Part shown: in pieces, positions 1 through 64,000 of the stretch
How positions within the stretch are numbered: position 1 is the first letter of the stretch
How the letters are laid out: every line of letters starts with the position of its first letter
From: Marchantia polymorpha subsp. ruderalis
Lineage: Eukaryota > Streptophyta > Marchantiopsida > Marchantiales > Marchantiaceae
DNA length: 64,000 nt
NCBI GenBank assembly: GCA_037833965.1
Contig: AP031351.1
Location: 23,014,501-23,078,500 of the forward strand
Direction: 5' to 3'
Made by a program: the position numbers and the translations under genes
The notes under the pieces: generated by a model
What the model saw: only the letters and a program-made list of their open reading frames with translations
Databases searched by the model: none
Told to the model about the DNA's origin: nothing

Positions 1-860
1 ATGTCGTAAGATTTGCACCTCAGACGAAATTCTGATGTTGAGTGAGAGCTCGATATGAGAGGAAAATACAAAACTTGAGTTTCCCAGAAGCATGACGGGC
101 ATGAAGCTCACTCACTCTTCGTATCTGCTCTCGGACGATTCACTTGTTCCAGCTGACGATGTGCCTTCAAGGTTAGTACACAGCTTTTGAATTTTTGTTG
201 CGTTTCGTTTTACTGTTTGGTAGAGCCAGCTCGATGCTGTCGCTGTAGCTGACGCGACCAAAATCCCTTTCCCATACCGGATTTATTCCAGTACTTATCA
301 ACCAGATGCACCGTAAAAAGAGAGGCTTTAAAAGAAAAGCAAATCATCTGAAGAAATCGGAGAAAGATATTTTCTTCGCAGCCATGCATTGCCCTTTCCG
401 ATTAATCTAGAATTTCTGGGTCTGCAATCGACAAACACACGAGTGACTGAGCGGGAGAGAGAGAGAGAGTCCGTGATAAAGGACGTCGGGTCGCATGCCA
501 GACAAATCTCGGCACATGAAGCTTGATGGAGAGCCTAAAAAATCACTCACTAGCTATAGCCCGAATGCTCACTCGATTCGCCCGTTACAGGTTCAGGTGC
601 GGTCAATGCTCGGGGTGTATGTCCACAGCTCTGGCTTGGCTGCCTGCCTCATGGACCGCAATCGGACTGCAGCATAAAAAATGTTCGCTTTGCAGGGATT
701 CGAGTGGAGGAGAGGATCGTCGTAAGAGAGTGGCGGGGAGAGACTGGGCCGTAGTAAACTCAGCGAGGATACCGTTTTTCGCATGCTGCGGTCATGGTTT
801 CAACGAGTCAACTGAGAAGTTGAAACATTTTCCTCAACCTGCGCTCGTCGATGGCTCCGC

Positions 861-897
861 GGGTGGGGCGGGAGGGCAGGGCTGGGCAGGGCCGGGG
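861..897 (+). other. Potential G-quadruplex tract
   Basis: Eight runs of three or four G, separated by one or two bases, lie within 37 bases of the plus strand. This satisfies the usual G-quadruplex pattern with several alternative foldings. No gene is assigned nearby, so a role is unknown. Confidence 0.6.
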
Positions 898-3800
898 TGG
901 AAAGCCGTGTGCGAGGAGGAACACGGAAACTCCACGTCGATGCGAGTTCATACGATGAGATCGACCAGAGCCGAGGACCGTGTCATCGAAACAGCTCACG
1001 CGGAGGCGAAAAAGGTGCCGTGGAATGTTTCAAACGCTCAGCTGCTGCGCCTTTTGGGGGCCACAATCGAACTGACCGCCCGTCGATCATCGATTCGCGA
1101 GGCAAGAAGACATCGGATCTGACTGCCTCGCGGCCCGACGCGAACAGTGGACGGATTCAGGTCCGATCAAGTCAGCCATAGGGGCTCGGATTCTGTAGTC
1201 CCGCTGGTTTCAACGAGCATGAGGCAGGCAGACGTGCGCGGTTGGCAGGGTCAGCCGGTTGACAATGAATCGGACGACTACACGACGAATCGCTCGCTCT
1301 GGGGGTGGGGTCGCAGTTGATTGAATCTCAGCTGCGTCCTGGATCAGAGCGGGATCCGTGGACAATCGAGGGTCAGTCATGCTGTTGCCGAGCAGCTTCC
1401 GTCCAGATGGTGCAACATCCGTCAAGTCCACGGTCTCCGATATGAATGTTCGATTCCAGCACCGGTCACGCGCGGAGTAACTGCGGTATGACCTCCAACA
1501 GCAATGATCAGAGGTGATCTCATCCCCGTAACCTTCCATGCCACGAGCATTTACTTTGATAATCTTTCGCACGAAAGCTGGATGAGAGCAGATTCCGTTC
1601 CCATCAACAACGACGACGGATCGGCGTGACTGGCGAAAATCCCCACCAGTGTGAGTTACTAACCGATGCAATCGTCTTCCAGATTGCACAAGGGTCGCGT
1701 TGCTTGTATATGGGCCGAGATTCTGCTGTAATCTTGCGCACGGCTCGGTTTACTCGGTGGGGACAGATTTGTAATGACGGAGATGAGATGGAACAGCCCA
1801 GAGACAAGTGGTGCACGAGCAAGGGTTCGGTAGATTTTATGAGTTGACGACCCGTAATGCATGAAGAGATATAGATGGTCTCGAACTTTCGATGTCGGAT
1901 TGCGCAAACGGCGACGCTTGGTCCCTCTCGCAGTCATCAACAGCCACCATTTGGATGTTGGATCGGCTGTGTCAAGGTGAGAAGATTTGCTATGAATCTC
2001 CTGATCACAGGGATCGCGGGGTGATGTGCGTCGTGCGTGTGTGGGGCCCTGACAATTCTCGGCAGCCGGAAGGCAATAGAGCGTCAAATCTGGAGAACGG
2101 AATTCTTGGCCGCTCTGAACCACTTGTTTTGCCCTGTCTCTGTTTCGCTAAATCCTGACATAGTCTCCCATTCAACATGAGCTTTGCATTGCTCTTGCGA
2201 CTGAGTTTTGGACACTCAATACAATTGCCGCTTTATGACGTTCCTTCGCCCGAGAAATTTCTCTCGACTTCTTCCACAGCGATTCCATTGCGACCTCGGT
2301 TGACTCTGGTCGAGAGCCCTCTGAATGTCGAGCAGAATCTTTCAACTGTTCGGAGCCTCGCCTCGTCTAGCCACACGCAGAATCACGTGTCTCAGAGAGC
2401 TTTTATGACCCGGAGCATAAACATAACCTGCCACAAGCGAAACCGATCAGAACCAGTCTCGCGGGTCCACGACTGGCGCTTATTCTAAATTTATGCGAGG
2501 AAGAGGCTCGCACAAGGGGCAGAAGATTAATTCTCCTGGCAAGGACCCTAAAGTTTTTTTATGGTGGTCCGGAATTTCAGACTGTCACTGGAGTAGATAG
2601 ATGCTGCGAGGTACTGGAAGTGAAACATGGCAGCCACTAATGCCAAGTGGTGGCTGCTAATAAGGTTTGCCGTAGCTCAGTCGGGCCCGTCATCACAGCG
2701 GGACACATGTTAATGCTGCATCACAAAGGCGCAGCATATCAGCAGTGTGGTGGACGTAAGAAGAATCAAAATCTGTCGAGCGGGGCGCCCGTAAAACATA
2801 CGGCATGACTACGGAGACTGGTGAAAGTCAAGTCGTAGTTGTATTTTTCAACCATGCTCTTTACATCTTTTGCATGTAAGACTGTTTGTAGCGAAGAAAT
2901 AGAACGATGCAATGTTCGACGCTTTTCGTGAAAAGAGATGCAAGTCCTTTGGGGATGCAGTCAACGGTGGTTGAGGCAAAATCGGCAGGTGGTGCCAAGT
3001 ATGTGGCTGTAGCGGGAAAGGCGGCATCCCGCTGAGCACCTCGAGGCCTATCCATAGACTTTTCAACATTAAATTAATATTTCTTATTCGACAGAAAGAA
3101 ACTGTGCGTCCGGCAGTCCATTCTGAAAACAAAATGATCCGACTCGGCAAGATATCGTCCCTGTCACAGACTCTGCTCACTGCTACGCTTGTTGAGAATC
3201 GTCGAGACTCTCAGCATTTACATCACTCCAGTCGCACCCTTAGATTCTGATTTTCACTGTGCGTTTTCACTCCGGTGAGAATTTGTTTGTAGGCTCCTGG
3301 GAGACATGCCTACCTCCGAAGCAGTCGATCGAGACGGTTCGTAGCTGGCTGAATCTATCGAGTGCTGCTGAAGGTGTACATGAAATGAAATGATATCGCG
3401 TTATCTACTCTGAGGTGGTGAGACAGAAGCTCATGCCTTTGCTACCGTGAGGAGCTCAGAGTTATTTGGCAGCAGCCTCACACGGCCTTTCAACAGGGCG
3501 TCGGAGTCTAGCTAACGAAGCAGTCTTCGAAGAAACGTCAAATTTGTCCGGAAATATACGATCGAAAGATTCATCTCACCACAGAATGGGCTACTCCAGA
3601 CGTCAAGGTGATTATGCCACACGTGTAGTGATGAGCACCGTGCTCGTGCATGAAGTTAACAGCAGTTTTTGACGAACCTTAGAACTGGTGGTACGGGTGA
3701 GAGATTGAGCACACGCATAGAGAGCACCGGTCGGAAGTCACAATCTTAATATATAATCGCGTCGTTCCAGATGTGGGGTCCGGAGGGCTCAGAGCCTCTC

Positions 3801-5311
3801 CTGCACATCATCGAGTAGCAACACCGACCAGCGTGTAGTGGTTTGGTCTTGCATTTGACTTGACGAAGGGATATTCCGGTGCACGCTTTCTGGTCCTGTT
3901 CGATGTCAATCAGTGCACATAATCATCCGAGAGATCCAGCCATCCGAGGACTTTCACCGCTCCTTCTCACGCGGCTGGCGCTCTCGCTCGCTCGCTCGGT
4001 GCATGGCTGCATAAGCGACACATTTCAGACGGACGACACACATCCAGGACCTAACGTAGAAAGAAATTATCATCTTTAAAGTTGGCATGGCTAGATTCAG
4101 CACGGGATGGGTTCCTAATCTTACTTTACGAGGTGCGTCACGTGAAACCTCCTTGCAAATTTACGAATCGGTGAAAAAAGTGTGCAAGCCTCCGATGTCA
4201 TCCTTCCGAGGTTTCTTCCCCCGCCCCTTCCACCCCTCGAGAACGCACGTATTGGCGTGAAACACAAGATCATCCCACATCGCATATGCTGGGCATAATT
4301 TTCCAAAGCAAAGCTCGATATATCCCATGAATCATACCATCCAACGCTGCCAAAAAACATGACCTGTGTCCAATACAGTGTCCTGCAAAATATACGGTAA
4401 TTGTGTACGATTGCAATAGTGTGACCAGGCACTTTGAATATATGCCCACCAACACTTCTGATGTCATGAAATCTACCTCCGCTATGGTATATAATTTTTG
4501 GAAGGACGATTAGTGTCATGTGTGCGCTGATTCTCGACAGCAGAATACATGAGGGCTTGGCTTCCTCTGCAGCCCTGAAATCGTGCTGTTAATGGCACTT
4601 TATAATACCCCAAGTAGGTTCCGGGTGGATCATCGTATGTGTGGCGCACGTGCTCACCAAAGATTCGAGGGTCTAGCGGCCCTTAGTGAACGACAGGTGG
4701 GGAAAATTCACGACAAATGATTTACGAAGTTTGTCTGATGAATAGAGCTCATTTACAGCCGTCAGCAGTTTCGAGTCCCGTGCCCCAGTCGGTGTGGACG
4801 AGGCTCAGGTCGACAACGTTAGGGGATATATGCAGTAGAGCTGACTATCCAGTTAGTTGAAGGCATCGTTTGCTGCGCTTGATTGCATTTGAGGTCTTGA
4901 CTACTGCTGCAGATACAAGGACTTCCCTGAGGAGAACCTTATGGTTCACTTTTAAGCTGTATGTAAGAAACACTGACCTCTGTCGCTGAATAGTAATCAG
5001 CGACAAAGTTGGATCGCCCATATTCCAAACATGAGTGGATTTATAACTCGTAATCGTGTAATCGTTGAGGAGTTCAGTAGAGATGGTGGATTCAAAAATC
5101 TCAGTGGATATTTTCAATGTCCTAGTTGCGCACTTCTGCCATTACTTGGTATGTATGTAGGAACGATGGTTTTCCATGAAAATGCTCCGTTGCCTAGATC
5201 AGAGTAATCACATCTCCATGACTGAATACCCAGTAAGCACAAGAAAGAGTCAGGGGTATAACAGAAGATATAACAGTCAAGGTATTCCAAGGACCTTCGA
5301 TGCATGTGTCT

Positions 5312-5401
5312 TTCGTGAAGAAAGATTCACGAAGGACGGTTCACCTACTATTGAGTGTTCTCTATCATCATCACAATATCTTCGTGTATCTACACGAAGA
5401 T
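5312..5401. repeat. Two short TTCGTG-type hairpins
   Basis: The first hairpin has 8-bp perfect arms (TTCGTGAA / TTCACGAA, 5312-5319 and 5326-5333) with a 6-base loop. The second has 10-bp perfect arms (ATCTTCGTGT / ACACGAAGAT, 5378-5387 and 5392-5401) with a 4-base loop. Both use the core word TTCGTG. Nothing else connects them to a known element. Confidence 0.5.
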
Positions 5402-6086
5402 GACGTGATGGGCCTATTAGCCCAAATCCTCCATCCAGGAAGGCAGGGCCAGTTCTTTCGTGAGGTGATGGAAGCTTCAAATCGTCGTGAAAACGAAGAG
5501 GAGACTCTGCAGCCTAAAAATAAGAGAACGAGGAGAAAACGAGGCTCGTGTTCACACGATCAATCGTGTCAACCAGAGTGACCACACATTGGTTTAATCT
5601 GGCAACTATGAAGATGTCCTTGGATTAAATTTTCTCTTAAGAGATTCACAAGAAAAAGATCTTGCAATTTGCAAGTCGGGAGAGTAAATCCATTTGTGGA
5701 TGCTCATTTGTGTATATATTGATTGTCTATGTTTTCGATCTAGAGAAGTCTGAAAGCTTGTATCTGTATGAAGTACATCGGGCTACAGAATGATCCAAAA
5801 TCAGGCCACACAGGGCTTGACAAAAAGGTCCTGACACTAATTGTCGTCGTCTACATCGTCTACGTCTATTCTACATTTAACCTCTAATCCTTACAAAAAA
5901 AAAATGAATCTGCACAGAATATATCGTATGTCAGAGGGATGACTACAAGCCCTCGGTACTAACTAATATCGCAACAATTCTAATTCTAATGTCTCCATTT
6001 CGACTTCCACTGGAATTGCGGTCATGTACGAGTCAAAATTGGCGCTACGAGAGGTACAGCTCTTTACAGGTACTCGAAGCTCGCCA

Positions 6087-7562
6087 TTAGAGCGCGTCAG
6101 CTACGAACACAGAGGAAAATTGCGGATCTTTCTGCATCCGCTCCATCCTATCGGCGTGCAGGTTGATAAGCGCCACCATGTTTCCCTGTCCTTGAGGGCT
6201 GGGCATCATGGCGATGCCGTCGATGAGAGGGCGGGGCGGGGAGTTTCTGGCAGCCCAGATCGGCCTCCCGAATCCGAATTCAATCTCGTAGAGAGGGAAG
6301 GTGGTCCAGAACGTGCTGGCCACATCCCTCCCAACAGAATTCACATGCTCGGACTTGGAAGGCGCCGTGCCCTGCACTTCCACCCAGTCGATCAGAGACC
6401 TGAAGTAGTCGGCCGTGATGCTCCTGCACGCGGCGCGCACCAATCCCGCGGCGTAGGACACCGGGTTGCGCAGAATTTCCTCCTCGGTGCTCACAGCGCA
6501 CGCGCTGCACACGACGTTGCCGAAATATCCCGCGGGCATGTCCAGCTTCTTCCGCCCGTCCACGAACATGAAGTACTTGCTCAGCGTCTGCCGATCGAGG
6601 TCCGAGGCCTCGTCGGCATGGCGCCGGGCTCGGGTCATGCTCTGCCAGAGGTGGCCCGAGATGGATTCCGCGGACGTGAACGTCTGACTCCGCTGCGCTG
6701 CATCCTGCTCGCAGGCCGCTCCGCAAGCCTGCGATTTCAGCTGCCTCACGGTCTGCGCGTCCAGAGCGAAGCTCCTGATCACCGGAGGCTGCGTGGCGCC
6801 GCTGAACTTGTGCACGGAGTGCAGGTCGACCTGGTTCAGATTGTGGGCCGATTTGGTGCTGTAGCCTTGCACGAGGCTGGGATTCAGAGGAGTGCGAGGT
6901 TTCAGAAGCATGCGATTGTGAATGGGCACGAGCGATAGAGGCTGCCCGGTGGCCACCTCCGCCCACGACTTGATGAAATGGACTCCCGACGATCCGTCCG
7001 CAACATTGTGATGCCAGTTCGTGGCCACTGCGATCGCGCCGCACTTGAATCTCGTCACCTGGACGACGAGAGTGGGCATGGGCGTCAGCTGGTCCGGGAT
7101 GTAGAGCGGGCCCTTGCCGAGTCGCGCCACTTCCAGCCCCGACAGGACGTGCATGGCCTGCGGCCCTCCCACCTCCGCGAGCTCCACGCCCACGGCCGCT
7201 TCCACGAACACCGCTCCGGCATCGTTGCAGTGCAAGTTGATGAGTCCATCCGTGCCCACCTCGAGCCTGCCGGCGAAAGGGTAGAAGTCGACCAGCACCC
7301 GCGACAGCGACCGCTTCAGTCCGTCGATCACTTGCTGGAAGGTCCGCTCCGCCGTCACCGCGTTCTCGTAGAAGTGAATCACGCTGCTGAATGTGGCCGT
7401 CACCACTCGGTCCAGGTTGCTCAGATACAGCCACTCGTTCTCGGGCGCAGTCGGTTCCGCTGGCAGCACTAAGCTTTTGCGCATGCTCCTCGGCACCGGC
7501 CGCATCCGGACCCCGTTCACCGTCATGTCCGCTGGGTTGAACGCCGCCGTACTCGACATCAT
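6087..7562 (-). CDS. BAHD-family acyltransferase (HCT-like)
   Basis: This single uninterrupted frame of 491 residues is the only clear host gene. BAHD enzymes move an acyl group from a CoA thioester to an alcohol or amine in the cytosol; plant members make hydroxycinnamoyl esters, amides, wax and cutin precursors. The catalytic HxxxD motif is visible as HNVAD at residues 185-189. The N-terminal segment with LSNLDRVV (about 48-54) and the YFGN segment in the C-terminal half are also typical. The second family motif, normally DFGWG, appears as EFGFG at 428-432. The protein is somewhat longer than the usual 430-460 residues because of loops and an N-terminal extension. I chose the first ATG of the frame; Met2 would serve equally well. 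Base composition is much more GC-rich than the flanks. Family assignment is firm; acyl donor and acceptor cannot be read from the sequence. A long antisense frame over the same region is a shadow. Confidence 0.93.
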   Translation of the reverse strand: MMSSTAAFNPADMTVNGVRMRPVPRSMRKSLVLPAEPTAPENEWLYLSNLDRVVTATFSSVIHFYENAVTAERTFQQVIDGLKRSLSRVLVDFYPFAGRLEVGTDGLINLHCNDAGAVFVEAAVGVELAEVGGPQAMHVLSGLEVARLGKGPLYIPDQLTPMPTLVVQVTRFKCGAIAVATNWHHNVADGSSGVHFIKSWAEVATGQPLSLVPIHNRMLLKPRTPLNPSLVQGYSTKSAHNLNQVDLHSVHKFSGATQPPVIRSFALDAQTVRQLKSQACGAACEQDAAQRSQTFTSAESISGHLWQSMTRARRHADEASDLDRQTLSKYFMFVDGRKKLDMPAGYFGNVVCSACAVSTEEEILRNPVSYAAGLVRAACRSITADYFRSLIDWVEVQGTAPSKSEHVNSVGRDVASTFWTTFPLYEIEFGFGRPIWAARNSPPRPLIDGIAMMPSPQGQGNMVALINLHADRMERMQKDPQFSSVFVADAL

Positions 7563-7993
7563 GCTGTCGATTGCTTGCCGAGAGATTGCCTCAATTGTCA
7601 GCTGTCACTCGAGAATTGCTCTCTGCAACTCGTACCTGCTGTGACTGAATGATAGAAGGGTAAAATGAAAGAATGGTAAATGGAAAACTCGATGATGGAG
7701 ACGAATTTCGGCGACGAATTTCTGCGAATTAACTTTTCTAAAATCTAACTCAGGCCCTACAGCCAGCAGTCTCTGGACCGCTCGGGAAGAGATCTCAACG
7801 ACTCGTATGCAATGGCTGAACTCCTTAGGAGCCTTCGAACACTGTCAAGCACAGGCGGTCTGTATACCATTGACCGAAGCTTTGGCTTCGGAAATTAACT
7901 CTTTGTCTGTGCGAGGAGAAGATCCAAGTGCAGAGCCACGAGAACCGAGACAAGAACACCTTCGGTCCAGGAATGGAGTCGACTTGATCTACT

Positions 7994-8036
7994 ACTGCTG
8001 CTGCTTCTTCTTCTTCTTCTTCTTCTTCTGCTGCTG
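7994..8036. repeat. (CTG)/(CTT) trinucleotide microsatellite
   Basis: A run of CTG units, then CTT units, then CTG units lies about 430 bases upstream of the BAHD start codon. On the coding strand of that gene it reads as GAA/CAG repeats, so it may lie in the promoter or 5' leader. Confidence 0.8.
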
Positions 8037-8079
8037 CCAGACGACGTGTTCTGAAGATGCTATGAGACACCGAAGATCC

Positions 8080-8086
8080 TTATATA
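8080..8086 (-). promoter_or_regulatory. Possible TATA box for the BAHD gene
   Basis: TATATAA lies on the minus strand about 520 bases upstream of the BAHD start codon. If it is used, the mRNA has a long 5' leader containing the trinucleotide repeat. It is a motif match only; no transcript evidence is available. Confidence 0.3.
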
Positions 8087-8099
8087 CTCTCCACTTGCC

Positions 8100-11000
8100 G
8101 GGAATACGCTCTCTCCATGAGAAGATCTCCAGTCAATGCCAGTGGAAAACCCCTTCCCTTCATTCCCAGCGGATACCGGACCTAGCTCACTGCGACTCAC
8201 CGGGCACCTTCCTGGGCCTGTCGTAAGCTCCACCTCGTCAAGCAGGTTTACTATGCCGGAAACATGTGCTAGCGGGCGACCTCTCCGTCCCGAGGACGGC
8301 AATTCAGTGCGAAGCTGAGAAATCCCCAGCAACTTTTCCCACTTGTGCACCAGCATCTAACCGAAAATTCTTTGAAACGAAGTGCTCACTGTAGGTCCGT
8401 CCTTTGAGTACTGTTAGTTCATCCACAGCGGATCAAATCCTGCTGCACTCTTTTCGGAACGTATGCTGGGGTTGCCATACGAGAAAAAAAGGCTCCTTTA
8501 AATTTGGATGCCGCAGACTGTGGCTCCGAGCTGTAAAAATTATGCTGTTTGAATATCCCAGAGTCGGTGCAAAAAGGGGGGTCGATTTTTAAATAAATTG
8601 GGGAAGGCGACGTTTCTACAAGAACGTGGCCTCGGTCTCCTTATAATGGGACATTATCTACTCCTCTGGTAGCTGAGATCCAAGCTTTCAGCAGTGCCAA
8701 ACCAGGGACTCACTCGGACATAGTGTAGAATAAACACAAGGTTAACTTTAGAGATTAGAACAGATAGTGGGCTTATCCTTTTGTCCTTCTTCGGGCAGAA
8801 AGTAGTAACTTTGGAGATCCGTCTTACTTGTTGAATGTCGGTTCTTTCTGGTTGAGCGTTCTTAGAGGATGTGGAACTTGTCCGGATCGCTGTGAGCTTG
8901 GGAATAATTGTTGAAACTTTGACTACTGCAAAACCAGGGACCGAATTGTACATAATAGAGCATATTTTCTGTAAACGAGATAGACACTTCAAAACAGCGG
9001 TGAAGAAAATTTAGGTAGAGAATTGGAGGGTGAGGGTTGTATATCAAAATCTAATCATTAGATCCGGAGCTCCGTAAACTTTTCTGCGGTATTCGTACAT
9101 TTTCGACCGTTAATAGTGCCAATCCGGTAACGCACTCGAGGCTAGCTATGATGGCTAAGAGAGAAAGGTGAGGATGAGATGGTCGATATTGACGTCGAAC
9201 CGGAGGTTTCAGGTCAGCCATATCCGCGTGCGGTCCCTCTTGGCGACGTGCAGGTGCGGGTTCCTTGCAGTCTACGCCTCGGAAGGCACATATTTTCGAA
9301 TACACAAGCGTATATATACAAGGTCATCGTAGATACCGGGTACTCTTCGTGTGGGCCGACTGCGAACGATTGGCGAGGCTTGAACATACACGCCAATGAG
9401 AGGCGATTGGTGGAGTCAACCCCACAAGGAATTGCACAGACGTGTACTGACCTGGCGGCCCCTCGTACCACGTGTGCATACAAGCATGAGGCTTGAGGAC
9501 AAGTCTCCCGTCGGAGCTCAGCTAAGCCCTCCAAAACCATATGCCTCCCTCCAAAGAGACACGAGGCGAACCGAACGCGGAATTCAACCGATACAGCTGA
9601 AGGATTCCTTGCGTTGAAGCGCTCACACTATTTCCCAGAATCACCGCTCTGGTTTGATCCATGAACGACTTGATGATGGTGCTCCCATCCCTTTTTGGTT
9701 AAATTAATTTGTTCTCGGGAGTTTGGGAATCTGCTCCTGCGAGTTCCAGCTGAAGCCGTGAAGCCTTACAGAGAGTAGATCCCTCGCACTACAGTAGAGG
9801 GATGTCTTTCAGGATCCGGGGGCCGGCGAATCGAGATCTTGGGAATGGGTCTACCTTCAGAATCAAGTTCCCGCTTCCATTCCATTCCATTCCAGGAACG
9901 AGGCATTGAGTGCGGGGACAAAACGAAAAACTGTGCCGGGCATGATATCATGGAGAGCATCGGAGTCGCGCTTCATCTTCGCCAGACGGATCAGACGGGT
10001 GAAGGAGCCGGGGAAGTAAAGTGCGTGTCCATCTGAGGAGCCGACTTTGCTCCGAGCAGCAGAGTGATACAACATCAAGAAGGCCGAGCCCAGCGGAATT
10101 ATTCTCCATCGTCCCAACTCGTCGATTCACGACACGGCCACCGGAATACTGGTCTCCATGGCTTCCCTTGCCTGGCGGCGGTCCGTAGTCGCTTCCCAGG
10201 ACCTCCAGTCCATAACCCTCCGTCCGGACCGACCGTGCACTGACAAAAAGGTTCGACTGGATTTACTGACAGACTGTTCTTCTTCTCTAACTGTCCTACG
10301 TGGACAAGAACAACGCATTTCACACTGGATCCCGGCCATGCTGTCAAGTTAACACCTGGCACGTCCTTGTGGTTCAGAGTGCGCCAGCTGTTGCGGCTCC
10401 ATTGGGTCCGAGAGGAGCTTGTCGAATCCGTATAGGTGGACAAGTCGAGGTGTGTACGAAGAGCAAGGAACTGAGCTTCCACAACGAGCTGAGGGATGGA
10501 GGCCAGGAATTACGGTAAGTTTGCGTATGGTTCGTTGGGTATGTCGTTCCGTGACACAGTTCTGCTTCCACTCTACCGGTACCTACTTTTGTTTGCCGGC
10601 AATAGTACAGTACTTGCGGAATCTAGTACCCGTCTTGTGAATTCAGGTTTACAACACTTAAATGTGAACGCAGGCGAAGCGAGCCCATAACAGATCGTAT
10701 CGTTAATTGGATGCATGAAACTTGTCCGCCGGCCCCATCTAGGGCAGAGAAAAAGTCTGTGTGCACGGGAAGATAACTGAATTTTTCTTCTTTCCTGCTT
10801 GGTTAGCCTATGTTTCAGGATTGTGTCCATTTCTCTTTTATTTTTACTGATTTTTTTCCATTCACACTAAGAATGCTAATTGAAAATTTTCGTCAGGGTT
10901 AATTATGAATTTGGAAAGCAAAGAGTGTACTGATCCCTGAAAATACGGTGCACTCTGTTGAAATTGGTGGGATCAGATTGTGGACAAGAATGTAGTTCAT

Positions 11001-12540
11001 AGGCATGAGGAAGAGGTTTTGGAAAAAGTATCTGTTGATGTCGAAACTCGAATGAGCCAATCGGAACTTTTTCAAAACTCAGAAAAACTGAAAAAAGTTG
11101 GGGGGAGAAGAAAACAGCGTTCTCGAAGTGCGCTGTGACATGAGACTAAATACACATGAGTGGTTTGAGCCTCTGGAGCTACAACAGATTACAACTTCGC
11201 TGAAAGTAATATCTTAATATTGATAGCCGCAGCATGTGTCTACCAACAATTTGGCTTGCTTGGTTCGTACGTAGGGTTGACGAGGCTTTTGTGGTGGGAG
11301 CTTGCTTAACTGATAACTAAGCTAGGACCTTTCTCGAAAAGACAGGGTGCTTCTCACAGATAGGGTATAATCCAGTTCTTGTTCTATGGCGCATGCAGCG
11401 CCCTCGAGACTTTACCTCATTTTGGATCCAATGAGAATTTGGTGAAATCAAGGTCCAGCAATACACTATATCTCTGTACTTGGATTGGAATAAAAGTGCT
11501 GCTTACCGCACAGATGGTTTATTGGAGAAGTGTTGTCATCAGAGACCTTTCTCTACACAGCTATTTTTCCCAAATGACCACGCTTCCATACCTTCTTTGG
11601 ACCACAGAAAATGTCCTCGGCATAAGAAAACAAGACGGAACGGAACCTACAGCCCCAGGCCCATACCTCCTGTGGTCCAAGGCTGTCACGGAAAGAGTTT
11701 ACTGCAATAAACCTGGTCGTCGGTATTCCTCCACCTCCACCTCCTCCTCCTCCTGGACAGTAAAAGTTATTATACCAACGAGCCCAAACTTTTCCTTGCA
11801 AGGGACGAGCCCTAGTGATCATTGTGTCACCCTCCACCGAGCATGAATGTGGTTGAAGCTCTGATGCGAACATCAACACGTCGAAATTGAGAGAAATTTG
11901 GCTTCTGAATGTCCAGCTAGTCTGAGCTACAGTTGACCCACTGACTAGAGTGTCCCCTATGTAGTACAGATTAGACAGGAGGGAAAGGCTCGGCGACTGG
12001 GATGGGTACAGCCTACCAGAGTGATTCGAGACTGCACAGAATAGGCTTTAGGTCCCCTTTGGGTTAATTACCCGGCTGTCAATTTGGGTGTATATAAATC
12101 GGGTGCCTGCATAAGGCGTAGGCTTTGATATTCTCTTCCACTTGACAGCGGTCTTGCTCTTTGGATGATGTGGTCTCGGATTGAACAGTGATTTGGATAA
12201 ACACAACAATGCACACACAGGGATTACCATCTGATCATTCAGATGAAGCTCTGAGATATGCTGGGGTTTTCCTCCATGTATAGCATGTGTGCCTCGACAA
12301 GAGAAGCCACCGGGACAAAAAGCTGGAAGATTTTATCTCCTCGGAAAATACCTGCTGGCAGGACTTGCAGCAGATGAGGCCCAGAGTTTGGTAGATTGAA
12401 AAGTTGGAAAAGCAGTGTGAAAAGTTCACCAGAATCTAAATCGAGCAATATAGCAAAAAGGCTGGGAAGGCCCCATCCATCTAGTCTCACACGGATGCAA
12501 ACAAGGAGGTGAAGGGTCCATCTCGCCATGATACTTCTTT
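8100..12540. other. Non-coding DNA, nothing recognised
   Basis: Only short frames occur here and none resembles a known family. Minor features are a CCATT triplication near 9875-9893 and a CCT-rich simple repeat near 11728-11757. On the minus strand around 12420-12500 there is a stretch of roughly 45 bases resembling one near 30800-30860, both beginning with an RVR/RVS-x-DG-like translation, which hints at remnants of a shared family. Confidence 0.45.
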
Positions 12541-15499
12541 GATCATAAAGAATACATATTCTCGTGAAACCAAGAATTACAAAATCTACGTAATATTTAG
12601 TGTAAAAGATGGGGGGAAGCCATTCAACCGTTGAAAGGAAGACAACGAAATGGGTAAGAGGGGGCTCGACTCAAATACCATCAAAATCTTTGACGTGTAT
12701 CGTAGGTTTTACATCCCAGTGAATATAAGATAAATTTTGATTAGGAAACGTAGATGATGAAAAGACATCAGTTAAGGACTTGGATCGTTTACTGTAACAC
12801 CAAATTTGCATATTGCGCACGTTTTAGTTACTGTTTTAGTTTCCACTTTGAAAAAACACTATTACTAGAAGCCTAGCTGAATGGATTTCAATATCGACTT
12901 TGGGCTATGTTTGAAGGTGAAGAGACTTTTAGATAATAATGAGAAAAAAAATCAAGAATCTTTAATAGTTATCCAATTTAGTACGGCTTGTAAAATTTTA
13001 TTGTGCTGAAAACAAGGAACATGAGAATTAAGAAATACCTAAAAAGAAGATGAGAAGACACCATCAAATCATACAGCGGGGATAATGTGTGATGTAAGGA
13101 ATGAAGATGGAGCTAGATTCCAATAGCATCACGATGTGAGGTGTGTTATACGTGTGTGTTACGTCGAGGATAACCAAATTATCTAGATCAAAAATTACAT
13201 ATATCATATGAGCATCCAAAGTAGCATCACCGTAGGAAATCTTGTATGGATTGCACAAGCTAGTGTTATATGCAGAAATTGCTCACATTTATAAAAAATG
13301 CTAATAACAAGAATGAAAAGAAATACATGATGTCACATTACATCACAACCTATCACACAAACTTTTTAAAAAAATATCAACATTTATCTTGCATTGTAAT
13401 ATTTCCAAGATAATTTGTCTTGGGAAGATGTTTCAATGGTTCAAGTCATAGTATTGAAATTATGTTTACGTTTTTTATTCTAGCAAAGTTTTCAATCCTT
13501 CTTTTTCCCAAACCAAATTTGAATTTTTTCTATCAGAAATTTATAACAGTGTCAAAATTTTAATGACATAATACATGTCATATAAATGCATCTAAAAGCC
13601 ATACTGCTTGGACATAATAAAGTGAAATTAAATAGTTATGAATATCTTATCAAGTGTGTTTTTCTAGAATATGGATAATTAGATCAAGTTTTTGTAGATA
13701 TTTTGAGTATTGATTTTTTTTTCAAAAAAAAATGTTCTTCTTTTAAATTCATCAATACTTTGCAAAAATTAATTATTATTGTAAAAAGATTTTAATGTGT
13801 TACATAATTTCAAAGTCTAAAAAAATGAAATGTTTTTTGAATAATTATATTCAATTTTTTTCTTACATATATGAATTTATTCTTTTTAATTCCTTTAAAT
13901 CTCACACTTTTTTCAGCTTTTGAAAAAATTAACATGAAAGCCCAGTATTTAAAAATTATAAAAATATTTTTTCTTAAAAAAAATTATATTAAAGTAATAG
14001 TAAGATTTAAGCTCTTACATATTCAAACAGATTAAAACATGGAGAAATTTTTTCTAATAAGAAGATAAATGGAGCAAACTACTGATCAACACATATGTCT
14101 ATGTTGAAATTAAATCATAGATTCAATCAGATTTATTTCTCAATTGTGATGCTATTGAAGTCCAGCCTTATAATATTTGATGACTTCAATCTTGTATGAC
14201 GTAATGAAACAATTTTCTAATTGCATGAATTCAAATCAAATTGATAATTTTTCAGTTATTAAATTTAAATATTATTTCTTGATTTTTCTACAAATCACTA
14301 TTTTCAAAAATGGTTCTAGAAGTCATTTGCACATTTTGATCATCACAAAAGTATATGTGATTGTTACAACAAAGTTACAAAACAAGCTTAATCTGGCGCT
14401 TACAAAAAAAAGCTACAAAGTTAAACAGTTTAGAATTTACATAATTTTATTAACATTATATTAAATTCCATTGTTTCATTTTTTGCTTGGATTTGAAAAA
14501 AAATTGTGGTATACAAATTTTTTAATATTAAAAAATCAAATATCTTAAAAAATTTCTTATTATGAACTTAAATTGATAACTTAGATCAGATAATTTATAA
14601 AATTAGTAGATAAGATAATCAAATTTTTTGACTTTTAACGTTGAGTTTTCTGTTTCATACTTAAGTTTTTGTTGAAGAAATGCATATATTCATTTCATCA
14701 ACATTTCAACATTATGAATACATGCATATATTTTTTAAACCTAGTATATTGAAAAAGATATGATTTTTTTTCTAAAATAGCTTCATAATAATTGATTATT
14801 TAAAAAAATTCGATATATTGCTTTATTAAAAAGCTTTATGTTATTAATATATGAAAAATATATTATTAAAATTTAATAAGTGCAATGCAACTTCACTAGA
14901 AAAATAAAAATTCCAGACTCACATGCACTAACAAGCCAATATTGAAGAACAAGGTTTGTTTTTGCAATCTAATTTCAAGAATGGCGGGGAATCCGTCAAA
15001 TACTTTCAAGCATAATTTGTGTAGGAATTTGACATTGATAAGGAGATGAAACAAGACTACAACAAGAATCTCGCGTCTATTAGAACCATTGTCTTTACTC
15101 TCTCCTCTCGCAATGGTGACTTTGCTTTAAATTCACTTCTAACGCATTTTCACACAAAATTTCAAACACGGATAATCATATACATGACATGCGGACATTG
15201 AAGTAAATGGTTTGTTATTGAGGGCTACATTCACATGAAAATAGAAGAAAAATTCTAAAGTGGACTTGAGTTTCTTTGATTGGTCAATGACAATGTTTTT
15301 GGATTTTGAGGTTTAGCTTATTCCCAAACTCCAATATGCTAAACCCAAAATCTAGAAGCCTGAGTTTAATCTTAATCACAATCCAGCAAATTATTTCAGA
15401 AAATATTATTTTTATTAGGATTCTCTATATAAGTTAAATAATATGTTATAAATTTCAAAATCTACTTATATAAATATCATATATATGACAAAGTACATA

Positions 15500-15534
15500 T
15501 AATAATAATAATAATAATAATAATTTTTATTATA
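15500..15534. repeat. (TAA)n microsatellite
   Basis: About eleven TAA units occur in tandem within the AT-rich block. Confidence 0.9.
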
Positions 15535-15778
15535 AATATATTAATTTTTTTTTTAAAAAGTTGAAAAAAAAATCCCAAAAACCAATAATCTTACAACTAA
15601 AGCTTATTATGCTGCTTTTAGTCAAACAAGATCCTCTTATTTGTTGTTAAGATTATCAAATTTTTCATTCTATCATATTTTACCACTGGTCATATTGAAG
15701 AATATCACATTTTAATTTTAAATGTTTCACTAAAATTCCAAAATGTGGTTTTTCAAAAAGCAAATTTGAAAAACCACA

Positions 15779-16224
15779 TTTTTTTTAGGGAATTGCTAGG
15801 CACACACACACCCCTCCTTGCTAGGCACACACCCCCCTCCCCCTCCAAAAGAGGGATGACCGCTCGTGACCTTAATAGCACGCTCAGATTGACAGAAATA
15901 GCCTTCTCACTCGCAGAGGCACCATATCACTAAAGATGGAGCCACCGCCGCTGGATCGCGTCTACGCGTCGTTGGAAGAAGCCGAGACGGAGATCTTTGC
16001 CTTTGCTCACAGGAAGGGGTACAGCTTGAGTCGCCTGCGCTCCAAGGTCAACAAGGGCGGCGAGAAGCGCAAAGTATGACTAGCCTGCGCACAAGCTGGT
16101 GACTACCGCAACGTCCGGGACTATTTGACAGAAGAGACCAGGAAACTACGTGCAGTCATCCCTCTTTTGGGGGGGAGTGTGCAGTCTTTTGGCGGGGAGT
16201 GTGCCTAGCAATTCCCTTTTTTTT
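15779..16224. mobile_element. Small Mutator-like element with terminal inverted repeats
   Basis: The segment starts AGGGAATTGCTAGGCACAC (from 15787) and ends with the inverse, GTGTGCCTAGCAATTCCCT (to 16217). The inverted similarity continues inward: CCAAAAGAGGGATGAC near 15845-15861 is mirrored by GTCATCCCTCTTTTGG near 16153-16168, so the arms are about 75 bp. Runs of eight T flank both sides (15779-15786 and 16217-16224) and may be the target duplication. The left arm repeats TTGCTAGGCACACAC once more. The interior is GC-rich, unlike the AT-rich surroundings, and holds a piece of a Mutator/FAR1-type DNA-binding domain. Best read as a non-autonomous deletion derivative. Confidence 0.75.
15936..16208 (+). 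pseudogene. Fragment of Mutator-like (FAR1-type) transposase N-terminus
   Basis: From the ATG, 47 codons read through a helical segment (EEAETEIFAFAHRKGY) into a basic stretch, then meet TGA at 16077. The same frame continues as LACAQAGDYRN to a TAG at 16206. This arrangement (aromatic/basic helix, basic loop, then a Cys-containing strand before a Gly-x-Tyr) fits the WRKY-GCM1-like DNA-binding domain at the start of Mutator transposases and FAR1-type plant proteins. In relatives the position of the TGA is usually Trp, so a TGG to TGA change is likely. The catalytic part is absent. Confidence in the broad family is moderate. Confidence 0.6.
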
Positions 16225-19200
16225 GTTGTATTCACATGTTAGCTTGATAAGTTTACAATTTCACATCTTTGGTTGATTTTCTAAAAAGCCTGTTATTTTT
16301 TTCAAATATAATATAAAATTATTTAAAAAAAAGTGTGATAGAAATAATTTTGAATGATTTTGAATTCAAATAATTCTGAGGCTATACATATAAATGAGAA
16401 ATAGGATTGAATCTAATTCAGATGGCGAGGAAGATTTTCGCATATTGTGAAAATATCATTGTGAAAATTTCAAACGAAATTGATATTGATAAATTTGTAA
16501 ATCCAATATATAAATATAAATATACCAATAGAAAAACTAGGTTTTCCTATAAGGACTGAGATAATTTTTTTTGAAATTAGAAATTCATGATGAAAAATTA
16601 AAACATTGAAAATATATTCTCATGAAAATTCAATAATTATCATGATCAATAATCGACCTGATCTTCATTAAATTATCATCGGTGTTAGATTGGAGACTAG
16701 AAGAGAATGAATTTTCAAGTGCAATTCTAGTTATGATTAGCCCTATGTTCTTTTTAATTCTATGAGTCATAGGGTTCATGTAACTCTTGTTGGGGTCTTA
16801 GCTTTCTTTTTTCTATATATATATATATATTTATATATTGTTTGTTGTTTGTGTGCCAGAACAGGGTCAGGCGTTTGTATCAACAAGCATGAGTGTTATC
16901 ATTAGGTGGCACACGAAAATATTAGTGCAATCTAGCATAGGTCTGCTTACCGTTCAGATACTTTACCATCGTGTCGAGTCAGATCTACAGTCGGGGATCT
17001 ACAGAAGTTTTTTTATTATCGTGATGATTATGGACTTCAGCACTCGTTGACTATCACGACGGTCACGTGCATTGGTGGCGTTGGAGCACTTTCCGGATTT
17101 GATTGTTCAATTCGAATTCCTGCTGAGCCGCAGACGGTTTTCTTATTGTCTACAAACTTCACATGATAAGTGAAAATTGTAAGGATGGATTCGAAGAACG
17201 AGTTTAAATTAAGTGATGTCTATTTTTAATATAGTAAAGGGTGTTTCGTTGAGAAAAACGAATTTCACAGGGTCATATCTTTCGAATTACTGCACAACAA
17301 GTCAATATCAGTTCTGTTGTTGTAGATTGAATGGCAAATTCTAAACGTGCTATTTGAAATAAAATGTCGTGTTAAAAACACAAATTTAACTTAAGAATTC
17401 AGAATGTAATATCAAATCCAAAACTTCAATAGAGATATTTTAATGTTTCTGAGGGGTTTTATTGATCAATTTCAAATTAAAACTTAATCAAAAGATATAA
17501 TATACTTCTCAATAATTGACTTGAAAATGAGTGAAAGATCAATATAAGAAAATCATGTCTCTGGCAATTATGTTTGCAATTCTAGGAATATTCTTAGAAA
17601 GCAAATGCTCAATGGGCATTCCTCGAAAGTAAGTACATCCCTACGAACTTAGCGGGACAACATTTAAACGCTTTGAACTATCGTGCATAACGAATGTACG
17701 AGGAGCCTAAACATTAACTTAATTTACTCAACCTCGCGTTTTATCACTGTCATTGAATCCATCAAAGGTATCTGAGATAGGTCTCATTGAATCCCTACCA
17801 GATATGCAGGTGACAATTGTTAAAAGAAATTATCATGCATTTTTGCTACAAGTTGGAATTCCTACTGTGTAAACCAATAGATTTACAAATTATTTGTAAT
17901 CCAGTTTAGATGATCATTAGCCATACTCCTTAAGCCCGATTTAAATGCTTCACTTTCAAGTGTACCTTTTTAGGTAGTTTGGCTCTAGAACTATAATCAT
18001 TTGCATATCCAATTTTCTAAATTCGTTAGGGTTTTATAATCACCCGGCTGTCTCCTCTAAATATAAAAATGTTGGTCAATGAGACAAAGCATGCATGGAA
18101 TTATGAAAAGGTTTCTAAAGATAGTTAGTGTACACGAGTGTTACCAGCAGATCTCCATCTGTAAGCCGTACCGTAGTTCTAAGAAAAATCGTACACGCCT
18201 AAAGATGTCCACTCTACAACATGTCTACGGCATTCATTCACGTATCTTACGTCAAATTCCGATCTACAAATTTCTAGAACCGTAGAGCAGATAAGGACAT
18301 TCTCTCAGGTGTCAGAACCAAGCCTGTTTTACGTTACGTATGTGGTGGTATACGAATTAAATATACAATCTGCAATCTGCTAGTCGTGTCGTCGAAATCA
18401 GTCAGCACCAAAACTTGAAGGTGTGGAACAATCTGCTGTGTGCAGAAATGACCACACAGGCAAAGACAATGACATAAGGCTGACATGTTGACTGGAACTG
18501 AGTCGGCCTCAAGCTGCTCGGGGCTTATGTGTGGTGGAAATGTGTCGCGTTTCAGATTTGAGAAGCAATTTCCGTGCTAGCCATTCCTTGGAGGTTCCAC
18601 GACCCAGAACTAATCGTTGTCGGTGGTGTAAAATTCTATAATCATGCCACCGTGATCTTGGGCAGCGATGTAAAAGTGCAGTTGTCCGATGCAAAGGAAA
18701 GGAAATACCATTTTTGGGACGACAATTACTCCCTGAGGGTGGATCGAGACTTATTAGTGGCGAGTACATTATATGGCAGTGGTGATTCATCAGTACATTT
18801 GTCTACCTTAGAGTTGTGATTGTGGATTAAACTCAGATCATATATCCGTGAACTGGTGAACTGGTTGAATACTCAGGGTGAACTGGTTGCAGAAATGGGA
18901 GCTATCTGGACCTGCTGTGTTGAAACATTCTTGAGGTCCATTGAATTCAGTCGTTTGACGAGTCTGTTGACCCACATCGGCTGCAATTGAGATCAAGCTC
19001 CTGCTACCGGTGCCGGAGGGAGTCGGTGACACGAAATACGTCTAAAAGTCTCGCTGAAGTCAATACGATGTCATGCTTTACTACTACCATCTCCCCAAGA
19101 CTGAATCCACCCCATGACATTGAATGTGAGATACTTATTCGCAAACCTCGCCGAAACAACTGGCGGATGAAACATAAGAGCATAAAATTCTGATGAATAT

Positions 19201-20267
19201 CCTTGTTCACTCAAAGAACACGATATGGACATAATTTTGGTTATTTCTACTGTTGTGAGCAATAATTTAGGAGACATGAACATCAAATTCAGAATCAGAA
19301 TTAATTTTATAAACTGCCAAGAATTTTTTTTCCACATAAATCCAAACCTTGGCAGTTTTGGATCTAGTAAAGCACTGTACCTAACTGCAGAGAACATATT
19401 GATGTGTATAAAGAAGAGACCAATTCATGTGACTCAAGACGTGGTAAACTGGAGAATCAGTGGAGATGTCGCAGTCGTCTTCAGTGATGAAATGCAAAGT
19501 ACTTTCCACCTTCCAGTATCAGCTAAAGTTCCCATCTCATCAGATTCCAAAGGAAAGAGCGGAGGAGTCTCTCAGCAGAACTAGGGTTGAATCCAGGTCG
19601 AGAACGAGTCAAACCCTCAGGACGACCATGACAACTCTGAACAGAAACCTTTGACGGAATACTTCTTTCTTGAGTGAAGTAGTGTCCTTCTGCAGTAGGC
19701 TGCGTTGACAAACATTGACAACCGAAGAAAAGAAGAAGAAAAGGCGTGATCTTACTATTTCATGCTTGTGCTCTCGATTTGTGACTGCTCTTGATCCAGG
19801 AGAATAGCATAGCGTTTAATTTTGTTGCATTGACTCATAAATGTTCCCTATACTCATTTTGAATGGAGTGCCTCACCATAGTACGGTGTATGTGAATCAG
19901 AATTGATGCATTATGTCAGACGGGTAAAATGACACCACATTAAATGGGAACTCGATGTTGGCGGGTTAAAATCTACTATATGCTGGAGGACGTGCTACCC
20001 TATTGAGATCTAGTTACGATCCAGAGACATCAGCGAGAAGAGCAGACACTCTGGAAGGTCAACAACTCTCCGCGATCTTCAACAGCTCTCACAATTTCAA
20101 ATGTTGAAACTTTAACCACGTCCTTTTCTTTCGTGACATTCAGAGTACCGAGTTATCATGTAACAGAAGTGCAACATTTCTTCCGTCATCTGCAAGAATC
20201 TCGAGTAAGTTACATGGTGTAGTTGCGAAAAGTTCGAATAGCTGTGTAATAACAATTTAATACGGTC

Positions 20268-20302
20268 GGGGTGGGGACCGGTTGGGGTGGTGTGGGGTGG
20301 GG
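20268..20302 (+). other. Potential G-quadruplex tract
   Basis: Five runs of exactly four G occur in 35 bases with loops of one to seven bases. It lies in otherwise average DNA with no assigned gene. Confidence 0.65.
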
Positions 20303-21371
20303 AATTGCCTACTCAAATGCGGCCATGTGTCCAACTTGAAATACAAGGAGCCATTAGTACTTCTTACCTTTCGTTCCAGTCCTCAGGCTACTCTGAGAAA
20401 GTCCGTCGGAATAAATAAGAGGGCAACTTCAGCCCATAAGCTCTATGTGAGAGGATAGTGAGTTCAATTTGGGTTCAAAGGCCATTCTTAAATCCAACCT
20501 GATAATATTCGATGACGGAGCCTAGCGAGTTATTTCAACAAATAACTTGCTAACCCGAGGGTAGAGTATGTCTTACTTTCCGCGTCACCTTTAATTTTAA
20601 AATTTTCGGTGTCCCAAACGATGGCCTAGCGTTGAAATCTGTTGTCAAAGAGTAACACTGTTACTACCTTGATGATCAAGTATTGCATAACAAGATTGGT
20701 TTCCCTCTAGAATTTGATATAAAGTCAACCACAGTCTAACCTTATGGACTACATAGTTAAATTTCATATTTGGGAAACCAGTTGGGAAACGCAAGATGGT
20801 ACGTATGTGAAGACCAATAAAAGAAATACTCTTACTGCCGATCTGAGACGACTGGTGATATCAAAAGTAACCTCATAATCTAGAGCATTTGAATGACGAT
20901 CGACGGAAGCGAGTCTATTATAACTATTATTCTTATGGGAGGTCGCATGATGCAGGAACAACAGAAGGTAAGGCTTGGAGGTTGCAAAGCGAGGTACTGC
21001 CTTGTACTTTACTCTGAATCTGTTTGAACCAGCACGAAAGGAACTGGCAAAAGTTTACCAGTACCAAAAGGTTTTCTTAGCTTAATGGAGGCCTGTAAGA
21101 GTTTCCCAATAGCTTGTGATGGGATATTAAGAACATTTTGTTTCGCAACACCCTTCCCAAAACGAACTAGAAAGGTGTGCGTAGGAGAATGTCAACGGGA
21201 TATCTTTCAGGAATCGAGGGGAGGTGAGCTACCTAGCAACAGCCGACATATCTGCTCCAGACTGGTTCAATCCAGATGATTGTCGAGCCAAATCTGAAAT
21301 GGACCCTGCTTGGAGCTCGGAACAGCATAAAAAAGCGAAACATCTCACGAACATCGAGTTAGCGAGTAGAG

Positions 21372-21445
21372 TTTAATGCTGCAGAAAAGAAAGTCCTTTG
21401 TTTGTGTCGACTCAAACAAAGGACTTTCTTTTCTGCAGCATTAAA
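21372..21445. repeat. Perfect 33-bp inverted repeat (hairpin)
   Basis: The arms 21372-21404 and 21413-21445 are perfect reverse complements over 33 bases. They are separated by eight bases whose centre is itself the palindrome GTCGAC. The arm begins TTTAATGCTGCAG. No target duplication or transposon end was seen. Without mismatches it looks recent or selected; it could be a foldback duplication, a small-RNA-type hairpin or an assembly artefact. Confidence 0.9.
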
Positions 21446-24400
21446 TGGCAAGAATTTAACGAGCAATACATCATCTGGGTTTGACCAATTCAGTGGACAC
21501 AAAATCATAACTCCTGGCCTCATGTCCACGAATCGCGCTCGCGCTGGGGTATAATTGGTACTACGGGGATGAAGTTCTCGCCAATTGACAATATGGCCAT
21601 GGATACCCTGCACACGAAATTTATTGGAAACACGAATCAGCGGGTAGAGTTTCTGGTATCAGGGCTCGTCCACTAACTTAGGCCACACATCAAGTGACAT
21701 GTCGTATTATGTTCGGATTTCATAAAGAGATGCACGCTGGCAGTGTGCTGTACTGTGCGCCGGATTCGGATCGCAGCCGGCAGCAATCCCTGAGGTTTTC
21801 CCCCATGATCTGAGGGGGGTTCGTCGTTTTCTTCCGCAAGTCTTCGTCGCCAGAGTTGTCTGTCGTCCACGGGAGCGTGCTCAGCACTTTCGTTTCCTTG
21901 AGTTCAACGAGAATGTAGTTTCTCTAACCTGATGCGTACTTTCATGTTTGCCCGAGCACAATCGTTTGACACGGACAGGCTAAGCGAGACGGTGATTTTC
22001 GAGGACAAATTCCCTCTCGAGCATCAGCGAGCGACTCGTGTGAGCAGTCCGGCGATCTTTTCAACTTGAGTTTGTCTTAGTGACGAAACCATTCAACGTT
22101 TAGACCATGGGACTACTGTGACGGCATGAAGGTTGACAATTGGTAGTATTGTGACCGCACGAGGAGACAATAGACGCGACTGACACGCTGAGGAATGATG
22201 GAAGTCCAATGATCATCCGTGACATGCCTCGGTCATAACATCCCCGGGAGCGTACGAGGTCCTCTCAGACGTCTGACACACTCGGAATCTCACGTGCTTA
22301 AAGCCTTAATGAAATTCACTGCGTGTCTAAATCTTCGAGTCCATGAAAATCATCCACAGGCGAGAGATGAGATGACGAGTTCAATCGACCAGTCAGCAGC
22401 ATGAGGAAAATTTCGTCACGATCGCAAGACTTTCTCTTGCAAGCGCAGCGGAGTATTTTGGCTGCACTTCCAGCCTGGTCTCGTTGTATTATGACACGCG
22501 GAAAGTCGCCAAGCACTTACCTCGCAGCACACTGGGCGCTTCGCCCGACACCCAGCTACGTACACAGCAAGCCCATGCGATGACCGCCGCGTACCATCTA
22601 ATCGTATTTTAAGAGGACCTCTTCCAAGGGGCCAGCTCCAGGTGTGGCGCGCGCACGCACGCAGTAGCAGCAGCATCAAGAGAGGGCATCAACTTCTCCA
22701 AGCTAAGTCACTGCTCGAATTCTTCGTGAATTATGCCACTGGACTCGCCGGCTCGGTCTGAAATTACGATCAGTGTAGGGCTCTGTTTGCCGATAATGGC
22801 CATGGAGAGCGAGTGGATCCTGCCGGGCGATTCGCTCAGCCAGCGCGACGAACACATCATCGCCAACGCAGTGCGCTTGCTGGTCGACCGAGGCTGCACT
22901 AGTTTTAATCTCGCTGGCTCGATGGGGGATTGCCAGATACGAATTGCATTTGGACTGTGAGGAAGAAGTGCAATAACAGCGATCAGAATTATTGAACCGG
23001 TAGAGGTCTTGTTCATGAATACCCGGCGGAAATTTCTTAACAGTAATTGTGCGTTTTGTCGAGGTCGGGATGACACTCCTCCCTCTGCGTTCGACGCTGA
23101 GAGCCAAATTTCTTACATGTACGCAGAAGTCAACGCCAGAAATGTGGTTCACAGTCATCGTTGAATATGCATTAGACCTGATTTACATTGTGTTCGGAGT
23201 TCGAGACCTACGTCTTTGTCTACTGACAACCACCTAACTAGACTTTGGTTACGGTGATTGGATTTAGTCTAGAAGTTTGCAGCATTACTAGTCGCAAGTA
23301 GTATTATTTTGAATACTCCATCGTGATCGAAGAGTAAAGTAATTTTTTATTGAATAATTATATGAAATTATTAAAAAATAAATATATAAAATAATGAAAG
23401 AAACAAAATATCGGGAATGCTTGGTTATATCTCATTTAGGTTAATTGACTTTCACTTTGGTATACATAGTTCTTTAATTATCAATGCTATATACAAAATG
23501 TTCGACCAATCACATAAGACTGTACACCAGGGTCAGACTATTAAATCATAAATGAGTGATAACTAATTGTTAATAATCTATCTTTAGAAATATTTTTTAT
23601 ATCAAAATGGATTAATATATCTCTTGCATAATTAGAGGTTCCAAATTTACAGGGTTCAGTTATCAGTTTATAAGCAAAACATTTGTATCTATATCTATAA
23701 TAAATTTATGGTATAATTGGTATATATATATATTTATTTATAAAAAAACTATTCAAAACGAATAATACAACAAAAGATAGATATACTCTCCTGATACATA
23801 ACATTTGAAATCTTTTTGGAATGCACAAGTAAACAACTTCTCATATGAGTTGTTTAGACTCGTAATGGAAACCAAAGTGCATAGAAGTTACCATTTAACA
23901 CCGACCTAAACAAAGCTTGAGGGTGTTGGGGATTTCGCATATAAAGCCAAATCACAAAGTTTGATGCGTAATTTCAACAAAAGGTTGGGACTTGCAGGAA
24001 TTCAGCCAGTGGCAGGTAATAATTCGCGCGCAACCAGGAATCCAAATCAGTAATGAGTCGCAGATTCATTGAGCTCCTTGTAGCCAGACGAACGCAGTGC
24101 ATGTCATCGGAGCCTGTGCACCTCGTTGTGTTCTTTCGCCGTAGGCAAGCGACGAGGCAAATGCTTAGCCTGACATCAGAGTTTGTGCCCGGCCGACTTA
24201 CGAGAACTCTTCTGCAGTGAGTCAAACGAGGCGCCGGTAGCAGTGCACTGCACTCCATTCCAAACTTTTCGACCATCGTACCTCGATCGAGGTTTTTGGT
24301 GTAAAGCTAAAAATGCAGTTGACATGCTCGGAGCCCTGTTGACTTGTGCACTCCGTTATGCTGATATTATTCCCGTGCATTACGTGTCCAGCCGGAAATT

Positions 24401-27400
24401 TGACACATGTGGACAGATGGGGGCAATTTCGTGGAAGCCAACAATATTCGTACCCTTCCCGCCCAGAGTTTTGTAGATTGGGCGCGGTCTAAAGTAGAAG
24501 CAGCGTCTGAGCACACTCACAACGTCACGTTCTCATCGCAGAAGGAAGTGTTGACCCCATAGCGAATTGAGAGTGCGAGCTGCCAGTGGAAAGGGCCACT
24601 GAGAGAGCGTTTGTAGACGCGGGAATCGAACTTCGTTAGGTGAAGTCAAAGCAGCCCATTTATTATCGGGTTCCTCACACAGCGACTAGAGCCCTGAAAC
24701 CGAACGAGATTGTGATGTGTTCAGACCCAGAGTGACAGATGATATAACACTCATGGAATTCAGGTGGATCCGTGATGAAATCATCCGTACCGTTCGAGTC
24801 CATAGCTCCTGACATGCGGGCGCTGACGAGGTCCAGTGCTCGACGAACGGCTCAGTAGTTGTGCCCATCAGCAGCAGCTTTCCACGTGTACAGTTGACTA
24901 TTACCGATCGGGTTGGTGCTCTGAGTACCTGATCGTAAACGGTACACATGGAGGTAACACTTATCGATCCGTGGTTGCGCTACATATGCTGGAAAGGAAG
25001 AGACATCGTCCAAAGGAAAGCTGATGAACATCGAACGGGGGCCAAGTAAGAACAACTGATGCGCCGTGGATACTAACAAACAGCAGGTTGAACCCCCGTA
25101 ATCTGTAGATCGCTCAGTACAGAGGTTGAAGCCGGCTGAATCGGCCGGCATGTCAGGAGAGAGTTGAAGAGTACGAAGTCAGCGCTCAGGATGTGTTTTA
25201 TATTGCTTCTATAAGTATTTAGATTGGTGAAATAATATTACTGACGAGGAATGCCATTTGTAATGTCCATCAACAGCAACAACCACCAGGTCTGATGAAA
25301 GTAGAGAAGTCGTTGCATGGCAAATTGAACGATTCACTGGCAGGAGTAGGTTTCCCGTCAACATCCACGTAGTTGATGCTGTCAGTGGCCAATAGCTTTG
25401 AAGGCTTAGCAAGCTCAAGTAGATGCCACAGCGATTATATAGGTTTCGGTGGAGTTGACTTCTTCTTGTTCTCGTGCTACTGGGCGTGGACAGGAGAATG
25501 TTTCTGTATGTTTTGACATTGGAGATCAGATTCGTGAATCGAAGTACTGGTGGCACAAACACTCCTGAGACCAGACGACGGGAACTTGTCATCGCCGCAA
25601 CGGAATGGCTGCGAGCTAGAAATCGAGTTCCATCTCTGACCTGCACTGTGAGCCGACGCGTTAAATGTTTGCTGTCCTTGACCCAAAGAACCGAGGACTA
25701 CTTATCCCCTGAAGACGCCAAATCCAGTTAAACTTTACTTTAATAAACACAGTCACCCAAAACCACCCAACAGATGACGCTGCAGCTCTTGTGTCTTATA
25801 TGATCCATTGTAGGCTTCACCTGTGGTCAATACTCGAGAGTTACAACATTATTAACCACTTTTCCCTCTGAAAAGCTGTCACACCACAAAGATACGCATA
25901 CTCGAATAAGCACAAATTATCCCTTCCTCAAAGACATCTTCCCATAACACCTTCCCTAAAATTAGGATTGCATTCAAAGGCTTATACTTCTCCACCCGCC
26001 ACTCCACTTGATCGATGGATTGGTCTAATGCATCTCTTGAATATGTTCCGACTTGCTGGCGAGTCATGGTTTCATGCTTCTCTCCCCGTGTCAAATCTCT
26101 ACGTCCGTATCCATCTAATATTTATGTCTTATCATATATTCCTCTCTATAGCTGTGTATGTGGCTCTCTATGTGAGACCCGAGAATCTGGCTTTTTGTGC
26201 ATGGGCAAAGCTTTTATAAAATGGGAAATGGAAAAGGTTGTTGGTCCATACTGTGACAAATCAAGTGGCCAAAAAAATTGGTGGGCTTCATAGTGACAAG
26301 TAGAGATGCACACTGTTCCCGTTGCTCCTGCCAGTTGTCTTGAAGGTGGTAGTGCGTGATCTTTCTGAGTTGTTTACCGTCGGTCAGCCAAAACTCAATA
26401 ATAGAGTGATGGGACGTGCTGTCTTCGTCATGAAACCAAAGCAAGACCACACTTGAATGGAAGTTGGGACGTGAAGAGATGCCTTAGAAAATAAGGAAGA
26501 TATGTAGGGCAACGTAAGTCGTGAAATCCGTTGGTTGTGACAAGCCATGAAGTTTTGAACACTGGAGTAATTTTGCAGTGTGCGTTGGGTTGAGGCGAGC
26601 GAAATTCTGGTTATTCTTTCCAACGTTGACTATAGTTTTCTAGGTCTTCCATTTGTCGAGTCCGGACAAATGAATTGACAATTTTCTGTCGTCTTGTGAG
26701 TTGACAATTTTCAGTTGCTCACAGCTAGCCTCAAATCTATATTCCCTCAAATCAAACCTCTGTAAGGCTGGTAAATAGGTAGTAAGATGTGCTGAGACGA
26801 CACTGGAGGTTAAATATGAATGAAAATCTCACGTGAGCGAATTACTGAAGAAGAACCATAGGATTTGTCAATCCCTCGCAAGCAGGACCGACATCGCCGA
26901 TCTTCAACATGCGGCGTGGAAGACTGGCAGCTGGCATGTTTTCCCATATTCTGAAATTGAGAGAGTATGAGATTCCTTCCCATCTGACCGACACTTCTGC
27001 CCTCTATCTATTTAACAGATCTACCTATCGACTGGTTATTGCTACATATAAAAGAGGAGGGGGTCAAGCTTCAAGTTCGTTCCCTTCACATTCAACCAAG
27101 TACTGTGACCCATTTCTTCTTGCAATCGGATGGAGAAGTAGAAGGCAATTAAGCTCAGCTACAGTACAGTTCTATATCCAATAGTTATTATTTAACTGTG
27201 TCTGATGACTTGACTTGTGCAACGTCTGGAGATGATATATGAAGGTGCCTTGTAGCTGGAAATGAATCTCCATGCGACAGATAGAGAAGGGTGCCACTCG
27301 GATGCAGCTGCATATATACTCCTTTCTCACTGTGCAGCGCCCGCCTACATCCTCCAGCATCGACTCTTCCCCCCTCGAAGTTCTCAAATAGCTGTAACCC

Positions 27401-29548
27401 TTCCTTTATTAAGCACATCGAAGGCAACACTTCAGCTGAAACATTTATCCGACTTCTGAGGTCTAGACATTCTCCTTCCGGCCCAATGTGAACATGGAAT
27501 ACAAGCGACGAATGAACTATCCACCAGATAATACCGCAAAACCGAGACAATTTGAATATCCCAACTTATGGTTCAGAACCTGGTGTTACCTCCATAACAG
27601 TTGAAGCCTGTTCGGAATGTCCACCACTTTTGACCTATTCCTCGGCGTGTTTGTCCGATTTGCGGTCATTGTTGCGGTATGCTAACCTAAATTTCCCCCA
27701 TGAGAAGAAGCAGGCGTAGGATCGTACCTGTCTATGGGGGAAGATACCTTGTTCCATTACAATACAGTGAGTACAGTCCATCATGATGTTAGCTGACGGT
27801 GCCTCTAAGAATCAGTACAGTACAGTGAGTACAATCACACGTCGGTAGTTTGTTCAGCGTCAGCTGTCAGTGTTGATTTGCCATTCGATAAAACATCGAA
27901 ACCCTTTGCCCAGTCGCTTGTGCCAACCTGGAAATATCACAGTGATCCGAGTACATATATATCCGTCAACAGGACTGTGTCCATGTTCACAGAAAGGGGC
28001 TTATACAATCTCAAGCATGTGGGGCATGCAAATATCAAGCGACTGTACAGCTCTCGATTTTTGTTTTGAACGGATGGCGTATGTGGGTTATCCTTTTCTA
28101 TCGGGATGTGACTGTAGACAGAATGTCAAGATGTCACAATTTCCATTTCCATCACTGCTATCTGTCAAGATGAAATACCTGTATGTAGAGGCTGAATTCA
28201 GGAAAAATTGCAATGATGGGAAGGTCACACGTTCACGGCTCACAACCTGACTTTCAGTACACACCCGAATAACAAGCAAACTTATTAGATTTTACATGTC
28301 CGAGCACCAAAGACTCTTTAGTGACAGATAACACTTCGTATTCTTATCCTCAGTGGGTGTAGTCTATAATTTTAAGCAACATCAACTGAATAATTATGAA
28401 GGACAGCACCGATGTGAAGAACAGGATTCTGAACTCAGATCTAGTGGAGGTGCTAAATGCATCCGTGGTTTCATTTGTATGACCTTGTATCTACTAGGGG
28501 ACTCAATGATTTTTGTCTTCTTTAGAGGGACGGGATACTTTGAAACTTGAACTTGAATAGAGGGAAATCAAAATATTGGAATTCAAGTCAGTTACAAGTA
28601 TGATGAACGGAAACCATCCTTCCGACACTCTATGAGGACATTCAATCATTCCAACAGAAACATTCCCGATCAAGCTCCTGCTATCGTAACCTGGTGGTCA
28701 GATCTTTTCTGATGTCGGTTGGACTTGAAGGAGTCATATACTCCGGAACGATCAGTACTGTTTTATCTGAAAATCTGTACACGAAAGTATAGCTTGGAAG
28801 CTTCTCATTCAGGCCTTAAATCTTGCGGTTCATGGAATTGTGTTCCCTGCTCATCACTCGATGCAACACAACATTCTAGACCTATTCATATTCCTGTCAA
28901 TCGTGACGCTATATTGCCACAGTGACCTTGCTCTGTTGAGATGTTGAAACTGTCACTGTGAATTCAACCGGCAGACAGTGGTCAATGATCATTCGCTCAA
29001 TACCCGCATATAGCTCAGTTCAGAATCCCTCATGTCTACGATGAAGTGCAGAAGGTAAATTTTGGCAAGCGAGACTGCCGCAACCGATATCCATGGAAGT
29101 AGAGGTCGAGAGACCATGCTTGATCCTCAAACACACTTTAGCTTGAGAAAGAAGCCTCTGCTGATCCCCAAGCACTTCAGCTTACAACAGTAGTCATTAT
29201 ATTCCATGCTTTAGCTGGGATCGTGCCGCCGATCTAGTCTCTTTGTACTGATCATACGTCCACATGTCATGATTATGTTTTGGTGACAATCAACGTCCCT
29301 TCATGATGCAAACGGAGAAAATACATAATAATATACAGATCGTTAGAACGTAAGATCAGAAAAGAATATACGTCCAGAAGTCGTGAAAGCGCAGGGACAT
29401 GGCTGCGTCCGGGCCGTAAACTAGAATTCATGTCCACTCTGAAGGCTTGCCAGTGACCGCTTTGACTGTGAACTAATTAGCTTCATTCCTGGCTCCATTA
29501 ATGAGCTGAACTAGATCTTTCATCCAAGCGAATGAAGCACATCATGGG

Positions 29549-29600
29549 AATCGAATATCGAATATTTCCATCTAAATCGAATATCGAATCTTTCCATCCA
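29549..29600. repeat. 26-bp tandem duplication
   Basis: Two adjacent 26-base copies, each beginning AATCGAATATCGAAT, differ at only two positions (29549-29574 and 29575-29600). Confidence 0.85.
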
Positions 29601-30478
29601 TTATGACCGATCTTAGGATTCACCGACAAAAACATTACGTTCAAGTAAGTACCCTGATACAATATGGATAGATACGTCGCTTCTGCTCTCTCAGCAGATA
29701 AGTATTTCCGCGCGGAGAGATGTCACCATGTTATATCAGAAAGAAGGCTTGATGGAGGTATCACAACCCAAAGCACTAAATCACGGCGTAAAAGTATCAT
29801 GTTATCCTGTCCCTAGGCTTTACGGTATAATCAGTATTGTAAAATTGCAGCATTTGGCCAACCGTAGATTTTGATGTAGATGTAACCTGTTAACACCGAG
29901 AAATTTATAAAATATGTTCATGATCAGATGAATCTGCAGTCGATCGTTTTCATACATCTAGCTAGGTAACTGTTCCACTTGCTGAATCAAAGAATGCGAA
30001 TTCAGCTTCAGCCGCGCCAAGCAGTGGACAGCTAGCTGGCGTTGTTTCTCACCAGGATACTCTGAACACCTCTGGAGGCACCACACACTAAAATTAAGCT
30101 TTCACCGCAAGAACCGGCCTGGAAGATAATCCACTTCCTGGCATAGTCATAATGTGGGTGTCATGATTGATTGTAGAGAGAAACTTCAAACATGTTGATT
30201 TGAACGATGAATGAAACTTCATCTACTAGTGCTTCGGAATCTATTTTCCTAAAGTGTAGTGCTTCAGATGAAGCCTTCTTTCCCACACCAACGTGCGATG
30301 CTTGATCCACGGCATATAATAGTTCGGCTTATCTGTGTCTCTGGAATGCTGGGCCTCAAAATATGCCTTCTTAATTTTATCTGCCCCAAACCTTCTTCCA
30401 ATTCTGCTTTACGCACGACTGAAACTGCATCTCGGTAATGTAAGAATGCTCATCGGTGCTTGATCTTAAAAAAGACCG

Positions 30479-30507
30479 ACAGTCCAGTTCAGTTTGAATT
30501 GGACTGT
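30479..30507. repeat. 12-bp-stem hairpin
   Basis: ACAGTCCAGTTC pairs with GAATTGGACTGT across a 5-base loop, with one G-T pair. It follows an A-rich run. No known element is attached. Confidence 0.5.
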
Positions 30508-31050
30508 GACACTTCGCTGTATATGAGCCACGAGAACCTCGCCGTAAGTGCATTATGCAAGCATGCTGCAGGCAGCTGGCTTATGAGAATCACCTGACAC
30601 TGGTACAAGCAGAGGTCTAATTGAGATCCATCATGATTTACTTTCTGCTTCAAGGCTTTACTTGATTCCGATCACAATATGTCAACCTCAATCTTAACAA
30701 TACCCAACAATCAGGCATTAAAACTTGTCACATGATGGACAAGGGAGTGAGACTGAACATGGGGTAAGCTTGTCCAAGAAGGGGAGACAACTAATCTAGC
30801 AAAAAGGGTGGGAAGACCCCGTCAATCGACACGGGAGAAAAAAAACGAATCACATGGGATTACTACCGAATATCCTTACAGTGGAACATATGTAGTAATG
30901 AATCTCACATATTCCGATCACCTATTTCAAACAGCATACATCCAGCAATAGCGAAGGAATCGCAATCCTTTCGAAAAGCACTGACTAGTGCTGCTAATGC
31001 TACCATCGGAACATGCATCATTGGATAGCAATCCTATGAATAGCAGTGAA

Positions 31051-31547
31051 TAATGCTGTCCGTAGTGCAAGAAAACACCGGCCCGAAAATAGGTCCTACA
31101 TTAAGATCTTTGCTGACTGAGTCGATCGATGGGTTTGAAAAGTGGGCAGTCCGGCGTAGCATACCGGTACAAGAAATTCTGGGCTATCAATTGCAGAAAA
31201 ACGGTCTGTCATTTGACGTTCGACGACTTGCTTCTCGCACCGAGAGCCTTTTTACGCGGCTGGGTGTCCACTTTTCATCAGAAGGACGTCATAGAAGGGC
31301 TCGCTTATCATCAACGAGAGCGCGTGGGAAGCATGGAACATAACTCTGCCAGCAGTCATGAATGTCAGATTCCAAACATCAGCTTTTGGTTTGGCGGACT
31401 GGTTCTGTCATCATGGTGGCTAAATGAAGGCTCGGTAGCTCGTCTTTGTCAACCTTATCAACCAGACTCACTTTTATCAAAGTGAATTCCTCTACTTAGG
31501 TCCGTCCATCCCAGGAGAAGAAGAAAACAATGCTTTATGAATTGACT
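31051..31547. other. Unassigned DNA with a possible kinase relic (minus strand)
   Basis: On the minus strand around 31400-31260 a frame of about 50 codons reads through KADVWNLTF and ends at SGHPAA before a stop. The spacing resembles the KxDVYSF...SG segment of a plant serine/threonine kinase C-lobe. Stops on both sides and the absence of the other kinase motifs make it at most a decayed fragment. The plus-strand frames here match nothing I know. Confidence 0.25.
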
Positions 31548-33179
31548 GGTTTAGGCATATAGCAATGGACTTCTTTTTATCTTCGAGTCCGTATTTTGGA
31601 CATTACTATTCGCTCAAGAATACAATGGCATCTGTCTTCTTATGCTAACATGACCTTTGGCGGAAAAATGAAGGAATTAGTTTGAGTTTTTGATGGATTT
31701 TCTCGTTAGTTGCATATTTTTCACGAGTCTATAAATATGCCCGTCAGCCTTAGGTCGCTGTATAGACCGTTCTTCTACACAACAAGTCAACCACTGATTC
31801 GTCTCCAGAATTGAGATTTGATGTTTTCCTCCAAGTTGAAGGCCAGTCTCCATGCATCATTCTTTGACAAAACAATCAAAGCTTTCTAGGCTTGTAGATG
31901 TAGGACGTACATGCTTGGATTGGAGTTGTTAAATGATTATTAAATATATATTCGTTTAGGCGAATGTGGAAATATCCAACAAGTTCGAAACAGGAGAAAG
32001 AGGTTTTAGCCTTTTGCATCAAGCCCCGACAAAAAGAAAAAGGCAAAATTCTCCGGAATCCTCTACTTATTACGGCTGAAAATATCTATTTATTTTATAG
32101 TTTGTGGGTCTCTTCATAACAAAAAATGGAAGTTGAAGAGGTTGAGAAAGTTTAGAGACCTCTTAAAAAGCATCGAAGGCGGAACCAAATGATCATTTTG
32201 AAAGGAAAGAGCATCATATCACCACCATGTTTTTTCACCGGATCTAGGAAAGAGATGGTAGACACGCACTAGTCTAAGCTCTACCTTTCACCCAGTATTG
32301 GAAAAAAATTTGACGATAGACAGTCAATCATAGTAATAGGGGAGAGAGTTGTATTTTTCCTGGAGTTATTGTACAAATATCTTATAAGGTTCTAGATAAT
32401 TGCTCGCAATCATGAGCATTTGAACAGCTTGTCATTACGGTCCAAACATATGCATAAAATCTCCTTTTGTCTGAAGCCCTTTTTTTTAAAAAAAAAGATC
32501 TGAATCATTGATATTATTTTGGTAGTCTCTGAGACCGACAATCCGTATCCATCAGTTATTTTGTCAATAGAGGAAACGGCCATATCCATTTGTTATTTTG
32601 TGGCAGCATCAATGTGATCATTTAGGAGCTGATGGATCCGAATATTAGATGATTGAGCGGCTGCCCATTGCAATGTTAATTTGAATTCGTGCACGAGTAT
32701 ATGATAGCCACCAAATTTCAGATAAATTTCCATGTTAAAGATAAGGAATCACAGAACCAGGATCTTGGGACAGCCCACAGAAGATGTAACGGGATTCTGT
32801 TATGAGTCCAACATCTCATCACCTCTAGTCATCAACGCAATGAAAGTGATACCATCTGAAATGAATGAGTACCCTGAATGAGACTGGCCTCCAAGATGGT
32901 GGAAAACCTCAAATCTCAATTCTGGAGACGAATCAGTGATTGACTTGTTGTTTGGAAGAATGGTCTATACAGCGACCTAAGGCTGACGGGCATATGTATA
33001 GACTCGTGCTAAATATGCAACTAACGAGAAAATCCATCAACGTCAAACTATTTCCTTCATTTTCCGTCAAAGGTCACGTTAGCATAAGAAAACCGATGCC
33101 ATTGTATTCTTAAGCGAATAATAATGTCCAAAATATGGACTCGAAGATAAAAAGAAGTCCATTGCAACATGCCTAAACC
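31548..33179. repeat. Inverted duplication with 300-bp arms
   Basis: The left arm (31548-31850) and the reverse complement of the right arm (32880-33179) align almost throughout with scattered substitutions and small indels. Shared words include GGTTTAGGCAT at the outer ends, CGATTCGTCTCC-like words and AATTGAGATTTGA inside, and GGCCAGTCTC at the inner ends. The arms enclose about 1,029 bases of unrelated DNA. The left arm contains CTATAAATA (about 31728-31736), degraded in the right arm. No clear target duplication was found outside the arms, so a foldback transposon is possible but not shown. Confidence 0.85.
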
Positions 33180-35204
33180 GAGAAGACATGTAGAGGCTAT
33201 CAATTGGTTATTTGCCTTTTGCCTGATGGCAGCGGTGGACAGATGGCTCTTTTCTGACACGAGATGCTCCTACAGCGTTTCCTTATGCATAAAGATCATC
33301 GAAAGCTGGCCAGTCATACATATAATGAACAATGTCATAATGTTTATCTGTCATTCATTATCTTAAGTCATAAATAGAAACTTTCGGAGATCACTTCTGA
33401 CCCTGACCCTGAACCTGAAACAGTCCAAATTTGATATGCCACTGGAATGTTATGACAAATATTCGATATGGCAGATATGAAGAATGCGTGCATGCAAATA
33501 AGAGGAATGATGGCTAATACCTTCAGAAAAATAATTAAAAGATTCGTTTGGGTAGAAATTAATTGTCATCTATCAATCAAACATCAGACCTAGGGAAGTG
33601 AGCACCGGTCTAAAATTACACGCGGAATGAATCCAGCCGTTTCAAATGGCGCTGTGAAATGGATAATGCATGTAAGTAAGGAGCCATGATCTGGTTAGCT
33701 AGGTACCGAGCATACTCTTGTCCTCCGATGTACAGTTACATGAAATCAGGCTGTCATTCGGTTCTTCAGGAGACATTCTATATTCATTCTAGTGCTCCGA
33801 TGTCATGAGGTACCAATCGAGTCTCCTGACACTCCCTCACTTGGCTTAACGTGACGCTATAAACTAACTGCGTTTAGAGCCAGGCAGATCAGAGTGTCGG
33901 CATTGTCAAAAAAGGTAAGTGATCTAGAGTTTGGTGATAGACAAAGGCTTACCGCTGATAATGTAAAATTATGTCACAGGCTGTCATTACGAGTCCACAT
34001 CAGTTTTAACAGTTTTTTACAAACCATCTTGTCATAGTGAGTAGTTTCTGGCCAAGGCTTGAAGATTTATTAGGCTGAAAGAAGGAATTGACCGCTAGAA
34101 GTTTAAAGATATAGTTCCGCGTGGAGAACACCTTGTAGCAGACCAGTCTTCACCTCAGGATTTGCAGCCATTTAGAGTTCCTCTCTACTGATTGTTTTTA
34201 TACCTAATAAGAATGAACTGTGATTTGGGACAGTTCTTTCTCAATCGTGTAGTATGAAAGCGAGTCTGTCACATTCCAAAAATTGGAAGAGCCAGGACAT
34301 ATATTTCAGGATAGTCAAACGTTCTCTCAACATTGGAATGACCCTTCTTAGCCTGGTCAGCAGGATTCAACCCCAGTCCAGCTTTGTGGGATCAATTATC
34401 TTGTGTCGCAAAGATTCTTTCCAAACTTATTCTTTCACATCAACCTGTGCGTATCAATGTGACACAATGATTGAGTGATCTGGATATGGGTATATCTATA
34501 GAATGGATGCCCTCTAGCTATACCTTCCCCCAGCTACTTCGGTGGCTGCCTTTGATTTCTTGTTACTTGCTTTCTGAACTATATGCCATTATCTCTGATC
34601 TACCACCTGTAACCTAGAAAATTAAGTGACCTGTGGACTGAAAGATCCTTGTACACAAATACGAGGGACATGTCAAGCACTCATTCACCGAAATCCGGAG
34701 GGTGAATTTGGACACTGTCTGCTGACAAACCTGCATGTTGCACAAAGACGTTATAATGTGGATCACGCAGCCAGACACAAGGATCTTATCTCAACATTTA
34801 CCACTTAGTTTGAATCCTACAGTCTTATAAAATGTGTAATAACATACTTTAAAGCGAGACTGTACTGTTGATGCATGCTTCCGGAATCACATTCATGTAG
34901 TCGAAGTAGGCAAGCACGCAATGGTGATCGTCTTTGGTGCTCTCTTCTTCATGATCTTTCAAGATATTGTTGATCTGTCCTTAAAGATCCAACCTTGCTC
35001 ACTTCTAATACTAAAGACGATTTCCCCTTATTTAGTCAGAGTTATAGGTATAAGAAATATTAATGTTTCTCATATTTCAACAATTGCAACCCATTGACTC
35101 TTATAGTTATGATTCAATCCTTTCAAAAAATCTTATCATACATGCTTTGCAGTAACTAGCATATCCTGAAACTTGTAATTTGATATTCATAATCAATGAT
35201 ATTA
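33180..35204. other. Non-coding DNA, nothing recognised
   Basis: Between the inverted duplication and element A there are only short frames without recognisable motifs. The segment just before element A ends in TATTA (35200-35204), which is the left target duplication of that element. Confidence 0.5.
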
Positions 35205-35228
35205 TGTGAGCACAAAACTGTGCTCACA
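35205..35228. repeat. Perfect terminal hairpin of element A
   Basis: TGTGAGCACA and TGTGCTCACA form a perfect 10-bp stem around the loop AAAC. The right half ends in GCTCACA, the same word that closes the element at its far end. Element B carries the same hairpin at 46140-46163. Confidence 0.9.
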
Positions 35229-35429
35229 TGTCTTTTTAACCTTATGAGAGTTAAAAGTTTAGATTTAAGCTCTTGCAAAGTTGTGCTTGGAGTTTTCTGG
35301 AAGTTTTGGCAAGATTAGGAGTTGGTGTAATAGTTAGTAGACAAAGGTGCGGAACGGGGCCTTCACGGCAGGGTCTCCGGCGAAGTGCCTTCGGTGAAGT
35401 TCCTTCGGGGAAAGGCCTTCGGCGAAACA

Positions 35430-36325
35430 GTGAAACCCTCATAACGTTTTCAATGTGTGATACCTTGACTCAGTTAGTGTCTTGTTGGAAAGAGCTCGCG
35501 ACGCTTGTTTCAACGAGACCAAGAAGTCTTGAAACGGATAAGGCATCACTGAGTTGTGAGTGTCGGAAGTTACTGATGGGAAGGGTTGAGGCGAGTTCGG
35601 CTTCGGACGTCGTTGGCTCCGGACGTAACGTTCGCGTCCGTCGGAAGTTCCGTCCGAACGGAACTTCGGATGGCTCCGGACGCCTTCGGCTGCGGACGTC
35701 TCCGGCTTCGGACGTCTTCGGCACCGGATGTCTCCGGCTTCGGACGCCTTCGGCTCCAGACGCCTTCGCGACAACTGCGAGCAGGCCTTCGGCAATACGA
35801 GGTCGGCGAACTCCGAATCGGCGAACTCGGGGTCGGCGAACTCCGAGCCGGTGAACATCGTGCAGGGGCCTTCGGGGAAAGGGCCATCGGCGAAACAGTA
35901 AAATCAGCATATCTTTTTCATTTGTTAACGGTTTGACTTGATTAGGGTCTCGTTGAAAAGAGCTTGTGACGCTCGTTCCAACGAGACCAAGAACTCTTCA
36001 AACGGATAAGTCGTCACTGAGTTATGAGCGTCGAAAGCGGCGGATAGGGTAGGACAACATCGTACCGGAGGATATCAAACCGGAAGACATCGAACCGGAA
36101 GACATCCAACCGGCGAACATCATGCGGGCACCTTCGGCGATAATAGATAACAGGCCCTCGGCGGTGTGCCTTCGGCGAAGGGTGAAACCGGCATAACTTT
36201 CGCAATTCGTAACGGGTTGACTCAGTTAGGGTCTCGTTGGAAAGAGCTCGACCTGTTCGTTCCAACGAGCCCAAGAACTCTTGAAACGGAGCAAAGATCC
36301 GTGAGTTATGGGTGTCGGGAGTGAC
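35430..36325 (+). repeat. Three copies of a ~140-bp dyad module (element A)
   Basis: Copies lie at about 35430-35575, 35893-36040 and 36181-36325. Each runs from a CATAAC/CATATC word, through a GTTTGACT- or GTTGACT-like segment, GTCTCGTTGGAAAGAGC, a short spacer, TTCCAACGAGACC or a close variant, AAGAACTCTTGAAACGG, to GAGTTATGAGCGTC. The two central words are inverted copies of each other, and the outer CATAACT and AGTTATG words are too. Further copies lie in B (about 46368-46505, 46803-46945), C (about 47995-48130), D (three, 53600-54500) and E (about 56628-56760). Confidence 0.8.
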
Positions 36326-36794
36326 TGTTATAGATAGGCAAAGGTGCGGTCGTGCGTCTTCGGCGGGTGGATGCCTTCGGCGGTGCGCGGAAGAAGATTC
36401 CCTCCGGCGGAGATCGGGTGGTCAGGAATGTAGAATGTACAGGTGTGGTGGCGGCGGCGGCGTGAAGTCGCGCAGGGGGAGCAGGCAGCTACCCATCATT
36501 GCGGGTGGGGCATGCAGGCGGGCTGTGGGTGTCTCGACCTTGGATTTTTGAGGTGGTGTGTTCGGCCTTGGAGCTGAGACCTGGTGGTGTGTTCGGCCTG
36601 GGAGCGGAGAGTTGGGAGTGTACCAGTGTGCGAGAGCTTGAGGTGTGCGTGTGTGGAGACGGAAGTGGTATCGGTCGTAGGATAGAGTGTGGTGTGAGCG
36701 ATTTTTCGCAGGGAAGTGGTGAGAGTTAGGAGGGGAGTGTGGAGAGTTTGAAGTAGGAGCAAGCAAACTCTCGTGGGTGGAGAGTTGTATCTGA

Positions 36795-37045
36795 GAGTGT
36801 AATTTAAGTGGGATCTGAGATTGAAGTGTAAAATCTGTGAGTGAGATCTGAGATCAGAGTGGAAGATCTGAGAATGGGAGCTGAGAGTGAAGTGAAATCT
36901 GAGATTGAAATCTGACAGTCGGAATCTGAATTTGAAACTGGAAAGGGAGAGTTGAATCTGAGAGAGGAATCTGGTGGGGTTTGAAGGTGGAAGCTGAGAA
37001 ATCGATGCTGAAATCTGAGTAGGAATTGGGAGTGGGACTGGGATC
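36795..37045. repeat. 33-36-bp minisatellite in element A
   Basis: Degenerate tandem units built on GGGAGCTGAGATTGAAGTG followed by AAAATCTG fill this stretch. The same array occurs in element B at about 47390-47732 and continues at 53102-53220 after the C insertion. Confidence 0.8.
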
Positions 37046-39499
37046 TAGGAAAGCCCACAGCGGCTGTAGTATTGAGGAAGTCACCTAGAGTTGGGTTAGA
37101 TCTTTATGTAACAAAGAGCTTGTCTGATGCTCTTGTGGAAATAGTAGGCAGCAGGTGTTAGTTTCAGTTTTGGACAATTTGTCTATGGAAGAGCAAGTGT
37201 TTATCATCTCATTGTCTTGAATACACTGTGAGAACATGGCTTGTGATCAGAGAAGTTAGATTATGGGAGTTCGAACCCCCACCTGGACTACAAATGCTGA
37301 AGGGTGGGAAGGTTCGGCTCACATATTACGTTGCCTCATTCTCTGAAGCAGATTGATGTCCTAAAGGAGCTTTTGATGTCCTTGTCAGCCGGTAGACAAC
37401 TAATAGACTCGTCCCAGGCGTACATCGGCATCTAAGGGAATTCACCGCTCGCCATGAGCTCAAGTAACTGGCGTCTCCTAGTAGAAGTCCCTCAAGGACA
37501 GATGTATAATAGAAATTCTTTCATAACGACTAGCGTGGAGCATTATAACATTTTCTAGTCATGCAGTATTCCATGGCTGCTCTCTTCCGCTCAACGACTA
37601 TCACTATTACTTAGTAGTATTTGTATTGGCATTCGCCAATTTGGGTACTAATCATCTACTGGTTTATGTACATGACGCTATCGACGCTGATCGAATTGGG
37701 CATTCTGTTGCAGGATATGGGATACGAGCCTGGTGAGTCAGCACTTTGCAGAACACCGAAAAACTCCAAATGAAAGCCTAGTGACGTAGAAGATTTTAAT
37801 TGGAAGAATTCACTTTGATATCATGCCATATAAAAACTCCCCACAGAGGATGTGAAACGAACTTCCATCATTTCAGGGTCACACTGATTCTCCCGGCGCT
37901 TCTTGTTAGGCTGTAAGATCTCCCATGGCAAAAACTGCTATCAAATTCTGCACTAGGGGGTCTGCATTATCTGAGAGCAATAGCTTCTCTTGTAATTGTG
38001 GAGGTCCAGACTGATTGATCGGTGTTGGGCATGTTCCGCATAAGCTAAAAGAGATATTCAGTCATAGCTGCTCTGTATCTGTAACATTGGCATGTGAGTC
38101 TGGGCCAACTTAATGCCTATGGTTAAATATTAAACCACTTATATACATGCAATCAAGAACCAGAACAAAAGTTGTCTCTGCTCTTGCAATGGAGCCAATA
38201 GTCTATGATTCAGATCCCAATAAATGGCAGTAAAGAAGGAATGGATGAGATGTCATGCACTGGTGTGAGGCTCAAGATTTCATATCGCCTGGTGCTTTGC
38301 GGAAACTTTGGTTTCCTGTTTAGATGGAGACCGAATGTCCATTTCTAATGCATCCATGTCTAAGAGATAGTCGTAATAAGAATGGATTCTGATCTGTGCA
38401 TATGGAAGCTCGATAATTCAATCAAACCATGGTCAAGAGTGGGTAGAGCACAGCCCATGTAACTCCTGCACAAGAATACTGCTGATGTGGACGAGTAGTG
38501 GGAGGTAATATCTCTTGAAGAAATCTGTGTAAGAAAGCAGTTCTTTCCCAGCTGGTTCTATCAAACAACCTGTATCTAATTGTCTAGTGTAGATGTTGTC
38601 ACCTGAGTACTGATTGTACAGCAACTTTGGTGAAGAATGATCATTTAGTGTAAAAATCCTTCACTTTGTATTTTTTGGTATTTTCATTAAAGTCTTTCAC
38701 ATTCTAGGAAACAATATTTACTGTGAGAGTCTCAACATTCATGTTCATGTGATTCATTCCTCACTAGACGCCGCTTGGCGAGCTTAATGTGTATTGAATT
38801 ACAAAAGACATCAGAAACTCCATCACCAAAGAAAACAATAGCACTACCTGGCAGGAAGGATACCTTCTTAAGAAGAGCACAAGAAGCTTTCTCAGCCGCC
38901 TTGACAAGTCTCGTCTTGAAACTTTTGTATTGAGAAGCACTTCATGCAAGTAGATTTGGCCTTCATAGTGGAAGAAAATGTTTTCTTAGGAGGCCCATGT
39001 TTCTTGGATGCTTTAGGGGGAAAATTTTTCATCGTTGTCTTTTGTGGCTCCTCCATATTAGCTTTGTGCTGAGAGTTCACTTGCTGAAAGAAGTAATATT
39101 CACTACCTTCTTGACTCATAGCATGATGAGAAGCAAGGCTATCAAGATTAATGTCACACACATCTTTAGTTTTCAAAAACAACTTCTATTTTTGTCGGAA
39201 CATTCGAAGCATTCAATTAGCAAGTATTCTGGCAAAAACCTCACTACTAGAGACTCAACATTTTGTTTCGTTCCGGGGATCCTGTGAAGTAGAAGGAGTA
39301 GGTGGAGATTCAAAACGTGGTTTTTATCCACAACAAATCCAAAGTATAATCCAAATGACCTGAGATTAAAATCTCACACATGATATTTCAAAACCAGATC
39401 TAGACGTCTAGGTCGGATCCTGTTAGCTTTCCGAATACCAATGGTCAACAAAAGTAACAAGTGACGAAAGAGAAGTTTTAGCTCTATATTAGAGTGCGC

Positions 39500-39538
39500 C
39501 GTTGGTCTTGTAGGAGGATGGCTCCTACAAGACCAACG
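39500..39538. repeat. Perfect 17-bp-stem hairpin
   Basis: CGTTGGTCTTGTAGGAG (39500-39516) and its exact reverse complement (39522-39538) enclose the loop GATGG. No matching transposon end was seen. Confidence 0.9.
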
Positions 39539-40296
39539 ATTAAAGTGACGGAAGAGGCACTTATGAAAGTAAAAACAAAGAAACTAAAATGAGAGGGTGC
39601 ATTTACCTTCTCACAACTGTTCCGGACTGTTAGATCCAGACCAGCAGGTCACGCAAAAGATCCCCACAAACCCCAACCAAGTACTGCAACGACATCCGGA
39701 TCTGGACTCAGAATGAGAATTTAATAGCATAGAATAAATGGGAGTTCCGTGTCATGTCCTAAACTACCCCGCCCGAGTATTGTGGAACCTAATATGAAAG
39801 TAGGATTGGCGTATATCAGAAGTTACTCTACCCAGAGCACCCCACTGGATACTGCCTTGTTCTAACAACGGCTATCCCACACAAACGTTATATAGGTAAA
39901 CACGACGATGAGGATGCCCTTCCACTACACACTAGAACTCAATAGTCACAAATATTTTGCTGGAAATGGATACTGGGACTTACTTCCACAAACTTACGGA
40001 TCTGGCCTTGTAGCACTCACAGATCTGCAAGAATCCATACCTAAGGTTACACACAGAAAATCCAAAAGCTGCAAAACAGAACCAAGTCGCATAGATAAGC
40101 GAAAGAAAAGTTCCATACCAAATTCCTAACCGCGTTTGAATATTAAAATTTCTAAACTTAATCGCGACGGCTATGACTGTATCTAAAACCCTAGTCGCCA
40201 TCTATAATCCCGAGATTTCAAGTCAACTCTCACTTGGTCACCGCTTTTTACCGCTAGTAACCTGTCGTACCTAATCTAGCCTTACAGAGCCTATCC

Positions 40297-40351
40297 AAGT
40301 ATCTAGAAGCCCTAGATAATCTAGTATAGATCTAGGGCTTCTAGAATACTT
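40297..40351. repeat. 21/22-bp inverted repeat next to the hAT insertion
   Basis: The arms 40297-40317 and 40330-40351 share the core CTAGAAGCCCTAGAT and its complement, with one inserted base, around a 12-base loop. The structure ends ten bases before the left target duplication of the hAT element. Confidence 0.85.
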
Positions 40352-41039
40352 AGAGAGTTTGGATCTAATTAGGCCTCCGGGTCGCGTTAGGGTCGGATTC
40401 TACCTTCGATCCAAACCCGACCCAAAAAACCGGGTCGGGTTCGGGTCGGATCCGGGTAAAATCCGGAAGTTTAAAGGTCGTTCTTGAATACTTATATACC
40501 GCGCCCTTCCGCGGGCAACTTCGCGCCAAAACTTTCCCCCATTTTCTGCTTACTTCAAAATGAAGAAGCAGAAAGAATAATCCGAATGATTAATACATTG
40601 GGCCATCAATAGCACAAAGTGCACATATAGAGGCCACCACCGCCCGTAACAGTTTTCGCACTATGGGAATCGAAAGATAGTGTATTTGACTCAAACAATC
40701 GCAAATCGTGCCATGCTGTTATATGCTGGAAATATATCGCTACTCCTGCTGTGTATTAGATGGAATGTGTTATCCTAGCAGCCAGAGTTTAGAGGAGTTC
40801 GAACCAAATTTATGCAAATGGGTGAGGCAAGCAAAATGGTGTGACATGACAGACTGCGCGTTTCGCTGGCCTGGCATTCACTTCGCATTCCTTTTCAAAC
40901 TGGAATTTTTCTCTCAAAGCTCTTTTTATCAACTAGAAAATAAATACACCAAGTGGATACATCTTTTTTCTACACTTTATAAAACCAACCTGGATCGAAT
41001 GTGGTAACACGGAGGGAATGAGTACCGGTTAAATACTAC

Positions 41040-42247
41040 TCTGATATTTAAAAAATCAGGTTTTTTTCCAAAAAAAACCCAATTTTTATTTAAATTTTTT
41101 TTGAGATAATTAAAAAAAGCTAAAAGCACGGAATAGATTTACTCAAGGCTCCGAACCGAATTCAAATTTAAGTATATTAAAAACATACTATATTAATCAT
41201 TTTATTTCGTTTTCTTAATATATTTCAATTAATAATATATTACTTGAATTTTTGAAATCATAGAATAAAATCAATTCTATTTTTATATATTTTTCTTGAA
41301 AACGTCCCATTATTTATAAATGGGACGGTTTTCAAATATGAGTTACAAAATATTATATAAACCTTCAGCATTTGATTTCATTCAAATAGTAATCCAATAA
41401 TTCATAATTTGTTTTAATGTAATAGAAATGTGTACAATGATTTTTCATTCTCTTTTCAATTTAAATTCTACAATCATTTATGGAAATACCAATAATACAA
41501 AAAATGTAAGTTAAACTAAAAATAATGTCAGAAGAATTTATTTTAATTAAAAAAAAATCGAGATTCTCAATTGTTAGAGAAAAAAATTTCAAAATATACA
41601 AAGTTATTACAATTTTTGATGATCATCAATTTGAAAGAAAGTGGAGTACTTCCTTTTTCATTACTTCTAGTGGAATCAACTTATAAATTATGAAATATAT
41701 TTTATTCGGGTTGTTTTACTTTTTAAAATTGTATTTCATACTTAAATGGTTATGACATTCCAATAAATTTGAATTTTTTTCTATAACTGACTTTATTTAC
41801 CACAAATCTTTTAGGATTATTAAATTTAATTATTATATTTCAATATTTATGTTAATTTATTTTTCATTCTTTTCAATTTCAAACATGGTATAAATCTATA
41901 ATCTTCTGGCAAAGCCAATACTGAGCAAGTCCAAAACAACAATTCCGACGTATGAATGGCGATATAACCAGAGTTGAATATTTCCAATCATATTAGTCAA
42001 TTTTTTGATCATCAATATAAGTACACTTAATTATCAACCACTATTTACTGCAAGCTATTTTGACTTTCAGGGAATATCTTTCAGCCAAAAATTTACAAGA
42101 ATAATTTCAATATAAAAATAATCTAAACTTTTTTAAATGTTTCTACCCATAAAAAAATTTAGATGCCTCATTGAAAGTAATTACAAAATATCATAAAATG
42201 CAAAATTATTCACGAAATAACAAATTATACGCTTTATTAATTGTAAA
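41040..42247. other. AT-rich 3' part of the hAT element
   Basis: About 1.2 kb of strongly AT-rich sequence lies downstream of the transposase frame and inside the hAT ends. I see no gene in it. Confidence 0.6.
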
Positions 42248-44343
42248 TCATTTCAAAACACTTTTTCCAAACATCAGAGCACTCAAAGTTGCGGGAGCAA
42301 GAGAGTGTCTTCGCATGCCAATCACATCGCGTCCGCAATTGAAAATACGTTCAACTGCCACTGCCGAACCTGGTATAGAAAGAAAGTGCTTTGCAACTGC
42401 ACTAATAAAAGGAAATTGTTTTTCATGAACTTTCCAATATTCGAGCGGATCAACGGAAGTATCTTCACATCGTAAAGATAAGTACCTATCTATCTCATTT
42501 TCTGTTTCATTATCCGCATTGCAATGAGCAAACATGCCCAAAAATACAGTTGGCTGTTGAGGTTCTTGTGAGAGAACTGAATTGATCTCATTGTCGCCAC
42601 AAAATATTTTTTTCTCGCTCACCAACTTTTTCAAAAGAGTAACAGTAGCACGGATCAATCCTGGATAAAGCGACTCAAACTCTTTTTGCTCAAGATATGT
42701 CTTTTTGAACCTCAGGTCCAAAATTACAGACATCATATAGATTTAAGAATCATCCGTGAAGGAATAGTATTTAGAGAGAACTTGATGCGCCGCGACCAGA
42801 GCGTATTTCATAGGATTCGAATCGTCAAGAATAGTCATCTGTCCTTCAATGTACGAGAACAACTCAACAAAGACAGACATCACAAAAGAGAGTGTTGGGT
42901 ATTTCTCCCCAGACATTAATCTTGACGCCTCTTCAAATCTTTTCAAGTGATCACATATGCTTTGAAATCTTCGCCATTCATCATCACTAAACTCCAACTG
43001 AGCTAGTTTGATGTTTCCGATTTGAGAATCGGTTCGGAGCCAATTCTTGAGGCCATTCTGACCTTAATTGCTCTTTCAACCATATATTATGTTGAATTCC
43101 AGCGGGTTGAGACATCCAAGATAAGCATCAAATTTTCACAATTCGCAAGATTGCATTGCCCACGGAATTGCTTTCTTTGCTGAGGACTGGAACGCAATTT
43201 TTTCACAATAAATCGTAGCCTTCGGATAAGGTTGAAATCGTTTCTGTTGGGAATTTCGTCGTCGATTAAAATATCGTCAATCTCTCCCAAAGATTTCAAA
43301 AATGCTTTCACTGACAAGTTGATAGTGTGTGGCAAACATTGTATCCTTGAATCATCTGCGTTCCAAGTTTTCAATATCTTTTCACGGATGCAATAATCGA
43401 CGATAGAGTTTTCCAGAGCTGACATGAGAGTGTCGTTGTTTGAGGCATTGTCCATAGTCAAACATCCAATACGTTCGACAATTTCAAACTCCTCCAACGT
43501 GTGCTGGACAATTTCTGCCAATCCAGCTCCACTGTGATCAGTTGTATCCGTAAAAGTCAAAAGTTTTTTATGAAGTGTCCAGTCTGGTCCAACAAAATGA
43601 ATGACTATAGCCAAAAAAGAGAATTGGTTTGGAGATGTCCACATGTCCAATGACATATGTATCGTGAAATTGCTTTTAGACAATTCTTTCTTCAGCTCAG
43701 ATCTCATATTTTCGGCTCTTTTCAATATACCGTTTCGGAGTGCATCAGCTTTCAGGATGATCACGTTGTCACGTTTGCATTTGAGTAATATTTTCAAAAG
43801 CTTTAAAAATAACTTCGACTCTATAATAGTGAACGCTTCAGCTTCAGATAACACAACATTTTCAATTGCCTCACGAATAAGATCATCAGATATGTCCGAG
43901 GTGGCTGCTATTTTTTTCTCCAAGGATGAAGAATTCTGAAGATAACCGTCCATTGGTCTCAACAGTGCGTTACTGTTACCAGCGTATTGTCTCTTATGAT
44001 GACTCTTCACATGTTTCATATGATTTGATGTACTTGACCCTGTCTTCTTGAAGACATCCTCGAAATAACACCACGTTTTTGTGCAGTATTTACAATATAA
44101 CAATACTTTTTGTTCTTCGTCTACACGATTAATGTGCTCATATATCGCACCTTTTGGTTTAATTACAGATTTTTTTGCAATTGATCAAAAAATTTCCTCA
44201 TCATTGCTAGGATCGATCTCTCCCTCCTTTTCAACATACGTATCATCAATTTGACTGACAAGCTCAAAATCCTCTGAGTCATGTGTCACAATTCGTTTTC
44301 CTCTTTCCTGGGATTGTATCTGAGAAGAAGAACCGGAGAACAT
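42248..44343 (-). pseudogene. hAT transposase, degenerate
   Basis: The product cut and pasted the surrounding hAT element. In minus-strand order there is an acidic N-terminus from an ATG at 44343, then a BED-type zinc finger (CKYC near 44100, followed by an H-x2-H-x3-HH cluster). The RNase H-like core follows, with LDMWTSPNQ and TMDNASNND carrying acidic catalytic candidates and LDVSTRWNST. The C-terminal hAT dimerisation region contains PFISAVAKHFLSIP and SAVAVERIF. The frame is broken at least four times: TGA near 44188 where a codon for Trp would fit, TAA just after NST (about 43087), a frameshift with further stops between 43087 and 42997, and TAA at 42743-42745 with the same frame continuing beyond it. 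Together the pieces cover a protein of about 690 residues, normal for the family. It cannot produce a full transposase. Confidence 0.88.
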
Positions 44344-44389
44344 ACGCTTTGCAGGAGTTTTCATATTTTGAAATGAAAAAAATGAAAGA

Positions 44390-46060
44390 TTTCAAAACTC
44401 GGTTTGCATGTCGATACTCGCACAGGTCGATACTCACACTGGTTAGGCTCGCAGGTTGGAGCTCGGGACTCGCACACGTTAGGCTCGCAGGTTGGAGCTC
44501 GCAGATTAATCACGAAGGTCTGCAAAATCAGGCTCGCAAGTAAAAAGACTTCCGCAGGTTGGAGCTCGCAGGTCAAGACTCAAGCCTCACAGTTTCGCAA
44601 ATAAGATCGAGCTACTGCAGGTTCTGCAATTTTGCAAGTAAGATTAGGCTTGCAAGTAATATTGAGTTCTGCAGACTTGCAAGAAAGATCGCGCTTCCCC
44701 AGGTTGACCCTCAAATTACATGGGCAGGTTTGCAGTAAGACTTCAAGTAAAGCGGGGTAAAGCTCGCAAGTTGCTGTCACTCGGGAATGCTCACAAATAA
44801 GTCTCTTGCGGGGTAAAGCTCGCAGTTTTAGCTGTCATTTAGGTGTCACTTGCAAGTTTCTTATATTTCAAGCTTGCAGATGTCACTCGGGATGCTCTCA
44901 AATACGTCATTTGTGGGGTAGAGCGCGCTACTTTCTTGTCACTCACAGATTTAGTTACTTATCACTCGCAGGTTTCTTGTAACTTAGTCTCTCAGATGTC
45001 ACTCCGGAGTATTCTCAAATATGTCACTCGCGGGGTACGGTTCGAAGGTTTCCTATCATCAAGGTGTTTTTTGAATGTATATCTTTCGGTGCAAGTTTAA
45101 GTCTCTCAGGTGTTCGGTGCTCACGCGGGGTAGGATTCGCAAGTTAGGGTTCGCAGATTTCCTGTCACACAGATATCTCAACAATTTTTCATTCGGTGCT
45201 TGCATAAGTCACTCAGGTTCTCGAATTTCTATCACATAGGTATCTCTCAAATATTACTTCAAATCGCAAATCGCCTGTTCGCAGATTTCTGTCACACAAA
45301 TATCTCTCGAGTTGCACTTCGGCTCGCACATTGCCTGTTCGCAGATCAGACACAATCCAGTGAAATAGAATGTCAGTCTTGGGCTTGAGGAAACTTACAC
45401 AAACCCAAATTTTCTACTCTCTGAATTACAGGGCGTCACTCACACAGCGCAAAACATGCACCATGAAATCAAAAACTGGTAGACATTTCGCTGCGGTGGT
45501 CAACGACGAATGCAGTAAAGACACAGCGGCATGTATAACAATGTTCTTACATTCTAAGTCGCTTTCACAGAATTTCTGTTCGCAGATGTCTATCACACAG
45601 ATATTTCTCAAATATCGATGAGTTCGCATATGATCTTCTTGAATAACTCACTTTCTTCTCAAAAGTCTCTCTCTCGGACTGTATCGCTCAGGCTCGCACA
45701 TCGCCTGCTCAAATAATTCACTCTCCGCTCGACTCAGTCACCTCTCGAATAATTCACTTTCAGTCGCGGTTTTCAATCACCTTGCATCGTTCGCATAAGT
45801 CACTCTCAAGCTCGCACGTCACCTCCTCGAACAAGTCACACTCCCGATTAACTCACTCTCCGTTCGACTAATTCATTGTCAGGCTCGCACGAAATCACTC
45901 TCCGCTCGACTAACTCGCTCTTTTGCAGGTATAATGTGCTCACGAGTAAATCACTCACGGACTAGGGACCCTTTCACTCGGAGGTTGCTCAGAAAGACGT
46001 AATTTGGAGCTCCCAAAGGTAACTCGCTTGCAAGTCTGTGCACAGCGACAGACTGCTCCG
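44390..46060. repeat. Degenerate GCTCGCA/TCACTC-rich repeat block in the hAT 5' region
   Basis: For about 1.7 kb upstream of the transposase start, short words such as CTCGCAG, GGCTCGCA, TCACTC and TCGCAGAT recur at irregular spacing. At 44443-44514 there is a clean 36-bp period (TTAGGCTCGCAGGTTGGAG twice). Open frames here only translate the repeats. In other hAT elements, including maize Ac, subterminal and leader regions carry repeated transposase-binding words; this block may be an expanded version. Confidence 0.65.
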
Positions 46061-48978
46061 CTCGATATATATCCTATATTTACTAGGGTTTGGGTCTACA
46101 GCCGCCAGCACCCGGCGGCGGATCCTTTAGGGTTCGGGTTGTGAGCACAAAACTGTGCTCACATGTCTTTTTACCCTTATGAGAGTTAAAATTTTGGATT
46201 TAAGCTCTTGCAAAATTATGCTTGGGGTTTTTCTGAAAGTTTTGGCAAGGTTAGGAGTTGGTGTGATGGTTAGGGGGCAAAAGGTGCGGAAGGGGGCCTT
46301 CGGGGCAAGGTCTTCGGCGAAGTGTCTTCGGTGAAGTCCCTTCGAGGAAAGGCCTTCGGCGAAACAGTGAAACCCTCATAACGTTTTCAATGTGTGACAC
46401 CTTGACTCAGTTAGTGTTTTGTTGAAAAGAGCTTGCGACGTTCGTTCCAACGAGACCAAGAACTTTTGAAACGGATAAGGCGTCATTGAGTTATGAGCGT
46501 TGAAAGCGGCTGACATGGTTAGGCGAAAGGCCTTTGGCGATAACAGGCCTTCAGCGATAACAGGCCTTCGGCGATACGACTTCGGTGGAAGACGCCTTCG
46601 TGCGGACCAACATCGTGCGGACCAACATTGTGCGGACGCCTTCGGCAGAAACGCCTTTGGCAAAGACACCTTCCGCGCGAATCGAACCGGAGGTGCAAAC
46701 GGAGATAGCAGGCCGGAAGATGAAGACACGTGTGCCTTCGGCGCAGGCGCCTTCGGCGATAATAGATAATAGGCCTTTGGCGGTGGAGGCCTTTGTCGGA
46801 GGAGTAAAATTGTGATAACTTTCTCAATCCTTAACGTTTTGACTTAGTTTGGGGCTCAATGGAAAGAGCTCAACACGCTCGTTTCAACGAGCCCAAGCAC
46901 GTTTCAAACAAAGCAGGGATCTGTGAGTTATGAGCGTCGGGGGTGACTGTTATAGAGAGGCAAAGGTGCGGAAGAGTGTCTTCGGCGGGGGATGCCTTCA
47001 GCGGTGCGCGGAAGAAGATTTCGGACGGCGGATGTTGACGTGGTCATGAATAAAGAATGTACAGGTGTGGTAGTGGCGGCGGCGTGAAGTCAAGCGTGGA
47101 AAATAGGACGGCGGGGCATAAAGTCTCACATGGGAACCAGGCCATTGCCCATCATCGCCAGAACGGCATTCAAGCGGCCTGCGGGCAACTCGGCCCTTGG
47201 ACGTTGGAGAGGATTATTCGGCCTGCGAGCTAGGATTGTGTGGGTGCCATTGTGTGGAGACGCTGGTGGGATCTGTAGGAGAAATTGGATGTGGATGTGA
47301 GTGATTTTCGCAGGGAAGTGATGAGAATTAGGAGGGGAGTGTGGAGAGTTAGAAGTAGGAGGAAGCAAACTCTCGTGGGTGGAGAGTCGTATCTGAGAGT
47401 GAAATTAAATGGGAGCTGAGATTGAAGTGTAAAATCTGGGAGTGGGAGCTGAAATCAAAGTGGAGGTTCTGAGAGTGGAAGTTGAAATCGAAGTGAAATC
47501 TGAGACTGAAATGTGACAGTCGGGATCTGAATTTGAAACAGAAAAGTGAGAGTTAAACTTGAGAGAGAAATCTGGTGGGACCTGAAGGTGGAAATAGAGA
47601 AATCGACACTGAAATCTAAGTAGAAATTGTGAGTGGGAGCTGAGATTGAAGTGTAAAATTTGGGAGTGGGAGCTGAGATTGAAGTGTGAAATCTGTGAGT
47701 GGGAGCTGAGATTGAAGTGTAAAATGTGGGAGTGTGGTACCCCACTTTTGGCAATTTTGAGGAAATTAAAACATTTTTGGAAAACTGTACCCTGGCAGCA
47801 TTGTAAATAGCCTTCGGTACATCAAAACAGAGTGAATCCGGAAGATCGCGGGGATTCTCGAGGGATCTTGTAGAATTTGGGATTTGGGGTGCCGCAGAAA
47901 GGACAGGCACCACCCTCCCTGCGAGCTCTGCAGTTAGGATCTCTACGGCGCAAGGCGCAAAACCCGCCTTCGGAGGTTGCGTCCGCGGCTGTAGGGAAAC
48001 CCCCGTAATTAGGTCAACCCTCGGGCGCCTTGACCAAGTTAGGATCCCGTTGGAAAGAGCTCGACGCATTGATTCCAACGAGCCCAAGAACGCTTGGAAC
48101 GGACGAGGACTTAGGGAGTTATCGCTACTGGAAGAAACGGAGGCGGTCGCCTACGGCGGAAGGAGTTCGCCACCGGTGCGAATTCCGCCTACGCGGAAGG
48201 GGGAATCAAGTTTTGTCCTATGCGCGGACGAAGGCGTTCGCCTGTGCACAGGCGAAGTAGGGTTAGGGAAGGCGCGAAGTCCGCCTACGCACAAGCGTTC
48301 GCCTGTGCACAGGCACTTCGGCGTCGGCGGGAAATCCGCCTTGGGCCCTAGAAATGCGCCTTGTGAGGTAGAAAGTGTACGGCGCCTTCCGCGCCAGCGC
48401 GGCGCCGCGTACGTCGGAAGAGCCGCCAGAGTAATCCAATCGGTACGGACCATGCGGACGGCACGGGTGGATGCGCTCTTGGACGGACGGAGTTGCGGCG
48501 GCGGAAGCGCCGACGGAGAGACAAGGAACGGACAGACTGGACGGAGACGGCTGACCACGGTCAACGCCTTCCGCGCCAGCGCAGCGCCGCGGACGGAATT
48601 CGCCTGCGCACAGGCGAACGCCTGTGCACAGGAGGATGTTCAAGTTCCGCGCCGGCGGAGGATCCGCCGAGGCTCCTGCCTGCGCACAGGCAGGAGTTGA
48701 ATTTTTGTCCGACATGCGGACACACGCGTCAAGGCAGAAGGAGATTGGCCGAGGGACGGTACGAACAAGTGTACCGCGCAAGGCGGAAAACTCGCCTTCG
48801 GCGCTACGCCCCCATGTCCACAGGGTGACACGCTCGCGGAGTTCAAATCCGCCAATTCGAGCGTGAGAGTTTAATCGACGACGGCGGAGCGTGAAGCCGC
48901 GCGTGAGAGCGAAGACCGTTCCAGCGTACAGCCGGCGCGGCCATCAAGTGAGACGTTCTTCACGACCAAGAGCCGACC

Positions 48979-49911
48979 ATGACCTTCGACCGGGCGGCGG
49001 AGAACGTCCCATTCTTGAATTCGCGATTCCAATCTCTTGTGCGCGCTGCGCGCATCCATCTGCTGGCTGCGGAACATTCTCGACGTCATCGCACAGGAGA
49101 TTTCTTGTTGATTGAGGGAGAAGTGAGTGCGCGTGATTTGGAATTGAGAGCGATTAGAGTTTGCCGAGAGAGAAAGAAACGCGGGCAGTGCGGAAGTAGA
49201 ATGAGCGGGCGAGCGAACCCCAGGAACGCAATGACGAGACCGAGCAGATTGCGGATGGTGCCACTTCGCCTGCCGCAGAACGGGCTGCGCGCTTTCGAGG
49301 AGCGCTTAATAGCAAGAAAGCTCGATTTCTTGCTATGGGGATGGAATTACATCTGTGCGAATATGGTGCGCGAGTGGCTAGAGCCACAGGGACCACCCTC
49401 GCGCGGATTGCGTCCGCATGTTGACCGGTGGACAGTCCAAGATTGGGCGCAGGCGTTGGGAAGATGTGCTGGCATGCCAGGGCATCTCCTTTTCGACAGT
49501 GAGAGTATCAAGGTGACCAAGCAAGAAGAGGCGCAATTTGTAGTGCTGTTCAAGACCAGGAGGTCTACCAAGAATGGGTACAGGACCCGTGATTACAAGG
49601 ATCGATTTCGCCGGACTTTGTCCGCGGCGCTGATGCAATTACTGCAGCCGCACCGCGCCTGCTACATCACATTGTGGCAGGTCTCTTTTGTGGAGTGCGT
49701 CATCGAGGGAACTCCAATTCACTGGGCGAGCATCCTGCACAGGGTGATGCGACAGCACGCGTTTGAGGAGAAGGGGGGAACTCTAAACCATCTTTCTCCT
49801 TTCCTCATCAATTTTTATCGACAGCGGAATTGTTTGACAGCGGCGGAGCTTGAACATTTTCCGCCATTGTCCATCGACCATCCCGGGAAGTATGAACGAG
49901 GTCGATACTGA
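48979..49911 (+). CDS. Element C ORF1: plant-mobile-domain-like protein
   Basis: The frame encodes 310 residues from an ATG at 48979. The first 90 residues are basic and Arg-rich. From about residue 100 on it looks like a folded domain with FEERLIARKLDFLLWGWNY, WTVQDWAQALG, an Asn-Gly-Tyr basic stretch, LQPHRACYITLWQVSFVECV, PIHWASILHRVMRQHAFEEK and LSPFLINFYRQRNCLT. The run of aromatic and 'SPFLINFYR'-type words resembles proteins encoded by plant retroelements and the plant mobile domain group; I do not know a biochemical activity. It overlaps the next ORF by 20 bases in the +1 frame, and the domain ends just before the overlap. The two may therefore have been one protein joined by a frameshift or split by a mutation. 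I recall liverwort proteins of this type being single chains, but cannot verify that here. Confidence 0.6.
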   Translation: MTFDRAAENVPFLNSRFQSLVRAARIHLLAAEHSRRHRTGDFLLIEGEVSARDLELRAIRVCRERKKRGQCGSRMSGRANPRNAMTRPSRLRMVPLRLPQNGLRAFEERLIARKLDFLLWGWNYICANMVREWLEPQGPPSRGLRPHVDRWTVQDWAQALGRCAGMPGHLLFDSESIKVTKQEEAQFVVLFKTRRSTKNGYRTRDYKDRFRRTLSAALMQLLQPHRACYITLWQVSFVECVIEGTPIHWASILHRVMRQHAFEEKGGTLNHLSPFLINFYRQRNCLTAAELEHFPPLSIDHPGKYERGRY

Positions 49912-51574
49912 TGCAGAGGAGTCACCGACTTCGACCCCATCAAGACGGAGGGACGAAGGGAGACACACCCCTGCAGCGCGAGTGCCGCGGAAGCGGCGAT
50001 GGAGGGAAGAGTCTGAAGAGGAGCAGCATCAAGAACCCTTTGCTCCCATTCGACCGCGGCCGCTGTGCGAGCCATACAGCCGGCCGAAGCAGAAGGCACG
50101 CAGACTGGTGTTGCCAGCTGACAGTGCAGACACGGCGACAATTGCGACGGAGATAGGAAGTGCGTCGCCAGAGAGGCGAGAGGAAGCGCGGACGACCGCA
50201 GGAGCGACGGGCCACGCTGCAACCTCGTCGGGAGAGAGGCCGCCTACGGGCCAAGGGCCTCCGGAGTTACCACGTGCGATGCGGACAGATGTTCCGTTTG
50301 CGCACAGGAGAACCTCCGCGGACGGACGAGCCTCCGCGGACCGGCGAACACAAGTGGACGTGGATCTACGCTTACGCGTAGGAAGGAGCAGTCCGCCTGT
50401 GCACAGGTCGCCTGTGCACAGGACACCTCCACACGTGCCGCCTGTGCACAGGCAAGAATCACCCCCGTTCCAACGTAGGAAGGGGAAGGAGCCGGCGGAA
50501 GAACCGCCTACGAGACACCGGCCCTCGGGGCCAGACCCTCCGGCGCACCACGCGCCGCAATTTGCGCCTTCGGCGCCAGGGCCTTCGAGCAGAGGAGATA
50601 CGAGCAGAGAGCGTGCGGAGGCCGCACCATCGGCGGGAAGTCCGCCGATAGATGCGCCTTCGGCGGTAGGGCCTATAGGCCAAAGAACATCGGGCGTGCG
50701 GCCCCCGGTCATGTCGCCTTCGGCGATAGATGTCCGCGGCGCTACGCCTGCGGCGGACAAGGCGCCGGCAAATGCGCCTGCGCACGGGGCGGGCACAGCC
50801 CCCACGGACCGATCAAGGGAGCAGCAGACGATGGAGCGGAGTGACTGTCCGCGGGATGAAATCTCGATGCGCGATGCGCAATCCAACCCCGCGCAGCCAC
50901 CCTCCGCTCGATCGCCTTCTGCGGCGGACGACGGCGACAGAGAGAACGCGGTAGGCAATCAACAAGCGAGCGACAGGGATGCCGCTCGGGTACATTCGCC
51001 TTCCGCCTTAGACATTTTGGCGACGAGCAGCGAGGCTGCAGCCGTGCCTTCGCAGGCAGCACACGTCGAGGACGTGCAGCCCCACTCGGGGCAGTCGCCG
51101 ACGCAATCAATGGCGACTGAAATTCTCCACTCGGATGATGACGACGGAGGCTCCACGGAAGAAATGTCAGGAGCAGAAGACACCGAGGAGGAGGAGGAGG
51201 AAATTGTTGGAGCGCCGGCGGCGGCGCTCTCTGAGCAGGTGATTCCGTTGCTGCGGTACTTGGATCGCAAGGTCGATAAATACGCCGACCCACTCCAGCC
51301 GGGATCTTACATCGAGTTAGTGCGCAGGCGGACTCGCACTAAAGTCCACACCAGCAAGCTATTAGCTAGAGTGGACCAGGAGTTGAGGGACTTGAAGGAG
51401 AAGCATGAGTGCTTGTGGGGTCAGTACAAGCTTAATCAGAAGTTCTACAAGCACACCGAGAAGATGAAGGATGAGAAACTGGGCGAGCTCACCAAGGAGC
51501 AGGTGAAGGTCAAGGAAGCACTCAACTCTGAGCAGGCCCATAATCGGATTTTGTCAGAGGAGCTCGTGCGATAG
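49892..51574 (+). CDS. Element C ORF2: Pro/Ser/Ala-rich, acidic, coiled-coil protein
   Basis: The first ATG of the frame is at 49892, giving 560 residues. The N-terminal part has a basic nuclear-localisation-like word (PRKRRWR, about 30-36). The middle 300 residues are low-complexity and rich in Pro, Ser, Ala, Arg and His, with PPVHR repeated where CGCCTGTGCACAGGCG-type palindromes are translated and APSA/SPSA where CCTTCGGCG words are translated. An acidic run (DTEEEEEE) follows near residue 430, then VIPLLRYLDRKVDKY and SYIELVRRRTRTK, and a Lys/Glu-rich coiled coil to the end. It stops at TAG (51572-51574), beyond which the same frame continues as coiled coil. No enzymatic motif, zinc knuckle or protease site is present. 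A structural or nucleic-acid-associated role is a guess. Confidence 0.6.
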   Translation: MNEVDTDAEESPTSTPSRRRDEGRHTPAARVPRKRRWREESEEEQHQEPFAPIRPRPLCEPYSRPKQKARRLVLPADSADTATIATEIGSASPERREEARTTAGATGHAATSSGERPPTGQGPPELPRAMRTDVPFAHRRTSADGRASADRRTQVDVDLRLRVGRSSPPVHRSPVHRTPPHVPPVHRQESPPFQRRKGKEPAEEPPTRHRPSGPDPPAHHAPQFAPSAPGPSSRGDTSRERAEAAPSAGSPPIDAPSAVGPIGQRTSGVRPPVMSPSAIDVRGATPAADKAPANAPAHGAGTAPTDRSREQQTMERSDCPRDEISMRDAQSNPAQPPSARSPSAADDGDRENAVGNQQASDRDAARVHSPSALDILATSSEAAAVPSQAAHVEDVQPHSGQSPTQSMATEILHSDDDDGGSTEEMSGAEDTEEEEEEIVGAPAAALSEQVIPLLRYLDRKVDKYADPLQPGSYIELVRRRTRTKVHTSKLLARVDQELRDLKEKHECLWGQYKLNQKFYKHTEKMKDEKLGELTKEQVKVKEALNSEQAHNRILSEELVR

Positions 51575-52090
51575 ACGCGGTTGTTGGAACAATGTCAGCT
51601 CGCACGGCAGGCGGATGAAGAATTAATCCGCAGGTTGCAGTCAGAGTGTGGCGAATTGAGAGCGCAACGTGCTGAAGCCGAATCGCAATTAGTGATGATT
51701 GAAGAGGATCGCAGGAAGGAGGCGGATCGCACGAAGGTGGAGACGGCGAGGCGAGTCGCCCACTGTCTCAAGGGCTACGCCCACTGGGAAGTGAAGGCGC
51801 AGGAGAAACTCACACTGCGTGAGTTTGAATTGCGCGCAGCCGGGTTGTTGTCAGGCGACAGTAGGAGTCGGCGGAAGGTAGCGAAGAAGCTTGAAGCCTT
51901 TCTGTCGAAGGCACAGGATACCATGTCCACCCTCGAGGGGGAGGTGTCCGCGGCGTTGCAGCGGTTGGGACTGCGCAGTCGAGCGGAAGAGTGGCAGGGT
52001 AGGGAGTTAGTGCGCGGCAGTCGGCCGTGCAGGAGACGCAGTACAGGTTCCGCGGAGTGTAGTGTAGCGTGGTTCCGTGCAGGCGTGTAG
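51575..52090 (+). pseudogene. Element C: in-frame coiled-coil continuation after TAG
   Basis: The frame of ORF2 continues directly after its TAG stop for 171 codons to 52088-52090, without an ATG near its beginning. It is strongly helical and Glu/Arg/Gln-rich (LEQCQLARQADEELIRRLQ and following), extending the coiled coil of ORF2. The stop is therefore most easily explained as a CAG to TAG change in a longer ancestral protein of roughly 1,000 residues, or as a readthrough stop. The end lies just before the TATA box of the element. Confidence 0.55.
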
Positions 52091-52100
52091 CGTAGTGCAG

Positions 52101-53101
52101 TGTAGTGCTAGGTAGGACTTAGAAGGTATAAAATATTTCCAGGCGTTTTGCCTGGGGTTCTTTCCCATCAGAAGTGCAGATCAGGAACCCATTTCCTTTG
52201 CGTGTTTGTGTCCTTGAGTTCTGTCACCACGCACGAGGAGTTACAACTTAGCGTTCCGCATTTTGTAGCTGAAGGCCTTCGGCCGAATGTTCAGAGCTAG
52301 TCCATTGGTTAGAGACTTGAGTAGTTCGGATCTGCACCTGCGGGTGACTGCCGATGCTCAGAGCCAGTGACTAGTTAGATACTTGAACAGTTTCGCCCCT
52401 ACACCTTCGAGTGTTTCTTTCTGATTGTACTCCTTGGGATTTTTCCCCTGAATGCCAAAGTGAAGTTTTGCTACTTCGTGTAAGCCTTGGTTGTAAATTC
52501 AGGTTACGCTGCAGCAGGTGCCTTGAGGGTAACCCCTGTAGTATTTCTGGGAATGACAAGTGCCTGAGAATTCAAACTCTTCAATAGACTGTTGTTGTGT
52601 TACTAGGATGTTTCACAGTGAGTCCTTCAGTGCGGACCTGTGTTCTCTGCGCGTTTTGTGAGTTGAGAGTGTTGTTCACCGCGTAGGAGTGACTTCGATC
52701 CGAAGTAGGCAGTCCAAACCGGGTTTCCTACACTAGCAGCAAGCTAGTGGAAGTGTTGTAAAAGCCGGAGTTGGAAGTCACTGCCCGCAGCTTTGCCGAG
52801 TGTGCTCGTGAGAGACTTTCCCCCTGAAATCTTGAAGTAGAGGTCCTAACGGATCTCTGGGTTGTGTTTCTGTAGTTTCAGGTGTGTGTGTGTGTGTGTG
52901 TGTTACGCTGCACTGTGCGACCTCCGAGTGCGCTCCGAGTGGACACTTGCAGTATTTCTGGGAGTGACAGTCGCCTGAGAATTCAAACTCCTCAATAGTC
53001 TGTTAAAACGTGACACTTTGTACCCTGTGTGTTCCTCTGTCCCTGTGGGTTCGACCTTTCTACCACTATATTGCAGTTTTAGCCTTTAGTGGGTTATTAC
53101 A
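52101..53101 (+). repeat. 1-kb segment shared by C and D (R-U5-like)
   Basis: This 1,001-bp segment and 54909-55906 in element D are nearly identical over their whole length. It contains an internal duplication: 52504-52593 and 52903-53004 share TTACGCTGCA, GTATTTCTGGGA, GCCTGAGAATTCAAACTC and TCAATAG. It also has a second, shorter duplication (about 52287-52345 and 52356-52414) and a (TG)n run at 52882-52902, shorter in D. Confidence 0.9.
52127..52134 (+). promoter_or_regulatory. TATA box of element C
   Basis: TATAAAAT lies 26 bases into the 1-kb segment that C shares with D. The equivalent in D is TATAAAG at 54935-54941. A conserved TATA about 970 bases before the 3' end is what the U3/R boundary of an LTR would show, and it points away from the coding region upstream. 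Confidence 0.6.
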
Positions 53102-53382
53102 GGGAGTGGGAGCTGAAATCGAAGTGTAAAATCTGTGAGTGGGAGCTGAAATCAAAGTGGAAGATCTGAGAATGGGAGCTGAGAGTGAAGTGAAATCGAC
53201 ACTAAAATCTGAGTAGGAATTGGGAGTGGGACTCGGAGCTAGGATAGACCACAGCGGTTGTGGTATTGAGAAAGTCACCCAGAGTTGGTTTAGATCTTTA
53301 TGTAACAAAGAGCTTGTCTGCTGCTCTTGTGGAAATAGTAGACAGCAAGTTATTGTTTTCAGGTCTGGATAATTTATCTGTG

Positions 53383-55906
53383 TGTGGTAACCCACTTTTT
53401 GTTTTTTGTCGGAACTAAAACATTTTTGAATAGTAAGTACCGCGGCAGCAGCTGTAAATAGTAATCGGTACGCGAAACCAGAGTAAAAAGAGGATCGAGG
53501 ACAATCAAGGGGTTCTGGTCTTAGGCCACAGTGGGACGCTTGGGACGGAACGGGCGGTTCATACTGCAGGATCCGCTTCGAGCACCTTCGGCGGTAGATC
53601 ACTCATAACTTTCTCAATTCGTAACGTTTTGAGTTGCTTTGGGTCTTGTTGGAAAGAGCTCAACGCGCTGGTTCTAACGAGCCCAAGAACTTGTGAAACG
53701 GATGAGAGGTCACTGAGTTATAAGTGTCGGAAATTACTGATGGGGGGCGTTCGGCGGTAGAGCGACTTTGGCGGTACGCCTTCGGCGGAAGAACCGCCGG
53801 AAGATGCGCCTTCGGCGGTAGACGCCTTCGGGTCAACGCCTTCGGCGATGCGGGAGAGTGCATTCGGCGGAAGAGTAAATCCCTCATAACTTTCTCAATT
53901 CGCAACGCCTCGACTTGGTTAGGGTTTCGTTGGAAAGAACTCGACGCGCTGATTCTAACGAGCCCAAGAACGCCACGAACGGAGGAGAATTCCGGGAGGT
54001 ATGAAGGTCGCAAGATACTTAGCTTTCCGCCTGCGCAAAGGCGAAGAAAGTTTTGTCCTATGCGCGGACGAAGGAAGTTCGCCTGCGCACAGGCGAAATA
54101 GGGTTTTGATGTAGGCGCGAAGTTCGCCTACGCACAGGTGTTTGCCTGTGCACAGGCGCTTCGGCGTCGGCGGGAAATGCGCCTTCGGACCTAGAAATGC
54201 GCCTTCGAGTTTGCAACTTGTACGGCGCCAGCGCAACAGCGCAGAAGTAGGCGGACGCCTGTGGATAGGCTGCCTGTGCACAGGCGGACGGCCTGTGGAT
54301 GGACGGCCTGTGGGTAGGATGCGGACGCATGCGGATAGGCGAACACCTTCGGCGGAAGAGTAAAACCGTCATAACTTTTTCAATTCTTAACGGTTTGACT
54401 TGATTAGGGTCTTGTTGGAAAGAGCTCGCAACGCTCGTTTTAACGAGACCAAGAACTCTTGAAACGGATAAGGCCTCACTGAGTTATGAGCGTCGAAAGC
54501 GGCTGTCATGGTTAGGAGAGAGGCCTTCGGCGTTAACAGTTAGAGGGGCCTTCGGCCCAAGGCGGCCTGCGAGTAGGCGGCTTGCGTGTAGGACGCGTGG
54601 GACCCACAGTCCTCGGATTTTGGAGAAGGAATTTTGGCCTAGGTTCAGAGATCTTGCGGGGCCCATATCTTTGCGATGGACGGTCGGATGGATCTGAAAT
54701 TTTGTGGGGCCGTTGATCTCGGCCGGCCACGCATGCTTGCAAATTTTCAGACTCAGATCTTGGATGGAAAGGCGCTGGCGGCTCTGTACAGTAGGCTTAG
54801 GATTCAGATTTAGGGTTAGGGTAAGATTTAGGTTGTAAGTTAGAGGGGAAGGCAGCCGCCGACTCCTCAGATGTAGGATCTGTTGCGGCTCGCACCAGGG
54901 CATTGCAGTGTAGTGTTAGTTAGGACTTAGAAGGTATAAAGTAGTTCAAGGCGTTTTGCCTTGGGTTCTTTCCCAGTTTCGGAAGTGCAGATCAGGAACT
55001 CATTTTCCCTGCGTGTTTGTGTCCTTAGTTCTGTCACCACGCAAGGGGAGCTACCACTTGGCGTTCCGCATTTTGTAGCTGAAGGCCTTAGGCCGAATGT
55101 TCAGAGCTAGTACATTGGTTAGAGACTTGAGTAGTTCGGATCTACACCTGCGGGTGATTGCCAATGCTCAGAGCCAGTGACTAGTTAGATACTTGAATAG
55201 TTTCGCCCCTACACCTTCGAGTGTTTGTTCCTGATTGTACTCCTGCGGGATTTTTCCCCTGAATGCCAAAGTGAAGTTTTGCTACTTCGTGTAAGCCTTG
55301 GTTGTAAAGTCAGGTTACGCTGCAGCAGGTGCCTTCAGGGTAACCCCTGTAGTATTTCTGAGAATGACAAGTGCCTGAGAATTCAAACTCTTCAATAGAC
55401 TGTTATTGTGTTACTAGAATGTTTCTCAGTGAGTCCTTCAGTGCGGACCTGTGTTCTCTGCGCGTTTTGTGAGTTGAGAGTGTTGTTCACCGCGTATGAG
55501 TGACTTCGATCCGAAGTAGGCAGTCCAAACCGGGTTTCCTACGCTAGCAGCAAGCTAGTGGAAGCGTTGTAAAAGCCGGAGTTGGAAGTCACTACCCGCA
55601 GCTTCGCTGAGTGTACTCTTGAGAGACTTCCCCCCTGAAATCTTGAGTAGAGGTCCTAACGGATCTCTGGGTTGTGTTTCTGTAGTTTCAGGAGTGTGTG
55701 TGTGTGTGTTACGCTGCACTGTGCGACCTCCGAGTGCGCTCCGAGTGGACACTTGCAGTATTTCTGGGAGTGACAGTCGCCTGAGAATTCAAACTCCTCA
55801 ATAGTCTGTTAAACGTGACACTTTGTACCCTGTGTGTTCCTCTGTCCCTGTGGGTTAGACCTTTCTACCACTATATTGCAGTTTTAGCCTTTAGTGGGTT
55901 ATTACA
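53383..55906 (+). mobile_element. Element D: solo-LTR-like relative of C without the coding region (TSD CTGTG)
   Basis: It starts TGTGGTAACCCAC and ends GTGGGTTATTACA, with a perfect 5-bp duplication CTGTG (53378-53382 and 55907-55911). Joining the flanks restores the sequence of element A at the equivalent point. The 2,524-bp unit has a left part related to C and E but clearly diverged, three dyad modules, micro-palindromes (CGCCTGCGCACAGGCG near 54082 and variants to 54300), a TATA at 54935 and the 1-kb right part shared with C. No long frame is present in the middle, where C has its coding region. Confidence 0.85.
53600..54500 (+). repeat. Three dyad modules of element D
   Basis: Copies lie at about 53605-53735, 53880-54010 and 54362-54495. 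The central words keep pairing potential although they vary: GTCTTGTTGG in one copy still pairs with AACGAGAC through a G-U pair at RNA level. Confidence 0.75.
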
Positions 55907-56141
55907 CTGTGAAAGAGCAAGTGTTTAGGATCTTGTTGTCTTGGATACACTTAGAGCACATGGCTTGAGTTCAGCGAAGTTAGATTATGGGAGCTCGAAC
56001 CCCCACTTGGACTACAAACGCTGAAGGGTGGGGAGTTTAGGCTCACACGGGTTGAGTACAGGGCTCGACCCGAACCCGACCCGTACCCAACCCGAACTCG
56101 GGTTTTTGGGTTCTACCCGAACCCGATCGGAGCCCTAGATC

Positions 56142-56363
56142 TAATCTACTGAACACTTTCTTCTAGTTTTGGATTGATTTAGAAAAATCTGATACTGGTT
56201 TCGTGTCTGGCTAACTTTTCAACAACCATTATTCCAATTTTATCACACATATTCTGACATAGTTCTCTAATTTTATTTATACTTTCAATTTTGCACCAAT
56301 TTTTACTAGCAAAGAAGTAGTGTAAACTAATTAAAATGGTAAAATTTAGTTAATTTTGCATGG
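56142..56363. other. Host flank of the hAT element, AT-rich
   Basis: About 220 bases between the right end of the hAT element and element E. No gene seen. Its last five bases, CATGG (56359-56363), should be the left target duplication of element E. Confidence 0.6.
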
Positions 56364-57174
56364 TGTGGTACCCCACTTTTGGCAATTTTGAGGAAATTAA
56401 AACATTTTTGGAAAACTGTACCCTGGCAGCATTGTAAATAGCCTTCGGTACATCAAAACGGAATGAATCCGGAAGATCGCGGGGATTCTCGAGGGATCCT
56501 GTAGAATCTGGGATTTGGGGTGCAGCAGTAAGGACAGGCACCACCCTCCCTGCGAGTTCTGCAGTTAGGACCCCTACGACGCAAGGCGCAAAACCCGCCT
56601 TTGGAGGTTGCGTCCGCGGCTGTAGGGAAACCCTCCATAATTAGGTCAACCCTCGGGCGCCTTGACCAAGTTAGGGTCCCGTTGGAAAGAGCTCGACGCA
56701 CTGATTCCAACGAGCCCAAGAACGCTTGGAACGGATGAGGACTTAGGGAGTTATCACTATTGGAAGAAACGGAGGCGGTCGCCTACGGCGGAAAGAGTTC
56801 GCAACCGGCGCGAATTCCGCCTACGCGGAAGGGGGAATCAAGTTTTGTCCTATGCGCGGACGAAGGCGTTCGCCTGTGCACAGGCGAAGTAGGGTTAGGG
56901 AAGGCGCGAAGTCCGCCTACGCACAGGCGTTCGCCTGTGCATAGGCGCTTCGGCGTCGGCGGGAAATCCGCCTTGGGCCCTAGAAATGCGCCTTGTGAGG
57001 TAGAAAGTGTACGGTGCCTTCCGCGCCAGCGCAGCGCCGCGTACGGCGGAAGAGCCGCCAGAGTAATCAAATCGGTACGGACCATGCGGACGGGACGGGT
57101 GGATGCGCTCTGGGACGGACGGAGTTGCGGCGGCGGAAGCGCCGACGAAGAGACAAGGAACGGACAGACTGGAC
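56364..57174 (+). mobile_element. Element E: left part of a C-like element, cut by gypsy F
   Basis: It begins TGTGGTACCCCAC and follows element C closely for 811 bases, including one dyad module and the CGCCTGTGCACAGGCG palindromes. Similarity stops abruptly after GACTGGAC, where the gypsy LTR begins. The remainder is expected on the far side of the gypsy element, outside the window. By eye E is much closer to C than D is. Confidence 0.8.
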
Positions 57175-58032
57175 TGCAACCTCCGGGCTGACTCTCACTC
57201 AGGTTTACCTCTGATGGCTTTGTGGTAGCGCATCATGGTTCTAGAAGACTAAGATTCATACTCTCACTCATGTCCCAAACACCTTCTCTTACAAACTCTC
57301 ATGTATCACTCCAACTCACACACAACTCTCCTCACATCACCCTCTTCACATAAATGCAAACACACGTCGATACTCCAAGATACTCAAAAACTTCACTCCT
57401 TCATTACTGAAACAAGTCCTCACACATGACTCTCCAAACTTGCTTGAGAGGTGCTACTCTACCTCTCTATTTATACTACTTGAGAAGTTACCATAGTAAC
57501 ATGTGGTAATTTCTCCTAACTTACTTTTACCTAGGTAAGTTTGACTAACCTTCTCTACGTGGCAACATGCCATTGGCCTACCTAAACCTTCTAGAAGCTT
57601 CCGGAATCCAAGGTTGAGGTGGCGACATGCCATTGGAAGCTTTTAAACTTCTACAAGCTTCCTAGCCACTAAGTCAACATTAGACTTAGTCTAGCCAATC
57701 ATCTTTCATACATTTAGTCAAACCAATCAAATCCAAGCTTCTAGTCAAATATCTAATCCCTTGGAATCTAGAACTTTTGTATGAGACAAAATAGAAGTGC
57801 TCATTCCTTGTGAAAGACAAAATAGAAGTGCTCACTCCATTCTTCTAGAACTCCGCTAATTATTCCGCCAACTATAGAGATTGTAGCTAAACTTAGTCAT
57901 GACTAGATAAACTTAGTTATAACTAACTAGTTTAGTCATAACTAGCTAGTCTTAGCTATGCCTTGGCTAATCATCCTTATTCCTTTGACCACTTTTAAGA
58001 CTTAGTACATATGTGCAACACCCAGTCTTACA
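57175..58032 (-). repeat. 3' LTR of gypsy F
   Basis: On the minus strand it starts TGTAAGACTGGGTGTTGCA and ends GGTTGCA, 858 bp. The outer boundary is fixed by the break in similarity between element E and element C. The inner boundary is fixed by the purine-rich tract. A TATAAATA word lies inside at 57468-57475 (minus). Confidence 0.8.
57468..57475 (-). promoter_or_regulatory. TATA box in the gypsy LTR
   Basis: TATAAATA on the minus strand, about 560 bases into the 858-bp LTR, in the position expected for the U3/R promoter. Confidence 0.55.
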
Positions 58033-58043
58033 TTTACCCCCGG
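58033..58043 (-). promoter_or_regulatory. Polypurine tract of gypsy F
   Basis: CCGGGGGTAAA abuts the start of the 3' LTR on the minus strand, only about a dozen bases after the gag-pol stop codon. This is the expected primer site for plus-strand DNA synthesis. Confidence 0.65.
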
Positions 58044-58055
58044 ACCAAGATTTCA

Positions 58056-61000
58056 CTACGCCCTCGGAGTGAAAGAATCTGATCTTCGATGGAATAACTT
58101 CAACTTGTCGTGGTTGACTCGATCGAAGTGACGTCCTCCTAACTCCTTGATGTCATAAGTGAAATTTCCCCACACCTTCTCAACTATGAAAGGTCCAAAA
58201 TACTTAGGAAGAAACTTTTTCCTAGCTCTCTTGTATCTAATTGCATCAAAGAGCATCACCCAATCACCTTCCTTGAACGGTTTCAAGTTCTGGTTTCCAC
58301 TTCGTTTGTCGTGATACTTCTTCTGCAACTGTTGAGCCCGCTCCACTCGTACCATGGCTAGTGCTCGAGCTTCCTCCAACTCCATCAATTGTTGTTGGCG
58401 AGACTTGATGGCTTCTGCTCCATTTGATTTCTTCAACCTTTGCTGGATTGTTGTGAATGTTGTCAAGTCAAACTGTATGGGAAGTTTTGACTCAACTCCA
58501 TACACCATCCGAAAAGGTGAGTATCCAGTAGATGTCTTCCATGTTGTGCGATACTCCCATAAGATAGCATGGAGCCTCTTGTCCCAATTGTGTTTACTCC
58601 CGTCCATGTCTGCATCCTTGGCCAACATCATACACAAAGTGTAGTTGGTCCGCTCCGCCAACCCATTAGCGTTAGGTTTGTAGGAAGTGGTCACTCGAGC
58701 CTTGATGGAAAAGTGCTCCAACATGGCTTGAATCATACTTCCCACAAATTCTCCTCCTCTATCTGATACTAACTCCAATGGACAACCAAATCGAGTAATG
58801 ATTCTCTCATATAAAAATCTACCAACCTCCTTCTCATTAGTAGATTTAAGTGGTCTTGCCTCTACCCACTTCGTAAGATAATCTGTAGCTATCACAATGA
58901 ACTTATTCCCTCGAGGAGTAAGATTCAAAGGACCTACAAAATCTATTCCCCACTTTTCAAAAGGACCTAACACTGGTACAGAAATCATAGGAGGGGTTTT
59001 CATGGACTTTTTAGCAAAAGCTTGACACACATCACAACTTTTGCAATATTCCACACAATCCTTAAAAATACCCTTCCAATGATAACCAGCATCAAGAATT
59101 TTGAAGGCAGTTACCTTCCCCGCAAAATGTCCTCCACATACTGCACCATCATGAAACTCCTTCATGAGTTGTAATGCCTCTCCTCTCCCAACCGCCCTTC
59201 GTAGAAGTCCGTCAGCTCCTTGATGAAAAAGTACCTTCTCCATGATCATATATGGTTGACATCTCTTCACTAATGCATTTTTCTCCCTTTGATGCATTCC
59301 TTGAGAAAACTCTCCTTTAGAGATGAAATCCCAAATTTCCTTGTACTCCTCCGGTACTGTTGTCACCGTGTCCATGACTAGCAAGTCCTCATCCGGAAAG
59401 GTGTCATCTACTGACTGATCTCCTCCATCATCATATGCTCTCGACATCAAATCCGCATTAGCATGCTTCTTTCCAGGTCTATCCTCAATGGTATAATCAA
59501 ACTCTGCTAGTAGTAGCTTCCATCTAGCTATCCTCCCTTCAGCATTAGGCTTGTTGAAAATGTATTTCAAAGCCTTATGATCAGTCACTATAGTGAATCT
59601 CCCACCCAACAAATAATGTCGAAACTTCTTAAGTGAGAAGATTACAGCTAACGCCTCTCTCTCTGTCACTGAGTAGTTCTTCTCCGCTTGAACCATTTGT
59701 CTACTAGCATAGGCAATTGGATGATCATGCTTTTCATCATCTAATTGACTCAAGGTGCATCCTACAGCAATATTTGATGCATCTGTGTAGAGAATGAAAG
59801 GTTTACCCCAATCCGGTTTCGCCAAAATTGGAGCCGTCACCAACGCCTTCTTGAGAACTTCGAACGCCGTCTTTGCAGCTTCATCCTTGAAAATGAGTTC
59901 GTACTCCACTCCCTTCTTCATGTAATTTGTCAAGGCATGAGCTTTGTTGGAGAAGGACAAGATGAACCGTCGATAGTACCCCACCATACCAAGGAATTGC
60001 CTCAACTTGGTTAAAGTCGCCGGAAAAGGTAACTCCATGATCCGTGTCACCTTCTCTGGGTCCACCGCTATACCATTCTTGGAGATGATATGCCCCAACA
60101 ATAGGCCTTCCTCACATCCAAAAATGCATTTTTCTGGATTGAGTGAAGCCTTAGCTTCCTCCAGCCGTTGAAGTATTTTGATCAAATGATCAAAATGATC
60201 CGCTTTCCTCCCGTAAACACAAAAATCATCTATGAAATCCCTTACAAACTTTCCAATGAAAGGTTCAAACACTCTATTCATGAACCTTTGAAAAGTGGCA
60301 GGAGCATTACATAGACCAAACGGCATCACTCTAAAAGCGAAGGTTCCCCATGGAGTAGTAAAAGTTGTTTTGAGTTGGTCTTCTAAGGCAATTTGGATTT
60401 GGTTATAGCCACTATAACCATCTCCAAAACTATACCACTCATGGCCAGCAACCTCCTCTAGAATCTCATCTATGAAAGGCAAGGGATAGTAGTCTTTCTT
60501 TGTGACAGCATTCAACTTTTTGTAATCTACGCACACTCGTAGCTTACCATTCTTCTTCTTCACTATCACAATTGGAGACACCCATTCAGAATTTTCTACC
60601 TCGTAGATGAAGCCAGCCTCCTTGAGCTTGTCGATCTCCTCCTTCACCACAAGAGCCGTAGGTGGATTTATTCGGCGTTGCTTTTGCCGAATAGGACGAG
60701 CTTTCTCCTCCAACTCGATGCGATGAGTCTCCAACGTCACATGCTTAAGATCCTTGTAACTAAAGGCAAAAACATGAATATATTTGCGAAATATATCCAG
60801 AAACTTTGCCTTTTCCTCCTTGGTAACCTTGGGACCAAACCTGAGAGTGGACAGTCGTCGACACACCTCCTCTTCGCTCATCTCCACTTTGTCAGGATCT
60901 TTCTTCACTCCAGGCCTAGGCAACAACTCCATGGCAGCAATGACTTGTACTTGAACATTATCATCAGAAGAGTACTCCGATGATGTTTCTTGATCAGAAG

Positions 61001-62822
61001 TTGAGATGTCTGTGTCAACTTCTGAAAAGCTACCACTCTCTTCACTCTCAGATTCCCAATACTCGTCAGTTGGTCTATCTGAGTCAGTGGTGGATTCCCC
61101 TCCTCTCGTCAAAGGAACCTTAACTCGATGGTTCTTTGGGCCTATCCTCAAATAGCCCTTGTGCCATCGGTCCGTAGTCCTTACCGCCCTCAACCAAGGA
61201 CGTCCCAACAGCAAGTCGTAGCTAGCTTCCTTGAGAATTTGGAAGGAAAGCAAAGTTTGCACTCCCCTCACACTAACCACAACTTTGTCTACCACCCCCA
61301 GTGGTCTTACCTTCTGTTTGTTGGCCATACCAACAATTATGCTAGAAGGTCTAGAAGGTTGCATACCCAACTTCTGCATCAACCTCTCAGACATGGCATT
61401 CACAGCCGATCCACCATCAACCAACACATCTGATACATCATGTCCATTGATCCTCACTTCGATCTTTGAAGCATGTGTACATACCTCCGAAGCAGCCGCA
61501 TCCACCACCCCAACTCCCACATTGGTCATGTGAGCCTTCCCCTTAGATTTCCGCTTCTTGGTCCTTGTGGAGATAAGACCTCCTCTTAACTCCTTCCGAA
61601 TGGCTGGATTCAAGGCAATCAGCTGACCAACTGTTATATTGGCCTTCTGATTTCCTACATCCTCCACCACGTCATACTTAGCTTGAGAAGATGAAATGGA
61701 AAAGTCATCCATGCCCAACTTCTTCCTTGGTACTCTTGGTTGACTCACTCCACTTGACCGTGTACTTCGACTTGGCGTGTCCTCCATGAAAATCGACTCG
61801 TCCGCAAATCGGGCCCGCTTCTTCTCATGAGCAAGGATATCCACTTTCGATTTTGAGCTCTCCCCTTTCTCAAAAGTGCATTGATGAGGGAATACATCAA
61901 TGGATGCTACTCCCTTATCCTTGGCTTGTTGCGTGGCCGGTGCATTGTTGTTGTGCCGAACTCCATCATGTTGTCGAGGGTTAGGACAATTCCTCTGAAA
62001 ATGAGGACCTCCACAAGAAAAGCAAGAAACCGCAAAGTTTCCTGAAGGTGGATTTCCTCTTGGAGGATAATTTCCATACCCCCTAGAGCCTCCTACTACG
62101 TTCTGATTCCTCTTCTCCCACAACTGTACTACATTGATCTTGAGATCTGCTAGAGTCTCCGTGATAGATTTCAACTCATTTTGAAAATCCACACTAGGAT
62201 TCGCTATCGTGGATGAAGTAGAAGTGTTTGAAACAATAGACCTTCCTACAACCGGTGGAGCTACTTCTCTAGCCACCAAGCTAGAATCATCATCTTCTAA
62301 GCTCTCCTCCATTCTAATAGCAATTCGAATGGCTTCAGCCTTAGAAGAGGGCTTCTCGTATCTCACCTTACTTCGAATCTCTGGTCTCAAACCTCCAACG
62401 AAGTTCTTCATGAGCATCGCCCTTATCCCCACCATTGTAGCATCCACTTCGTCTCCGCCCTTCCTCAACACCACGTGGAATCTAGATTCCAACTTCTCGG
62501 TTCTCTCCACATAGGTCCTCACCTTCTCGTTCTCTCCTTGTTTCAAGAAGGTGACCTCACACATCAACTTTTCATAACTTTCACTGGGAAGAAAGTTTTC
62601 GATCAGGTTCTCCGTTAATGTCTCCCACGTGTCGTCCTCCGAATGCTCCCTCTTGTACTCCTTGTACCACTTGAGAGCAGAATCCTCCAAGAAATCCGGC
62701 AAAAGCATAGCCCACTCGTCTTTCTTCCTCTCATTGTTTCCTATGCAAGCCCTCTTGAAGTCCCTAACAAAAGCTTCTACATCCTCATTCTCCCTCCCAT
62801 AAAATACCGGAAGCTTCCCCAT
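58056..62822 (-). CDS. Gypsy F gag-pol polyprotein
   Basis: One open frame of 1,588 residues from the ATG at 62822; an upstream TTG is less likely, and TAG precedes it at 62829-62831. Residue numbers below are approximate. Gag occupies about 1-240 (FLEDSALKWYKEY), followed by a zinc knuckle CFSCGGPHFQRNC (267-279). Protease has VLVDGGSAVNAMS (active-site Asp near 469). Reverse transcriptase runs about 700-880 with LRVCVDYKKLN, MPFGLCNAPATFQRFM and the catalytic box as FIDD (863-866; usually YxDD). RNase H has ILYTDAS and VTDHKALKYI. Integrase shows the HHCC region (1224-1266) and D-D-35-E (Asp1294, Asp1354, Glu1390), then GPF-type words. No frameshift separates gag and pol. It would make all enzymes for copying the element, in cytoplasmic particles and then the nucleus. 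Confidence 0.93.
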   Translation of the reverse strand: MGKLPVFYGRENEDVEAFVRDFKRACIGNNERKKDEWAMLLPDFLEDSALKWYKEYKREHSEDDTWETLTENLIENFLPSESYEKLMCEVTFLKQGENEKVRTYVERTEKLESRFHVVLRKGGDEVDATMVGIRAMLMKNFVGGLRPEIRSKVRYEKPSSKAEAIRIAIRMEESLEDDDSSLVAREVAPPVVGRSIVSNTSTSSTIANPSVDFQNELKSITETLADLKINVVQLWEKRNQNVVGGSRGYGNYPPRGNPPSGNFAVSCFSCGGPHFQRNCPNPRQHDGVRHNNNAPATQQAKDKGVASIDVFPHQCTFEKGESSKSKVDILAHEKKRARFADESIFMEDTPSRSTRSSGVSQPRVPRKKLGMDDFSISSSQAKYDVVEDVGNQKANITVGQLIALNPAIRKELRGGLISTRTKKRKSKGKAHMTNVGVGVVDAAASEVCTHASKIEVRINGHDVSDVLVDGGSAVNAMSERLMQKLGMQPSRPSSIIVGMANKQKVRPLGVVDKVVVSVRGVQTLLSFQILKEASYDLLLGRPWLRAVRTTDRWHKGYLRIGPKNHRVKVPLTRGGESTTDSDRPTDEYWESESEESGSFSEVDTDISTSDQETSSEYSSDDNVQVQVIAAMELLPRPGVKKDPDKVEMSEEEVCRRLSTLRFGPKVTKEEKAKFLDIFRKYIHVFAFSYKDLKHVTLETHRIELEEKARPIRQKQRRINPPTALVVKEEIDKLKEAGFIYEVENSEWVSPIVIVKKKNGKLRVCVDYKKLNAVTKKDYYPLPFIDEILEEVAGHEWYSFGDGYSGYNQIQIALEDQLKTTFTTPWGTFAFRVMPFGLCNAPATFQRFMNRVFEPFIGKFVRDFIDDFCVYGRKADHFDHLIKILQRLEEAKASLNPEKCIFGCEEGLLLGHIISKNGIAVDPEKVTRIMELPFPATLTKLRQFLGMVGYYRRFILSFSNKAHALTNYMKKGVEYELIFKDEAAKTAFEVLKKALVTAPILAKPDWGKPFILYTDASNIAVGCTLSQLDDEKHDHPIAYASRQMVQAEKNYSVTEREALAVIFSLKKFRHYLLGGRFTIVTDHKALKYIFNKPNAEGRIARWKLLLAEFDYTIEDRPGKKHANADLMSRAYDDGGDQSVDDTFPDEDLLVMDTVTTVPEEYKEIWDFISKGEFSQGMHQREKNALVKRCQPYMIMEKVLFHQGADGLLRRAVGRGEALQLMKEFHDGAVCGGHFAGKVTAFKILDAGYHWKGIFKDCVEYCKSCDVCQAFAKKSMKTPPMISVPVLGPFEKWGIDFVGPLNLTPRGNKFIVIATDYLTKWVEARPLKSTNEKEVGRFLYERIITRFGCPLELVSDRGGEFVGSMIQAMLEHFSIKARVTTSYKPNANGLAERTNYTLCMMLAKDADMDGSKHNWDKRLHAILWEYRTTWKTSTGYSPFRMVYGVESKLPIQFDLTTFTTIQQRLKKSNGAEAIKSRQQQLMELEEARALAMVRVERAQQLQKKYHDKRSGNQNLKPFKEGDWVMLFDAIRYKRARKKFLPKYFGPFIVEKVWGNFTYDIKELGGRHFDRVNHDKLKLFHRRSDSFTPRA

Positions 62823-62832
62823 TTCCAACTAA

Positions 62833-62869
62833 TTTTTTTTTTTTTTTTTTTTTTTTTTTCTATTGGAAA
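62833..62869 (-). repeat. A37 tract just upstream of gag-pol
   Basis: Thirty-seven consecutive T on the plus strand are a 37-base A run on the coding strand, ending 10 bases before the gag-pol ATG. It lies between the small leader ORF and gag-pol. Confidence 0.95.
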
Positions 62870-63051
62870 TTTATATGGGGCTTCCTAATACAATATAAAC
62901 AACACTAACTCCATCCTTGAGTAATTCATCAAAGGAAACACAAAAGGAATTGGTTGTTCCAAGATAGCCAAAGCTCTCTCCTCTCCTAGGCATACGATGA
63001 GTCTTACCCTCATCATCATCTTCTCCATCATTCGAATGATGATCTCCATCT

Positions 63052-63495
63052 TCAGTTGGAGCTTGAACCCGCTGAGGTCACTTTCTCTGTTTCAGCACTT
63101 AGCTTGCCGTCAAACCCTTCCACAAGTGATTCCAGAAGTGCCTTCACTCCGCTGCATTCGTGTCCCGCTGGTAGCCCAATCACTCCGCAATTGTCACAAA
63201 AGGTGGCGCTTTGGGATTCATGTGGCGATGATGGTCCCAAGTGAAGTTTCAAATCTCCCAAGTTCCTCTTGCTCCTCAATCTTCTATCTTTGTTCCGCAG
63301 GGAACAATTGACAACCTTATGGCCCTCCTCTCCACAATAAAAACAAGTTTCACGTTTGACTCTTGGAGATTGACTCACTACTCTTTCTTCAAACTCCACC
63401 TTGAATTCTCTTGTATTGGAGTCTAAAGACACTATAACATCCAAGCCTTGAGGTACTTTGGATAACCTAACCTTCCAACCTTCTTGTTCACTCAT
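63052..63495 (-). CDS. Leader ORF of gypsy F: small zinc-knuckle protein
   Basis: The frame encodes 147 residues from an ATG at 63495, on the same strand as gag-pol and ending about 230 bases before it. It has a canonical CCHC knuckle, CFYCGEEGHKVVNC (residues 51-64), and a second Cys/His cluster, CDNCGVIGLPAGHEC (100-114), of unusual spacing. The first 45 residues are a short domain with KVRLSKVPQGLDVIVSL. It resembles the C-terminal half of a plant gag-like or zinc-knuckle protein. It lies in another frame from gag-pol with many stops between, so it is not simply the start of gag. It may be an accessory protein or a captured fragment. Confidence 0.55.
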   Translation of the reverse strand: MSEQEGWKVRLSKVPQGLDVIVSLDSNTREFKVEFEERVVSQSPRVKRETCFYCGEEGHKVVNCSLRNKDRRLRSKRNLGDLKLHLGPSSPHESQSATFCDNCGVIGLPAGHECSGVKALLESLVEGFDGKLSAETEKVTSAGSSSN

Positions 63496-64000
63496 TTTCC
63501 CATAAGGTAGAAACCACTCAAAAGACCTCTCCCAGAAACGCTATCTACTTGACGAAAACTGTGAATAAAGAAATCAAAAACTTTTGCTTTGTTATCTTGC
63601 TTTTGTACCCCCTCAACTTCAAATCAACATAACTTCGTCTCTAGACGTGATCTCTCAGTGAAATTTTGACTCAAACGTAGCTTATCTTCCAATACACACT
63701 CGTACGAAGTTTCAAAGCCTAAATTGAAATACAGAAAAAGTAATCAACTCTGTACAAACTTTCCAGAGAGCAGACTTTTGATACCCGTGAAAACCCACTC
63801 AACTTCTAACTCTCATATCTTTCTGTTAACACATGATCTGGACCTGAAACAAAAACGTAAATTTTCTCTATCTTTCACTCTAAAATCAATAAAAACTTTG
63901 AAGAATACCTTCAAAAATACTTTTCGGTGTCTAAGATCACTTTTCTCTCAAAAAGACATGTTTACGTGAACAAAACATACAAAATCACTTCTAGGCTATC
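63496..64000 (-). other. Leader of gypsy F, non-coding
   Basis: No convincing frame. On the minus strand the sequence around 63600-63720 contains TATTGGAAGATAAGC, CACTGAGAGATC and ACGAAGTTATG in an order reminiscent of the dyad modules of A-E (a TTGGAA word, an ACTGAG word, then a GTTATG word). The primer-binding site and 5' LTR should lie beyond 64000. Confidence 0.5.

Follow-up and report, generated by a model that had tools for sequence, protein, structure and literature searches.

The solo LTR at positions 47733-53101 of the window (the whole 64,000-nucleotide stretch of Marchantia polymorpha DNA analyzed here) contains a protein-coding gene inside its U3 region, upstream of the sole TATA box from which the start of R was deduced, and this gene evolves under purifying selection, like gag. 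The LTR belongs to a young, high-copy Ty3/gypsy element whose 5.4-kb LTR carries a sense-strand U3 gene of 1,039 codons, probably for an accessory protein. The arrangement of an LTR-borne gene is best known from a mouse virus, and here a large gene occupies the LTR of a plant element. The features are as follows:

47728..47732, no strand: left copy of the target-site duplication (GGGAG, 5 bp), in a flank that is itself GGGAG-rich
47733..53101, plus strand: solo LTR of a Ty3/gypsy retrotransposon, 5,369 bp (24 copies; three pairs enclose gag-pol)
47733..48978, plus strand: 5' part of U3, the leader ahead of the gene, with five CCTG(T/C)GCACAGG palindromes
48979..49911, plus strand: first remnant of the U3 gene, 310 aa from ATG to TGA, the N-terminal part
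49892..51574, plus strand: second remnant, lying in the gene's continuing frame, with an in-frame TAG at its end
51575..52090, plus strand: third remnant, in the frame of the second, the heptad-rich C-terminal part with its own stop, TAG
52096..53101, plus strand: conserved tail (TATA, R, U5) with about 95% identity between the window-LTR family, element D and one sister LTR
52127..52133, plus strand: sole TATAWAW-type TATA box of the LTR; R presumably starts about 25-35 bp downstream
53102..53106, no strand: right copy of the target-site duplication (GGGAG, 5 bp)
53383..55906, plus strand: element D, about 2.5 kb long, a solo LTR related to the window LTR, with a CTGTG duplication and without the gene
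56364..57174, plus strand: a further piece corresponding to the 5' 811 bp of the window LTR, 96% identical

Boundaries of the LTR and full-length elements

The unit starts with TGTGGTACCC at 47733 and ends with GGTTATTACA at 53101, and GGGAG is found on both sides. This duplication would be weak evidence alone because the flanks are a GGGAG-rich repeat, and the matter was settled by other copies. A total of 24 genome copies (the window copy included), 97-98% identical, were scored. Among these fetched copies, six have a perfect 5-bp duplication and are solo LTRs (L001, L005, L007, L015, L021 and L022), ten are bordered on the 5' side by a polypurine tract, and eight are followed at the 3' side by a primer-binding leader; L016 has both leader and polypurine tract. 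A single copy (L003) shows neither leader nor polypurine tract, and its outer pentamers match at four of five bases. The TG...CA ends and GGGAG duplication that the initial annotation had read from the window are thus borne out, since boundaries of the same type hold in other copies, both solo LTRs and full elements.

Searching the assembly for full elements, as had been proposed, yielded three in which two 5.4-kb units surround a 5.8-kb gag-pro/RT-RH-INT domain; in one of them the 5' LTR is cut. The LTR pairs of these elements show 6, 9 and 5 differences over 5,377, 5,371 and 4,901 aligned bp, respectively, and in the two full elements whose ends are complete, the outer duplications match (AAAGT and GGCGT). 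The only ORFs of the internal domain are gag and pol. In L025, one of the three, Pfam models for gag, CCHC, protease, RT, RNase H and integrase were matched in the order gag-PR-RT-RH-INT; its RNase H matched retroelement RNase H models alone, and no Pfam match to a chromodomain was obtained after the integrase of its pol at E values up to 0.1. An excerpt of PMC10508981 reports Tat-type clades from Marchantia, and states that no element with an additional RNase H was detected in two liverworts. The primer-binding site is complementary to tRNA-Asp of the host (29 sites in the genome; two of two checked were confirmed by ARAGORN) and starts 22 nt past the LTR end in all three elements, farther than usual. 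A polypurine tract is also present.

Because pairs of the unit flank gag-pol, with the primer-binding leader and the polypurine tract outside the 5.4-kb unit, the coding region lies in U3, and the initial suggestion of a solo LTR with a coding region in this position was right. Its alternative, an unclassified element type with integrase-like ends, was rejected as unneeded. The opposite case named at the time, an element whose LTRs are shorter and whose internal domain holds the ORF, has a negligible probability: nothing was found for it, and it is contradicted by gag-pol lying between two units in three elements and by the position of leader and polypurine tract.

The U3 gene and its predicted product

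The coding region, previously described as having three parts, is actually one gene. In the window copy it extends from the ATG at 48979 to the stop at 52090 and is interrupted twice, by a frameshift and by an in-frame stop; the second remnant comprises a proline/serine/arginine-rich middle, an acidic patch and the beginning of the C-terminal part. The three-part look reflects decay of this copy, as a single ORF of 1,039 codons is intact in 20 of the 24 fetched copies, four of the six solo LTRs among them. Moreover, in 100 of the best-scoring 128 copies the open frame reaches 1,000 codons or more. When one LTR copy was dinucleotide-shuffled 300 times, the longest open frame reached 421 codons (mean 214), compared with 1,048 in the real sequence. 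The gene stops about 40 bp upstream of the TATA box, and the placement of this box after the coding region, also noted earlier, was confirmed (52127, the only one of TATAWAW type). In the window copy, the 1.2-kb leader has seven ATGs ahead of the start codon, and its final 160 bp is free of them; across 21 copies the number ranges from 5 to 9.

The proposed dN/dS examination of the ORF revealed constraint. Changes shared among copies of the U3 gene comprise 52 nonsynonymous and 87 synonymous ones, compared with 95.7 and 43.3 expected, that is, a ratio at 0.27 of expectation, compared with 1.58 and 2.45 when the sequence is read in the wrong frames. The dN/dS between elements is 0.16-0.25, similar to that of the element's own gag-pro, and that relative to the sister LTR is 0.29. 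These selection statistics overstate the sample size, because copies that share an element or a tandem array lack independence.

The predicted protein has a charged composition and a low-complexity middle, and its highest 19-residue Kyte-Doolittle mean is 1.14, with no strong hydrophobic segment and no candidate transmembrane segment. No weighty match was found in Pfam, NCBIfam or PDB: the PDB gave none at E values up to 1, and the NCBIfam search, which covered two of the three parts in the window copy, had a single meaningless match (E 0.36). Pfam scans contained no match to Transposase_28, the plant mobile domain or Athila ORF-1. A relationship between the N-terminal part and domains of plant transposons, such as Transposase_32, was considered and gained no support, with no Pfam match at E values up to 10; a genome search for Transposase_32 found none, and the same search also found none in any control genome. 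Among viral contigs, nine pattern matches were obtained, none of which was confirmed as a relative.

Related LTRs and known systems

A diverged sister LTR, also solo, has its own TG/CA ends and a CTGAA duplication, and carries the gene in the same position, with protein identity of 61-73% over three pieces. Element D has both ends and the tail in common with the window LTR, and the 1-kb shared tail noticed in the initial annotation proved to be 95.8% identical. The longest sense open frame of element D is 125 codons, and a search of it for the U3 gene returned no real match, the three low-complexity hits covering 23-27 residues (E 0.006-0.11). Since element D is without the gene and its 13 full-length matches (D included) are about equally short, the gene is not required by every related element. 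A tail swap between families was also considered and dropped, the tails of the window-LTR family, element D and the sister LTR all being about 95% alike.

By position only, the U3 gene is a plant counterpart of MMTV sag, which together with its betaretrovirus relatives is among the closest known systems. The analogy drawn at the outset stands for the location in U3 only; no homology to Sag was detected, with no Sag model among Pfam matches with E values up to 10 and no PDB match. The present gene also differs in belonging to a plant Ty3/gypsy element and in having no detectable similarity to known families, and the T-cell role of sag cannot apply in a plant. The U3 protein is about three times the size of Sag. 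HIV nef likewise extends into U3. The window-LTR family resembles Ogre, Retand, Athila, Grande and RIRE2 in being a gypsy element with no chromodomain match and with an extra gene. According to a portion of PMC4667437, sag lies mostly in the U3 of the LTR and is hence carried by solo LTRs too.

Non-chromovirus LTRs reach about 5 kb in an excerpt of PMC6317226, and passages of PMC7264820 and PMC11963269 locate the extra ORFs of plant Ty3/gypsy elements inside the internal region, either ahead of gag or behind pol, whereas the gene of the window-LTR family is wholly within the LTR. In rice, Retrosat2, RIRE3 and RIRE8 combine LTRs that measure roughly 3 kb or longer with an additional ORF0, which the corresponding passage describes upstream of gag-pol, not inside the LTR (PMC3485330). 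Similar wording in parts of PMC12037069, PMC4016481 and PMC11117352 means ordinary polyprotein genes or non-LTR elements, and PMC1560396 was set aside as a chance phrase match. No plant example of an LTR-encoded gene was present among the literature matches listed, a set that left subscription papers and preprints outside its scope.

Proposed expression and alternative explanations

In the explanation we favor, the genomic RNA would begin downstream of the TATA box in the 5' LTR and hold the gene once, in the 3' U3 downstream of pol; because of how reverse transcription works, the gene would then enter both LTRs, and a solo LTR derived by recombination would retain it. We infer that the protein is translated from an mRNA of its own, which would either start within the 1.2 kb of U3 ahead of the gene or be spliced into that stretch, and whose 3' end would lie at the polyadenylation site of the LTR itself. 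An upstream promoter is a conjecture, because the sole canonical TATA box is located past the end of the gene. The product may be a non-membrane accessory protein with a constrained N-terminal domain, a disordered middle and a heptad-rich C-terminus, which would serve the element, most likely in its own transcription, silencing or particle assembly, and would not be an envelope.

Expression could instead be confined to the full-length element, as for a third gene of the sag/nef kind, with splicing of genomic RNA joining the 5' leader and the 3' U3, and with solo LTRs silent; this may well apply, though we lean somewhat against it. The gene would lie downstream of pol in the 3' U3 of genomic RNA, which is the position of sag, and the sole canonical TATA box after the gene agrees with splicing, but no observation favors splicing over an internal U3 promoter. 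In a section of PMC4667437, several promoters are reported for sag in MMTV, the U3/R junction of the 5' LTR included. It seems unlikely that each LTR, solo ones too, is a free-standing selfish gene, with a U3 containing its own promoter, gene and terminator. The protein would then be a regulator that binds the U3 palindromes CCTGTGCACAGG and CGCCTTCGGCG sequence-specifically and keeps the family unsilenced or transcribed in trans, as a retrotransposon counterpart of VANC. VANDALs are DNA transposons. The likeness to VANDAL/VANC of Arabidopsis would be a functional analogy only, between systems of an accessory anti-silencing protein and short repeated non-coding motifs (PMC5735166, in part).

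In some plant elements, ORFs located between pol and the 3' LTR have been proposed to encode envelope-like proteins. Such a product would suit a sense-strand gene downstream of pol in genomic RNA, but is very improbable for the U3 gene given the lack of a candidate transmembrane segment (1.14), the charged composition and the low-complexity middle. Also very improbable is a dead passenger, a functionless piece of host or transposon DNA that the LTR would have picked up and multiplied by hitch-hiking. The U3 protein has no known domain, element D is without the gene, and plant LTR retrotransposons are known to transduce genes (PMC7264820, in excerpt); however, the explanation is contradicted by selection, both in the shared changes (0.27 of expectation versus 1.58 and 2.45) and in the dN/dS (0.16-0.25 between elements and 0.29 to the sister LTR).

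LTRs are normally non-coding, and solo-LTR formation is a common route of element erasure. A gene wholly inside the LTR has two copies per insertion and survives solo-LTR formation. The family thus offers a case for testing the expression of solo LTRs and the roles of extra retrotransposon genes, and annotation that takes LTRs as non-coding may overlook genes.

The LTR and its full-length elements

The solo LTR of the window has the following layout.

47733-53101, solo LTR, starting with TGTGGTACCC and ending with GGTTATTACA, a GGGAG pentamer on each side

The initial annotation proposed a search for elements in which two 5.4-kb units flank gag-pol or a primer-binding site, and three such pairs were found, each enclosing 5.8 kb. 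Since these paired units surround a gag-pol domain with a primer-binding site, the unit is a full Ty3/gypsy LTR, and the solo-LTR reading of the window copy is borne out. The two LTRs of a pair differ at 6 of 5,377, 9 of 5,371 and 5 of 4,901 aligned bases, and the three elements are therefore young. The outer duplications agree in two pairs (AAAGT and GGCGT), and the 5′ LTR of the third pair is cut. The internal domain L025 encodes, in order, gag with zinc knuckles, an aspartic protease, reverse transcriptase (RT), RNase H and integrase; in this domain, one of three and the one examined, no chromodomain match was detected. The sequence of the primer-binding site, TGGCGCCGCTGCCGGGGA, agrees with host tRNA-Asp, the 3′ part of which, with GCAGCGGC, is present at 29 genomic places, and ARAGORN predicted tRNA-Asp(gtc) at both of the two places checked.

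Several further features were observed in the three internal domains (L025, L026 and L027). A single TAG separates gag-protease from RT-integrase in the same frame, with the context UAG CAA UUA in all three. As this context fits the CAR YYA consensus after UAG described for tobacco mosaic virus readthrough (PMC2754532), pol of the element is probably made by readthrough. The tRNA-Asp primer-binding site begins 22 nt past the LTR end in all three (first 40 bases), and an AAGAAG...CTTCTT hairpin lies between the 5′ LTR end and this site. Because the LTRs terminate at TTACA at the outer junctions too, an unusual trimming of about 22 nt from the U5 end would have to take place before integration. 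Elsewhere in the window, a minus-strand fragment at 60278-60588 resembles the element's pol region (about 65% identity across 316 bp) and is probably what is left of a different gypsy element.

The unit was also searched in its own genome (241 Mb, 9 contigs), where 24 places, including the window copy, were scored and retrieved with 300-bp flanks. A single LEAFY SAM-domain match suggests that this genome is that of a land plant. The 24 copies have 97-98% identity, and part of the unit is missing in two of them. The GGGAG duplication of the window copy is weak evidence alone because the surrounding repeat is GGGAG-rich; the TG/CA ends and 5-bp duplications hold beyond this copy, with a perfect duplication around a solo LTR in 6 of the 24. 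The tract AGGAGGGGGGCA was found 5′ of the unit in 10 copies and TAAGAAGCC(G/A)AC 3′ of it in eight, one of which has the AGGAGGGGGGCA tract too. One copy, L003, has neither motif, and its outer pentamers agree at four of five bases.

The U3 gene and its protein

The only TATAAAA box in the LTR, at 52127, lies about 40 bp past the end of the gene. Genomic RNA should start after this box, and the coding region is therefore in U3, as had been proposed. The three-part structure ascribed to it describes the window copy and does not extend to the family: a single 1,039-codon ORF with a common ATG (window 48979) is present in 20 of 24 copies, the gene being broken in the window copy, L003, L007 and L008. 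Among the six solo LTRs that have a perfect duplication, four retain it intact. A genome search with the first 310 residues of the U3 protein yielded 8,255 first-look candidates, and at least 128 copies were scored. Of the best 128, which as best matches are biased toward good copies, 100 lie in a frame that is open from stop to stop for 1,000 codons or more; the counts are lower bounds. In shuffled LTRs, the longest open frame was at most 421 codons (300 trials).

Tandem U3 genes were observed in the same genome (G000) at spacings of 11,156 bp with one double step (C6:28269189-28359357), 11,190 bp (C4:14582509-14628189), about 11,200 bp (C4:20818876-20853394) and 11,155 bp (C9:14392205-14415435). 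Judged from gene positions alone, this constant spacing is what arrays of the form LTR-internal-LTR-internal would give.

Pfam returned no family at E values up to 0.1 when searched with the two larger parts of the window copy. Its final part, and an entire intact copy searched at E values up to 10, gave only matches far below the cut-offs. NCBIfam gave one meaningless match for two parts of the window copy, and the PDB search detected no relative of the U3 protein. The longest strongly constrained block comprises residues 100-310. Residues 311-720 contain 57% P/S/A/G/R and 12% large hydrophobics and are followed by an acidic stretch; from composition, we infer that the middle of the protein is disordered. 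By a simple count, heptad-like hydrophobic spacing occurs at about 920-1,010 and in a short stretch near 15-50, and hydropathy revealed no hydrophobic segment suiting a membrane span.

Selection on the U3 gene

Polymorphisms were analyzed in the 20 intact copies, with the same mutations placed randomly in their CpG context as the expectation and one stop-codon change excluded. Those shared by at least two copies comprise 52 nonsynonymous and 87 synonymous changes versus 95.7 and 43.3 expected (ratio 0.27), and the two wrong frames gave 1.58 and 2.45 (computed without CpG classes). Singletons comprise 86 nonsynonymous and 72 synonymous changes; their higher ratio of 0.55 would be expected if some of them postdate insertion. 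With one LTR taken per element, comparison of the three elements gave a dN/dS of 0.25, 0.21 and 0.16 for the gene; that of the gag-pro region is 0.25 (one pair) and that of pol 0.06-0.08. LTR pairs and tandem arrays are non-independent in these statistics.

A diverged relative on C5, the sister LTR, has its own TG/CA ends and CTGAA duplication. It carries the gene at the corresponding position, where the frame changes and the aligned pieces contain three stops. L003 is inserted in it, splitting this sister-family solo LTR as a nested insertion (L059, L028 and L060; C5 24.70-24.71 Mb). Over 917 codons, comparison with this one decayed copy gave a dS of 0.58, a dN of 0.17 and a ratio of 0.29; the minimum is at residues 720-800 (0.11), followed by 100-310 (0.14), and the maximum is in the low-complexity middle, 538-720 (0.63). 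A search with a sister fragment scored 142 places, of which the top one was the query's own locus and the rest were 88-95% identical, some with stops. The dN/dS check suggested initially shows constraint, and the U3 gene is shown to be conserved.

Related LTRs, palindromes and precedent

A related LTR lies close by.

53383-55906 (53378-55911 with the duplication), element D, solo LTR, CTGTG duplication

Its tail is 95.8% identical to that of the 47733-53101 LTR, and its first 650 bp match weakly (65.5%). Element D is without the gene: its longest sense open frame has 125 codons, and the U3 protein gave three short low-complexity matches only. Either one branch acquired the gene, then, or another lost it. 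A genome search with element D, begun one base inside its end, found 13 full-length matches at ≥90% identity, D included, all about 2.5 kb. On C1, a short contig, several D-family and sister-gene matches recur three times at about 2.2-3.1 Mb with identical or nearly identical scores, which suggests a triplicated segment.

The window contains 13 sites of the palindrome CCTGTGCACAGG (at most one mismatch) versus 0.12 expected, all inside LTRs of this group.

CCTGTGCACAGG in the 47733-53101 LTR: five sites in the leader, three in the gene
CCTGTGCACAGG in element D: three sites
CCTGTGCACAGG in the LTR piece 56364-57174: two sites

Diversity at its leader columns is 0.0137 (60 columns) versus 0.0256 for the rest (1,086), a weak hint, and the only one, of candidate binding sites. 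Since low-complexity segments of the gene are built from them as well, the palindromes may be no more than repeats that are spreading. CGCCTTCGGCG (at most one mismatch) has 29 sites in the window versus 0.43 expected and is found outside these LTRs too (35414-36382 and 46351-46758); both CCTGTGCACAGG and CGCCTTCGGCG are present where the coding region is of low complexity.

Under standard reverse transcription, genomic RNA would carry the U3 gene downstream of pol, the gene would be doubled into both LTRs, and solo LTRs would retain it. It would be expressed from its own mRNA, through a promoter in the preceding 1.2 kb of U3 or through splicing. Both routes have precedent, as several promoters are reported for sag of mouse mammary tumour virus, with locations in the 5′ LTR, env and U3 (PMC4667437). 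LTRs are described as ordinarily non-coding, with sag as the contrasting case (PMC4667437). In the plant LTR retrotransposons with extra ORFs described in PMC7264820, PMC11963269 and PMC3485330, these lie upstream of gag or downstream of pol within the internal region, whereas the gene of the Marchantia element lies inside the LTR. The element is of an ordinary class, with a protein family unassigned by the Pfam and PDB searches and a gene that is unusually placed.
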